Shown here: positions 1-47,305 of the stretch, piece after piece
How positions within the stretch are numbered: the first letter of the stretch is position 1
How the letters are laid out: every line of letters starts with the position of its first letter
Assembly (NCBI GenBank): GCA_903933935.1
Contig: CAIZMB010000144.1
Coordinates: 1-47,305, forward strand
DNA length: 47,305 nt
Origin: an uncultured Cytophagaceae bacterium
GTDB lineage: Bacteria; Bacteroidota; Bacteroidia; Cytophagales; Spirosomataceae
Direction: 5' to 3'
The notes under the pieces: model-generated
The model's database searches: none
What the model was told of the DNA's origin: nothing
Seen by the model: the letters and a program-made list of their open reading frames with translations, nothing else
Made by a program: the position numbers and the translations under genes

Positions 1-259
1 AAAAAAAATAAAAATTTTTTGTTTTATTTTATGATGTCAAATTTACACGACTAAGCCTAGAGTTTATTGGACAAATCTTTCATTTTTGTGGACTGAAGTT
101 GCAAAAACATAGCCTAAGCTTAATTATGATGTTATTTAAATGGTTTTAATACATTTTTTGCATTTCTAAATTTTCCTATTTCTTGCCCTTAAACTTTAAA
201 TTCAAATTAATTTCCTTTTAATTTTCTAATTTTAGACTTTCATTTTAAGGCCGTTTATA

Positions 260-3200
260 GTGTCCATTCGAATCGTATACATGTTTCTTGGCTTGCTTAT
301 TTTTGACCCCTTTTTTTTGTGGGCTCAAAAGTCGACACGCTATGAAAGGTTGACCACCGCTTCTGGTTTATCTCAAAGTACCATCAATAAAATCATTCAG
401 GACAAAAAAGGCTTTTTGTGGTTTGCAACCGCTGATGGCTTGAATCGCTATGATGGGTATTCGTTTACGGTTTTCAGAAATGATCCAAGCAATAACAAGA
501 CTTTAAGTGGAAGTGATATCTCGACTGTTTGCGAAGACGATGAAGGTAATTTATGGGTAGGAACTCGAAATGCGGGATTAAATAAAATAAATTTAAAAAC
601 CGGTTCAGTGATTCGATTTCCGCGTGGGCCTTCAGGGGAAGATATTTCATCTGTTATTATTCCATCGATCGTTAATTTAGGAAATCATAAGATAGGTGTG
701 GCCGCTTTAGGTATGGGTTTTATCACAATAGATTCTAAAAAGAATGTATTGATTAAAGAAGAGTCAGATTTTGAAACGCCACTCATTAAAGATGCGGTTC
801 GGTTTTTCAGGCATTCAACGGGGTCGCTTTGGATTGGTACAAGAACTGGGTATTTGATTTCAGTTTTGGGCAATCGTTCTTATTTGCCGTTTAATTTTGG
901 TCAAAAGGGTCCGGCCAACGAATTTCGTATTCGGGCTTTATTTGAAGCAAAAAATGGGGATATATTAGTCGGCACAGAAGGCCGAGGATTATTTCGCTTT
1001 GATCATCAAAATCAAAAATTCACTTCCGTTTTTTATAATCGGTCTTCTCTTTCCTCTCGCCAAAATATCGTGACGAGCATAAGTAGGGATGGATCTAAAA
1101 ACATTTGGATTGGAACGGATAACGGCATTTATATTTGTGAAGGCGAGAATTTTTCAAAATTTCGCCAAGTGGTGTCTAATCCAGATCCTGAATTTGGCAT
1201 TAGCTCATATTCGGTGACCAGTTTATTTACTGACTCAAATTTAAATACTTGGATTGGGACTTGGGAAGCTGGTTTAAATATCGATTTTCACCAAAAATCT
1301 CGATTCTCTTTATTAAGATATAAACCCAATACGTTTTTAGGCTTATTGAGTAATAAAGTCACCGCACTTAGGGCAAATTCAAATCAAGGAGTGTGGATAG
1401 GCAGTAATGTAGGTTTATCCTATTTAAATTATAAATCTGGAATCGTTGAACATGTGGTCAACAATGCAGATATCAATCGCCTTAATTCACCTGATATTTT
1501 TGATGTTAACTTATTAGAAACAGACTCATTAGGTACTTTGTGGATTGGTGTTTGGGGGAAAGGCCTTTTCAATATGATGTCTAACCGAAAAATGATTTCA
1601 TATCCAGTCCCAAAAGGAATTGTTTCAAATGTTGCGACCATAAAATTTTCTAGTATCCTTAAGAAGGGGCAAAAGTTGTTGCTAGGGACTTCAGGAAATG
1701 GTTTAATGGCCTTTGATTTGATTTCTAAAAAATATGAAATTCCTTACACGGAATTAAATCGAAAATTGTTTGAAAATAAAACGATCTCCACGTTAATGAT
1801 GGAGGGAAATAATCGTTTATGGATTGGAACTACGGCGAGTGGATTATTCGTGTATGATTTGAAAACAAAAAAAGTGGCTCATTGGGAAAAGGGAATTTCC
1901 ACTTCTTCTTTGAGATATAACCATGTGACTTATATTCACCAAGACCGAAAAAATCGAATCTGGGTCCTGACTAATGGAGGTGGATTGAATTTATACCAAG
2001 GTCCTGGAAATACATTTAAGGTTTTTACGGTCGCTGATGGACTAGTTAGTAATACCTTGAGGGGAATGGTGGAAGATAAAAAAGGAAATTTATGGTTGAC
2101 GACCAATGGTGGGATCTCGAAAATGGATCCAAAGACTTTCAAATGCATCAATTTTGATGATGTGGATGGCCTACAAGGAAAAGAATTTTTAATTAATGCT
2201 TTCGATAAAAACGATCAAGATTGGTTGTTTTTTGGAGGTATTAATGGATTGAATTACATTAAGTCAGATAGTTTGCGTTCTCGTATGGATGTCCCAAACG
2301 TCTTTATAACCAATCTGAAAATCTTCAATAAACCTGTACAAGTGGGAGCGGAGAACTCTCCCTTAGATCAAGATATTTTATTTACCAAGCATTTAATTCT
2401 TCAGCCAGAGCAATCGGTATTTAGCTTTGACTTTGTGGCTTTAGAATATCAAAGACCTAAAAATAACCGATATGCCTATTATTTAGAGGGATTTGAAAAA
2501 GATTGGAATTATGTGGGTACTCAAAGATCCGCTTCTTATACGAATTTAAGTCCTGGGGAATATACCTTTAAAGTTAAGGCTTCAAATTCAGACGGTATTT
2601 GGGCCGAAAATCCATTTGAGTTAAAAATCACTGTTTTGCCCCCTTGGTATCGCACTTGGTGGGCCTTCCTCATCTATTTTGTTTCTGCTTCAGCCATTGT
2701 TTATGGATTTATTCGTGAAATAAAGATCCGAGAATCATTCAAGACAGATATACGTTTGAAAGAAATTGAAAAGGAACGTATTCAAGAGCTCGAGCAAGTA
2801 AAAACGCATTTTTTTACCAATATTTCTCATGAGCTTAGGACTCCATTAACCCTCATTATTAGCCCCATTGAACGTTATTTTCTTAAAAATAAGGGATTAA
2901 ACGAGGAACAAAATACTCGGATGTCTTCCATACATCAAAATGCTCAAAAGCTTTTGCGATTGATTAACCAACTGTTAGATCTATCCAAAATTGAGTCAGG
3001 AAAACAGCAGCCTTCTATCGCAAAACATGATTTAATCCTTCAATTATCTAGTATTATTTTGGGCTTTGAAAATTATGCGCAACAAAAGCAAATCAATTTG
3101 ATGTGGAAACCTCCACAAAATGATCTATTTGTTTATTATGATTCTGATATCATTGAAAAATGTGTGTCAAATCTTTTGTCTAACGCTTTTAAACATACGT

Positions 3201-4369
3201 CAGAAGAAGGGAAAATAGGCGTTTCCTTGACTCTTATTCATGATCTTCAAGCAGGAAAAAAGATAGTCAAATCCGTTCGAATCCAAGTGCTAGATACTGG
3301 TAAAGGAATCGCATCAGAACATCTAAATCATATTTTTGATCGTTTTTACCAAGTGCCTGAATCGATGAATAGAGCTGGAACGGGCGTCGGTTTGTCACTT
3401 TGCAAAGAATTGATTGAGTTGCATCTGGGTCAAATAGAGGTTAATAGCAAATTGGGTGAAGGAAGTGACTTTTCGATTAATTTTCCAGTTCAAGTTGACG
3501 CATTCGATCCTTCATGGATTCACCAACATGAAAATTTATTGGAAAAGATTGTTTCTAATAATCCCGTGATTCAAAAATTAGACTCAATAGAACATGAAAA
3601 ACAAATTTTATTGATTGTTGATGATCATACGGAACTAAGAAAATTTGTTGCCGATATATTTTCGAATCGTTTTCAAATTGTGGAGTCCGAAAGGGGAGAA
3701 GAAGCGTTGGAATTAGCACTAAAGTTTTTACCAGATGTGGTCATTACCGATTGGATGATGCCTGGCATGAGCGGAATAAATCTTTGTCGGGCACTTCGTA
3801 GTAATCCCAAAACAAATCATATTCCGATCATCATTTTAACTTCCAAAAGTTCTCAAGATAGTCAAATTGAAGGGATGCAGTCCGGAGCTGATGATTATGT
3901 GAGTAAGCCATTTAACGCGGATTTACTTGAGATTAGGGTTAATAAGTTATTGGAAGCAAAAGAAAGAGCTAGAAAAAATTGGCAGAAACAATTAGTTCAG
4001 AAAGAATTAACAGAAGGTAAATTACCGGAATTTCAAGATGAGTTTTTACAAAAGGCAACTGCCTTAATTTTAGAAAATATCGCTGATTCTAATTTTGATG
4101 TGGTAGATCTAGAAAATGGGCTGGACATGAGTAAAATGCAGCTATATCGGAAGTTAAAAAACCTTACTTCTTTGGCAGGGAATGAATTCATACGTTCCAT
4201 TAGGCTCCAACAAGCCTTAGTGTTTATGGAGACAACCCAATTTAATGTTTCAGAAATTGCCTATAAAGTTGGATTTAATGATCCAGCCTATTTTACACGC
4301 GTCTTTAAAAAACAATTTGGTCAATCACCTTCTTATTACATCAACCATGCTAAAGAGAACATTAGTTAA
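260..4369 (+). CDS. Hybrid two-component system sensor histidine kinase/response regulator (HTCS: periplasmic propeller repeats, Y_Y_Y, HisKA/HATPase, REC, AraC-type HTH)
   Basis: 1369-aa ORF; repeated 'LWIGT..GL' propeller motifs, HisKA 'HFFTNISHELRTPLTLI', REC 'LLIVDDHTELRKF...VVITDWMMPGMSG', C-terminal AraC HTH 'VSEIAYKVGFNDPAYFTRVFKKQFGQSPSYY'. GTG start at 260 or in-frame ATG at 281. Confidence 0.96.
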   Translation: MSIRIVYMFLGLLIFDPFFLWAQKSTRYERLTTASGLSQSTINKIIQDKKGFLWFATADGLNRYDGYSFTVFRNDPSNNKTLSGSDISTVCEDDEGNLWVGTRNAGLNKINLKTGSVIRFPRGPSGEDISSVIIPSIVNLGNHKIGVAALGMGFITIDSKKNVLIKEESDFETPLIKDAVRFFRHSTGSLWIGTRTGYLISVLGNRSYLPFNFGQKGPANEFRIRALFEAKNGDILVGTEGRGLFRFDHQNQKFTSVFYNRSSLSSRQNIVTSISRDGSKNIWIGTDNGIYICEGENFSKFRQVVSNPDPEFGISSYSVTSLFTDSNLNTWIGTWEAGLNIDFHQKSRFSLLRYKPNTFLGLLSNKVTALRANSNQGVWIGSNVGLSYLNYKSGIVEHVVNNADINRLNSPDIFDVNLLETDSLGTLWIGVWGKGLFNMMSNRKMISYPVPKGIVSNVATIKFSSILKKGQKLLLGTSGNGLMAFDLISKKYEIPYTELNRKLFENKTISTLMMEGNNRLWIGTTASGLFVYDLKTKKVAHWEKGISTSSLRYNHVTYIHQDRKNRIWVLTNGGGLNLYQGPGNTFKVFTVADGLVSNTLRGMVEDKKGNLWLTTNGGISKMDPKTFKCINFDDVDGLQGKEFLINAFDKNDQDWLFFGGINGLNYIKSDSLRSRMDVPNVFITNLKIFNKPVQVGAENSPLDQDILFTKHLILQPEQSVFSFDFVALEYQRPKNNRYAYYLEGFEKDWNYVGTQRSASYTNLSPGEYTFKVKASNSDGIWAENPFELKITVLPPWYRTWWAFLIYFVSASAIVYGFIREIKIRESFKTDIRLKEIEKERIQELEQVKTHFFTNISHELRTPLTLIISPIERYFLKNKGLNEEQNTRMSSIHQNAQKLLRLINQLLDLSKIESGKQQPSIAKHDLILQLSSIILGFENYAQQKQINLMWKPPQNDLFVYYDSDIIEKCVSNLLSNAFKHTSEEGKIGVSLTLIHDLQAGKKIVKSVRIQVLDTGKGIASEHLNHIFDRFYQVPESMNRAGTGVGLSLCKELIELHLGQIEVNSKLGEGSDFSINFPVQVDAFDPSWIHQHENLLEKIVSNNPVIQKLDSIEHEKQILLIVDDHTELRKFVADIFSNRFQIVESERGEEALELALKFLPDVVITDWMMPGMSGINLCRALRSNPKTNHIPIIILTSKSSQDSQIEGMQSGADDYVSKPFNADLLEIRVNKLLEAKERARKNWQKQLVQKELTEGKLPEFQDEFLQKATALILENIADSNFDVVDLENGLDMSKMQLYRKLKNLTSLAGNEFIRSIRLQQALVFMETTQFNVSEIAYKVGFNDPAYFTRVFKKQFGQSPSYYINHAKENIS

Positions 4370-5348
4370 ATTTTCAATTCTTGCCTGTATATCTATTTTG
4401 ATCTCATCTTGGGGATTTCTCTCTCATAAATCATTGCAGCAAGTTTCTATTTATACGTTGCCAGCAGAATTGGGTTTGTTTTTTTATGCAAACCAAGATT
4501 ATTTGGTGACCCACTCGATTCGACCTGATGTCCGTAGACGTGACGATAAGTCAGAGGACCCAAAACATTATTTAGACATGGATGCCGATGTTTTTGGACC
4601 TAACTATCGAACAAGTATTCCTCATGATTTTTCTGCAGCCGTTAAGAAATATACCTTAGATAGTTTGAAAAATGAAGGGATTGTGCCGTGGGAGGTAAAC
4701 CGAGTTTATAAACGATTGGTTTATTCATTCCAACATAATTTAAAAGATTCTGTGTTGTTTTATGCAGCTGATTTAGGCCATTATGTGGCTGATTCGCATG
4801 TTCCATTACATACTACGAAAAATCACGATGGACAATATACCAACCAAAAAGGAATTCATGTTTTGTGGGAAAGTTTAGTGCCTGAAGAATTTTTAAGAAA
4901 TTATCAATTTAATCAGGTACCTGAGGTCACCTACATAAAGAATCCTCAAGATTTTATCTTTCAAATTTTATTGGAATCACATGACATGCTTCCTGAAGTT
5001 TATAAAACTGAATTAGCCATTCGGGCCGAGATGGGAGAAGCAAAAGCATTCATGGAAGTAGAGCGAGGCGGGCGTAAATTACAGTATTACACCAAAGACT
5101 TTATAAAAGCATATGGCAATCGATTAGGTGCATCCATTGAAAAAAGAATGCTTTTAGCGTCTAATCGAGTGGCTAGTTTTTGGTATTCTGCTTATAAGGA
5201 TGCCGGATCGCCTGCTTGGGTGATGTCTGCTCCTGAAATTTCAGAGGCATTGAAACAGAAATATACCAAAGAGAAGGTGATATGGTCATCCAATAACCTA
5301 ATTAAGGAAAATTTATTGATCTCACTAAAAACAAAATCTGCAGAATAA
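4347..5348 (+). CDS. Zinc-dependent phospholipase C / S1-P1 nuclease-like secreted protein
   Basis: ORF 4245..5348; ATG at 4347 gives a signal peptide (MLKRTLVKFSILACISILISSWGF). His/Asp metal-ligand pattern 'YLVTHSIRPDVRRRDD...HYLDMD', 'LGHYVADSHVPLHTTKNHDGQ'. Overlaps the HTCS stop by 23 nt. Confidence 0.8.
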   Translation: MLKRTLVKFSILACISILISSWGFLSHKSLQQVSIYTLPAELGLFFYANQDYLVTHSIRPDVRRRDDKSEDPKHYLDMDADVFGPNYRTSIPHDFSAAVKKYTLDSLKNEGIVPWEVNRVYKRLVYSFQHNLKDSVLFYAADLGHYVADSHVPLHTTKNHDGQYTNQKGIHVLWESLVPEEFLRNYQFNQVPEVTYIKNPQDFIFQILLESHDMLPEVYKTELAIRAEMGEAKAFMEVERGGRKLQYYTKDFIKAYGNRLGASIEKRMLLASNRVASFWYSAYKDAGSPAWVMSAPEISEALKQKYTKEKVIWSSNNLIKENLLISLKTKSAE

Positions 5349-5864
5349 ATGCAAAAGATTTTACTCCTTTCAGATACTCATAGTTATTTAGATGCACGAC
5401 TTGAAGAGCATATCGAGTTTTGCGATCAAATTTGGCATGGAGGGGATTGGGGTTCTGTGGCGATTGCAGATACATTAATGAGTTTTGGGAAACCCGTTTA
5501 TGGCGTTTATGGGAACATAGATGATCGCACGATCCGGAATATGTTTCCTAAAATCACTCGGTTTATGTGCGAAGACGTAAAAGTTGCCATGACGCATATT
5601 GCCGGTGCACCTTCTTCCTACAAACCTGATGCATTAGAAACTTTTGCCATGGGAATTCCTCATATTTTTGTGTGTGGACATTCCCATATACTGCAGGTCA
5701 AAAGAGATTTGAAACGTAATAATATGCTGTTTTTAAATCCGGGGGCGGCGGGCCAACATGGATTTCATGATGATCAAACAGCATTAAGGTTTAAGATTGA
5801 CGGATCACGGATTTTTGATATGGAAGTAATCCAAATGCCTCGTTTGAAGATTCGGGTTAAATAA
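5349..5864 (+). CDS. Metallophosphoesterase, YfcE/MJ0936 family
   Basis: 'LLLSDTHSYLD', 'IWHGGDWGS', 'VYGNIDDRTIR', 'MTHIAG', 'FVCGHSHILQV', 'NPGAAGQHG' motifs. Confidence 0.92.
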   Translation: MQKILLLSDTHSYLDARLEEHIEFCDQIWHGGDWGSVAIADTLMSFGKPVYGVYGNIDDRTIRNMFPKITRFMCEDVKVAMTHIAGAPSSYKPDALETFAMGIPHIFVCGHSHILQVKRDLKRNNMLFLNPGAAGQHGFHDDQTALRFKIDGSRIFDMEVIQMPRLKIRVK

Positions 5865-6993
5865 ACGATTGGATATTTTCGAAAACACTTCCTTTTTGGA
5901 AGGATTTAAGAATCCAACCCCCACCGACTACATCATCCCCCTCATAAAATACAGCTGCTTGGCCTGGTGCGATTCCACTGACATCTTCATGGAATTCTAC
6001 TTTGATTTTCCCGTTTATTCCTTCAATAAATGCCGCAGTTCCTGCGTCTTTGTACCTAACTTTTGTTACCGTTTCTAAGCCTTCTACTGGGATTGAGTCA
6101 TATTTTTGAAGGTTCAATTGGCCCACATACATGCCCGTTCTATTCAAATCTTCTAACTTACCAATTACCACTTCATTCGTCTCTTTTTTAATTTCCGTAA
6201 CGAAGGCTGGATAACCAAAAGCCTTTCCTAAACCCTTTCTTTGGCCTACCGTATAAAATGGATAACCCTCGTGAGAACCAATGACTTTACCTTCTGTGTC
6301 AATAAAATTTCCTCCTTTCACTTGCTCTTCCAGTTCAGGAATTCTGCGCTTTAGAAAGCCCCGGTAATCATTGTCGGGAACAAAACAGATTTCATAGCTT
6401 TCTGATTTATTGACTAGGTCAACAAAGCCCCGCTCTGTGGCCATTTCACGAATTTTGGCTTTCGTTAAATGACCTAGAGGAAGAATGGTTCGGGCGAGTG
6501 AGGATTGGGAAACTCCCCAAAGCACATAGCTTTGGTCTTTTAATACGTCCACACCTTTTGATATGATAAATCGATTATTTTCTTCTCTAATTTGTGCGTA
6601 ATGTCCTGTCGCGATGAATTCGCATCCTAATTGGTCTGCGCGCTTCAACAATGCATCCCATTTGATATGTGTATTGCACATCACACATGGATTGGGTGTT
6701 CGACCTTCTACGTATTCATTGGTGAAATAGTCAATGACAGAATCACCAAATTCTTCACGGATATCTAATATATAATGGGGGAATCCTAATGATACGGCTA
6801 TATGTCGAGCATCATTGATTGAATCAAGTGAGCAGCAACCAGTTTCTTTTTTTGTACCACCAGAGCTCGCATAGTCCCATGTTTTCATGGTCATGCCGAT
6901 CACTTCATATCCTTGTTCATGTAATAAAACAGCTGCGACCGAGCTGTCAATACCGCCACTCATGGCGACTAATACGCGTCCTTTTGTTTCCAT
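5857..6993 (-). CDS. mnmA: tRNA 2-thiouridine(34) synthase MnmA
   Basis: 'VLVAMSGGIDSSVAAVLLHEQGYEVIGMTMKTW', 'PNPCVMCNTHIKW', 'KDQSYVLWGVSQ', 'ICFVPDNDYRGFL'. Tail-to-tail 8-nt overlap with the upstream phosphoesterase. Confidence 0.97.
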   Translation of the reverse strand: METKGRVLVAMSGGIDSSVAAVLLHEQGYEVIGMTMKTWDYASSGGTKKETGCCSLDSINDARHIAVSLGFPHYILDIREEFGDSVIDYFTNEYVEGRTPNPCVMCNTHIKWDALLKRADQLGCEFIATGHYAQIREENNRFIISKGVDVLKDQSYVLWGVSQSSLARTILPLGHLTKAKIREMATERGFVDLVNKSESYEICFVPDNDYRGFLKRRIPELEEQVKGGNFIDTEGKVIGSHEGYPFYTVGQRKGLGKAFGYPAFVTEIKKETNEVVIGKLEDLNRTGMYVGQLNLQKYDSIPVEGLETVTKVRYKDAGTAAFIEGINGKIKVEFHEDVSGIAPGQAAVFYEGDDVVGGGWILKSFQKGSVFENIQSFI

Positions 6994-7090
6994 ATTTGCT
7001 GCTCAGGTTCAAGGCCTGACGAAATTTTGTGCAATTTAAGATTAATTTGGCCAATTGGCGAACAATTTTGCTATTTAGAACCTTAAAGAT

Positions 7091-7098
7091 TAGTTTTG
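7091..7098 (+). promoter_or_regulatory. Bacteroidota -7 promoter element (TAnnTTTG) for the TrpF-like/PBP1A genes
   Basis: TAGTTTTG about 22 nt upstream of ATG 7120. Confidence 0.4.
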
Positions 7099-7119
7099 TT
7101 TTTATTTTTGGATTGATTT

Positions 7120-7710
7120 ATGCTAAAGACAAAGGTTAAGGTTTCTGCGATTGAGAATTTGTCGGATGCGCGGTATTGTGCAGGGATGGGTGTGGAATGG
7201 TTAGGATTTTCAATGACAGATGTTCCTGTGGATAAATTCAATGAAATTCGAAATTGGCTTTCAGGGATTCAGATCGTAGGCGAGGCTTTTAATTGCTCAG
7301 AAGATCAAATTATTGCGCTCTGCGAGGCATTTCAACCTGATGTTTTAGAGATTAGTTCATCGACTAACTTAGAGAAAATCAAGCAAATTACATTACCCAA
7401 AATCTTAAGAGTTAATCTTGATTCAGATAATTTACCAGCATTATTTGCGGCAGCTCGACCTTATGTGGATTATTTTTTGTTGGTAGGTGACTCTGAGGAT
7501 TCCTTACTCGGTTTTGAAAACCAAGTAGAAATATGGTCCGCTCAATATCCCATTATCTTAGGTTTAAGCATTCCTGATCAAGATTTAGAGGAATGGGTTG
7601 AGCAAAGTTCTATTCAAGGAATTGGATTAATAGCCGGCAAAGAGGAGCGGCCTGGCTACCGAGATTTTACGGATTTAATGACTATCTTGGAAAAACTAGA
7701 AACAGAATAA
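7120..7710 (+). CDS. TrpF (phosphoribosylanthranilate isomerase)-like TIM-barrel protein, probably non-canonical
   Basis: N-terminus 'KVKVSAIENLSDARYCAGMGVEWLGF' aligns with the TrpF 'KVKICGITN..DA..a...GAd.lGF' signature but lacks the Cys. Confidence 0.65.
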   Translation: MLKTKVKVSAIENLSDARYCAGMGVEWLGFSMTDVPVDKFNEIRNWLSGIQIVGEAFNCSEDQIIALCEAFQPDVLEISSSTNLEKIKQITLPKILRVNLDSDNLPALFAAARPYVDYFLLVGDSEDSLLGFENQVEIWSAQYPIILGLSIPDQDLEEWVEQSSIQGIGLIAGKEERPGYRDFTDLMTILEKLETE

Positions 7711-7736
7711 ATATGTGTTTACGCATTTAAAAATAT

Positions 7737-10358
7737 ATGTTAGAATCGATTAAAGGCTTTTGGATTACTTGTAAAATCAAAATTTCGCAAGGAATTATTT
7801 GGTTGCTAATGCTGTTGGATAAAGCACTTTTAAAGGTTTTAGGTGAGAAAAAATATACTTGGTTAATCGGTTATGGCAATCTGACTAGAGTTCTCATTGA
7901 AGCCTATTACCGTCGATTCAAAGCATTTTATGATGCGCATGTCGACAAACAATCCCCCTATTACAGACCGATTGTCAAGATTTGGAAAATTACTGCCAAG
8001 GCGGGTTTATTTGTTTTAATTTATTTGTTTGTCATACAAACCAATATTTTTTGGTTGACAGGTGAAATGCCATCGGTGGACGATTTGCAAAACCCTAAAC
8101 TTTCACAAGCATCTGAAATTTACTCTGCGGATGGTGTACTATTAGGCAAGTATTTTGCCGAAAATAGAACTCCTATTCGTGATTTTAATTTGCTGTCGCC
8201 TCATCTCGTAAAAGCCTTGGTCGCTACAGAAGATTCTCGGTTTTACGATCATACTGGGATTGACTTTCAAGCATGGGCCGGTGTGGTAGTTGGCATGGTT
8301 AAAGGAGGTGATCGGGGAGGTGGAAGCACTATTTCTCAGCAATTAGCTAAAAATCTCTTTAAAACTCGTACTAAGAAGGGGTTCTTCAAAACGGGTATTT
8401 TGGGATATATTCCAGGATTAAATAAGTTGATCTACAAATCCAAAGAATGGGTGACAGCCATTAATTTGGAACGTTTTTACACGAAGGATGAAATTATACT
8501 TTGGTATTTAAATACGGTTGATTATGGCAATAACGCGTATGGCATTAAAGTAGCCGCCAAGACGTATTTTAATACGAGCGCGGATAGTTTAAATGTACAA
8601 GAAGCGGCGATATTAATCGGCTTGCAAAAGGCGACAACCACTTATAATCCAACCCGTTACGATGGAAAGCCTTTGGCTGAAAACAAAGCTTGGAAGCGTA
8701 GAAATGTGGTTTTGTCTCAAATGGTGAAGGCGGGTTATTTGAAAAAAGCTGAATATGATTCATTAGCTAAGTTACCTATTGTTTTACATCCCAACGAAGA
8801 ATCTCCTTATGATGGGACGGGTAATTATTTTAAAGTAGCTGTGGCTCGATACATTAATGATTGGGCTAAGGAAAATGAAATGGAAGTTGATTTGTATCGG
8901 GATGGATTGAAAATTATGACGACCATCGACTCGCGTCTCCAATTACATGCCGAGGAAGCTGTTGAGGGTGGAATGCGTAACATTCAAAAATCTTTTGATA
9001 ATCATTGGACTGGTCAAAATCCTTGGGTCGATGAGCATGGAGTTGAGATTGTGGGTTTCATCGACACGGTTGCTAAGCGGACGGATTATTACAAAGCGTT
9101 GGCAAAAAGATTTCCTACAAGTCCAGATTCGGTTTGGCATTACATGAAAAATGTAAAACGTGACATGTGGGTTTATTCTAGAAATGCCTTGGGTGAGGAG
9201 AAAAGAAGTATGAGCTCGATTGATTCGATCAATTATTACAAGCGGTTTTTACAGTCGGGCATGATGACCTTAGATCCTTATACAGGCCATATTAAGGCTT
9301 GGGTGGGTGGTTTAGATTTTAAATATTTCAAATACGATCACGTTAAGCAGAGTAAACGTCAGCCTGGTTCTACGTTTAAACCTTTTGTTTATACGGCGGC
9401 CATAGACGGACCTAAAGATTTATCGCCTTGTTACATGGTGAAAGATGAACCCTTTGAAATTGAAGTAGAGGAGAAGGGTGAAAAGAAAATTTGGCGTCCA
9501 TCGAATGCCGACGGTACTTTTTCTTACATGATGATGCCGCTTCGCCGCGCATTAGCCAAAAGTATCAATTCAGTGGCTGCTCGATTAACGAATGAAGTGG
9601 GAGCAGATACGGTCATGTATTATGCGCAAAAGATGGGGATTAAAAGTCCTTTGAAACCTGTTGCTTCCATTGGTCTTGGTTCCTTTGATGTATCGCTTTA
9701 TGAGATGATTGGGGCATATTCAGCGTTTGTGAATGAGGGAATTCATGTGGAGCCTATGATTATTCAAGAAATTAAGGATCAAAATGGGAAGGTATTGCAA
9801 AACTTTGAACCTATTTCTTTTCGGGTAATCAAAAAGGAATCGGCTCAATTAGTTCGATCAATGCTGGAGGGTGTTATTCATGAGGGGGGAACTGCGAGTT
9901 CCTTACTTTGGTCTGATGGAGAGGTACTTTTGCCTACTGAAAATAGGTATGCGCATAATTTTGCGGGTAAAACGGGAACTACTTCCAATCATTCGGATGG
10001 TTGGTTTATCGGGATGACGTCCAATTTAATTTCGGGAGTATGGGTAGGTGGTGACGATCGATCGATACATTTCCGAACGAGCGCATTGGGGGAAGGGGCT
10101 AAAACGGCTTTGCCTATTTATAAACGGTTTATGATTCGAGTGGTGAAGGATCCGGCATTAGCGATGTACAAACCAATTCCATTCGATAAGCTAGATCGAC
10201 GGGTTGTTAAAAAGGATTTTGATTGCCAAGGCTCTTACAGCACTTTGCCTGATTCACTTCAAGTTTCGGATGCAGAATTGGATTCATTGAATGCATTAAT
10301 GGATGAACAGAATGTAGATGGAACGAAGCAAGATTCTATCCCCAAAGGACCACAATAG
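7737..10358 (+). CDS. Penicillin-binding protein 1A (bifunctional transglycosylase/transpeptidase)
   Basis: GT51 'ATEDSRFYDHTGIDFQAW...GGSTISQQLAKNLF', transpeptidase 'RQPGSTFKPFVYTAA', 'SINSVAARL', 'KTGTT'. Confidence 0.96.
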   Translation: MLESIKGFWITCKIKISQGIIWLLMLLDKALLKVLGEKKYTWLIGYGNLTRVLIEAYYRRFKAFYDAHVDKQSPYYRPIVKIWKITAKAGLFVLIYLFVIQTNIFWLTGEMPSVDDLQNPKLSQASEIYSADGVLLGKYFAENRTPIRDFNLLSPHLVKALVATEDSRFYDHTGIDFQAWAGVVVGMVKGGDRGGGSTISQQLAKNLFKTRTKKGFFKTGILGYIPGLNKLIYKSKEWVTAINLERFYTKDEIILWYLNTVDYGNNAYGIKVAAKTYFNTSADSLNVQEAAILIGLQKATTTYNPTRYDGKPLAENKAWKRRNVVLSQMVKAGYLKKAEYDSLAKLPIVLHPNEESPYDGTGNYFKVAVARYINDWAKENEMEVDLYRDGLKIMTTIDSRLQLHAEEAVEGGMRNIQKSFDNHWTGQNPWVDEHGVEIVGFIDTVAKRTDYYKALAKRFPTSPDSVWHYMKNVKRDMWVYSRNALGEEKRSMSSIDSINYYKRFLQSGMMTLDPYTGHIKAWVGGLDFKYFKYDHVKQSKRQPGSTFKPFVYTAAIDGPKDLSPCYMVKDEPFEIEVEEKGEKKIWRPSNADGTFSYMMMPLRRALAKSINSVAARLTNEVGADTVMYYAQKMGIKSPLKPVASIGLGSFDVSLYEMIGAYSAFVNEGIHVEPMIIQEIKDQNGKVLQNFEPISFRVIKKESAQLVRSMLEGVIHEGGTASSLLWSDGEVLLPTENRYAHNFAGKTGTTSNHSDGWFIGMTSNLISGVWVGGDDRSIHFRTSALGEGAKTALPIYKRFMIRVVKDPALAMYKPIPFDKLDRRVVKKDFDCQGSYSTLPDSLQVSDAELDSLNALMDEQNVDGTKQDSIPKGPQ

Positions 10359-10359
10359 A

Positions 10360-11256
10360 ATGGAAGCAATCGAAATTATCAATTATTTCAAATCTCTTCA
10401 AGATCAAATATGTGAAGGCATTGCAAAAGCAGATGGCCAAGGCACATTTAAGGAAGATGTGTGGACGCGAAGTGAAGGGGGTGGTGGTCAGTCTAGAGTT
10501 ATTCAACATGGAAAAATTCTAGAAAAGGCAGGTGTCAATTTTTCAGCTGTCCATGGACCTTTACATCCTAAAATGGTGACTAGCTTGGATATTAAAGAGG
10601 AAGTTGATTTTTTGGCCACAGGAGTTTCCATTGTCATGCATCCCATGAATCCTTGGGTTCCCATTATTCATATGAATGTTCGCTATTTTGAATTGAGTAA
10701 TGGTCAAAATTGGTTTGGTGGGGGAATCGACTTAACTCCTCATATTATTATTCCTGAACAGGCGAAATGGTTTCATCTACAATTGAAAACAGCTTGCGAC
10801 GCATTTGATGCGAGTTATTATCCTACCTATAAAAATTGGGCGGATGATTATTTTTTTAGTCCACATAGGGGAGAAACGCGAGGTGTCGGCGGAATATTTT
10901 TTGATTATTTGAAATCTAATTCACCTGAAGAAAAAGTAAATACCTTTGATTTTGTCAAAAAAATAGGCGAGTCTTTTGTGCCCATTTACAGTCAATTGAT
11001 GCAATTGAATGCGGATAAACCTTTTGGCAAAGAAGAAAAAGACTTTCAGTTATTACGTAGAGGCCGTTATGTCGAATTTAATTTAGTCCATGACCGAGGA
11101 ACTAAATTTGGCCTGGAAACCAACGGTCGGACTGAATCCATCCTTATGAGCATGCCTCCCATGGCTTCTTGGGAGTATATGTATGACCCGACTCAATTTC
11201 CTGAGGGCCAAAAAACGATGGATCTCCTGAAAAAGGGGATTGATTGGTTGGCCTAA
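10360..11256 (+). CDS. hemF: Oxygen-dependent coproporphyrinogen-III oxidase HemF
   Basis: ATG at 10360 inside ORF 10318..11256; 'GGGGQSRVIQHGKILEKAGVNFSAVHG', 'NVRYFELSNGQNWFGGGIDLTPHI', 'RGRYVEFNLVHDRGTKFGLETNGRTESILMSMPP'. Confidence 0.97.
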   Translation: MEAIEIINYFKSLQDQICEGIAKADGQGTFKEDVWTRSEGGGGQSRVIQHGKILEKAGVNFSAVHGPLHPKMVTSLDIKEEVDFLATGVSIVMHPMNPWVPIIHMNVRYFELSNGQNWFGGGIDLTPHIIIPEQAKWFHLQLKTACDAFDASYYPTYKNWADDYFFSPHRGETRGVGGIFFDYLKSNSPEEKVNTFDFVKKIGESFVPIYSQLMQLNADKPFGKEEKDFQLLRRGRYVEFNLVHDRGTKFGLETNGRTESILMSMPPMASWEYMYDPTQFPEGQKTMDLLKKGIDWLA

Positions 11257-11356
11257 AAGTAAATTAGGCTTTTCAAACTTGTTTTCTAGCAACATTTATC
11301 ATTGCTTTGAATAATGGTAAAATAAAATTTTTAAAATATTTTTTATCATTTTTAGG

Positions 11357-11378
11357 GGTTCCCTTATATTAAGGAACC
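11357..11378. repeat. Imperfect inverted repeat in the leader of the ECF sigma gene
   Basis: GGTTCCcTTATATTAAGGAACC with one bulged C. Confidence 0.5.
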
Positions 11379-11390
11379 TAATCATTAATT

Positions 11391-11407
11391 AACAATAAAT
11401 TATTGTT
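11391..11407. repeat. Perfect 7-bp inverted repeat just upstream of the ECF sigma start codon
   Basis: AACAATA-aat-TATTGTT. Confidence 0.55.
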
Positions 11408-11421
11408 TTAATCTTTTGAAA

Positions 11422-11979
11422 ATGGATTATTTGGATAAACCAGATGGTGAATTATGTGAATTGCTTTTCAAGGGTGATTCAAAAGCCTTTGAACTTATCT
11501 ACAATAGGTATTTCAAGTATTTATATCGATATGTTAATCATTCATTAGGTTCTAAAGAGGATTCAGAAGAGGTTTTGCATGATTTATTCTTAAGTATTTG
11601 GCAAAATCGAAGCAATAAACAGATTTTAGACTTAAGGGTATATTTATATGTTTCAGCAAGGAATTTGATCAATAGACATTTAAGAAATAAAATTAATTTT
11701 TCTAAATATCGGGAGTTTGAGTTGTTGCATAAAGTGTTTAGTAGCAATGAATCTGAAGCAATTACCAACTCAAATGATTTCAATGTTCGTTTAAATTTCA
11801 TTTTAGATTCTATGTCTGAAAAAACAGCCAAAGTGTTTAGAATGAGTAAAATAGAAGAGATTTCTGTGAAAAAGATTTCGGAGCAACTTGATATTTCAGA
11901 AAAGGCGGTTGAATATCATATCACAAAATCTCAAAAGATCTTAAAGGAAAAGTTTAAAGACTTTTATTCAGCAAATTAA
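11422..11979 (+). CDS. ECF-type RNA polymerase sigma-70 factor (Bacteroidetes FecI-like)
   Basis: Region 2 'AFELIYNRYFKYLYRYVNHSLGSKEDSEEVLHDLFLSIWQNR', region 4 'SVKKISEQLDISEKAVEYHITKSQKIL'. ATG at 11422; the track start at 11416 is TTG. Confidence 0.93.
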   Translation: MDYLDKPDGELCELLFKGDSKAFELIYNRYFKYLYRYVNHSLGSKEDSEEVLHDLFLSIWQNRSNKQILDLRVYLYVSARNLINRHLRNKINFSKYREFELLHKVFSSNESEAITNSNDFNVRLNFILDSMSEKTAKVFRMSKIEEISVKKISEQLDISEKAVEYHITKSQKILKEKFKDFYSAN

Positions 11980-11989
11980 ATTTTATATA

Positions 11990-12970
11990 ATGACAAATAA
12001 GGAATTTGACTCACTTAGTGAAAAATTCAATCAAGGCAAATGTACGGAGGAAGAGTTAATGCTCTTGCGAAAATTAACTAATGATAATCTTAATTTTCAA
12101 AATCAATCAAATTTAGAGTCTTCCATTGAGATACAAAATAAAATTTGGGAGAAATTGGATTTGGGTAAGAATACAGGTAAGAGCGTTAAATATTATTGGA
12201 TTGCCTCTGGAATAGCAGCTTCATTTTTGTTATTCTTTGGTTTATTCTTTCAATGGGAATTTAGTAATAAGTTAGAGTATGCTTCTATCCCTAGAAATGG
12301 GGTTGAAACAAAAAATAATGCAAATTCATTGCAAAAAATCACCTTGCCAGATGGGAGTCATGTTTTATTAGGAAAAAATGCTCATATCGTAGTCGCTGAA
12401 AATTTCGGTGTTAAAACTAGAACTGTTTATTTAACTGGTGAGGCATTTTTTACGGTGGCTAAAAATGAAAAAATTCCTTTTTTCGTTCATGTGGATAATT
12501 TAATTACCGAAGTTATAGGTACTTCATTTAAAATAAGTAAACCTACTTCCGATAAAATGATTGAAGTATCCGTTAAAACGGGTAAAGTGTCTGTTTATAC
12601 ACATGATCAAAAGTCGGTTAATAAGTCAAATGGAGTTATTATAACGCCTAATCAAAAAGCTGTTTTCAATTTGATTAGTAGAACTATTAATGAAAGTGTT
12701 GTCGATGTTCCGCTGGTTATCTTACAAAATGTCAAAAAGTCTGATTTTGTATTTGATGATGTAAATGTGGATGAGATATTTAAAAAAATGCAGCAGATTT
12801 ATGGCATTGAAATTATTCAAGTTAATTCCAATATCAATCGATGTGTATTTACTGGTGATTTAAATGGCCTAGATATGTTTAAACAATTGGAGTTTATCTG
12901 TACTTCCATTAATGCTAATTATGAAGTTCGAGGCTCATCAATTTTTATTAATGGTGAGGGTTGTAAATAA
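11990..12970 (+). CDS. FecR family anti-sigma factor
   Basis: Single TM 'YYWIASGIAASFLLFFGLFF', 'ITLPDGSHVLLGKNAHIVV...FGVKTRTVYLTGEAFFTVAKNEKIPFFVHV', C-terminal 'VFDDVNVDEIFKKMQQIYGIEI'; follows the ECF sigma by 10 nt. Confidence 0.94.
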   Translation: MTNKEFDSLSEKFNQGKCTEEELMLLRKLTNDNLNFQNQSNLESSIEIQNKIWEKLDLGKNTGKSVKYYWIASGIAASFLLFFGLFFQWEFSNKLEYASIPRNGVETKNNANSLQKITLPDGSHVLLGKNAHIVVAENFGVKTRTVYLTGEAFFTVAKNEKIPFFVHVDNLITEVIGTSFKISKPTSDKMIEVSVKTGKVSVYTHDQKSVNKSNGVIITPNQKAVFNLISRTINESVVDVPLVILQNVKKSDFVFDDVNVDEIFKKMQQIYGIEIIQVNSNINRCVFTGDLNGLDMFKQLEFICTSINANYEVRGSSIFINGEGCK

Positions 12971-13025
12971 GTTTGAAATTTTAAAAAGAATATTGAGTAT
13001 GGAAAAATAAAAGAAATGAAAATAA

Positions 13026-13053
13026 AGTCGATAATGCGTCAACATTACCGACT
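13026..13053. repeat. Inverted repeat (11-bp stem, one mismatch) in fecR-susC intergenic region
   Basis: AGTCGATAATG-cgtcaa-CATTACCGACT. Confidence 0.65.
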
Positions 13054-13056
13054 AAA

Positions 13057-13104
13057 ATGTACTCATTCAATGGTATTGAATGTTTTCGTTAGACGAAAGT
13101 ACAT
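13057..13104 (+). promoter_or_regulatory. Predicted three-way-junction structured element upstream of susC
   Basis: Outer stem ATGTACT(13057-13063)/AGTACAT(13098-13104) encloses hairpin 1 CATTCAAT-GGT-ATTGAATG (13064-13082) and hairpin 2 TTCGT-tag-ACGAA (13085-13097). All stems fully complementary. Confidence 0.6.
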
Positions 13105-13144
13105 GAGTTATTGATCTTGAAAAAACCTTTAACAATGTAAAATT

Positions 13145-16100
13145 ATGAACATAAAATACAAATCTCCAAGATTACTTTTAAGAGTTATGAAAATTTCTAT
13201 ACAACAACTTTTTCTCAGTTTGATTTTCTGCACGTTTGCAAACGCTCATGTGGCATTAAGTCAGAATGATTTAATTGAAAAGGTTACGATCCAGGCTGAA
13301 AATGCACAGATAAAACGTGTACTTTCATTGATTGAAAAACAAGTCGATTACCGGTTTATTTATAGTTCTAATACAATAAATATAAATAAAAAGGTCAGTT
13401 TGAATGTGACAAACAAAAAATTGGAAGAAGTTCTCAATGATCTTTTTAAATTATTAGACATACAATATTCAGTTCGCGATAAAAGAATTTTATTAAGAAC
13501 TAATGTTGTTTCTAATGCGACTGTTAGTCTAAATAATAATATCATTTTAGAAAAACCTGTCAAGGGAAACGTAAAAGATGAAAATGGCCAAGCTTTACCA
13601 GGCGTTACCATACAAATTCAAGGTACTAATCAAGGTACGCAGACTGATGCAAGTGGTAATTTTTCATTTTCATCGTTAGATGATAAAGAGGTGTTGGTTA
13701 TTTCTTTTGTAGGTTACGTTTCTCAAAAAATTCTGGTTGGTACTAAGTCACTAATCGAAGTTTCTTTAGTTCCGGATAATAAGGCCTTGGATGAGGTGGT
13801 TGTTGTGGGTTATGGAACGCAAAGGAAAAGTGATTTAACAGGTGCCGTTGGAACTATAAAAACAGACGCCATTCAAGAGCGTAGGTCTGCTTCTTTAAAT
13901 CAGGCTATTGCTGGAAGAGTAACAGGTGTAAACGTTTCTGTTAACTCAGGTCGTCCAGGTGGACGTTCCAATATTCGTATCAGGGGAAATACTTCTGTAA
14001 GTGTGGCAAATAACCCGTTATATGTAATCGATGGAGTTATTTTAAATGCATCTGATTTAGCCAATGGTAGTACACCTATTGATTATTTGAATGCGAATGA
14101 TATTTCAAATATTGAGATTTTAAAAGATGCTTCCGCTACGGCAATTTATGGGGCAAGGGGAGCGAATGGTGTTATATTAGTTACTACAAAAAGAGGAAGT
14201 CAAGAAGGTGGTAAAATAAGTTATGACACTGATTTTAGTGTGGGGGTTCTACCTAAAAAAATACCTTTATTGAATTCAACTGAATTTCTATATGTGGAGG
14301 ATCAAGCTTACTTAAATGCGAAAAAATATGATCCAGTAGGTTTTGCCGGCGGAAAATATGTAAATCCTGCCACTAAGCGAACCAACCCTTTATTATTTGA
14401 TTCTAGCGGTAAGCCTCTTTATAATACAGATTGGCAAGATGAATCATTTAGGAAAGCTTTGACTCAGAATCATCAATTGGCCTTCACAGGAGGTAATTCA
14501 AAAGAAAATTATGGATTGTACTTAGGGTATCGAAATGAAGATGGACTTGTAAATGCTTCATGGTTAAAAAGATATTCAGCGCGTTTTGTGATGGATAGCC
14601 AAATAAAATCTTGGATTAAGATTGGTGGAAGTTTAAGTTATAATGACCAAAGCGAAAGCCAAGTAGATCCATTAGGTGGTGGTGGTATTATAACCATGCG
14701 TCAGGTTTTAGAGGCTTTGCCTATTGTTCCGGTTAAATATCCTGATGGAAGATGGGGGAGTAATGAGGATTATGCTGGAATGGAAGGTGGAGGAAGCCCT
14801 ATTCAAGTTTCAGAAGAAAGATTATACTATTTAAAGACTCAATCATTATTGGGTAATGTGTACTCCAATATTAATTTGGCTAAAGGCCTAGAATTGAGAT
14901 CTACTGTGGGAGTAAATATTATTAATCAGGAAACAGATTACTATGGTGGTCGTACTCTAAATTATATTTCTAGAAACCAAGGTGGAGATGCATCTTTGAC
15001 AGCTGATCGTCATAATTCATGGCAAATCGAAAACTATTTGACATATACGCGGAAAATTTCATCCGATCATTCAATAGTAGCTATGTTGGGTCAAGCACTT
15101 CAGCATGTGGATCGTATGAATTTTACTGCGAGAGCTCAAAGATTCCAAGATGATTATTTCCAATTTAACAACTTAGGTACAGGTGCTGTTACTCCAGCTT
15201 CTTCTTCAAGTGTAAGTGGTTATGGTTTGGATTCTTATTTTGGCCGTTTTAATTATAATTTGAAGGATAAGTATCTTTTGACGTTCACAGGTCGTGTGGA
15301 CGGTTCCTCGAAATTTGGAGCTGCTAATCGATATGCCATTTTCCCATCAGCTGCTTTAGCTTGGAAGGTAATCGAAGAAGATTTTATGCAAGATATTCCA
15401 TTTGTTTCCAATCTTAAGCTGCGAACAAGTTTTGGTATTACAGGAAACTCTGAAATTACGGCGTATCAATCTTTGGCTGGATTAGGTAATTATGCGGTTA
15501 TATTTAATAATGCACGCCAAGTAGGTATTGGTATAAACCGATTAGCAAATCCAGATTTACGTTGGGAAAAAACAGAACAAATTGACGCTGGATTAGAATT
15601 AGGCTTATTAAATAATAAAATTAATATTGAAGTTGATCTATACCGTAAATTGACTACCGATATGCTTTTAAGTGCTCCTGTACCATCAAGTAGCGGCTTT
15701 ACCACGGTAAGTCAAAATGTGGGAAGCATGGAAAATAGGGGTGTAGAATTTGCCATAAATTCTGTAAATATTGCGCGCCCGAACTTTACATGGAACACGA
15801 GTTTTAATATCTCATTCAACCAAAACAAGGTAATTGCTTTGACTGGTGGCGCTGATATTTTCTTAGGTAGGACAGTTGTTCGACAAGGCGAGCCTGTTGG
15901 TTCATTTTTTGGTTTTGTTCATCAAGGAACATGGAGTACGGCAGAAGAATCAATGGCTGCTAAGTATTTGAAAAAACCAGGTGATATCAAATATCAAGAT
16001 ACCAACAATGATGGTAAGATCAATGATAACGATCGTGTCATCATTGGAAAAGGAATTCCGGATAGTTTTGGTTCATTTATCAACACCATTACGGTTAAAA

Positions 16101-16555
16101 ACTTTGAATTTATGGTGGATCTTCAATTTATGAATGGAAATGATGTTCTTTTTGGTAGCAAGCACTCGGCTGAAGATAGGGTTAGTATTGCCAACAGCTT
16201 TAAAACTGTTTTAAACGGTTGGACACCTACGAATCAAAGCTCAAGGCTTGCCGAGTTAAGACCTGTTTCTGCTGGATATAATACGAATAATGATACAGAT
16301 AGAATTCAGGATGGATCTTTTTTAAGGGGCAGAAATGCTATGTTATCCTATAAGTTTCCTTCTGAGGTTGCTAGAAAAATGAAAATGAGTCGATTAAGGG
16401 CATTTGTCTCTGTACAAAATTTCTTTTTGTCTACTAAGTTTCAAGGATATGATCCTGAAGTTTCTACCTCTGGAGCTGCTTTTGATCAAGGTTTAGATCT
16501 ATATGCATATCCAAAGGCAAGAACATTTATGGTCGGCTTAAATATAGGTTTATAA
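13145..16555 (+). CDS. SusC/RagA-family TonB-dependent outer-membrane transporter with N-terminal STN (signalling) domain
   Basis: STN-like 'VTIQAENAQIKRVLSLIEKQVDYRFIYSS...', carboxypeptidase-like CNA-B 'VKGNVKDENGQALPGVTIQIQGTNQGTQTDASGNFSF', TonB box 'DEVVVVGYGTQRKSDLTGAV', plug 'GRPGGRSNIRIRGNTSV...NPLYVIDGV'. Confidence 0.97.
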   Translation: MNIKYKSPRLLLRVMKISIQQLFLSLIFCTFANAHVALSQNDLIEKVTIQAENAQIKRVLSLIEKQVDYRFIYSSNTININKKVSLNVTNKKLEEVLNDLFKLLDIQYSVRDKRILLRTNVVSNATVSLNNNIILEKPVKGNVKDENGQALPGVTIQIQGTNQGTQTDASGNFSFSSLDDKEVLVISFVGYVSQKILVGTKSLIEVSLVPDNKALDEVVVVGYGTQRKSDLTGAVGTIKTDAIQERRSASLNQAIAGRVTGVNVSVNSGRPGGRSNIRIRGNTSVSVANNPLYVIDGVILNASDLANGSTPIDYLNANDISNIEILKDASATAIYGARGANGVILVTTKRGSQEGGKISYDTDFSVGVLPKKIPLLNSTEFLYVEDQAYLNAKKYDPVGFAGGKYVNPATKRTNPLLFDSSGKPLYNTDWQDESFRKALTQNHQLAFTGGNSKENYGLYLGYRNEDGLVNASWLKRYSARFVMDSQIKSWIKIGGSLSYNDQSESQVDPLGGGGIITMRQVLEALPIVPVKYPDGRWGSNEDYAGMEGGGSPIQVSEERLYYLKTQSLLGNVYSNINLAKGLELRSTVGVNIINQETDYYGGRTLNYISRNQGGDASLTADRHNSWQIENYLTYTRKISSDHSIVAMLGQALQHVDRMNFTARAQRFQDDYFQFNNLGTGAVTPASSSSVSGYGLDSYFGRFNYNLKDKYLLTFTGRVDGSSKFGAANRYAIFPSAALAWKVIEEDFMQDIPFVSNLKLRTSFGITGNSEITAYQSLAGLGNYAVIFNNARQVGIGINRLANPDLRWEKTEQIDAGLELGLLNNKINIEVDLYRKLTTDMLLSAPVPSSSGFTTVSQNVGSMENRGVEFAINSVNIARPNFTWNTSFNISFNQNKVIALTGGADIFLGRTVVRQGEPVGSFFGFVHQGTWSTAEESMAAKYLKKPGDIKYQDTNNDGKINDNDRVIIGKGIPDSFGSFINTITVKNFEFMVDLQFMNGNDVLFGSKHSAEDRVSIANSFKTVLNGWTPTNQSSRLAELRPVSAGYNTNNDTDRIQDGSFLRGRNAMLSYKFPSEVARKMKMSRLRAFVSVQNFFLSTKFQGYDPEVSTSGAAFDQGLDLYAYPKARTFMVGLNIGL

Positions 16556-16582
16556 AAAATATCAATTTAAAAATATAATACG

Positions 16583-18079
16583 ATGAAATACACGATAAAA
16601 AAATACTTGATATTAGCCATCGGCTCTTTAATCATTTTTAGCGGATGCTCTAAGTTTTTAGAAGAACCTGATAAGTCAAATTTTACTAGAGAGAACTATT
16701 TTACTAAGCCTGAACATGCAGAAAGTATCATAAATTCGATTTATGAAAACATGCGAAATGTATTGGGTGGTGGTTTTAATGGGGCACCATGGATGATGCT
16801 TGAATTTGCCACTGGATTAGCAAATACAGAACTTGGACAAGCTCAGAATAGCATCTTTGTTCGAAACCTTGTAAATAATTCAGATAATGCATATGGCCAA
16901 ACATATTGGACTAGTCATTATAAGGGAATTGGTAATGCTAATTTAGCGATTGCTAAAATTCCAGGCATAAAGATGGATGAAATAGCTAAGAAAAAATTCT
17001 TAGGCGAAGCTAGATTTTTGAGAGCTTTATACTACTTTGATTTGGTTCGTATCTTTGGATCTGTACCATTAATTTCTGAGCCAATTGACTTAAGTTCAAA
17101 AGATTTATATCCTGAGCCAGCAAGTGTAGAAAATATCTACAAATTAATTGAATCTGATTTACTTGAAGCTGAAAAGTCAGGTCTTCCATTTAGAGATGCA
17201 TCTGGAAGGGTTTCCATTGGAGCGATCAAATCACTTTTGTCTAGTGTTTATTTAACGATGGCAGGGTTTCCGCTTAATAAAACTGAGAATTTTGCTAAGG
17301 CGGCTGAAAAGGCATTGGACGTAATTAATTCGAATCAGTTTACCTTATTTGCTTCTTATGATGACCTTCATTTGGCTTCAAGAAAAAATAGTGTTGAGAA
17401 TATCTTCCAAGTTCAATATTTAGAAAATATTTTGCCTTCCAATTGGCAAACCTCCATTATTCCGTACAACCAAGGTATTTCTAATTACACGGATGAGACA
17501 GGAGCTATTTTTGCTAACAAAGAATTTGTAGAATCCTATGAAAAAGGAGATAAAAGGGCAGCAGAGAAGCAGTTTTATTATTCAAGTTATTCCTTACGAG
17601 GCAATAGAACTCAATCCAAAAATCTAGGAGGTTATTACTTGTTTAAGCATTTTGATGTGTTAGCTCAAACTTCCACCACGAGTAGTGGTTTAAATTGGAC
17701 CTTGATAAGGTACCCAGAAGTACTATTAACCTATGCAGAAGCTGCAAATGAAACAGGTGGTCCTAGTGCTACTGTTTTAAATGCGATTAACTTAGTCCGT
17801 AAAAGAGCTGAATTACCTGCATTGGAAGGACTTTCAAAGGACCAATTGCGTGAGGCAATCTGGAGAGAAAGATTTTATGAACTTAGTTTTGAAAATAAAA
17901 CTTGGTATGACATGGTTAGACTTAGAAAAGCTTTCAATGTAAGTACTAAGAAATTTGATGCTTATGTTGGTCATAAATTCTCTTATGGACCTACTCTTTC
18001 TGAAAAAGAATTATTATTTCCAATTCCGACAGCCGAGATTAGAAACAATAATAAGCTGAAACAAAACAAAGGGTATTAA
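16583..18079 (+). CDS. RagB/SusD-family nutrient-binding outer-membrane lipoprotein
   Basis: Lipobox 'SLIIFSGCSKFLEEPDKS', 'FLGEARFLRALYYFDLVRIFGSVPLI', C-terminal 'ELSFENKTWYDMVRLRK...FPIPTAEIRNNNKLKQNKGY'. Confidence 0.96.
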   Translation: MKYTIKKYLILAIGSLIIFSGCSKFLEEPDKSNFTRENYFTKPEHAESIINSIYENMRNVLGGGFNGAPWMMLEFATGLANTELGQAQNSIFVRNLVNNSDNAYGQTYWTSHYKGIGNANLAIAKIPGIKMDEIAKKKFLGEARFLRALYYFDLVRIFGSVPLISEPIDLSSKDLYPEPASVENIYKLIESDLLEAEKSGLPFRDASGRVSIGAIKSLLSSVYLTMAGFPLNKTENFAKAAEKALDVINSNQFTLFASYDDLHLASRKNSVENIFQVQYLENILPSNWQTSIIPYNQGISNYTDETGAIFANKEFVESYEKGDKRAAEKQFYYSSYSLRGNRTQSKNLGGYYLFKHFDVLAQTSTTSSGLNWTLIRYPEVLLTYAEAANETGGPSATVLNAINLVRKRAELPALEGLSKDQLREAIWRERFYELSFENKTWYDMVRLRKAFNVSTKKFDAYVGHKFSYGPTLSEKELLFPIPTAEIRNNNKLKQNKGY

Positions 18080-18092
18080 TACTCTTTAACAT

Positions 18093-18130
18093 AAAAAAAG
18101 CACTTCAATGAAAATTGAAGTGCTTTTTTT
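18093..18130. terminator. Bidirectional intrinsic terminator between SusD gene and convergent ORF
   Basis: AAAAAAAGCACTTCAAT-gaaa-ATTGAAGTGCTTTTTTT. Confidence 0.92.
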
Positions 18131-18147
18131 ATTTAATTATTATTTCT

Positions 18148-18543
18148 CTAAGCCTCCCAAACAATACTAATCCCTTTTGGGGTCATCAATAATATACGCG
18201 TAGGAGAGGGCAATAGTACTAAGCGAGTCGCAGCAGCTGGATCCTCAATCCATTCCACCTCTACTCCTTCTTTTTTTCCAATCTCAATTTCTCCATCGGC
18301 CGTTTCAACAAACTTCTTGGCTAAATAGGCCGTTGGCAACAACACATCCGATTCAGGACAATGTTTGATATGAACCTTTTCTAAAATTTCTTCTAATTGA
18401 TCCCCATATTTTTCGTTGAAATCATCTTCCAAATCATGTAAAACTTCTTCTACATCATCATATGTCTCATCCGAATAGCTTAATTTGCTTAATTCTAATC
18501 GCTTTTGCAAAATGGCAATCATCGCCTCGTCAATAGTATTCAT
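18148..18543 (-). CDS. Conserved hypothetical protein (131 aa)
   Basis: Intact ORF in an intergenic slot with ordinary composition; family not recognised. Confidence 0.8.
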   Translation of the reverse strand: MNTIDEAMIAILQKRLELSKLSYSDETYDDVEEVLHDLEDDFNEKYGDQLEEILEKVHIKHCPESDVLLPTAYLAKKFVETADGEIEIGKKEGVEVEWIEDPAAATRLVLLPSPTRILLMTPKGISIVWEA

Positions 18544-18561
18544 TTGTTTTAATTAAATTTT

Positions 18562-19644
18562 TTACAAAGATAAGTTTTGAAATGGATTTTCCCTTGGGAA
18601 TTTCGAGTCAAAATAAATATTTCCACGCTCAGTTTTCAATCCACTGGCTAAGTTGTTGGAATACAGCAAACCTGTTCCTAATCCTTGTGGGATCAAGTCG
18701 GAAAATTGTCCCGTAAATTGGGCAATAGCCTGCAGTCCCACGTTTGATTCTAAAGCTGAAGTGATCCACCAACCGATTTGCTTATCCTTCGCTAAATTAA
18801 TCCATTGTCTCGTTGCCTCAAATCCGCCCAAAAAACTAGGTTTTAAAATAATAAAAGCTGGCCTAATCTTATCTAATAACTCTGCTGAGTCTTTTATACC
18901 AATCAATTCCTCGTCTAAGGCAATTGGGATTTCTGACTGCTTACATAAATCAGCCATTTCATTCCATTGACCAGCCTTGATCGGTTGTTCAATCGAATGA
19001 ATGCCATATTTTGATAATTTTTCTAGCTTATTTAAAGCTTCATGAATCGGAAATGCGCCATTCGCATCTAATCGAATCGTTAGCTCTTTCTCTGAATGAA
19101 CCTCTCTGATCGAACGAATGAGGTCCATTTCAGATTCAAAATCAATTGCGCCAATTTTCAATTTCAAACAAGTTAAGCCCTCGGCCAATTTTGACTCAAT
19201 TTGTTTTTGCATGTATTCTTTCGAACCCATCCAAATCAAACCATTAATAGAAATAGGGTGTTTTTTATTTGAAAAATTATTTTGGAAATAAATCCCATTT
19301 TGTTGATTTAAATAATCTAACATGGCCATTTCTGCGGCAAATCGAAAGGATGGTTGGTTAAAGGGTATAGCAGAAATCCATTGGCCAACTTCCGTTTTAT
19401 CCCTAGGTAAATCTCTTGATAGACGATTAATGGCCATGTGGAAATCATCCAAGACATCTTCCTTATATTCTGGGCTAAGTCCAAACAAAGGCCCTGCTTC
19501 CCCTAGTCCTACAAACCCTGTGTTATCGGGATTGGATATTTGCAAAAAATAACTATTTTTTTTGGTTAATATTCCTCGCGAAGTTCCTGCTTCTACATGA
19601 AAATGTAAGGTTCTACGCTTTACTTGAAATATAGCATTGGACAT
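18562..19644 (-). CDS. menC: o-Succinylbenzoate synthase (enolase superfamily)
   Basis: 'CLKLKIGAIDFESEMDLIRSIRE', 'IRLDANGAF', 'SIEQPIKAGQ', 'IALDEELIGI', 'FIILKPSFLGGF', 'WWITSALESNVGLQAIAQ'. Confidence 0.85.
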   Translation of the reverse strand: MSNAIFQVKRRTLHFHVEAGTSRGILTKKNSYFLQISNPDNTGFVGLGEAGPLFGLSPEYKEDVLDDFHMAINRLSRDLPRDKTEVGQWISAIPFNQPSFRFAAEMAMLDYLNQQNGIYFQNNFSNKKHPISINGLIWMGSKEYMQKQIESKLAEGLTCLKLKIGAIDFESEMDLIRSIREVHSEKELTIRLDANGAFPIHEALNKLEKLSKYGIHSIEQPIKAGQWNEMADLCKQSEIPIALDEELIGIKDSAELLDKIRPAFIILKPSFLGGFEATRQWINLAKDKQIGWWITSALESNVGLQAIAQFTGQFSDLIPQGLGTGLLYSNNLASGLKTERGNIYFDSKFPRENPFQNLSL

Positions 19645-19710
19645 GAGTGCAATTTATTATTTTCTTCTGAGTTTTGCTGCCTGATCATTTATTTTTAGCT
19701 TTAACTTATC

Positions 19711-20727
19711 ATGATGAGAACAATTTTAACTTTTATTCCGGCCTTGTTATTTAAAGCGATAAGTTCTGTAAGGAATTTATTGTTTGACCGCCAAGTGCTT
19801 AGCTCTCATAAATTTTCTTCTCCCTTTATCTTAGTCATTGGTAACTTGTCCGTCGGCGGTACAGGTAAAAGCCCTTTAGTTACCTACATAGTCCAATATT
19901 GGCCTTGGAAATCTGAAGTGGGTGTGCTGAGTCGGGGTTATGGCCGTAAAACCAAAGGTTTTCGCTGGGTTAACAATGTGTCAACAGCCATGCAAGTTGG
20001 GGACGAACCTTTAGCTTATAAAAAATTATTTCCTCATGTGCCGGTAGCTGTTTGTGAAAAAAGGCCAAAAGGCGTTCAAAAAATGGTGGAAGATTTTCCA
20101 TTTCTGGATACGGTCATTTTAGATGATGCCTTTCAACATCGTCGGATTGCCGGAAACTTGAATATCATTTGTACCACATATAACAAACCCTTTTTTGAAG
20201 ACCAATTAATGCCTTTAGGGCGATTGAGAGAATCTATTTCTGGTATTCAACGAGCAGACGCCTTGTTTGTCAACCGTTGTCCTCGGGATTTTAATGCATC
20301 TGAATTCACTGTAAAAGCAAGAAAATATGTTCCAGATTCAATGCCCATTTTTTACACGCAAGTAAAATATGGGGAGATCGTTGGTCCCCAAACGAATACA
20401 AACAATTGGCATTTGTTAGCAGGCATTGCCGATCCGGCGCCCTTCTCTGAGTATGTATCGAGTCAATTTCAAGTTTTATCGGAGCGTTTTTTTCCTGATC
20501 ATCACACTTTTTCTGAAGCTGAATTATACGAGCTAAATTTAATGGCCAAGCATTTAGCCCCTGAGGAGGGGATTATCACCACATATAAAGATTATATGCG
20601 TTTACTGGATTCTTTTTCTGATTGTCCAGACCTAAAATCCAAGTTGTATTATCTGCCGATCGAAATGTCATTTGTGAATCAAGAGAAAGAGTTTTGGGCT
20701 TGGTTGAGCAATAAAATGAAAAGGTAA
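19711..20727 (+). CDS. lpxK: Tetraacyldisaccharide 4'-kinase LpxK
   Basis: 'LVIGNLSVGGTGKSPLVTYIVQ', 'VGVLSRGYGRKTKGF', 'VGDEPLAYKK', 'VILDDAFQHRRI'. Confidence 0.96.
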   Translation: MMRTILTFIPALLFKAISSVRNLLFDRQVLSSHKFSSPFILVIGNLSVGGTGKSPLVTYIVQYWPWKSEVGVLSRGYGRKTKGFRWVNNVSTAMQVGDEPLAYKKLFPHVPVAVCEKRPKGVQKMVEDFPFLDTVILDDAFQHRRIAGNLNIICTTYNKPFFEDQLMPLGRLRESISGIQRADALFVNRCPRDFNASEFTVKARKYVPDSMPIFYTQVKYGEIVGPQTNTNNWHLLAGIADPAPFSEYVSSQFQVLSERFFPDHHTFSEAELYELNLMAKHLAPEEGIITTYKDYMRLLDSFSDCPDLKSKLYYLPIEMSFVNQEKEFWAWLSNKMKR

Positions 20728-20743
20728 TTCCCATAAAAATATT

Positions 20744-20751
20744 TACCTTTG
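20744..20751 (+). promoter_or_regulatory. Bacteroidota -7 promoter element (TAnnTTTG)
   Basis: TACCTTTG directly upstream of the GTG start at 20756. Confidence 0.4.
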
Positions 20752-20755
20752 ATCC

Positions 20756-22747
20756 GTGAAAATAAGGAGTATACTTATATTTTTTATGTTGGTTTTGCCC
20801 ATTGCTTTTGCTCTAGGGCAAACTCCCATGAGCCCACAATCATCCGGACAGGGTTCAATGGATCCTTCCCAACCTAATCCTAACGGCGGATTTCCTGACC
20901 CTAAACTGACTAAAACTCCCACTCAATCCCCCAAAAGTGGCCGAGCAGCTTTAGATGATTCGACTAAACAGATTTATGGCCCTAATTCCACGCATTATTT
21001 CTTAGAAAGTGATGTGCTCAATGCTAAATTAGTTAATCGTACTATTGATACTTCTTTACACTTATTCCAACGATACCTATTTCAAGAAAAAGCCTATTAT
21101 TTAACAGCTAATCTTGGTAATGAGGGTACAGCGGTCCGAAACATCTTTGTTAAATCTCCCACTGCATTAGGAACATATTTAGGTTATAATGCCTATATGC
21201 CCTATGCTTTTGATACCGATGAAGTCAAGTATTACAACACAAAATCCCCCTTTTCCGATATCGATTATAGCTTAGGGGGAGGTGGTCAAACTCGCCTGAA
21301 TTTCACTTTTGCAAGAAACATCGATTCACTTTGGAACATGGGATTAGAACTTCAACGAGTAGTTGCCGATAAAGTATTAACCGATGCGGCTTTCAAAAAG
21401 GGCGATCAATTTTTATTAGGCCAATGGGGTGTTTTATTGCATTCCAATTTTCGCTCACGCAATAATAAATACCGCATTTTAGGCCATTTTAATTACTTCG
21501 ACCAAGGAGCAAATGATCAAGGGGGAGTAAAATTGACAACCGGACAGACGCCAACGGCCGCCCTAAATTACCTCGATAACACAGCGATTTTATCAAATTC
21601 AACTAGCCAGTCTAATGACCAATTTTTAAAGTTTCATGTATATCATGAATTTATTGGGTTCAAAGGCTTGCAATTTTTCCAACGATTTGATTTAGAAACA
21701 CGTAAAGTGAAGTATAGAGATATGGATTTTGACATGTCATTAGCAGATCGATTTTATCCTAAAACCTATATTCAATACATCAAAGCGCCTTCCGTGCCTG
21801 ATTCCATGTACAATGAAAATCAATGGAATTCCTATAGTCATCAAACTGGAATTAAGGGTGTATTTAGGAAATTTATTTATAGAGCCCATCTGAAGCAACG
21901 TTATTGGTCCGTTTACAATCCCATGAACGATGCTAGAATAGATCGTTTTGAAAATTACCTAGGTCTTTGGTTACATCAGTCCTTCTCGGATAACATTGAT
22001 TTTACAGCTGAAGGAGAATATCTCTTAGGATCAGATTATAAGTTAGCTGCTCAGTTTACTTCGCCGTGGTTTTATGCGAAGGTCCAACGAACCTCTTCGA
22101 GCCCTTCTATCGCACAAAATTGGGTACATAATATTTCATACCGTTGGAAAAATGATTTTGACAATATCCAATTTGATGTATTGGAAGGAGGATTGGAATA
22201 TAAATCAAAACAGTTTTATGTAAAACCCTATGTTACCATTCAGCGGATTGGGAATTGGTTGTATTTTGATTCATTAGCCAACGTAAAACAAACGAAAGAA
22301 GCGATTGGAGTATTTAGGACCAGTGTAGATCTAGGTGGGAATTTTGGAAAGTTTGAGTGGGGAACACGGCTTCATGCCAACACAAGTTCCGGCCCAGATC
22401 TTATTAGAATGCCTAGTTTTGTGGCGAATGCCAACTTAGCCCTGAATGTTCAATATAAGAAATTACTTTATTTACAGTTTGGCATAGATCTACAACATCA
22501 ATCCGCTTATTATGCAGATGCTTATATGCCTGCATTTCAGCAATATCACCTTCAAGACAATTTTCAACTCCCCGCCTATGTGCAGGTGGATGCCTATGTG
22601 AATCTTCGAATTAATCGGGTTCGATTGTTTTTTAAAATGTCCAATGTTACACAGGGATTAATAACGTCCAACTATTATACGGCCTATTTACATCCAGCGA
22701 TGGGGCGCGTGTTTGGATACGGAGTCAAATGGCTTTTGTTCGATTAA
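20756..22747 (+). CDS. Putative Bacteroidota porin (outer-membrane beta-barrel)
   Basis: Signal peptide 'MKIRSILIFFMLVLPIAFALGQ' with GTG start; many alternating aromatic beta strands; C-terminus 'YTAYLHPAMGRVFGYGVKWLLFD'. Confidence 0.75.
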   Translation: MKIRSILIFFMLVLPIAFALGQTPMSPQSSGQGSMDPSQPNPNGGFPDPKLTKTPTQSPKSGRAALDDSTKQIYGPNSTHYFLESDVLNAKLVNRTIDTSLHLFQRYLFQEKAYYLTANLGNEGTAVRNIFVKSPTALGTYLGYNAYMPYAFDTDEVKYYNTKSPFSDIDYSLGGGGQTRLNFTFARNIDSLWNMGLELQRVVADKVLTDAAFKKGDQFLLGQWGVLLHSNFRSRNNKYRILGHFNYFDQGANDQGGVKLTTGQTPTAALNYLDNTAILSNSTSQSNDQFLKFHVYHEFIGFKGLQFFQRFDLETRKVKYRDMDFDMSLADRFYPKTYIQYIKAPSVPDSMYNENQWNSYSHQTGIKGVFRKFIYRAHLKQRYWSVYNPMNDARIDRFENYLGLWLHQSFSDNIDFTAEGEYLLGSDYKLAAQFTSPWFYAKVQRTSSSPSIAQNWVHNISYRWKNDFDNIQFDVLEGGLEYKSKQFYVKPYVTIQRIGNWLYFDSLANVKQTKEAIGVFRTSVDLGGNFGKFEWGTRLHANTSSGPDLIRMPSFVANANLALNVQYKKLLYLQFGIDLQHQSAYYADAYMPAFQQYHLQDNFQLPAYVQVDAYVNLRINRVRLFFKMSNVTQGLITSNYYTAYLHPAMGRVFGYGVKWLLFD

Positions 22748-22786
22748 ATAAAACTTGATCAGTATACATAAACAGGGAATATTTAA

Positions 22787-22794
22787 TAAGTTTG
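22787..22794 (+). promoter_or_regulatory. Bacteroidota -7 promoter element (TAnnTTTG)
   Basis: TAAGTTTG 25 nt upstream of ATG 22819. Confidence 0.4.
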
Positions 22795-22818
22795 TGCTTT
22801 ACAAAAACCTGTTTTAAT

Positions 22819-23334
22819 ATGTCTCAAATTTCACGTCGAGAGTGGGTAAAAGGAATGGCTTTGGCCACCCTTGGAACCGTTGCATTTTATGATGCAAAAT
22901 CAATTTCTCCTACTCATTTTAATTTTACCCTAGCAGAAGATCATACCTTAGAATTAATCATGGGAGCCATTATTCCAGAGTCCTCCATTCCCGGTGCCAT
23001 CAGTTTAGGAGTACCTGTATTTGTGAAAACAATGTTGAAAGATTGTTATGAGGCAAAAGCCCAGCAAAGTTTTAAGAATGTCATGGGTGAAATTCCTAAA
23101 CTATTTTTAAACGAAAATAAAAAGGAAATTTCTTCGGCCTCAGAGTCAGAAAAGGAGCAGTTTATTTTTTCTTTGGAAAAAGGAAAACATGGGGTGGAAG
23201 CACAAAAAACATTAGCCACCTTAAAAGGCCTAACGATTCAGGGATATATGTCGACTGAATACATTATGGTCAATCATTTAAATTATCAAATGGCTCCCGG
23301 ATTTTTCAACGGTTGCGCCCCAATAAAGAAATAA
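22819..23334 (+). CDS. Gluconate 2-dehydrogenase subunit 3 family protein
   Basis: ATG at 22819 within ORF 22792..23334; 'SRREWVKGMALATLG' Tat-like leader, 'MGAIIPESSIPGAISLGVPVFV', 'GYMSTEYIMVNHLNYQMAPGFFNGCAP'. Confidence 0.85.
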   Translation: MSQISRREWVKGMALATLGTVAFYDAKSISPTHFNFTLAEDHTLELIMGAIIPESSIPGAISLGVPVFVKTMLKDCYEAKAQQSFKNVMGEIPKLFLNENKKEISSASESEKEQFIFSLEKGKHGVEAQKTLATLKGLTIQGYMSTEYIMVNHLNYQMAPGFFNGCAPIKK

Positions 23335-23337
23335 GTC

Positions 23338-25044
23338 ATGTATATTTTAAATAACGCGGAAAAACGCACATACGGTGCTATCGTAATCGGTTCAGGAATA
23401 GCAGGTGGTTGGGCCGCAAAAGAATTTTGTGATAAAGGTGTCAAGACTTTGGTCTTAGAGAGAGGAAGAAAAGTGACACATAATGAAGATTATCCTACAA
23501 CTTTAATGAGTCCTTGGGAATTTCCACATCGAGGCCGATTGACCATAGAAGAAATTGACGAAAACCCTATTGCCAGTAAATGCTACCAGTTTAAAGAAGA
23601 TTCGAAACATTTTATTGTCAAAGACAAAGAGCATCCCTATGAGCAGGATAAACCCTTTGATTGGATTCGTGGGTACCAGGTAGGTGGCAAATCTTTGCTT
23701 TGGGCTAGGCAAACACAGCGCTGGTCGCAGTTCGATTTTGATGGTCCAGCTCGTGATGGATACGCAACGCCTTGGCCCATTACTTACAAGGATATTGATC
23801 CATGGTATTCGCATGTGGAATATTTTGCGGGTATTTCCGGAAATAAAGATGGATTAGATTCCTTGCCAGATGGCGATTTCTTGCCTGGCTACGAATTGAC
23901 CTGTGTAGAAAAACATTTTCAAACTGAATTAAAAAAGCATTATAAAGATCGCCATGTTATTTCCGCTCGTTGTGCCCATATTTCTGAGCCACGAGAAATA
24001 CATCTCCAACAGGGAAGAGGGCGGTGTTTGAGCCGTAATTTATGCCAAAGAGGTTGTCCTTACGGAGGTTATTTTAGTTCAAACGCATCGACTTTACCTT
24101 GGGCAGCTAAAACAGGTAATTTGACATTGCGACCAGATTCTATCGTGGAATCTGTGATTTATGATGAAAAAAAGAAAAAGGCCGTAGGGGTTCGCGTGAT
24201 TGATGCGCACACGAATGAAATGGTGGAGTATTACGCGAAAGTAATTTTTGTTACGGCGGCAGCATTAAATACCAATGCCATATTGTTAAACTCAAAATCT
24301 GATCGCTTTCCAAATGGTTTAGGCAATGATAGCGGGGTCCTAGGGAAATATGTGGCTTTCCATAACTATCGAGCTACCATATCAGCTGAATATGACGGAT
24401 ATTTTGATTTTAAAACGGAAGGGAGTAGGCCTACTTCAGGTTATGTCCCTCGTTTCCGCAATTTATACAAACAAGAAACGAATTTCTTGCGTGGATATGC
24501 CGCTGGAATGAGCGCAAGACGTGCCAATACTACAGATCGAGATTCCGTAGGCGAGAGCTTAAAGAACTCATTATTAAATCCTAAATGGACTAATTGGTCT
24601 GCAGGTTCACACATGATGGGCGAAACAATTCCCAAGGAGACGAACAAAATTACATTGGACCCCATCAAAAAAGATGCGCATGGTTTACCGATCATGCACA
24701 TGGATGTTTCTTATGATGACAATGATGATAAAATGGTCAAAGATTTTATCGAGCAATTCACGGAGATGTATACCAAAGCCGGCTTTAAGAATATTCGTTC
24801 TCGAGATTCAAAACAAGCACCCGGTCTAGATATTCATGAAATGGGTGGTTGCCGTATGGGAACTGACCCTAAGACTTCGATGCTCAATAAATGGAATCAA
24901 ATGCACGCAGTTAAAAATGTATTTGTGAGCGATGGAGCCAGTATGACATCCACGTCCACACAAAACCCCTCATTAACATACATGGCATTGACTGCTCGAG
25001 CCGTAGATTATGCAGTAAAAGAAATGAAAAAGGGCAATCTATAA
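23338..25044 (+). CDS. GMC family oxidoreductase (membrane-bound dehydrogenase flavin subunit type)
   Basis: 'YGAIVIGSGIAGGWAAKEFCDKGVKTLVLERG', 'GYQVGGKSLLWARQTQRWS', 'DIHEMGGCRMGTDPKTSMLN', 'NVFVSDGASMTSTSTQNPSLTYMALTARAVDY'. Confidence 0.95.
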   Translation: MYILNNAEKRTYGAIVIGSGIAGGWAAKEFCDKGVKTLVLERGRKVTHNEDYPTTLMSPWEFPHRGRLTIEEIDENPIASKCYQFKEDSKHFIVKDKEHPYEQDKPFDWIRGYQVGGKSLLWARQTQRWSQFDFDGPARDGYATPWPITYKDIDPWYSHVEYFAGISGNKDGLDSLPDGDFLPGYELTCVEKHFQTELKKHYKDRHVISARCAHISEPREIHLQQGRGRCLSRNLCQRGCPYGGYFSSNASTLPWAAKTGNLTLRPDSIVESVIYDEKKKKAVGVRVIDAHTNEMVEYYAKVIFVTAAALNTNAILLNSKSDRFPNGLGNDSGVLGKYVAFHNYRATISAEYDGYFDFKTEGSRPTSGYVPRFRNLYKQETNFLRGYAAGMSARRANTTDRDSVGESLKNSLLNPKWTNWSAGSHMMGETIPKETNKITLDPIKKDAHGLPIMHMDVSYDDNDDKMVKDFIEQFTEMYTKAGFKNIRSRDSKQAPGLDIHEMGGCRMGTDPKTSMLNKWNQMHAVKNVFVSDGASMTSTSTQNPSLTYMALTARAVDYAVKEMKKGNL

Positions 25045-27968
25045 TGCAAACATTTTTAGGTAAAACAGCCGCACATATTTTTGGGGAGCATCCCATCGAA
25101 GCATTAAAAGATATTGCTATTGTGATGCCCTCGCAACGTGGGGTACTTTACTTAAAAAAAGAGTTAGCTATTTTAGGCGATAGACCTTTTCTATCTCCTT
25201 CTTTTTTCACCATAGAGGAGTTTGCGCTCCAAATGTCGGATTCTACTTTAATTGACCCCATTCAGTTGTTGATAGAGGCCTTTGCTTGTTTTAAGCAGGT
25301 AGATGATCAAGTCAATTTTGATCGTTTTATTTCTTGGGGCCAATTAATGCTTAAGGATTTTGAAACGTTAGATATGTATTTGGTTGATCCATACCAAATA
25401 TTTTCCTTTTTGTCGGAAGTGAAATCCATTGAGCGATGGGGCAAAGAATATGGGGAGGAGAATCCAGAGAAATTTATCACCCCACATACTACAACCTATT
25501 TTAAATTATTTGATCATTTACTAGAGGTTTATATTCGTTTGCATGCAAACCTTAATGCTAAAGGTTCCGTGTATCGGGGGATGGCATATCGAAAATTAGC
25601 CGATTCATTGGCCGCTGGGAAAGCGTTACCCAAGACGTTTAAAAAAATATATTTTGTGGGCTTTAATGCACTTTCTAAGGGAGAGGAAGAGATCATTCGT
25701 TTGTTGATTAAAAATGGAATGGCTGAGACGCTTTGGGATGCAGATGCTTATTATGTGGATAATTTGTTTCACCGAGCAGGTACTTGGCTGAAAAAATATT
25801 CGGATAGCTCCACAAATGAATTTTTATCTCGAGGACCATTCCAATGGAAAACCTCGGATTTATTGGACAAGCCCAAGCGTGTAGAAATTTTAGGATTAGC
25901 AAATCCTAGTGCTCAGGTGTTTGTCGCCATGGATATTATTCGGAAATGGCAACAAGAACACGGAACAGAGGAACAAGTGGCGCTTGTGTTAGCGGATGAA
26001 TCCTTATTAGACCAAGTGATGTTATACGTGGGGGAGTTTAAAGATAGGCTAAACATCACCATGGGTTATTCATTGAAGAAGACGCAAGTATTTTCCTTGG
26101 TTAATTTGTGGTGGGATCTGCAAAAACAATCGATTCAAGGGAAATTTTCTGTTTCCACCTTCAAATCAGTTTTCTCTCATGGGTTAATCGATTTATACAT
26201 CCAGCAGAAAAGCAAGGTTCAAAAGCGTGACTTCAAAAAGGATTTAAACGAATTGTACTCAAAGACCGATTTGTATGTTGGTTCAGATAAGATTTCAGCA
26301 TTAGCTTCAGAACTACCTATTTTGAAATACTTGTTTGCCCCTAACTTTAGTGTTTTTGTAGGGATTCTGAAATGCCAAGAAAATTTATTGGAATTAATTT
26401 TAAAGAGTATTCCAGACCAAGAATGGGATGAGGAAGCAGAAGCCATAAAACAAGCTTTGGCAGTTATTGAGTCATTATTGGAATCTTTTGAATCAGATGA
26501 TTTTGTGTCGATTGCTAGTGGAAAAGTATTATTGACCCAATTGCTCTCGCAACAGAAATTGACTTTTGTGGGAGCTGAAAATCGTAGTCTGCATGTGATG
26601 GGTTTGTTGGAGACGAGGACCTTGGATTTTGACCGAGTGATTATTTTGTCCATGAATGAAGGAAGTTTGCCCGGAACAAGAAAGCGAGAAAGTTTGATCC
26701 CTTTGGATATAGCCAATATGGCTCATTTTTCGTTGCCAACATTCACTCAGGCAGATGCAGTGGCATCATACCATTTCTATCGGCTATTGCAAAGGCCTCG
26801 TGAGGTAGTTTTATGTTATGTTCAGTCATCCGATAAATCTGGGGTAAAGGAGATGAGTCGATTTATTAAGCAAATCAAGCACGATTGGAAACGTAAAAAT
26901 CCATTAATTGAGATTCACGAACCTTGGATCGAGTTTTCGGCCAATCAAGCTGAATTTGAGCGAAATGATGGATCTGTTGAAAAGTCACCAGCCATCCTTG
27001 ATAAAATTAAAGGGAAATTGGCCAACTCAGGGCTTTCTACTTCCGCGATGACTATGTTTTCCACCTGTAGTCTTAAATATTTTTATGCTCAAATATTGGG
27101 CATGCGGAAAGAAAAGCAATTAGAAGATGAGTTAGGTGCGGATGTATTTGGTACTTGGGTGCATAAAGTTTTGGAAATAGTCGACAAGGAGGTTTTAGAA
27201 AATTACGAAGGGGTCTATGATCGAGTCAATTTAGAGGAGGTGGTTTCGGGTCTAGATGGATATTTGGAAAAGGCAATGAAGTCCATTCAAGAAAAAGAAG
27301 GTGTCTTTGAACTAGAGAAGGGATTTAATTTTGTGCTAAAAGAAGTTGCCAAAACGTTGCTAGAGTCTTATTATTCCAAATCTAATTTTTCAAAAAACAC
27401 TAAAATAATTGATTTAGAATCCACATTGACCCAAATCCTAAAGGTTCATTGGGGCCAAGAACTCCTCGATGTTAAAGTGACTGGCCGTATCGATCGGTTG
27501 GATATATTGGACAACCGTGAAATTCGTATCATTGATTATAAAACTGGCAAAGTAGAAAGGTCGGAATTGAAATCAGGAGAATTAGGTTTGCGGAATTCAA
27601 TTTTAGCGGTCGAATTAAAGCCTAAAATACTCCAACTCTGGTTATATAAATTTTTGTTAGCTTCCGAACTAGTAAATGTTTCTCCAAAAAACGAACAAGT
27701 TTTGGCAGGTTTAAGCCTTCAATCACATTCGATCAAGCCAGGAATTATTTCTTTTAGAAATTTAAAAGAAGGAGTTTTAAGCGATGAAGAGCATGATTTA
27801 TGGTTTGAATCTGGGCCCAACTGGGATCAATTCTTACAGGATTCTCAGGAGGTAATCGAAAGCTGGGTTCATCAGATTTTAGACGTAAATACGAAGTTTG
27901 AAAAAACGAAAGAAGTTTCAGATTGCCAGTATTGCGATTTTAAGGTGATATGCCAAAGGGAATTGTAG
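25044..27968 (+). CDS. AddB/RexB-like protein with C-terminal PD-(D/E)XK nuclease domain
   Basis: Start overlaps the preceding stop by 1 nt (TAATG). 'ELGADVFGTWVHKVLE', 'VTGRIDRLDIL...IRIIDYKTGKVE', Fe-S-type cysteines 'FSTCSLKYFY' and 'CQYCDFKVIC'. Confidence 0.88.
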   Translation: MQTFLGKTAAHIFGEHPIEALKDIAIVMPSQRGVLYLKKELAILGDRPFLSPSFFTIEEFALQMSDSTLIDPIQLLIEAFACFKQVDDQVNFDRFISWGQLMLKDFETLDMYLVDPYQIFSFLSEVKSIERWGKEYGEENPEKFITPHTTTYFKLFDHLLEVYIRLHANLNAKGSVYRGMAYRKLADSLAAGKALPKTFKKIYFVGFNALSKGEEEIIRLLIKNGMAETLWDADAYYVDNLFHRAGTWLKKYSDSSTNEFLSRGPFQWKTSDLLDKPKRVEILGLANPSAQVFVAMDIIRKWQQEHGTEEQVALVLADESLLDQVMLYVGEFKDRLNITMGYSLKKTQVFSLVNLWWDLQKQSIQGKFSVSTFKSVFSHGLIDLYIQQKSKVQKRDFKKDLNELYSKTDLYVGSDKISALASELPILKYLFAPNFSVFVGILKCQENLLELILKSIPDQEWDEEAEAIKQALAVIESLLESFESDDFVSIASGKVLLTQLLSQQKLTFVGAENRSLHVMGLLETRTLDFDRVIILSMNEGSLPGTRKRESLIPLDIANMAHFSLPTFTQADAVASYHFYRLLQRPREVVLCYVQSSDKSGVKEMSRFIKQIKHDWKRKNPLIEIHEPWIEFSANQAEFERNDGSVEKSPAILDKIKGKLANSGLSTSAMTMFSTCSLKYFYAQILGMRKEKQLEDELGADVFGTWVHKVLEIVDKEVLENYEGVYDRVNLEEVVSGLDGYLEKAMKSIQEKEGVFELEKGFNFVLKEVAKTLLESYYSKSNFSKNTKIIDLESTLTQILKVHWGQELLDVKVTGRIDRLDILDNREIRIIDYKTGKVERSELKSGELGLRNSILAVELKPKILQLWLYKFLLASELVNVSPKNEQVLAGLSLQSHSIKPGIISFRNLKEGVLSDEEHDLWFESGPNWDQFLQDSQEVIESWVHQILDVNTKFEKTKEVSDCQYCDFKVICQREL

Positions 27969-28000
27969 AATTGTTCCTATATAAAACGCATAAAAAGAAT

Positions 28001-28008
28001 TAATTTTG
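28001..28008 (+). promoter_or_regulatory. Bacteroidota -7 promoter element (TAnnTTTG)
   Basis: TAATTTTG 23 nt upstream of ATG 28031. Confidence 0.4.
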
Positions 28009-28030
28009 CCTCACAATAAATTTTATCCAA

Positions 28031-28315
28031 ATGACATTTCAAGAAATCAACGACAAAATTGTTTCATTAGCAGCTCAAAAAGGAGGCCAAGGGGTTTCTT
28101 TTAAATTTGCATTTCCTTCAGGTATCATCGTTGTAACCGGTGAGGGCCAAGTAACCAATGAAAATCTAGATACAGATTGTACCATTGCTACCTCAGAAGA
28201 AACTTTTACAGCTATTTTAAATGGCGAATTAAATTCCATGATGGCGGTGATGACTGGAAAAGTAAAGATATCGGGCGACATGACCGTCGCAATGAAATTG
28301 ACGAATTTGATCTAA
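28031..28315 (+). CDS. SCP2 sterol-binding domain-containing small protein
   Basis: 'DCTIATSEETFTAILNGELNSMMAVMTGKVKISGDMTVAMKL' is typical of SCP-2 domains. Confidence 0.85.
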   Translation: MTFQEINDKIVSLAAQKGGQGVSFKFAFPSGIIVVTGEGQVTNENLDTDCTIATSEETFTAILNGELNSMMAVMTGKVKISGDMTVAMKLTNLI

Positions 28316-28318
28316 TCG

Positions 28319-29686
28319 ATGGACTTTAAAGACACCATCGTTGCATTAGCGACACCGGCTGGCGTAGGTGCTATTGGGGTCATACGGCTTTCAGGAGTTC
28401 GAGCGATCGAAATTGTGAATGACGTTTTTCAACCCAAGGACTTATCCATTCAGACTTCTCATACCCTTCATTATGGACGGATTGAGTCAGCAGGTCGCGT
28501 GTATGACGAGGTAGTTGTTAGTTTATATGTTGCCCCAAAATCGTATACAAAGGAACATGTCGTGGAGATTTCATGCCACGGTTCTCCCTTTATTCAAGAA
28601 AGTTTAATCCGATTATTCACCGAAAAAGGGGCTCGGTTTGCGCGTCCTGGTGAGTTTACCCAACGCGCATTTTTGAATGGAGCGTTTGATCTTGCTCAGG
28701 CGGAGGCAGTTGCCGATGTCATTGCGGCAGATTCAGCGGCTGCACAATCAGCTGCATTGCACCAATTAAGAGGTGGATTTTCCAAAGAACTAGCTGCTTT
28801 ACGAGAGGAGTTGATTCATTTTGCTTCGTTAATCGAATTGGAACTAGATTTTGGTGAAGAAGATGTGGAGTTTGCTGATCGCAAGGATTTGGAGGCTTTA
28901 GTTGTCCAATTGCTAGATCATGTTCGCCCACTGGTGGAAAGTTTTAGGACGGGAAATGCGATCAAGAATGGCGTGGCGACAGTTATTGTCGGTAAACCCA
29001 ACGCTGGTAAGTCGACCTTATTAAATGCATTATTAAACGAGGATCGAGCCATTGTTTCTGAAATCGCTGGAACTACGCGTGATAGTTTAGAGGACGAATG
29101 GACTTTAGGGGGCATTAAATTCCGGTTAGTGGACACAGCAGGTCTGCGCGAAACAGTCGATGTGATCGAGGCTTTAGGAGTTGAAAGAACACAAGCTTGG
29201 GTTAAAAAGGCCCAAGTGGTGATTTATATGGCTGATGCGATGACTGAATCTGTAGAAGGATTACAGGCTGGGATTATGGCTTTGGGTACCTTAGAAATTC
29301 CGGTCATTCAAGTGTTAAATAAGGTAGACCAAGTTTCTAACGCAGTTTTAGTGGCTTTTCAAGAGGCTTTACCAGATGTGATATTGATGTCGGCAAAAAA
29401 TCAGGTTGGCCTACCCGAATTAGAAAAGGCGCTTTTAAATATCATCGGGCTTGACCAAGCCAATGCCAGTGGTACTTTGGTGACGAATATAAGGCATTAT
29501 CAGCAATTAGTACAAACCCAGGAAACGCTTATTGGTGTTCTAAATGCTTTGAAAACCGGTTTGACAGGTGATTTAATCGCTCAGGACCTTCGTCATGCCC
29601 TACATCATTTGGGTGAAATAACAGGCCAAATATCGAACGATGACTTATTGAAAAATATCTTTGGCAAGTTCTGCATCGGAAAATAA
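28319..29686 (+). CDS. mnmE: tRNA uridine-5-carboxymethylaminomethyl(34) synthesis GTPase MnmE
   Basis: 'DTIVALATPAGVGAIGVIRLSG', G1 'GKPNAGKSTLLNALL', 'DTAGLRET', C-terminal 'IFGKFCIGK'. Confidence 0.98.
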   Translation: MDFKDTIVALATPAGVGAIGVIRLSGVRAIEIVNDVFQPKDLSIQTSHTLHYGRIESAGRVYDEVVVSLYVAPKSYTKEHVVEISCHGSPFIQESLIRLFTEKGARFARPGEFTQRAFLNGAFDLAQAEAVADVIAADSAAAQSAALHQLRGGFSKELAALREELIHFASLIELELDFGEEDVEFADRKDLEALVVQLLDHVRPLVESFRTGNAIKNGVATVIVGKPNAGKSTLLNALLNEDRAIVSEIAGTTRDSLEDEWTLGGIKFRLVDTAGLRETVDVIEALGVERTQAWVKKAQVVIYMADAMTESVEGLQAGIMALGTLEIPVIQVLNKVDQVSNAVLVAFQEALPDVILMSAKNQVGLPELEKALLNIIGLDQANASGTLVTNIRHYQQLVQTQETLIGVLNALKTGLTGDLIAQDLRHALHHLGEITGQISNDDLLKNIFGKFCIGK

Positions 29687-29698
29687 TCCATTTATAAT

Positions 29699-30934
29699 CT
29701 AAAGATCAAAGCTTGGGATTTTCAAAAACTCTCCATTTTTAAGTGCCGAAGCATGGGCTATAATTCCGGGAGCTGTATAAGCTAAGGCTTCAAATACATT
29801 GATTTTTGATTCACGCTTTTGTACGATAGATTCAATGAATTCATGAGTAATGAATGAATGCGAGCCATCATGCCCACTATCATGTCTTAATGGTTCAGGT
29901 AATAGTGGGGACTGCCACCATTTTTCTTGGGCATATTTTTCAATTCTGTTTTCTTTTATTTGAAAACCCGCATCATCTTTCCCCATCGTTTCTACACTAC
30001 GAATAATCGTATGTTCATTTGACTCAGATGCTGATGAAATAAAACTCATTTTTTCACCACGCCATTCAGCACGCTCTGCATTCCTTAACGCACCTTTCCA
30101 GTTCACTTCCACTCGGAATGGATGATTTTTATTGGTTTGAAAAAAGGCCGTTTCATTCCAAAATGGGTTATTATAAGGATTGTTTTTTAAAAGTGGACTT
30201 TGATCTCCATAACCCAATGCACTCACACTGGTTAACCTCTCACCTGTGACTGAAATTAAAAATGAGGTGCAGTGGGTGGGATAGAGCATTGGGGGTAATC
30301 CATGACGCCAAGTAGGTTTTTTGTCCTCAAACCATAAGGTTTCAAGACCGGGATGGTTATATTCAGCCGCCGCACTAAAGATTTCACCAAAGCTATTTTC
30401 TTGATATAATTTCCTGACCGAAATTGTGTTTTGTCTGAAATAACTAGTTTCAGCCATCATATAAATTAAACCCGATTTGACTACCGCTTCTTTCAATTGA
30501 TAACATTCTTCCAAATTTAAAGCGGCTGGCACGGCACATAAAACATGTTTTCCTGCATTTAATGCTAATTTTACATGTTTAACATGATCTGGAGCAGGGG
30601 TAGCAATGAACACTGCGTCGATGTTAGAATCCTCAATTAACTCTTCTAAGGAAGAATAACTTTTGCGACATTTATAGACTTTCATCAAGTTCTCGCGCCT
30701 ATCTAAACGTAAATCACTAACAGCTTCTACGATACAATTTGGATGCTCATGAAATTGAAAACTAGCACCAAATCTCCCTCCTATAATGCCTATGCGTACT
30801 TTTTTTTCTGCTATTGACGTGTTTAAGAAATTAAATTTTGGGATGAATGCCATAGATGCTAATCCGATTCCTGCTTTTTCAACAAATTTTCGTCGGGAAT
30901 GATTTTCAGTATGATTATGTTTCATGATTTTCAA
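29699..30934 (-). CDS. Gfo/Idh/MocA family oxidoreductase with Tat-like leader
   Basis: 'HSRRKFVEKAGIGLASMAF', 'VRIGIIGGRFGASFQFHEHPNCIVEAVSDLR', 'DAVFIATPAPDHVKHVKLALNAGKHVLCAVPAA'. Confidence 0.92.
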   Translation of the reverse strand: MKIMKHNHTENHSRRKFVEKAGIGLASMAFIPKFNFLNTSIAEKKVRIGIIGGRFGASFQFHEHPNCIVEAVSDLRLDRRENLMKVYKCRKSYSSLEELIEDSNIDAVFIATPAPDHVKHVKLALNAGKHVLCAVPAALNLEECYQLKEAVVKSGLIYMMAETSYFRQNTISVRKLYQENSFGEIFSAAAEYNHPGLETLWFEDKKPTWRHGLPPMLYPTHCTSFLISVTGERLTSVSALGYGDQSPLLKNNPYNNPFWNETAFFQTNKNHPFRVEVNWKGALRNAERAEWRGEKMSFISSASESNEHTIIRSVETMGKDDAGFQIKENRIEKYAQEKWWQSPLLPEPLRHDSGHDGSHSFITHEFIESIVQKRESKINVFEALAYTAPGIIAHASALKNGEFLKIPSFDL

Positions 30935-31010
30935 TTATAATAGAAATAGCGTTTAACTTAATTCATTTGGGATTTATTGATGACAGAGTAAATAAACGCA
31001 AATTATATCA

Positions 31011-31040
31011 AAAAAAAGCCTCTTTTCGAGGCTTAATTTT
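31011..31040 (-). terminator. Intrinsic terminator of the AAA+/VWA operon
   Basis: AAAAAAAGCCTC-ttttc-GAGGCTTaaTTTTTT; on the minus strand it follows the stop at 31041 and ends in a T-tract. Confidence 0.9.
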
Positions 31041-32480
31041 TTATAAAATATCTAATAAATCTTTAAATTGGAACCCATCAGTGAGTCGATCTTTCCCTAG
31101 TTTATGGTGTTCGGCTAATGCCCAAAGCACAAACTCTTTTAGAAAATAGCGATCAGTTGCCGGGATATTGGGTTGGTATTTTTTAACCAAATCCTCCAAG
31201 GGTTTAATGGCATCTAGCGAGCTTCGATAATCAGCTTCTGTGCTTTCATCGTAAATAACGATACCTCCTTCAGCAAAAATGGCTTCCATTAATGGGGAAT
31301 AAGGGGTGTCTTCTATTTTTTTGGTCAATTTCTCTATCTTAGGAAATAAGCCAGGCAAAAATGTTTTGATCGCGGAGCCGATCAACTGCTCAGCTACGAA
31401 TGCAGCGCCTTCTTGTTCGCCTTCGTAGACCAACTCAACTTTTCCTGTAATGGCGGGGATAATGCCCATGAAATCGGATAATCGAACGCTTGTGGATGTT
31501 TCTTTAGCTAATAGCGCTCTACGTTCTGCCGTACTTATTAAACTTTCTAACATGGAGATACTCATCCGAGCACTGACTCCGCTTTTATTATCCACGTATT
31601 CACTCTCTCTAGCCTCAAAACATATTTGCTCTAATAAATCATAAGCTAACTCAGGCACATGCACTGCACTAATTTGATTTGAATTTATCCTAGCCTCTTG
31701 TGAGGAAATTTTACGAGCTATTGCAATACTTTCAGGATAATGAGTCAAAATTTGAGAACCAATTCGATCTTTTAAAGGGGTTACAATACTACCTCTATTG
31801 GTATAATCCTCAGGATTTGCCGTGAAAATAAATTGCATGTCTAAGGGCAAACGCAATTTGAAACCACGAATTTGAATATCACCTTCTTGAAGAATATTAA
31901 ATAAGGCTACTTGAATTCTCGCTTGAAGGTCTGGAATTTCATTGATAACGAAGATGCACCGATTGGCCCTCGGGATCATCCCAAAATGGATCACTCGATC
32001 ATCTGCATAGGATAGTTTTAAATTAGCGGCTTTAATGGGATCTACATCGCCTATTAAATCAGCCACAGTAACATCAGGAGTTGCTAATTTTTCTACAAAC
32101 CTGTCAGACCGATGCAAAAATGCGATGGGTGTTTTGTCTCCCATCTCAGCGATCAAATCACGTGAGAAACGCGAAATAGGGGACAATGGATCATCATTGA
32201 TTTCAGAGCCTTGAACCACGGGTATGTATTCATCTAATAAATTGACCATCAACCTGGCTAAACGTGTTTTTGCTTGCCCTCGTAAACCCAATAAGTTTAT
32301 ATTGTGGCGTGATAAAATGGCTCGCTCTAATTCAGGAATGACGGAATTTTCAAAACCGTGAACGCCCTCAAAAACAGTCGTTCCCGCCTGCATGTGCTTG
32401 ATTAAATTATCTCTTAATTCGTCTTTAATAGATTTGCTGGCATAACCAGAAGCTTTTAATTCACCTAAATTTTTGATCAT
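31041..32480 (-). CDS. AAA+ ATPase, MoxR/Mg-chelatase subunit I-like
   Basis: 'ERAILSRHNINLLGLRGQAKTRLARLMVNLL', 'RCIFVINEIPDLQARIQVALFNILQEGDIQIRG', 'FIFTANPEDYTNRGSIVTPLKDRIGSQI'. Confidence 0.92.
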   Translation of the reverse strand: MIKNLGELKASGYASKSIKDELRDNLIKHMQAGTTVFEGVHGFENSVIPELERAILSRHNINLLGLRGQAKTRLARLMVNLLDEYIPVVQGSEINDDPLSPISRFSRDLIAEMGDKTPIAFLHRSDRFVEKLATPDVTVADLIGDVDPIKAANLKLSYADDRVIHFGMIPRANRCIFVINEIPDLQARIQVALFNILQEGDIQIRGFKLRLPLDMQFIFTANPEDYTNRGSIVTPLKDRIGSQILTHYPESIAIARKISSQEARINSNQISAVHVPELAYDLLEQICFEARESEYVDNKSGVSARMSISMLESLISTAERRALLAKETSTSVRLSDFMGIIPAITGKVELVYEGEQEGAAFVAEQLIGSAIKTFLPGLFPKIEKLTKKIEDTPYSPLMEAIFAEGGIVIYDESTEADYRSSLDAIKPLEDLVKKYQPNIPATDRYFLKEFVLWALAEHHKLGKDRLTDGFQFKDLLDIL

Positions 32481-32481
32481 T

Positions 32482-33600
32482 TTATTTTAGTCTTTTCTTT
32501 CTATTTGTTTCGTAATCTTGAAAAATCATTTCTCCTAAACCTTTTAAACCTGTGTAGAATGCCTTTCCTTGGTTGGTTTCAGTGAATTTGTCTACAAATT
32601 GTTGGAGATACGAATCTCTGGCAATCATAAAGGTAGTAATGGGGATATGTAATTTTCGGGCTTGCGCTGCTTGAGTGTAACATTTTTCTGTTACATAAGG
32701 ATCCAATCCATTGCTATTCATGTAATATGTTCCGTCTCTTTCCTTAACACAACTGGGTTTACCATCCGTAATCATAAAAATTTGTTTGTTGGTATTCCTT
32801 TTTCTTCGCAAAATATCCATGGCTAATTGTAATCCAGCGACGGTATTGGTGTGATAAGGCCCAACTTTCAAATAGGGGATATCTTTAATGGAGATGCTCC
32901 AGGCATCATTTCCAAAAACCAAGATATCAATCGTATCTTTTGGATAGCGCGTGGTGATGAGTTCCGCTAAAGCCATGGCTACCTTTTTAGCCGGAGTAAT
33001 TCGATCTTCCCCATACAAGATCATGGAATGACTGATGTCGATCATTAAAACCGTGCTCATTTGGGATTTATAGGTTGAATCCTCCACCACTAAATCTTCT
33101 TCAGTTAATTCGAAAGAACCAATTCCATGATTAATTTGTGCATTTTTTAGACTTTCGGTTAGCGATATTTTCTCTAATCCATCTCCAAAATGGTAACTTC
33201 TAAATTCCCCCGTGAGTTCATCTCCTAATCCTGCCGCTTTAGTTTTATGGTTTCCTGCACCGCTTTTATTTAAATTTCCAAAGATATTTTCTAAGGCTTG
33301 TTGGCGTATCGCCCTTTCCGTCTTCGCCGTAATACCCATACCAGATCCACCTTCGGCATCAATTTCTTCTCGGATATAGCCTTTGGCTTTTAAATCTTCA
33401 ATAAAATCTTCGATGGTATAATTTTCATCGGTTAATTCGTATTCCTTGTTCAATTCGCGCAGCCAATCAATCGCTTCATCAAAATCACCCGATGTGTGTG
33501 TGATTAATTCTTTAAATATGCCAAAAAGTTTTTCAAAAGGGGATGTACCTTTTTCCTCATATTGTTTAAAATAAAAACCTTTTTTACCAGAATTGTTCAT
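32482..33600 (-). CDS. VWA domain-containing protein (chelatase subunit D-like partner)
   Basis: MIDAS 'VLMIDISHSMILYGEDRITPAKKVAMALAEL', 'MITDGKPSC'; ends 2 nt before the AAA+ gene starts. Confidence 0.92.
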   Translation of the reverse strand: MNNSGKKGFYFKQYEEKGTSPFEKLFGIFKELITHTSGDFDEAIDWLRELNKEYELTDENYTIEDFIEDLKAKGYIREEIDAEGGSGMGITAKTERAIRQQALENIFGNLNKSGAGNHKTKAAGLGDELTGEFRSYHFGDGLEKISLTESLKNAQINHGIGSFELTEEDLVVEDSTYKSQMSTVLMIDISHSMILYGEDRITPAKKVAMALAELITTRYPKDTIDILVFGNDAWSISIKDIPYLKVGPYHTNTVAGLQLAMDILRRKRNTNKQIFMITDGKPSCVKERDGTYYMNSNGLDPYVTEKCYTQAAQARKLHIPITTFMIARDSYLQQFVDKFTETNQGKAFYTGLKGLGEMIFQDYETNRKKRLK

Positions 33601-33623
33601 GTTGTTTTAAACCTTATTGTCGA

Positions 33624-33631
33624 TATATTTG
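33624..33631 (+). promoter_or_regulatory. Bacteroidota -7 promoter element (TAnnTTTG)
   Basis: TATATTTG 29 nt upstream of the CrtA-like start at 33659. Confidence 0.4.
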
Positions 33632-33658
33632 TTCAAAATTAGGCTAATTTAGATGTAA

Positions 33659-34330
33659 ATGAGTGAAAAAATAATTTCAATTCGATTTTTAAGTTTCAAG
33701 GGGTTTTCAAATAAGCGTTTTGCTTTTGCTCAAATGGGAATTTCGTTCATTAATCCTTGGAATCATGCGGGTTTGTTATTTTCAAAGCATTTGGGTGTGG
33801 GTGCGGGAAATGGTTTTTCTGTTTGGCCTGATTTTTCTATGTATGCCTTTTTAGGTGTATTTGAGTCTCAAAAATCTTCGGATGATTTTTTTGCAGCGAA
33901 TGCTCGTTGGTCTGCCTTAAAAAACCAATCAAGCGAATTGAATGGTTGGGATACTGTGGCCATCAAAGGCCATGGAACTTGGAATGGAAACAATCCTTTT
34001 GAAATGGGAGAAGATCCTGGCATTGGACCTATTTTGGTTTTGACGCGTGCGAGTATCGTTTGGTACAAATCCCTGTTATTTTGGTTCAATGTCTCTCATG
34101 CCAGTAAATACTTATCTTCAAAAAGCGGTTTACTATTTGCCAAAGGGGTAGGGGAATTTCCATTATTGGAACAAGCCACCTTAAGTCTTTGGGAGTCGGA
34201 AGAAATCTTAGATCAATTTGCTTATAAAAGTAAAGAGCACGCGCCTATGATTAAAAAGACGCGTGCGCTAAAATGGTATTCTGAAGAAATGTTTATCCGC
34301 ATGCGCGTCATGAAAACGATAAATGAATAA
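33659..34330 (+). CDS. crtA: Spheroidene monooxygenase (CrtA)-like protein
   Basis: 'GVGAGNGFSVWPDFSMYAFLGVF', 'GTWNGNNPFE...GPILVLTRASIVWYKSLLFW', 'LLFAKGVGEFPLLEQATLSLWES', 'TRALKWYSEEMFIRMRV' match the CrtA pattern as remembered. Confidence 0.8.
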   Translation: MSEKIISIRFLSFKGFSNKRFAFAQMGISFINPWNHAGLLFSKHLGVGAGNGFSVWPDFSMYAFLGVFESQKSSDDFFAANARWSALKNQSSELNGWDTVAIKGHGTWNGNNPFEMGEDPGIGPILVLTRASIVWYKSLLFWFNVSHASKYLSSKSGLLFAKGVGEFPLLEQATLSLWESEEILDQFAYKSKEHAPMIKKTRALKWYSEEMFIRMRVMKTINE

Positions 34331-34348
34331 AATTGATTAAGCTTTTTG

Positions 34349-34367
34349 GGACGAGGTAAACCCGTCC
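34349..34367. repeat. Hairpin between crtA-like and PII genes
   Basis: GGACGaGG-taaa-CCCGTCC; no T-tract, so a terminator role is uncertain. Confidence 0.4.
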
Positions 34368-34373
34368 TCTACA

Positions 34374-34438
34374 TTACCTAATTCCTCTTACTTATTACCT
34401 ATTACCTATTACCTAATACCTCTTACCTAATTTACCTA
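34374..34438. repeat. Heptanucleotide tandem repeat (TTACCTA)n
   Basis: Units in 7-nt phase from 34374, 34381, 34388, 34395, 34402, 34409, 34416 and 34423: TTACCTA ATTCCTC TTACTTA TTACCTA TTACCTA TTACCTA ATACCTC TTACCTA. A ninth unit at 34432 follows a 2-nt insert. Confidence 0.85.
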
Positions 34439-34773
34439 ATCGCCTCAATACCCCTCGTTCTCGTCCTAATCCTAATCGCATCCTGGACATCATAAACAAA
34501 GATTTTTCCATCCCCTGTGTTTCCTTCTGAGGCATTGTCTAAGATCACACTTAAACATTTTTCTAGGTTTTCATCACTGACCACGCAGATGATCATGATT
34601 TTAGGTAATAGAATTAATGACTTTTCGGTACCCCGATAAATCTCCGAATAGCCTTGTTGCAAACCGGCTCCACGAACGGGAACAACGGTCATACAAGGAA
34701 TATTAGCATCGATCAAGCCTTTTTGAATAGCTTTTAATTTCGATGGTTTTACAATGGCTTCTACCTTTTTCAT
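34432..34773 (-). CDS. P-II family nitrogen regulator
   Basis: 'MKKVEAIVKPSKLKAIQKGL', T-loop 'GLQQGYSEIYRGTE', 'NTGDGKIFVYDVQDAIRIRTRTRG'. Confidence 0.96.
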   Translation of the reverse strand: MKKVEAIVKPSKLKAIQKGLIDANIPCMTVVPVRGAGLQQGYSEIYRGTEKSLILLPKIMIICVVSDENLEKCLSVILDNASEGNTGDGKIFVYDVQDAIRIRTRTRGIEAIR

Positions 34774-34791
34774 ATCTAATTTTTTTAGCTA

Positions 34792-36045
34792 TTATTCAAA
34801 TGTTGTATAAGATTCTACTCCAAATTCAACCGCATCAATACCCGCAGATTCTGCTTTATGACTCAGTCTAATTCCCATGGTCGCTTTCAATATTCTAAAA
34901 ATGGTATAAGTTAGAACAAATGAGAATACACTAATCACCGCTACCCCTATAAATTGAATGAATAATTGGCCTGTTTCGCCTGTGATAAATAAGCCATTTT
35001 TTTCTGAAAATAAACCTACGGCAATCGTACCAAAGAAACCATTTATTCCATGAACGGCGATAGCTCCCACGGGATCATCAATTTTCAAATTGTCTACGAT
35101 TACGACGGCCATGTCCACTAAAGTTCCGGCCACCAATCCAATGATTAAAGCACTATTTGGACTAACCACATTGCATCCAGCGGTAATGGCCACTAAACCG
35201 GCCAAAACGCCATTGATCACCATGGTAATATCTACTTTTTTATAGCGTAAAAAGGTATAACAGATCGTTGAAATTCCTCCTGCGGCTGAAGCTAAAAATG
35301 TATTTGTAGCTACTGAACCTATTAATTCCCATTTGCCAACAGCCCCCAAGGTGGACCCAGGATTGAAACCGAACCAACCAAACCACAACATGAAAGCACC
35401 CACGGCTGATAAAGTCAGATTATGTCCCGGTATCGCGTTTATACTTCCATCTTCATTGTATTTGCCCAATCGAGGTCCTAAAACAATCGCACCAGCTAAG
35501 GCAGCAAAACCACCCATCGCATGAACAGCCGCAGAACCTGCAAAATCATTAAAACCTTGTACAGCTAACCAGCCATTTGGATTCCAAACCCAATTAGCCG
35601 CCAACGGATACATCACGGCACAAAATAGGGTAACAAAAACGGCATAGGACCACATTTTCATTCGCTCGGCAACTCCACCGGAAACAATGGAAATAGCAGC
35701 CACCGCAAAGCCCATTTGGATAAACCAAAATAAACTATTCGAAATGGTCAATCCTAATCCTAAATCTTCTTTTGAAATACCAAAATCGAAGGCCCAATAG
35801 CCATTCGATTTTCCATAAGCAATTCCAAAACCGACTAAATAAAAGGCAACACCTCCAAATAAGATGTCAATCATTACTTTGGCGATAATGCTGACCGCAT
35901 TTTTAGATCGGACAAATCCCGCCTCTAAGAGAGCGAATCCACCTTCCATTTGGAAGATTAAAGCCGCACAAATGGCGACCCAAACAGTGTCAATTGCGTG
36001 TGTAAGTTCTACTTGCTGAGCAGCAAGCGTGGCAGTTTCATTCAT
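34792..36045 (-). CDS. amtB: Ammonium transporter (Amt family)
   Basis: 'AALIFQMEGGFALLEAGFVRSKN', 'DFAGSAAVHAMGGFAALAGAIVLGPRLG', 'LWFGWFGFNPGST', 'AIAVHGINGFFGTIAVGLF'. Confidence 0.97.
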   Translation of the reverse strand: MNETATLAAQQVELTHAIDTVWVAICAALIFQMEGGFALLEAGFVRSKNAVSIIAKVMIDILFGGVAFYLVGFGIAYGKSNGYWAFDFGISKEDLGLGLTISNSLFWFIQMGFAVAAISIVSGGVAERMKMWSYAVFVTLFCAVMYPLAANWVWNPNGWLAVQGFNDFAGSAAVHAMGGFAALAGAIVLGPRLGKYNEDGSINAIPGHNLTLSAVGAFMLWFGWFGFNPGSTLGAVGKWELIGSVATNTFLASAAGGISTICYTFLRYKKVDITMVINGVLAGLVAITAGCNVVSPNSALIIGLVAGTLVDMAVVIVDNLKIDDPVGAIAVHGINGFFGTIAVGLFSEKNGLFITGETGQLFIQFIGVAVISVFSFVLTYTIFRILKATMGIRLSHKAESAGIDAVEFGVESYTTFE

Positions 36046-36145
36046 GATTTTGTTTCGTATATAATGCTTATTGTTACAAAAATAAAAAAGGATTTGGATT
36101 TACATACATTTTGCGTCAACTTTAAGGAAACTAAACCATAAAATT

Positions 36146-37792
36146 ATGAAAGCAAGTCGTCGTGATTTCATTCAATCTTTGGGCCTTGGCTCAGCAAGTT
36201 TAAGTCTAGGGCATTATAACGGTTATTTAAAGGATTCTAAATCTCTCTCTTTAGATGATCAACAATTATTTGTTGGTGATAATATTGCAGTCGCTAACAC
36301 ACAATACGGAAAAGTTCGCGGCTTCATACTACGCGGAATCCATACTTTTTTAGGCATACCTTATGGAGCGGATACGTCTGGAAGTAATCGATTTATGCCT
36401 CCCCAAAAACCCAATCCTTGGACTGAAACTCGTCCTGCTGTCTGGTGGGGAAATACAGCTCCTCAAATCATGGACAATCGATATGCAAATCAATATGCTT
36501 CTTTTGTGGATCATTGGAATTATGATGATGTTTCCGAGGATTGTTTGCGCATCAATGTGTGGACTCCTACGTTAGATCAGAAAAAAAGGCCTGTTATTTT
36601 ATGGTTGCACGGAGGTGGCTATACGAATGGGAATGCCATAGAGCAGGATGGATATCATGGGGAGAACCTTTCGAGGTTTGGTGATGTGGTTTTTTGCTCA
36701 ATCAATCATCGTTTAGGAGCTTTAGGTTATAGTCAGCTTTCTGCGGCTGGTGGTCATCCGGCCTCAGGAAATGTAGGTAATTTAGATATGGTTGCTTCAT
36801 TGGAATGGATTCGAGATAATATTTCAAATTTTGGCGGCGATCCAGGTAATGTGACCATTATAGGTCAATCTGGTGGAGGTTCTAAAGTGACAACTTTGAT
36901 GAATATGCCTTCTGCTAAAGGGTTGTTTCATAAAGCAGTTGCTTTGAGTGGTAGTTCATTGAGTGGGACGAATAAAGAATTTGCTGAGAAAGTTGGACTT
37001 AAAATTATGGAAGAAGTTGGTTTGAAACCGGGTGATATCAAAGGTTTGCAGAAACTTTCTTGGCGTGAATACATTGACGTGGCCAACAAAGCTGCCGCTA
37101 AAATGGGGGATGAAGCTAAGCGTATGAATATTGCCCGAGCTGGTTTTTCACCGGTAGGAGATGGCCAATACTTAGCTGCAGGGGAATTCTTTAAAGATTC
37201 TTCTCATTTTTCAGCCGACATTCCTTTATTAATTAATACAACTTTTCATGAGCAATCTCCATCTAGAACAGATGCTCTTTTGGAAACAATAACTTTCTCA
37301 GGAGTCAAAGAGAAACTAAAAATTAGGTTTGCTGATCAAACTAGTAATGTAGTGGATGCTTATGCTAAAAATTTCCCTGAGGCTAAGCCGATTGAAATTT
37401 GGGCCTTAATTAATTCCAATCGTAAAAATGCCATAGCAACAGCGAATGTGAAGTCGGGACAGAAAAAAGCTCCCGTGTATGTTTCTTGGTTTGGCTGGCA
37501 ACCACCGCTATTTGATGGTAGAATGCGTGCTTTTCATTGCGATGACATTTGCTTTTGGTTTTATAATACGGACTTAATGCTAACTCATACCGGAGGTGGT
37601 AAACGTCCAAGAGCATTGTCAGAAAAAATGGCTAAAAGCTTTCTTAATTTTGTTAGAACTGGAAATCCCAATGGAGGTGGTTTGCCTAATTGGAAACCTT
37701 ATACGGCTGAAAAAGGGGAGACCATGATATTAAATGATCAATCAATGCTTGCTTTAGATCCTGATCGTGAGGCGAGAAAATCTTTAAGTTAA
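36146..37792 (+). CDS. Carboxylesterase/type-B lipase family protein with Tat-like leader
   Basis: 'SRRDFIQSLGLGSASLSLG', 'GIPYGADTSGSNRFMPP', 'SEDCLRINVWTP', 'VILWLHGGGYTNGNA', 'NITNFGGDPGNVTIIGQSGGGSKV'-like active-site segment. Confidence 0.95.
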   Translation: MKASRRDFIQSLGLGSASLSLGHYNGYLKDSKSLSLDDQQLFVGDNIAVANTQYGKVRGFILRGIHTFLGIPYGADTSGSNRFMPPQKPNPWTETRPAVWWGNTAPQIMDNRYANQYASFVDHWNYDDVSEDCLRINVWTPTLDQKKRPVILWLHGGGYTNGNAIEQDGYHGENLSRFGDVVFCSINHRLGALGYSQLSAAGGHPASGNVGNLDMVASLEWIRDNISNFGGDPGNVTIIGQSGGGSKVTTLMNMPSAKGLFHKAVALSGSSLSGTNKEFAEKVGLKIMEEVGLKPGDIKGLQKLSWREYIDVANKAAAKMGDEAKRMNIARAGFSPVGDGQYLAAGEFFKDSSHFSADIPLLINTTFHEQSPSRTDALLETITFSGVKEKLKIRFADQTSNVVDAYAKNFPEAKPIEIWALINSNRKNAIATANVKSGQKKAPVYVSWFGWQPPLFDGRMRAFHCDDICFWFYNTDLMLTHTGGGKRPRALSEKMAKSFLNFVRTGNPNGGGLPNWKPYTAEKGETMILNDQSMLALDPDREARKSLS

Positions 37793-37799
37793 TTTATGT

Positions 37800-39695
37800 A
37801 TGAAATATATTTTTTTAGTTCTCATTTGTTTGACATCCTTTGTTTTTAGGGGTCAAACACCTTCCATTATCCCTGTACCGTTAAAGGCTGAATATCCAAA
37901 AGGGTCTTATTCTTTGCCTTCCACCTTGACTTTGTCGGGACCTAACGATCCCACCTTAAAAGTGGCTTTCAAGGTATTTTCCGAGAAAATTAAAAAGGCT
38001 ACGGGTTATAAATTATCTTGGGTTTATGGAGATCAAGCGAAAGCTAATATTCGATTTGTTTTAACTAAATCGTTTGATTCATCGCTTGGAAAAGAAGGCT
38101 ATCGCCTTCAAGTAAATCAGAGCGGAGTTCAAATTTCGGCTAACAATCCCGTGGGTTTGTTTTATGGAATTCAAACGTTAGGCCAATTATTACCCAAAGA
38201 AATAGAGTCAAAAACGATAGTAAATGGTGTTTCTTGGAAAATTCCTTTTGCGAATATTCAGGACACGCCAAGATTCGCATGGCGCGGAATGATGTTTGAC
38301 GTAGCGAGGCATTTCTTTACAAAGGACCAGGTAAAGCAATTTATTGACGAAATGGTTGCCTATAAATACAATTTATTGCATCTGCATTTGACCGATGATG
38401 AAGGTTGGCGCATTGAAATTAAATCATTTCCTAATTTGACAAAAAAGGGTGCTTTTAATGTGAAGAAAATAGGCCGATTTACGGAGTTTTCTAAACCTGA
38501 GCCGAATGAACCTCGTGATTTTGGTGGATTCTTTACACAAGATGACATACGAGAATTGGTTAAATATGCCAAAGATCGATTTGTCGATATCATGCCAGAA
38601 ATAGATGTTCCTGGACATTCGATGGCTGCTGTAGCTTCATACCCAGAACTTTCATGTACCCCTGAAGCAGTAAATTACCAAGTTATTTCTGGCGAACCTT
38701 TTATTGATTGGTCTACCGATCATGCTATTGCTTTGCAGGATAACACGTTATGTCCAGCTAATGAAAAGGTGTACACTTTTTTAGATAAGGTTTTTGGTGA
38801 AGTGTCTGAATTATTTCCTTTTGAATATATTCACATGGGTGGGGATGAATGTCCTAAAAATTATTGGGATAAAAATCCTCAAATTCAAGCTTTAAGAATC
38901 AAAGAAGGTTTGAAAAATTCTCAAGAAGTTCAAGCCTATTTTACACGCCGTTTGGAAAAAATCATTACTTCAAAAGGAAAAAAAATGATGGGCTGGGATG
39001 AGATATTAGAAGGGGGAGGACTACCCAAAAACACTGCTGTTATGTCATGGAGGGGGATTAAAGGGGGTATTCAGGCGGCTAATGATGGGCACCAAGTGGT
39101 TATGACGCCTAACTCAAATGTATACCTTGATTTAATGCAAGGCGATGGAATTATCGAGCCTCCTGTGTACGAAACTGTCCGACTTAAAAATTCGTATGAT
39201 TTCAATCCGGTGCCTGCAGGGGTAAATGCTGAATTAATTAAAGGTGGCCAAGCGAATTTATGGTCTGAGCAATTGTTTAATTACCGACATCTTCAATATA
39301 TGTTATATCCCCGCGCTTGGGCTGTGGCTGAAGATTTATGGTCCAGCCATGAGAATAAAAATTGGAATAATTTTATTGGCCGAGTAGAAAACCATTTTGA
39401 ACGTTCTGATGTAGCGGAGATTAAATACGCTCGGAGCATGTATGACCCTATCTTTAAGTTTTCAAAAACGTCTAAGGGAGAAATTCAGGTAGATATGAAG
39501 TCTGAGGTAGAGAATATTTCATTCCACTATAGTTTTGATCATTCACTGCCCGACCATTATTACCCTACTGCATCTGGACTTATCACTGTGCCTAAGGATG
39601 CAGTTGAAATGCGCGTGATTAGTTATCGGGGTAAAAAACCCATGGGTCAAATGATTCGTTTTCCAATTTCTGACATGTTAAAACGAATAAAGTAA
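37800..39695 (+). CDS. Glycoside hydrolase family 20 beta-N-acetylhexosaminidase
   Basis: 'WRGMMFDVARHFFTKDQVKQFIDEMVAYKYNLLHLHLTDDEGWRIEI', 'PEIDVPGHSMAAVASYPEL', catalytic 'YIHMGGDECPKNYW', 'GWDEILEGG', 'NLWSEQLFNYRHLQYMLYPRAWAVAEDLW'. Confidence 0.97.
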   Translation: MKYIFLVLICLTSFVFRGQTPSIIPVPLKAEYPKGSYSLPSTLTLSGPNDPTLKVAFKVFSEKIKKATGYKLSWVYGDQAKANIRFVLTKSFDSSLGKEGYRLQVNQSGVQISANNPVGLFYGIQTLGQLLPKEIESKTIVNGVSWKIPFANIQDTPRFAWRGMMFDVARHFFTKDQVKQFIDEMVAYKYNLLHLHLTDDEGWRIEIKSFPNLTKKGAFNVKKIGRFTEFSKPEPNEPRDFGGFFTQDDIRELVKYAKDRFVDIMPEIDVPGHSMAAVASYPELSCTPEAVNYQVISGEPFIDWSTDHAIALQDNTLCPANEKVYTFLDKVFGEVSELFPFEYIHMGGDECPKNYWDKNPQIQALRIKEGLKNSQEVQAYFTRRLEKIITSKGKKMMGWDEILEGGGLPKNTAVMSWRGIKGGIQAANDGHQVVMTPNSNVYLDLMQGDGIIEPPVYETVRLKNSYDFNPVPAGVNAELIKGGQANLWSEQLFNYRHLQYMLYPRAWAVAEDLWSSHENKNWNNFIGRVENHFERSDVAEIKYARSMYDPIFKFSKTSKGEIQVDMKSEVENISFHYSFDHSLPDHYYPTASGLITVPKDAVEMRVISYRGKKPMGQMIRFPISDMLKRIK

Positions 39696-40063
39696 TGGTT
39701 ATTTACGGAGTTTCGTTTTTAGGGGCCTGTTATATTTTGGGCCAATTGGTAGGCGAATTTTTAGCTAAATGGATTGGCGTTAAAGCCAATGTAGGGGGTG
39801 TTGGATTTGCCATGTTATTTTTGATTTTAGCACATGACTATTTTAACAAGAGAAAATTATTTTCTGCTGAAGCGGAAAAAGGGATTTTGTTTTGGAGCCA
39901 AATGTACATTCCGGTTATCGTAGCCATGTCAGCTACGCAAAACGTGGTGGTGGCACTCGATTCTGGACTATTAGCAATTCTCGCGGGTGTCATTCCCGTA
40001 TTTATGTGTTTCGCCTGCATTCCATTATTAGTTAAATTAACTAAATCACCATTAAACAACTAG
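39695..40063 (+). CDS. madL: Malonate transporter subunit MadL-like
   Basis: 122-aa membrane protein 'MVIYGVSFLGACYILGQLVGEFLAKWIGVKANVGGVGFAMLFLIL'; start overlaps the GH20 stop (TAATG) and is followed by a MadM-like gene. Confidence 0.85.
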   Translation: MVIYGVSFLGACYILGQLVGEFLAKWIGVKANVGGVGFAMLFLILAHDYFNKRKLFSAEAEKGILFWSQMYIPVIVAMSATQNVVVALDSGLLAILAGVIPVFMCFACIPLLVKLTKSPLNN

Positions 40064-40064
40064 G

Positions 40065-40823
40065 ATGGAAATTATTGTCAACTTTTTCGAAAAGAATGGC
40101 TTGATTGTTGCATTTGTGACGGTGGGTATCATTAGCTATTTGGGGTTTTTAATTTCCAAGCATGTCTTGAAAAATAAGATACCTGGAGCCGCTGTTTCCA
40201 TTTTATTAGGTTTAATCGTCGCCTATTTCTCGGGATTGCATACGGGAGGATCTAAGGGAATTGCGGACATTTCTATTTTCTCAGGAATGTCTTTATTAGG
40301 AGGTTCCATGTTTAGGGATTTCGCTATTGTATCTACTGCAATGGGTGCCAGTTTTATGTTAATTCGACAAACAGGTTTAGCCGGAGCCATTTCTTTAGTT
40401 TTAGGAACTACCGTTTCTTTTGGTGGTGGCGCCATTATTGCTGTTCTTTTGGGCTATCATGATGCTAAAAGTATTGCCACCATAGGCGCAGGCGCTTGTA
40501 CTTTTATCGTAGGTCCCGTGACTGGAGCCGCTTTACAAGCTAGTTCTGAGGTCATTGCATTAAGCATTGCTACAGGGGTTGTTAAATCTATTTTTGTTAC
40601 AATTTCTACTCCTTTTATTGCTCCTTATATCGGTTTAAATAATGCACATAGCGCGATGATTTACGGAGGAATGATGAGCACCACATCAGGTGTTTCTGCC
40701 GGATTAGCGGCAACAGATATTAAATTAGTTCCTTATGGAGCTTTAACAGCCACTTTTGCGACCGGCATGGGTTGCCTTTTATGTCCATCTGTATTTTATT
40801 TAATTTTAGAAAAAATCCTATGA
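40065..40823 (+). CDS. madM: Malonate transporter subunit MadM-like
   Basis: 252-aa polytopic protein 'GISSMSLLGGSMFRDFAIVSTAMGASF'-like core (here 'FSGMSLLGGSMFRDFAIVSTAMGASFMLI'), 'GAGACTFIVGPVTGAA'; paired with MadL. Confidence 0.85.
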   Translation: MEIIVNFFEKNGLIVAFVTVGIISYLGFLISKHVLKNKIPGAAVSILLGLIVAYFSGLHTGGSKGIADISIFSGMSLLGGSMFRDFAIVSTAMGASFMLIRQTGLAGAISLVLGTTVSFGGGAIIAVLLGYHDAKSIATIGAGACTFIVGPVTGAALQASSEVIALSIATGVVKSIFVTISTPFIAPYIGLNNAHSAMIYGGMMSTTSGVSAGLAATDIKLVPYGALTATFATGMGCLLCPSVFYLILEKIL

Positions 40824-41596
40824 AACAATTATTTATTGCCTTCGCGCTTCTTTTTTTAAGTGTTCAAATTTTCGCTCAAGGAGTTTTTGGAAAGAAATCT
40901 TATGTGAATGAGTTAGGTCAAAGTTTGTCCTATCAGATTTTATACCCGGCTAATTATAACCCTTCGGCCAAATATCCAGTAGTTTTGGTTTTGCATGGTG
41001 CTGGTGAACGGGGTGATGATAATGTGGCACAAATGAAATATGGGACACAAGTTTTTTTGAATTCTGAAAATCAAGCCAAATTTCCAGCGATTGTGATTTT
41101 CCCCCAATGTCCCAAAGATTCCTATTGGTCCTCCGTTAAAATTGATCGAACACAAAAGCCTACTTCTTTCGTTTTCGACTATTCCCAAAACATAAATTGG
41201 CCTTTGCAATCCGCCATAGATTTGGTCAAAAGTTTGGTTAAATCTAAAGTTGCCGATAAAAAACGTTTATACATCATGGGCTTATCGATGGGTGGCATGG
41301 GGACCATGGAAGCGGTTTCAAGAAATCCAAAAATGTTTGCTGCTGCGATTCCAATTTGTGGAGGGGCGGATTTGACCTATGTGAAAAAATATGCAAAAAA
41401 ATTACCTTTATGGGTGAATCATGGGGATGCCGATGCGGTTGTTCCAGTGAGACATTCAAGGGAATTAGTAGCTGCCTTACAAGAGGCTAAAGCTAATGTG
41501 ACGTATACGGAATATCCCGGAGTGAATCATAATTCATGGGATAATACCTTTGCGCAGCCAACCTTATTATCTTGGTTATTCTCGTTTAAAAAATGA
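40820..41596 (+). CDS. Secreted alpha/beta hydrolase (PHB depolymerase/carboxylesterase-like)
   Basis: ATG at 40820 (ATGA overlap with madM); signal peptide 'MKQLFIAFALLFLSVQIFAQG', 'VVLVLHGAGERGDDN', 'LYIMGLSMGGMGTMEA', 'VNHGDADAVVPVRHS', 'YPGVNHNSW'. Confidence 0.93.
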   Translation: MKQLFIAFALLFLSVQIFAQGVFGKKSYVNELGQSLSYQILYPANYNPSAKYPVVLVLHGAGERGDDNVAQMKYGTQVFLNSENQAKFPAIVIFPQCPKDSYWSSVKIDRTQKPTSFVFDYSQNINWPLQSAIDLVKSLVKSKVADKKRLYIMGLSMGGMGTMEAVSRNPKMFAAAIPICGGADLTYVKKYAKKLPLWVNHGDADAVVPVRHSRELVAALQEAKANVTYTEYPGVNHNSWDNTFAQPTLLSWLFSFKK

Positions 41597-42249
41597 TTTT
41601 AAATCTTATTTTTTCATTTTTGCTACAGGTGCTGCCGGTAGGAATTGTGAACATTTCAAGGGCAAATACAGCTTCTAGTTCCAATTATTTATCTGTAAAA
41701 TCGAGTTACGTCATGTCCTATGATGGCGTTTTGGGTCGCGCTAATTGGGTAGCTTGGACGTTAATGGACGCCGATGTAGGTTCAGTTTCACGCTCTAATA
41801 AATTTATCCAGGATGATAGCTTCCCTAGGTCGTTTTATGTGATAGACGAAACAGATTATAAGTATACGGGTTACGATCGAGGACATTTATGTAATTCTGA
41901 AGATCGTACGTCTACTTTATTTTTAAATAGAGAAACATTTTTGATGTCTAATATGCTTCCCCAAACACCTGAGCTGAATCGGGGACCTTGGGAACGTTTA
42001 GAAGCATATTGCCGTAAATTGGCTAAGAGAGGACAAAAACTAGTTATTTATGCGGGGGCCATTGGGGCTAAAGATGCTCTCGGGTCAACCAAAATGCCCA
42101 TCCCAAAATATTGTTGGAAAGTCGTTTACACCCCAGATAAAGTTTGGTGTATTTTATTTCCGAATGAAAAGACCTTGAATCCCAATTGGCAAAGCTATTC
42201 AATTCCTTTGGCCCAACTAAAAAAAATGACAGGGTATACGTTTCCTTAG
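41593..42249 (+). CDS. DNA/RNA non-specific endonuclease (NUC1/ββα-Me), secreted
   Basis: 'YTGYDRGHLCNSEDRT' DRGH motif, 'FLMSNMLPQTPELNRGPWERLEAYCRKLA', 'VYAGAIG'-like segment (VIYAGAIG); ATGA overlap with upstream hydrolase. Confidence 0.93.
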   Translation: MILNLIFSFLLQVLPVGIVNISRANTASSSNYLSVKSSYVMSYDGVLGRANWVAWTLMDADVGSVSRSNKFIQDDSFPRSFYVIDETDYKYTGYDRGHLCNSEDRTSTLFLNRETFLMSNMLPQTPELNRGPWERLEAYCRKLAKRGQKLVIYAGAIGAKDALGSTKMPIPKYCWKVVYTPDKVWCILFPNEKTLNPNWQSYSIPLAQLKKMTGYTFP

Positions 42250-42284
42250 TAATGGACAATTTGTAAAGCAGATCTTCAGCAACC

Positions 42285-42316
42285 AGCTTTACTAAATTTT
42301 CAAATTTAGCAAAGCT
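42285..42316. repeat. Inverted repeat between convergent genes (possible terminator or dispersed palindromic element)
   Basis: AGCTTTACTAAATTT-tc-AAATTTAGCAAAGCT, 15-bp arms with one mismatch. Confidence 0.65.
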
Positions 42317-42357
42317 AAAGGGGGCATATGATTTAAGCAATTAAAAAACTGATAATC

Positions 42358-44253
42358 TTATTTTAATAAATATTTGATCAGTTTTTGGGCAGCTTTGAAG
42401 TTTTCAAATTCTAAAGGAGTTCTTCGATTATTTAAATACTCATTGTAAATCCAAGGATCTCCTAAGGCGATAACCTTCCCCTTGCCAACTCGCGCTTCAG
42501 CCATCACAACGGCATCTTTGATATTTAATATTGATTTTGCCGTTTTACTAAGTTTCAATTGAGTTATTTCCTTGACATAAATCTTTTTCAAAGGCGCAAA
42601 TATGGGATTGCCCTCAGGGATGTAGACTGCTCCTTGTTCCCATTTTGTCCCTTGTACAAAATTTAAATTAGGTCCTACAAACTCAATTCCAAATCTTTTG
42701 GCTAGCTCATTGAATTTCGGGATTTCACAATTTGTTGTGTCATTAGCCAACAAAATTAAATTACCTCCTTGCTTCACCCATTTCTCAATCTCATCAATAT
42801 CCTTTGCTTGGACATAATTTGGGGTAGGAGACTCCTTTAAATTATCAGGATCCACAATGATGTAGATATTTGCATTTTTTAAATTTTCAAGAGTTGGAGC
42901 TACTGATAATGAATCCGTTTTCAGTCCCATTTGCTCTAATTGAGTCGCAAATAAACTGTACCCGCGATCTTTTCGCTCTTCCCACGTATAAAACTTATTA
43001 AATTCTTTTTTACCTGATTTTGAAACCTTATATTCATGATTGAAATAATAATCGAGGACGACTTTTTTGCCTTGGCCAATCGCCAATTCCTTCGCAATTT
43101 CCATTTCTAATGAAGCCATAATAAATGGCCCTGCACCTTTTAAATCATCCGTTTTTAGTGGCTCACTTAAATAATATTCATAAGAACCATCGCGGTAGGG
43201 CTGGCCACCCAAGCCTCCCACACTAACCGTTTTTTCAATGTGAATATATCCTTGCGCATCTTTCGTAATGAAATTTTTCAAAATGCTATCATAGGCTTTT
43301 GAAACTTTACCAGCATAATTTTGTGGTAAATAACCTTTTCGTATTCCTTTAGCTATCGCGTAAACAAACATGTTTGCACACGATGCTTCAAAGTAATTTC
43401 CTTTTCTTCCAGGAAAATTAGGTACCTGATACCATAGACCCGTTTTTGCATCTTGAATTTTCAAAATAGCAGCAGATAATCTACCTAATTGATTCACTAA
43501 AATAGACCTTTTGGGATGGTTTGTGGGCATATAATCTAGCACATCCACTAATGCCATCATGTACCAACCCATCGACCTGCCCCAGAAATTTGGTGACTGT
43601 CCTGTTGACTTATTTGCCCATGGTTGTTTCTTTTCATGGTCATATGCATGATACAATAAACCCGTTTTAGCGTCTAATGCCCCTTTTTCCATTAATTGGA
43701 ACTGCATGATTATATCTGCCCAATAGTCTAGACCGGTGATTTTTCCGTATTCTGCATAAAATGGTTCAAGCATATAAAGTCCATCAAGCCACATTTGGTC
43801 TGGATATCGATCTTTATGCCAAAAGCCACCTTGCTTCGTTCTTGGCTGTGTTGAAATTTGCTTCATCAGTAAGTCGGCCGCCTTTTTGTATTTTTCTGTA
43901 TTGAGTTCTTGGTATAAAAATAACAAAGCTCTCCCCGTCGTGATATTATCCGAATTGAATTCCGATGCTTTATAGGTTCTGATGTCCCCCGATGGACTAA
44001 CAAAGCTGTTGATGTTTTTCTGAATATAGGTAAAGTATTTGGCGTCTCCAGTGCGCTGATAAACCCATTCCAAAGCCTTTAAGTATAATCCCTGTTCATA
44101 ATCCCAAGTTGCGGGTTTCCCTAATTTCACTTGAATGGAATCTTGATGTGTATGCATCAACGACTCAGCCATTTGAACCGAATAGGGTGTATTTTGACTT
44201 AGGCCCACAAATGACACCAACAAAAACGAGCAAATTAATCCTTTATTTTTCAT
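42358..44253 (-). CDS. Glycoside hydrolase family 88/105 (unsaturated rhamnogalacturonyl hydrolase-like) with extra C-terminal domain
   Basis: 'GGFWHKDRYPDQMWLDGLYMLEPFYAEYG', 'NFWGRSMGWYMMALVDVLDYMP', 'NYFEASCANMFVYAIAKGI'; about 200 aa C-terminal extension. Confidence 0.9.
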   Translation of the reverse strand: MKNKGLICSFLLVSFVGLSQNTPYSVQMAESLMHTHQDSIQVKLGKPATWDYEQGLYLKALEWVYQRTGDAKYFTYIQKNINSFVSPSGDIRTYKASEFNSDNITTGRALLFLYQELNTEKYKKAADLLMKQISTQPRTKQGGFWHKDRYPDQMWLDGLYMLEPFYAEYGKITGLDYWADIIMQFQLMEKGALDAKTGLLYHAYDHEKKQPWANKSTGQSPNFWGRSMGWYMMALVDVLDYMPTNHPKRSILVNQLGRLSAAILKIQDAKTGLWYQVPNFPGRKGNYFEASCANMFVYAIAKGIRKGYLPQNYAGKVSKAYDSILKNFITKDAQGYIHIEKTVSVGGLGGQPYRDGSYEYYLSEPLKTDDLKGAGPFIMASLEMEIAKELAIGQGKKVVLDYYFNHEYKVSKSGKKEFNKFYTWEERKDRGYSLFATQLEQMGLKTDSLSVAPTLENLKNANIYIIVDPDNLKESPTPNYVQAKDIDEIEKWVKQGGNLILLANDTTNCEIPKFNELAKRFGIEFVGPNLNFVQGTKWEQGAVYIPEGNPIFAPLKKIYVKEITQLKLSKTAKSILNIKDAVVMAEARVGKGKVIALGDPWIYNEYLNNRRTPLEFENFKAAQKLIKYLLK

Positions 44254-45083
44254 TACCTTAATTCCTTAATTGGAGAAAAATCCATGTCTGTATAATCTTT
44301 ATTTTCACCTGCCATTCCCCAAATAAATGAATAGTTTTTCGTCCCTGAACCACTATGAATCGACCAAGGTGGCGAAATGATTGCTTGATGGTTGTGCACC
44401 CACATGTGTTTCGTTTCCGTTGGTTCACCTAATAAATGCAAAACGGCATGGTCTGGGTCCACATCAAAATATAAATAAGCTTCCATTCTACGATCATGTA
44501 CATGTGATGGCATCGTATTCCATACAGATCCTGGTTCTAAAATGGTTAATCCCATGACCAACTGGCAAGATTGGATACCTTCTTGGTGTATGTATTTATA
44601 AATTGTTCGATGATTGGAAGTTTCCAAAGCACCCATATTGACGGTAATGACATTTTCCTTTTCCAATTTTACATTCGGATAAGTCGCATGGGCTGGACAT
44701 GACAAAATATAAAATAAAGCGGGATCATTAGCCGACTTCGAGCTAAATGAGACATTTTGCGTCCCCTTTCCTAAATATACCGCACTCAGTTTCCCTATTT
44801 CAAATTCCACTCCGTCTGCCGAAACGGTACCTTCTCCTCCCACATTAATAATTCCCATCTCTCTGCGCTCTAAAAAGTAATTAGCTTTTAGTTTATCAGG
44901 ATTTCCCAAAGTAAGGGTTTTGTTTATTGGCATCGCACCACCGATGATCATTCGATCATAAATGGAATAGGTTAGTTCAATTTGATCTTCCGAAAAAATA
45001 TTTTCGATCAAAAAATTATCTCTAATTTGTTGGGTTGTGAACGTAGATACCTCATTTCTACTTGACTCAAATCTAAATTGCAT
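44253..45083 (-). CDS. kduI: 5-dehydro-4-deoxy-D-glucuronate isomerase KduI
   Basis: 'RFESSRNEVSTFTTQQIRDNFLIENIF', 'YDRMIIGGAMP', 'FLERREMGIINVGGEG', 'NTMPSHVHDRRMEAYLYFDV', 'PPWSIHSGSGTKNYSFIWGMAGEN'. Confidence 0.97.
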   Translation of the reverse strand: MQFRFESSRNEVSTFTTQQIRDNFLIENIFSEDQIELTYSIYDRMIIGGAMPINKTLTLGNPDKLKANYFLERREMGIINVGGEGTVSADGVEFEIGKLSAVYLGKGTQNVSFSSKSANDPALFYILSCPAHATYPNVKLEKENVITVNMGALETSNHRTIYKYIHQEGIQSCQLVMGLTILEPGSVWNTMPSHVHDRRMEAYLYFDVDPDHAVLHLLGEPTETKHMWVHNHQAIISPPWSIHSGSGTKNYSFIWGMAGENKDYTDMDFSPIKELR

Positions 45084-45140
45084 AATGTATATTTAAAATT
45101 TACAAAGCGTTTATTAACCACTTTCTACTCAATTTCACTG

Positions 45141-45148
45141 TATCTTTG
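45141..45148 (+). promoter_or_regulatory. Bacteroidota -7 promoter element (TAnnTTTG)
   Basis: TATCTTTG 19 nt upstream of ATG 45167. Confidence 0.45.
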
Positions 45149-45166
45149 AACCAATATTTGAATTGA

Positions 45167-46021
45167 ATGATTCCCAATAAATCAATTTTTTATCTTGAAT
45201 TGGATGTTCATCTTGCCCCATTAGGGTTTGTGAAAGAAACAGATATGCAAGATAGTTTTCCAATTTGGAAATCGAAAGAAAATTCAATCATCATTCAGGG
45301 GATTTGTTTATCTGAATTCAAAAGGTTGGATTCAGATAAATTAGCTGGGTTCCAACAAGAAATTATAAACCTAAGAAAGGACGGTTATTCGGCTTTTCGG
45401 ATTTGGGAAGATATTTGGAATCAAAAAAAGAATTGGATTTTGGATTTTCTAACATTTCGAATCAATAAACCCATTTCTGTTTTTGCGCGTGATACGAAAG
45501 TCGTGACTTTAGAGGAAAATGACGCTCGGGAATTTGCGAATAAAAATCATTTATTGGGCTTTTTAAAAGGTAAAACCTATTTGGCTTGTATTGTTCCGCC
45601 ACACCGTCAATTTCGTAATATTCAATCTGAATTTGACGTAGATGGAAATCCCTTGATTGCGATAGCCGTTTTTGGCAAGGATCGAGTTTTTAAAACAGAG
45701 AATGATAACACTCAAATTTCAGCGGAATTGATTCAAATATGTACGGATTCATCCGTTAGGCTTGTAGGCGGTCTGACAAAATTGATTTCTCATTATGTGT
45801 CTCTGCAGCATATAGACAATGTTATGACCTATTCGGATTTGGAATGGAGTACTGGAATGGCTTTTCAGAAAATTGGTTTTATAAACGAACTCGTTACCGT
45901 TCCTTTGTATTTCAATATAGCAGAAAATGGGAAACGAGTTCTCGCAAAAGATGTTAAAACAGCTGATGCCTGTAATTCAGGAAACATTAAATCTAGGCTC
46001 TTGATTCATGGAAAAAAATAA
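45167..46021 (+). CDS. Phage Hef-like homing endonuclease-type protein (stand-alone C-terminal region)
   Basis: 'GYSAFRIWEDIWNQKK', 'ISVFARDTKVVTLEENDAREFANKNHLLGF', 'LIAIAVFGKDR', 'ELIQICTDSSVRLVGGLTKLISHYV', 'VMTYSDLEWSTGMAFQKIGF' follow the family pattern as remembered. Confidence 0.6.
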   Translation: MIPNKSIFYLELDVHLAPLGFVKETDMQDSFPIWKSKENSIIIQGICLSEFKRLDSDKLAGFQQEIINLRKDGYSAFRIWEDIWNQKKNWILDFLTFRINKPISVFARDTKVVTLEENDAREFANKNHLLGFLKGKTYLACIVPPHRQFRNIQSEFDVDGNPLIAIAVFGKDRVFKTENDNTQISAELIQICTDSSVRLVGGLTKLISHYVSLQHIDNVMTYSDLEWSTGMAFQKIGFINELVTVPLYFNIAENGKRVLAKDVKTADACNSGNIKSRLLIHGKK

Positions 46022-46769
46022 TCCCATCATAGTGGTTTTAGGACCCACGGCTTCCGGTAAAACGGAGCTGGCAGTTTCCTTGGCGCGATTCACCCAAGGG
46101 GAAATAATTTCAGCAGATTCTAGGCAAGTTTATCGAGGCCTAACCATAGGTACTGGGAAAGATTTGGAAGTATATCAAAATGGGGGAGTACCTGTCAAAT
46201 ATCATTTGATTGATATTCTAAATGTAGGTGAACCATATTCTGTAGCTCATTTCCAATATGATGCTTTAAAAGCCATCGAGAAAGTTGAGGCAATGGGCCA
46301 ACAAGTTATTATTTGCGGCGGTACTGGGCTTTATTTAGACGCGCTATTGCGTGATTATGAATTTTCTCGAGTGACCGATTTTTCAAACGAGACCCTTAAA
46401 TTGAATCGTGAATTTGTCGTTTTTGGTCTAAATCCTAACGCTGAAATTCGAAGAATGCGATGTGCTAATCGATTAACGAATCGTTTAAATAATGGATTGA
46501 TCGAAGAAGTGGAACAATTGATTGCTGATGGCATTAACCCAAATGATTTAATTAGGTTAGGTTTAGAATATAAATGGCTGGTAAATTTAGTTCAAGGAGA
46601 TATTAACCGAGTTGAATTTGAACAAGGTTTGACCATCGCTATTCAACAATTTTCTAAACGCCAAATGACATTTTTTCGAAAAATGGAACGCTCTGGCATT
46701 CCGATTCATTGGATTCCTGATGAACTTTCGTTGGAAGGTAAGTTGGCCTTCATCCAATCAAGAATTTAA
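46008..46769 (+). CDS. miaA: MiaA-like tRNA dimethylallyltransferase (short form)
   Basis: 'VVLGPTASGKTELAVSLARFTQGEIISADSRQVYRGLTIGTGK', 'VIICGGTGLYLDALL', 'LIRLGLEYKWL', 'QQFSKRQMTFFRK'; 253 aa; 14-nt overlap with the upstream ORF. Confidence 0.85.
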   Translation: MEKNNPIIVVLGPTASGKTELAVSLARFTQGEIISADSRQVYRGLTIGTGKDLEVYQNGGVPVKYHLIDILNVGEPYSVAHFQYDALKAIEKVEAMGQQVIICGGTGLYLDALLRDYEFSRVTDFSNETLKLNREFVVFGLNPNAEIRRMRCANRLTNRLNNGLIEEVEQLIADGINPNDLIRLGLEYKWLVNLVQGDINRVEFEQGLTIAIQQFSKRQMTFFRKMERSGIPIHWIPDELSLEGKLAFIQSRI

Positions 46770-46842
46770 TTTCAACAATTTTAAGGCTTTAGGGTTGCAT
46801 AAAAAGTATTTTTTGATTTAATTTGCATCCTGATTAGGAAAT

Positions 46843-46927
46843 AGAGAGTTGTCAGAGTGGTCGATCGAGGCAGTCTTGAAAACTGTTGGCTGTTACAGGC
46901 CCGGGGGTTCGAATCCCTCACTCTCTA
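46843..46927 (+). tRNA. tRNA-Ser(UGA)
   Basis: Acceptor AGAGAGT/ACTCTCT, anticodon arm GCAGT-CTTGAAA-ACTGT (anticodon TGA), long variable arm GGCTGTTACAGGCCC, T-arm GGGGGTTCGAATCCCTC; no encoded CCA. Confidence 0.93.
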
Positions 46928-46933
46928 CGTTTA

Positions 46934-46961
46934 GGGCTTGCATTTATGCAGGCCCTTTTTT
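46934..46961 (+). terminator. Intrinsic terminator downstream of tRNA-Ser
   Basis: GGGCTTGC-atttat-GCAGGCCC-TTTTTT. Confidence 0.92.
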
Positions 46962-47063
46962 GTTTTCATCCTTTATTCCTTGGCTTATCATTTCTGCTAC
47001 CGCTTTTAAAAAGCTTTTGTTGGCGATGAAATAATTTCAATCATTTTTGGTTAAATTTCGAAT

Positions 47064-47305
47064 ATGAAATTATACTTGATTCCCACTCCCATAGGCAACT
47101 TAGAAGATATGACTTTACGGTCTATCCGAGTTTTAAAAGAGGTGGATGTTATTTTTGCAGAGGATACGCGGACTTCGGGCCAACTCCTTAAAGCTAGATT
47201 AGATTTCTTAAAAAACAAGACAACCGACTTTACACCTGTAGAACAAGGTGAGATTGTAATGGCACTTGAACAACTTCAATCCCGAGTGAATGAAAATCCA
47301 GCAAA
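47064..47305 (+). CDS. rsmI: 16S rRNA (cytidine-2'-O)-methyltransferase RsmI N-terminus, running off the window; sequence diverges after ~43 codons
   Basis: ATG 47064: [43 protein letters not shown] matches RsmI; the following '[37 protein letters not shown]' does not look like RsmI. Confidence 0.65.

Follow-up and report, generated by a model that had tools for sequence, protein, structure and literature searches.

What do the dense inverted repeats between a FecR-type anti-sigma factor gene and the susC gene that follows it encode, and on which strand are they read? The window analyzed here, the whole 47,305-nt stretch of DNA from a freshwater bacterium of the genus Aquirufa (family Spirosomataceae), carries on its plus strand an ECF sigma factor gene (positions 11416–11979), fecR (11990–12970), a susC gene with an STN domain (13145–16555) and susD (16583–18079). 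The repeats occupy the fecR-susC gap of 174 nt, after the sigma factor/fecR pair and ahead of the susC/susD genes (13145–18079). A repeat or mobile element was rejected, since a DNA search (E 0.001) found no further copy of the gap in the same genome. Our results indicate that the minus strand at 13018–13132 is quite probably the gene of a structured cis-antisense small RNA of ~115 nt, acting by the mechanism proposed below, with susC as its presumed target.

Fold, strand and predicted ends of the element

An earlier sequence-only reading had listed several inverted repeats, all of which were present where it placed them. An outer stem, ATGTACT/AGTACAT (13057–13063/13098–13104), encloses two hairpins, CATTCAAT-GGT-ATTGAATG (13064–13082) and TTCGT-TAG-ACGAA (13085–13097), and thus forms a three-way junction (13057–13104); positions 13026–13053 form an 11-bp hairpin that has one A·C mismatch when read on the plus strand. 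The 80-nt plus-strand segment 13026–13105 folded beyond chance (MFE of -22.3 kcal/mol; 200 shuffles averaged -12.5 kcal/mol and none did as well; z = -3.8), whereas the 151-nt segment proposed for that comparison, 13000–13150, did not stand out (z = -1.4; 19 of 200 shuffles). The minus strand folded better than the plus strand, both at 13020–13110 (-27.4 kcal/mol, z = -5.7, versus z = -3.2) and over the whole predicted RNA, 13018–13132 (-28.7 kcal/mol, z = -4.5, versus z = -2.2). The minus fold was clearly better because the A·C mismatch of the 13026–13053 hairpin and a loop-adjacent C·A become G·U on this strand, giving 12 unbroken pairs. A competing pairing, ACTCAT/ATGAGT, had been thought to allow switching; its probability in the minus-strand ensemble was 0.000 and it cost 6.2 kcal/mol, so the switch was unsupported and was abandoned.

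A pattern scan of 12900–13300 detected a single intrinsic terminator, which lies on the minus strand (hairpin 13053–13026 with 12 pairs, tail TTATTTTCAT; shuffles, mean 0.0), followed by a U-tract (TTATTTTC) at 13025–13018; in the same scan the plus-strand hairpin at 13026–13053 was no terminator. This hairpin, previously taken for a separate element adjacent to the junction, is therefore better read as the terminator of a minus-strand RNA. The same strand also showed a promoter-like layout, TTGG-N20-TAATTTTA, with a -33 box (CTTGG, 13170–13166) inside susC and, 20 nt downstream, a -7 box (TAATTTTA, 13145–13138) that overlaps the susC start codon. For the primary sigma factor of Bacteroidota, PMC7366714 gives TAnnTTTG as the -7 consensus. 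In the window, the last base (G) of this consensus is missing from the -7 box, and the -33 box is also an imperfect match. A scan of the window region for sigma-70 promoters did not exceed shuffles, an outcome to be expected in Bacteroidota. From the promoter and terminator positions and the minus fold, the RNA was predicted to start near 13132 and to end near 13018. Its 5' hairpin (13107–13133, minus strand) is weak in the window and depends on the exact start; a strong counterpart is predicted in Runella and other loci. One loop of the window contains UUGA, a U-turn (YUNR). As an antisense hallmark this motif was rejected, since only 12 of 47 distinct loops had YUNR (6 on the complement).

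Terminators and promoter-like boxes in fecR-susC gaps

FecR_C matches in Spirosomataceae genomes yielded 111 fecR-susC gaps, 93 of which were at least 60 nt long. With a threshold of -8 kcal/mol, 69 of these 93 gaps had a minus-strand terminator and 12 a plus-strand terminator, with dinucleotide shuffles giving 0.16 and 0.03 per gap, respectively; at -12 kcal/mol the numbers were 65 and 8. About one-quarter of the family's gaps were without a terminator. Among 64 other tandem gaps of related loci, used as a control, only 4 had an opposite-strand terminator (Fisher p = 1.6e-16; such p-values are indicative, since loci that share a genome or come from related genomes partly depend on one another). 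When hairpins were collected by a strand-neutral rule, 85 G·U pairs fell on the minus strand and 13 on the plus. An A-run 5' of the hairpin, the mark of a minus-strand terminator, was present in 43 cases and a T-run 3' of it in 0.

The promoter-like sequence recurred as well. In 65 loci, 45 minus-strand matches to TAnnTTT(G) fell in the 10-nt bin opposite the susC start codon. The -7 box lined up exactly with the susC ATG in 42 of the 65 terminator loci, compared with 1 of 64 other tandem genes and 9 of 42 fecR-susC gaps without such a terminator. In related loci, TTG lay most often 19–20 nt upstream of the -7 box.

These data bear on the possibility that the element is instead a cis-acting leader of the plus-strand susC mRNA, in which the three-way junction directly controls susC translation or decay. 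Folding is seen on the plus strand too (z = -3.2 to -3.8), and the short leader ORFs described below suggest that a sense transcript covers the element. However, the asymmetry of G·U pairs and T-runs points to the minus strand, no plus-strand housekeeping promoter motif stood out in related gaps, and the plus-strand hairpin does not terminate; we therefore consider a cis-acting leader unlikely. Among the options offered by the sequence-only reading (leader of susC, small RNA, cruciform target), the small RNA is the one favored by the terminator, the promoter, the G·U bias and the distant copies, although on the minus strand, which that reading had left out of consideration.

Conservation and covariation of the predicted RNA

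The element was kept in 7 Aquirufa genomes, including that of the window, with 92–100% identity, and the outermost pair of the three-way junction showed a compensatory A-U to G-C change in 2 of the 7. A covariance model (R1) built from these seven sequences only was run over 223 genomes of Spirosomataceae. Of 13 non-orthologous loci inspected, 11 lay antisense in fecR-susC gaps by the susC start, other genera included; the other two were on the sense strand (L284) and at a contig end (L283). With R1, the genome of the window itself yielded one further copy, which lies at a different fecR-susC pair (L145, contig C84). The RNA predicted at that locus has a similar 5' part, but where the window has the three-way junction it has one hairpin. 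Several weaker R1 matches kept the terminator and the 5' part and did not keep the junction.

Covariation was scored on a model-guided alignment of 20 sequences, a MAFFT alignment of 11 divergent bodies being too poor. In the 20-sequence alignment, 94.7% of cells pair and 25 of 32 pairs changed on both sides. The covariation score was 0.342 versus 0.151 in shuffles (0 of 500), and slid controls reached at most 0.066, values that lean towards the structure because the alignment was fitted to it. In two loci (L275 and L276), CTCAAAT/GTTTGAG replaces the CATTCAAT/ATTGAATG hairpin within the same junction, and each of these sequences folds so alone. Compensatory covariation across homologous loci, expected if the structure predicted earlier is a real one, was thus found. 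Among 45 predicted RNA bodies, terminators excluded, the mean z was -2.1 on the minus strand versus -1.2 on the plus strand. Fifteen of the 45 adopted a three-way junction (shuffles, 5), and since the plus strand also gave 15, this count alone cannot separate the strands.

In Runella and Telluribacter, whose SusC proteins are 69–73% identical to that of the window, the gap sequence looked unrelated and the layout was the same, with a 5' hairpin and a later hairpin followed by a T-run on the minus strand. In Runella, a CCTCC/GGAGG stem encloses two hairpins on the minus strand, and the hairpin before the T-run again shows G·U on the minus strand at a plus-strand A·C, with one compensatory change. 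Minus-strand terminators were also detected in fecR-susC gaps of Tannerella, Massilibacteroides, Mucilaginibacter, Prevotella, Pedobacter and Arenibacter loci. The orthologous gap of Aquirufa beregesia (SusC 86% identical) contains no such RNA, indicating that the RNA is dispensable at this locus. That gap (L072, 144 nt) keeps the -7 box sequence by susC and has neither the terminator hairpin nor the junction, so the RNA has been lost or replaced there.

The loop of the terminator hairpin, AUGUUGACGCAU, was nearly invariant across genera (the window, L275, L276, L281, L282, L283 and L285), and the rest of the RNA varied. This pattern would fit a small RNA of the minus strand whose targets are other mRNAs, reached in trans, its position by susC being historical, and in Bacteroides the FopS RNAs do act in trans on susC mRNAs (PMC11697453). 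We regard such an RNA as quite unlikely in view of the very strong association with fecR-susC gaps and of the great differences between the bodies of paralogues, as expected of cis pairs. A DNA element, that is, a cruciform or a binding site of the ECF/FecR system, would explain why inverted repeats are so dense where a regulator pair adjoins the operon it controls and is nevertheless hardly credible, because DNA symmetry predicts neither the one-strand G·U pairs nor the one-side T-runs counted above, and because the compensatory changes swap sequence and keep pairs.

A search of the window region with 4227 Rfam models returned no match except a chance snoRNA at E 4.6, and none of 20 related loci reached a gathering score. 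A riboswitch or other described cis-regulatory RNA of a known Rfam family was therefore rejected. The proposed antisense RNA gene is supported by its terminator, its promoter-like sequence, its conservation, its covariation and its strand.

Proposed action on susC and relation to known antisense RNAs

Between fecR and the terminator hairpin, the sense strand contained an ORF of at least 4 codons in 43 of 60 loci, compared with 22 in shuffles. The window itself has a leader ORF of three codons, MEK-stop (12999–13010, plus strand), and MEK or MDK was found in 7 of 7 Aquirufa, with MDK-stop in L064 and L080. The leader ORFs ended in Pro-Pro-stop in 7 of the 60 loci (L168, L179, L192, L194, L201, L219 and L235) and in Ser-Ser-stop in 6 (L189, L200, L208, L216, L228 and L236), with varied synonymous codons; shuffles gave 0.16 of each and never more than 2. 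Judged by these features, the leader ORFs look translated, and pausing at the stop codon is a possible role. The literature searched yielded no description of susC leaders that end in this way; short ORFs in long 5' UTRs are mentioned in general terms in PMC7366714. In eight loci (L202, L220, L234, L238, L245, L246, L249 and L255), the motif TTGCCTATG (or ATGCCTATG) was present at the start of the leader ORF, on the sense strand upstream of the terminator hairpin, often preceded by AACC or TTAACC stretches. This motif may serve as the context of a start codon or belong to a promoter of the ECF type.

We propose that the housekeeping RNA polymerase would start the RNA at the TTTG/TAnnTTTG-type promoter whose -7 box lies over the susC start codon. 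Transcription would then proceed away from susC towards fecR and end at the 13053–13026 hairpin and its U-tract, and the product would fold into the 5' hairpin, the three-way junction and the terminator. Such an RNA would be complementary at every base to the sequence immediately preceding susC. The leader ORFs suggest that the susC mRNA starts further upstream; if its start lies upstream of 13018, the RNA could pair with this leader, and the plus-strand leader is probably its target. Pairing may block susC translation or lead to mRNA decay, and the opposed promoters could add transcriptional interference. By analogy with DonS, susCD expression would be lowered, most probably at times when the ECF sigma factor of the locus is inactive. 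In PMC10994844, antisense RNAs of B. thetaiotaomicron correlate both negatively and positively with their cognate operons, so the sign of the effect is something that we infer here. A more elaborate arrangement is a two-part RNA switch, which combines the structured antisense RNA, started from a promoter that overlaps the first codon of susC, with a sense-strand leader peptide. The peptide often ends in Pro-Pro- or Ser-Ser-stop directly ahead of the segment covered by the antisense RNA, and ribosome pausing at the stop would decide whether the antisense RNA pairs. We put this forward tentatively, as an idea with a small though real chance of being correct.

The PUL-associated antisense RNAs described so far are from gut Bacteroides, and Rfam is without a family of the present kind. 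On our data, such an arrangement appears to be the rule at the ECF-regulated susC loci of Spirosomataceae and to occur in other Bacteroidota families as well. The RNA of the window is most likely one of a large, mostly unrecorded set that faces these transporters across a bacterial family. The set can be found from sequence alone, by its recognizable promoter placement and, in part of it, by a covarying fold, and its strand, ends and targets are directly testable in cultivable relatives such as Runella and Aquirufa.

Two groups of known RNAs invite comparison. FopS and GibS of Bacteroides thetaiotaomicron repress SusC-type transporters near the start codon (PMC11697453), and the RNA predicted here would likewise be a small RNA near the start codon of such a transporter. 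FopS belongs to a trans-acting, multicopy family, carries its seed in an unpaired 5' region ahead of a terminator (PMC11697453) and is covered by an Rfam model, whereas the present RNA is cis-encoded, is predicted to be structured throughout and has no Rfam match. The closer resemblance is to DonS. According to PMC7366714, DonS and the other PUL-associated cis-antisense RNAs of Bacteroides (Cao 2016) are divergent to susC homologues and 78–128 nt long, and DonS is reported to lower the expression of its susC partner. Like these, the present RNA would be a single one per susC locus. Its length, taken from the predicted ends, would be ~115 nt. It likewise lies on the strand opposite susC, in the gap between the anti-sigma factor gene and susC, with a minus-strand terminator and promoter-like boxes that recur family-wide. 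Unlike DonS, it is found in Spirosomataceae, at an ECF/FecR-linked susC. Beyond what the consulted passages of PMC7366714 and PMC10994844 describe for DonS, further features here are a conserved three-domain fold, covarying in some members of the set, and the overlap of the -7 box with the susC start codon. On this analysis, the element is best described as a candidate for a structured susC-antisense small RNA, absent from Rfam and DonS-like, outside Bacteroides.
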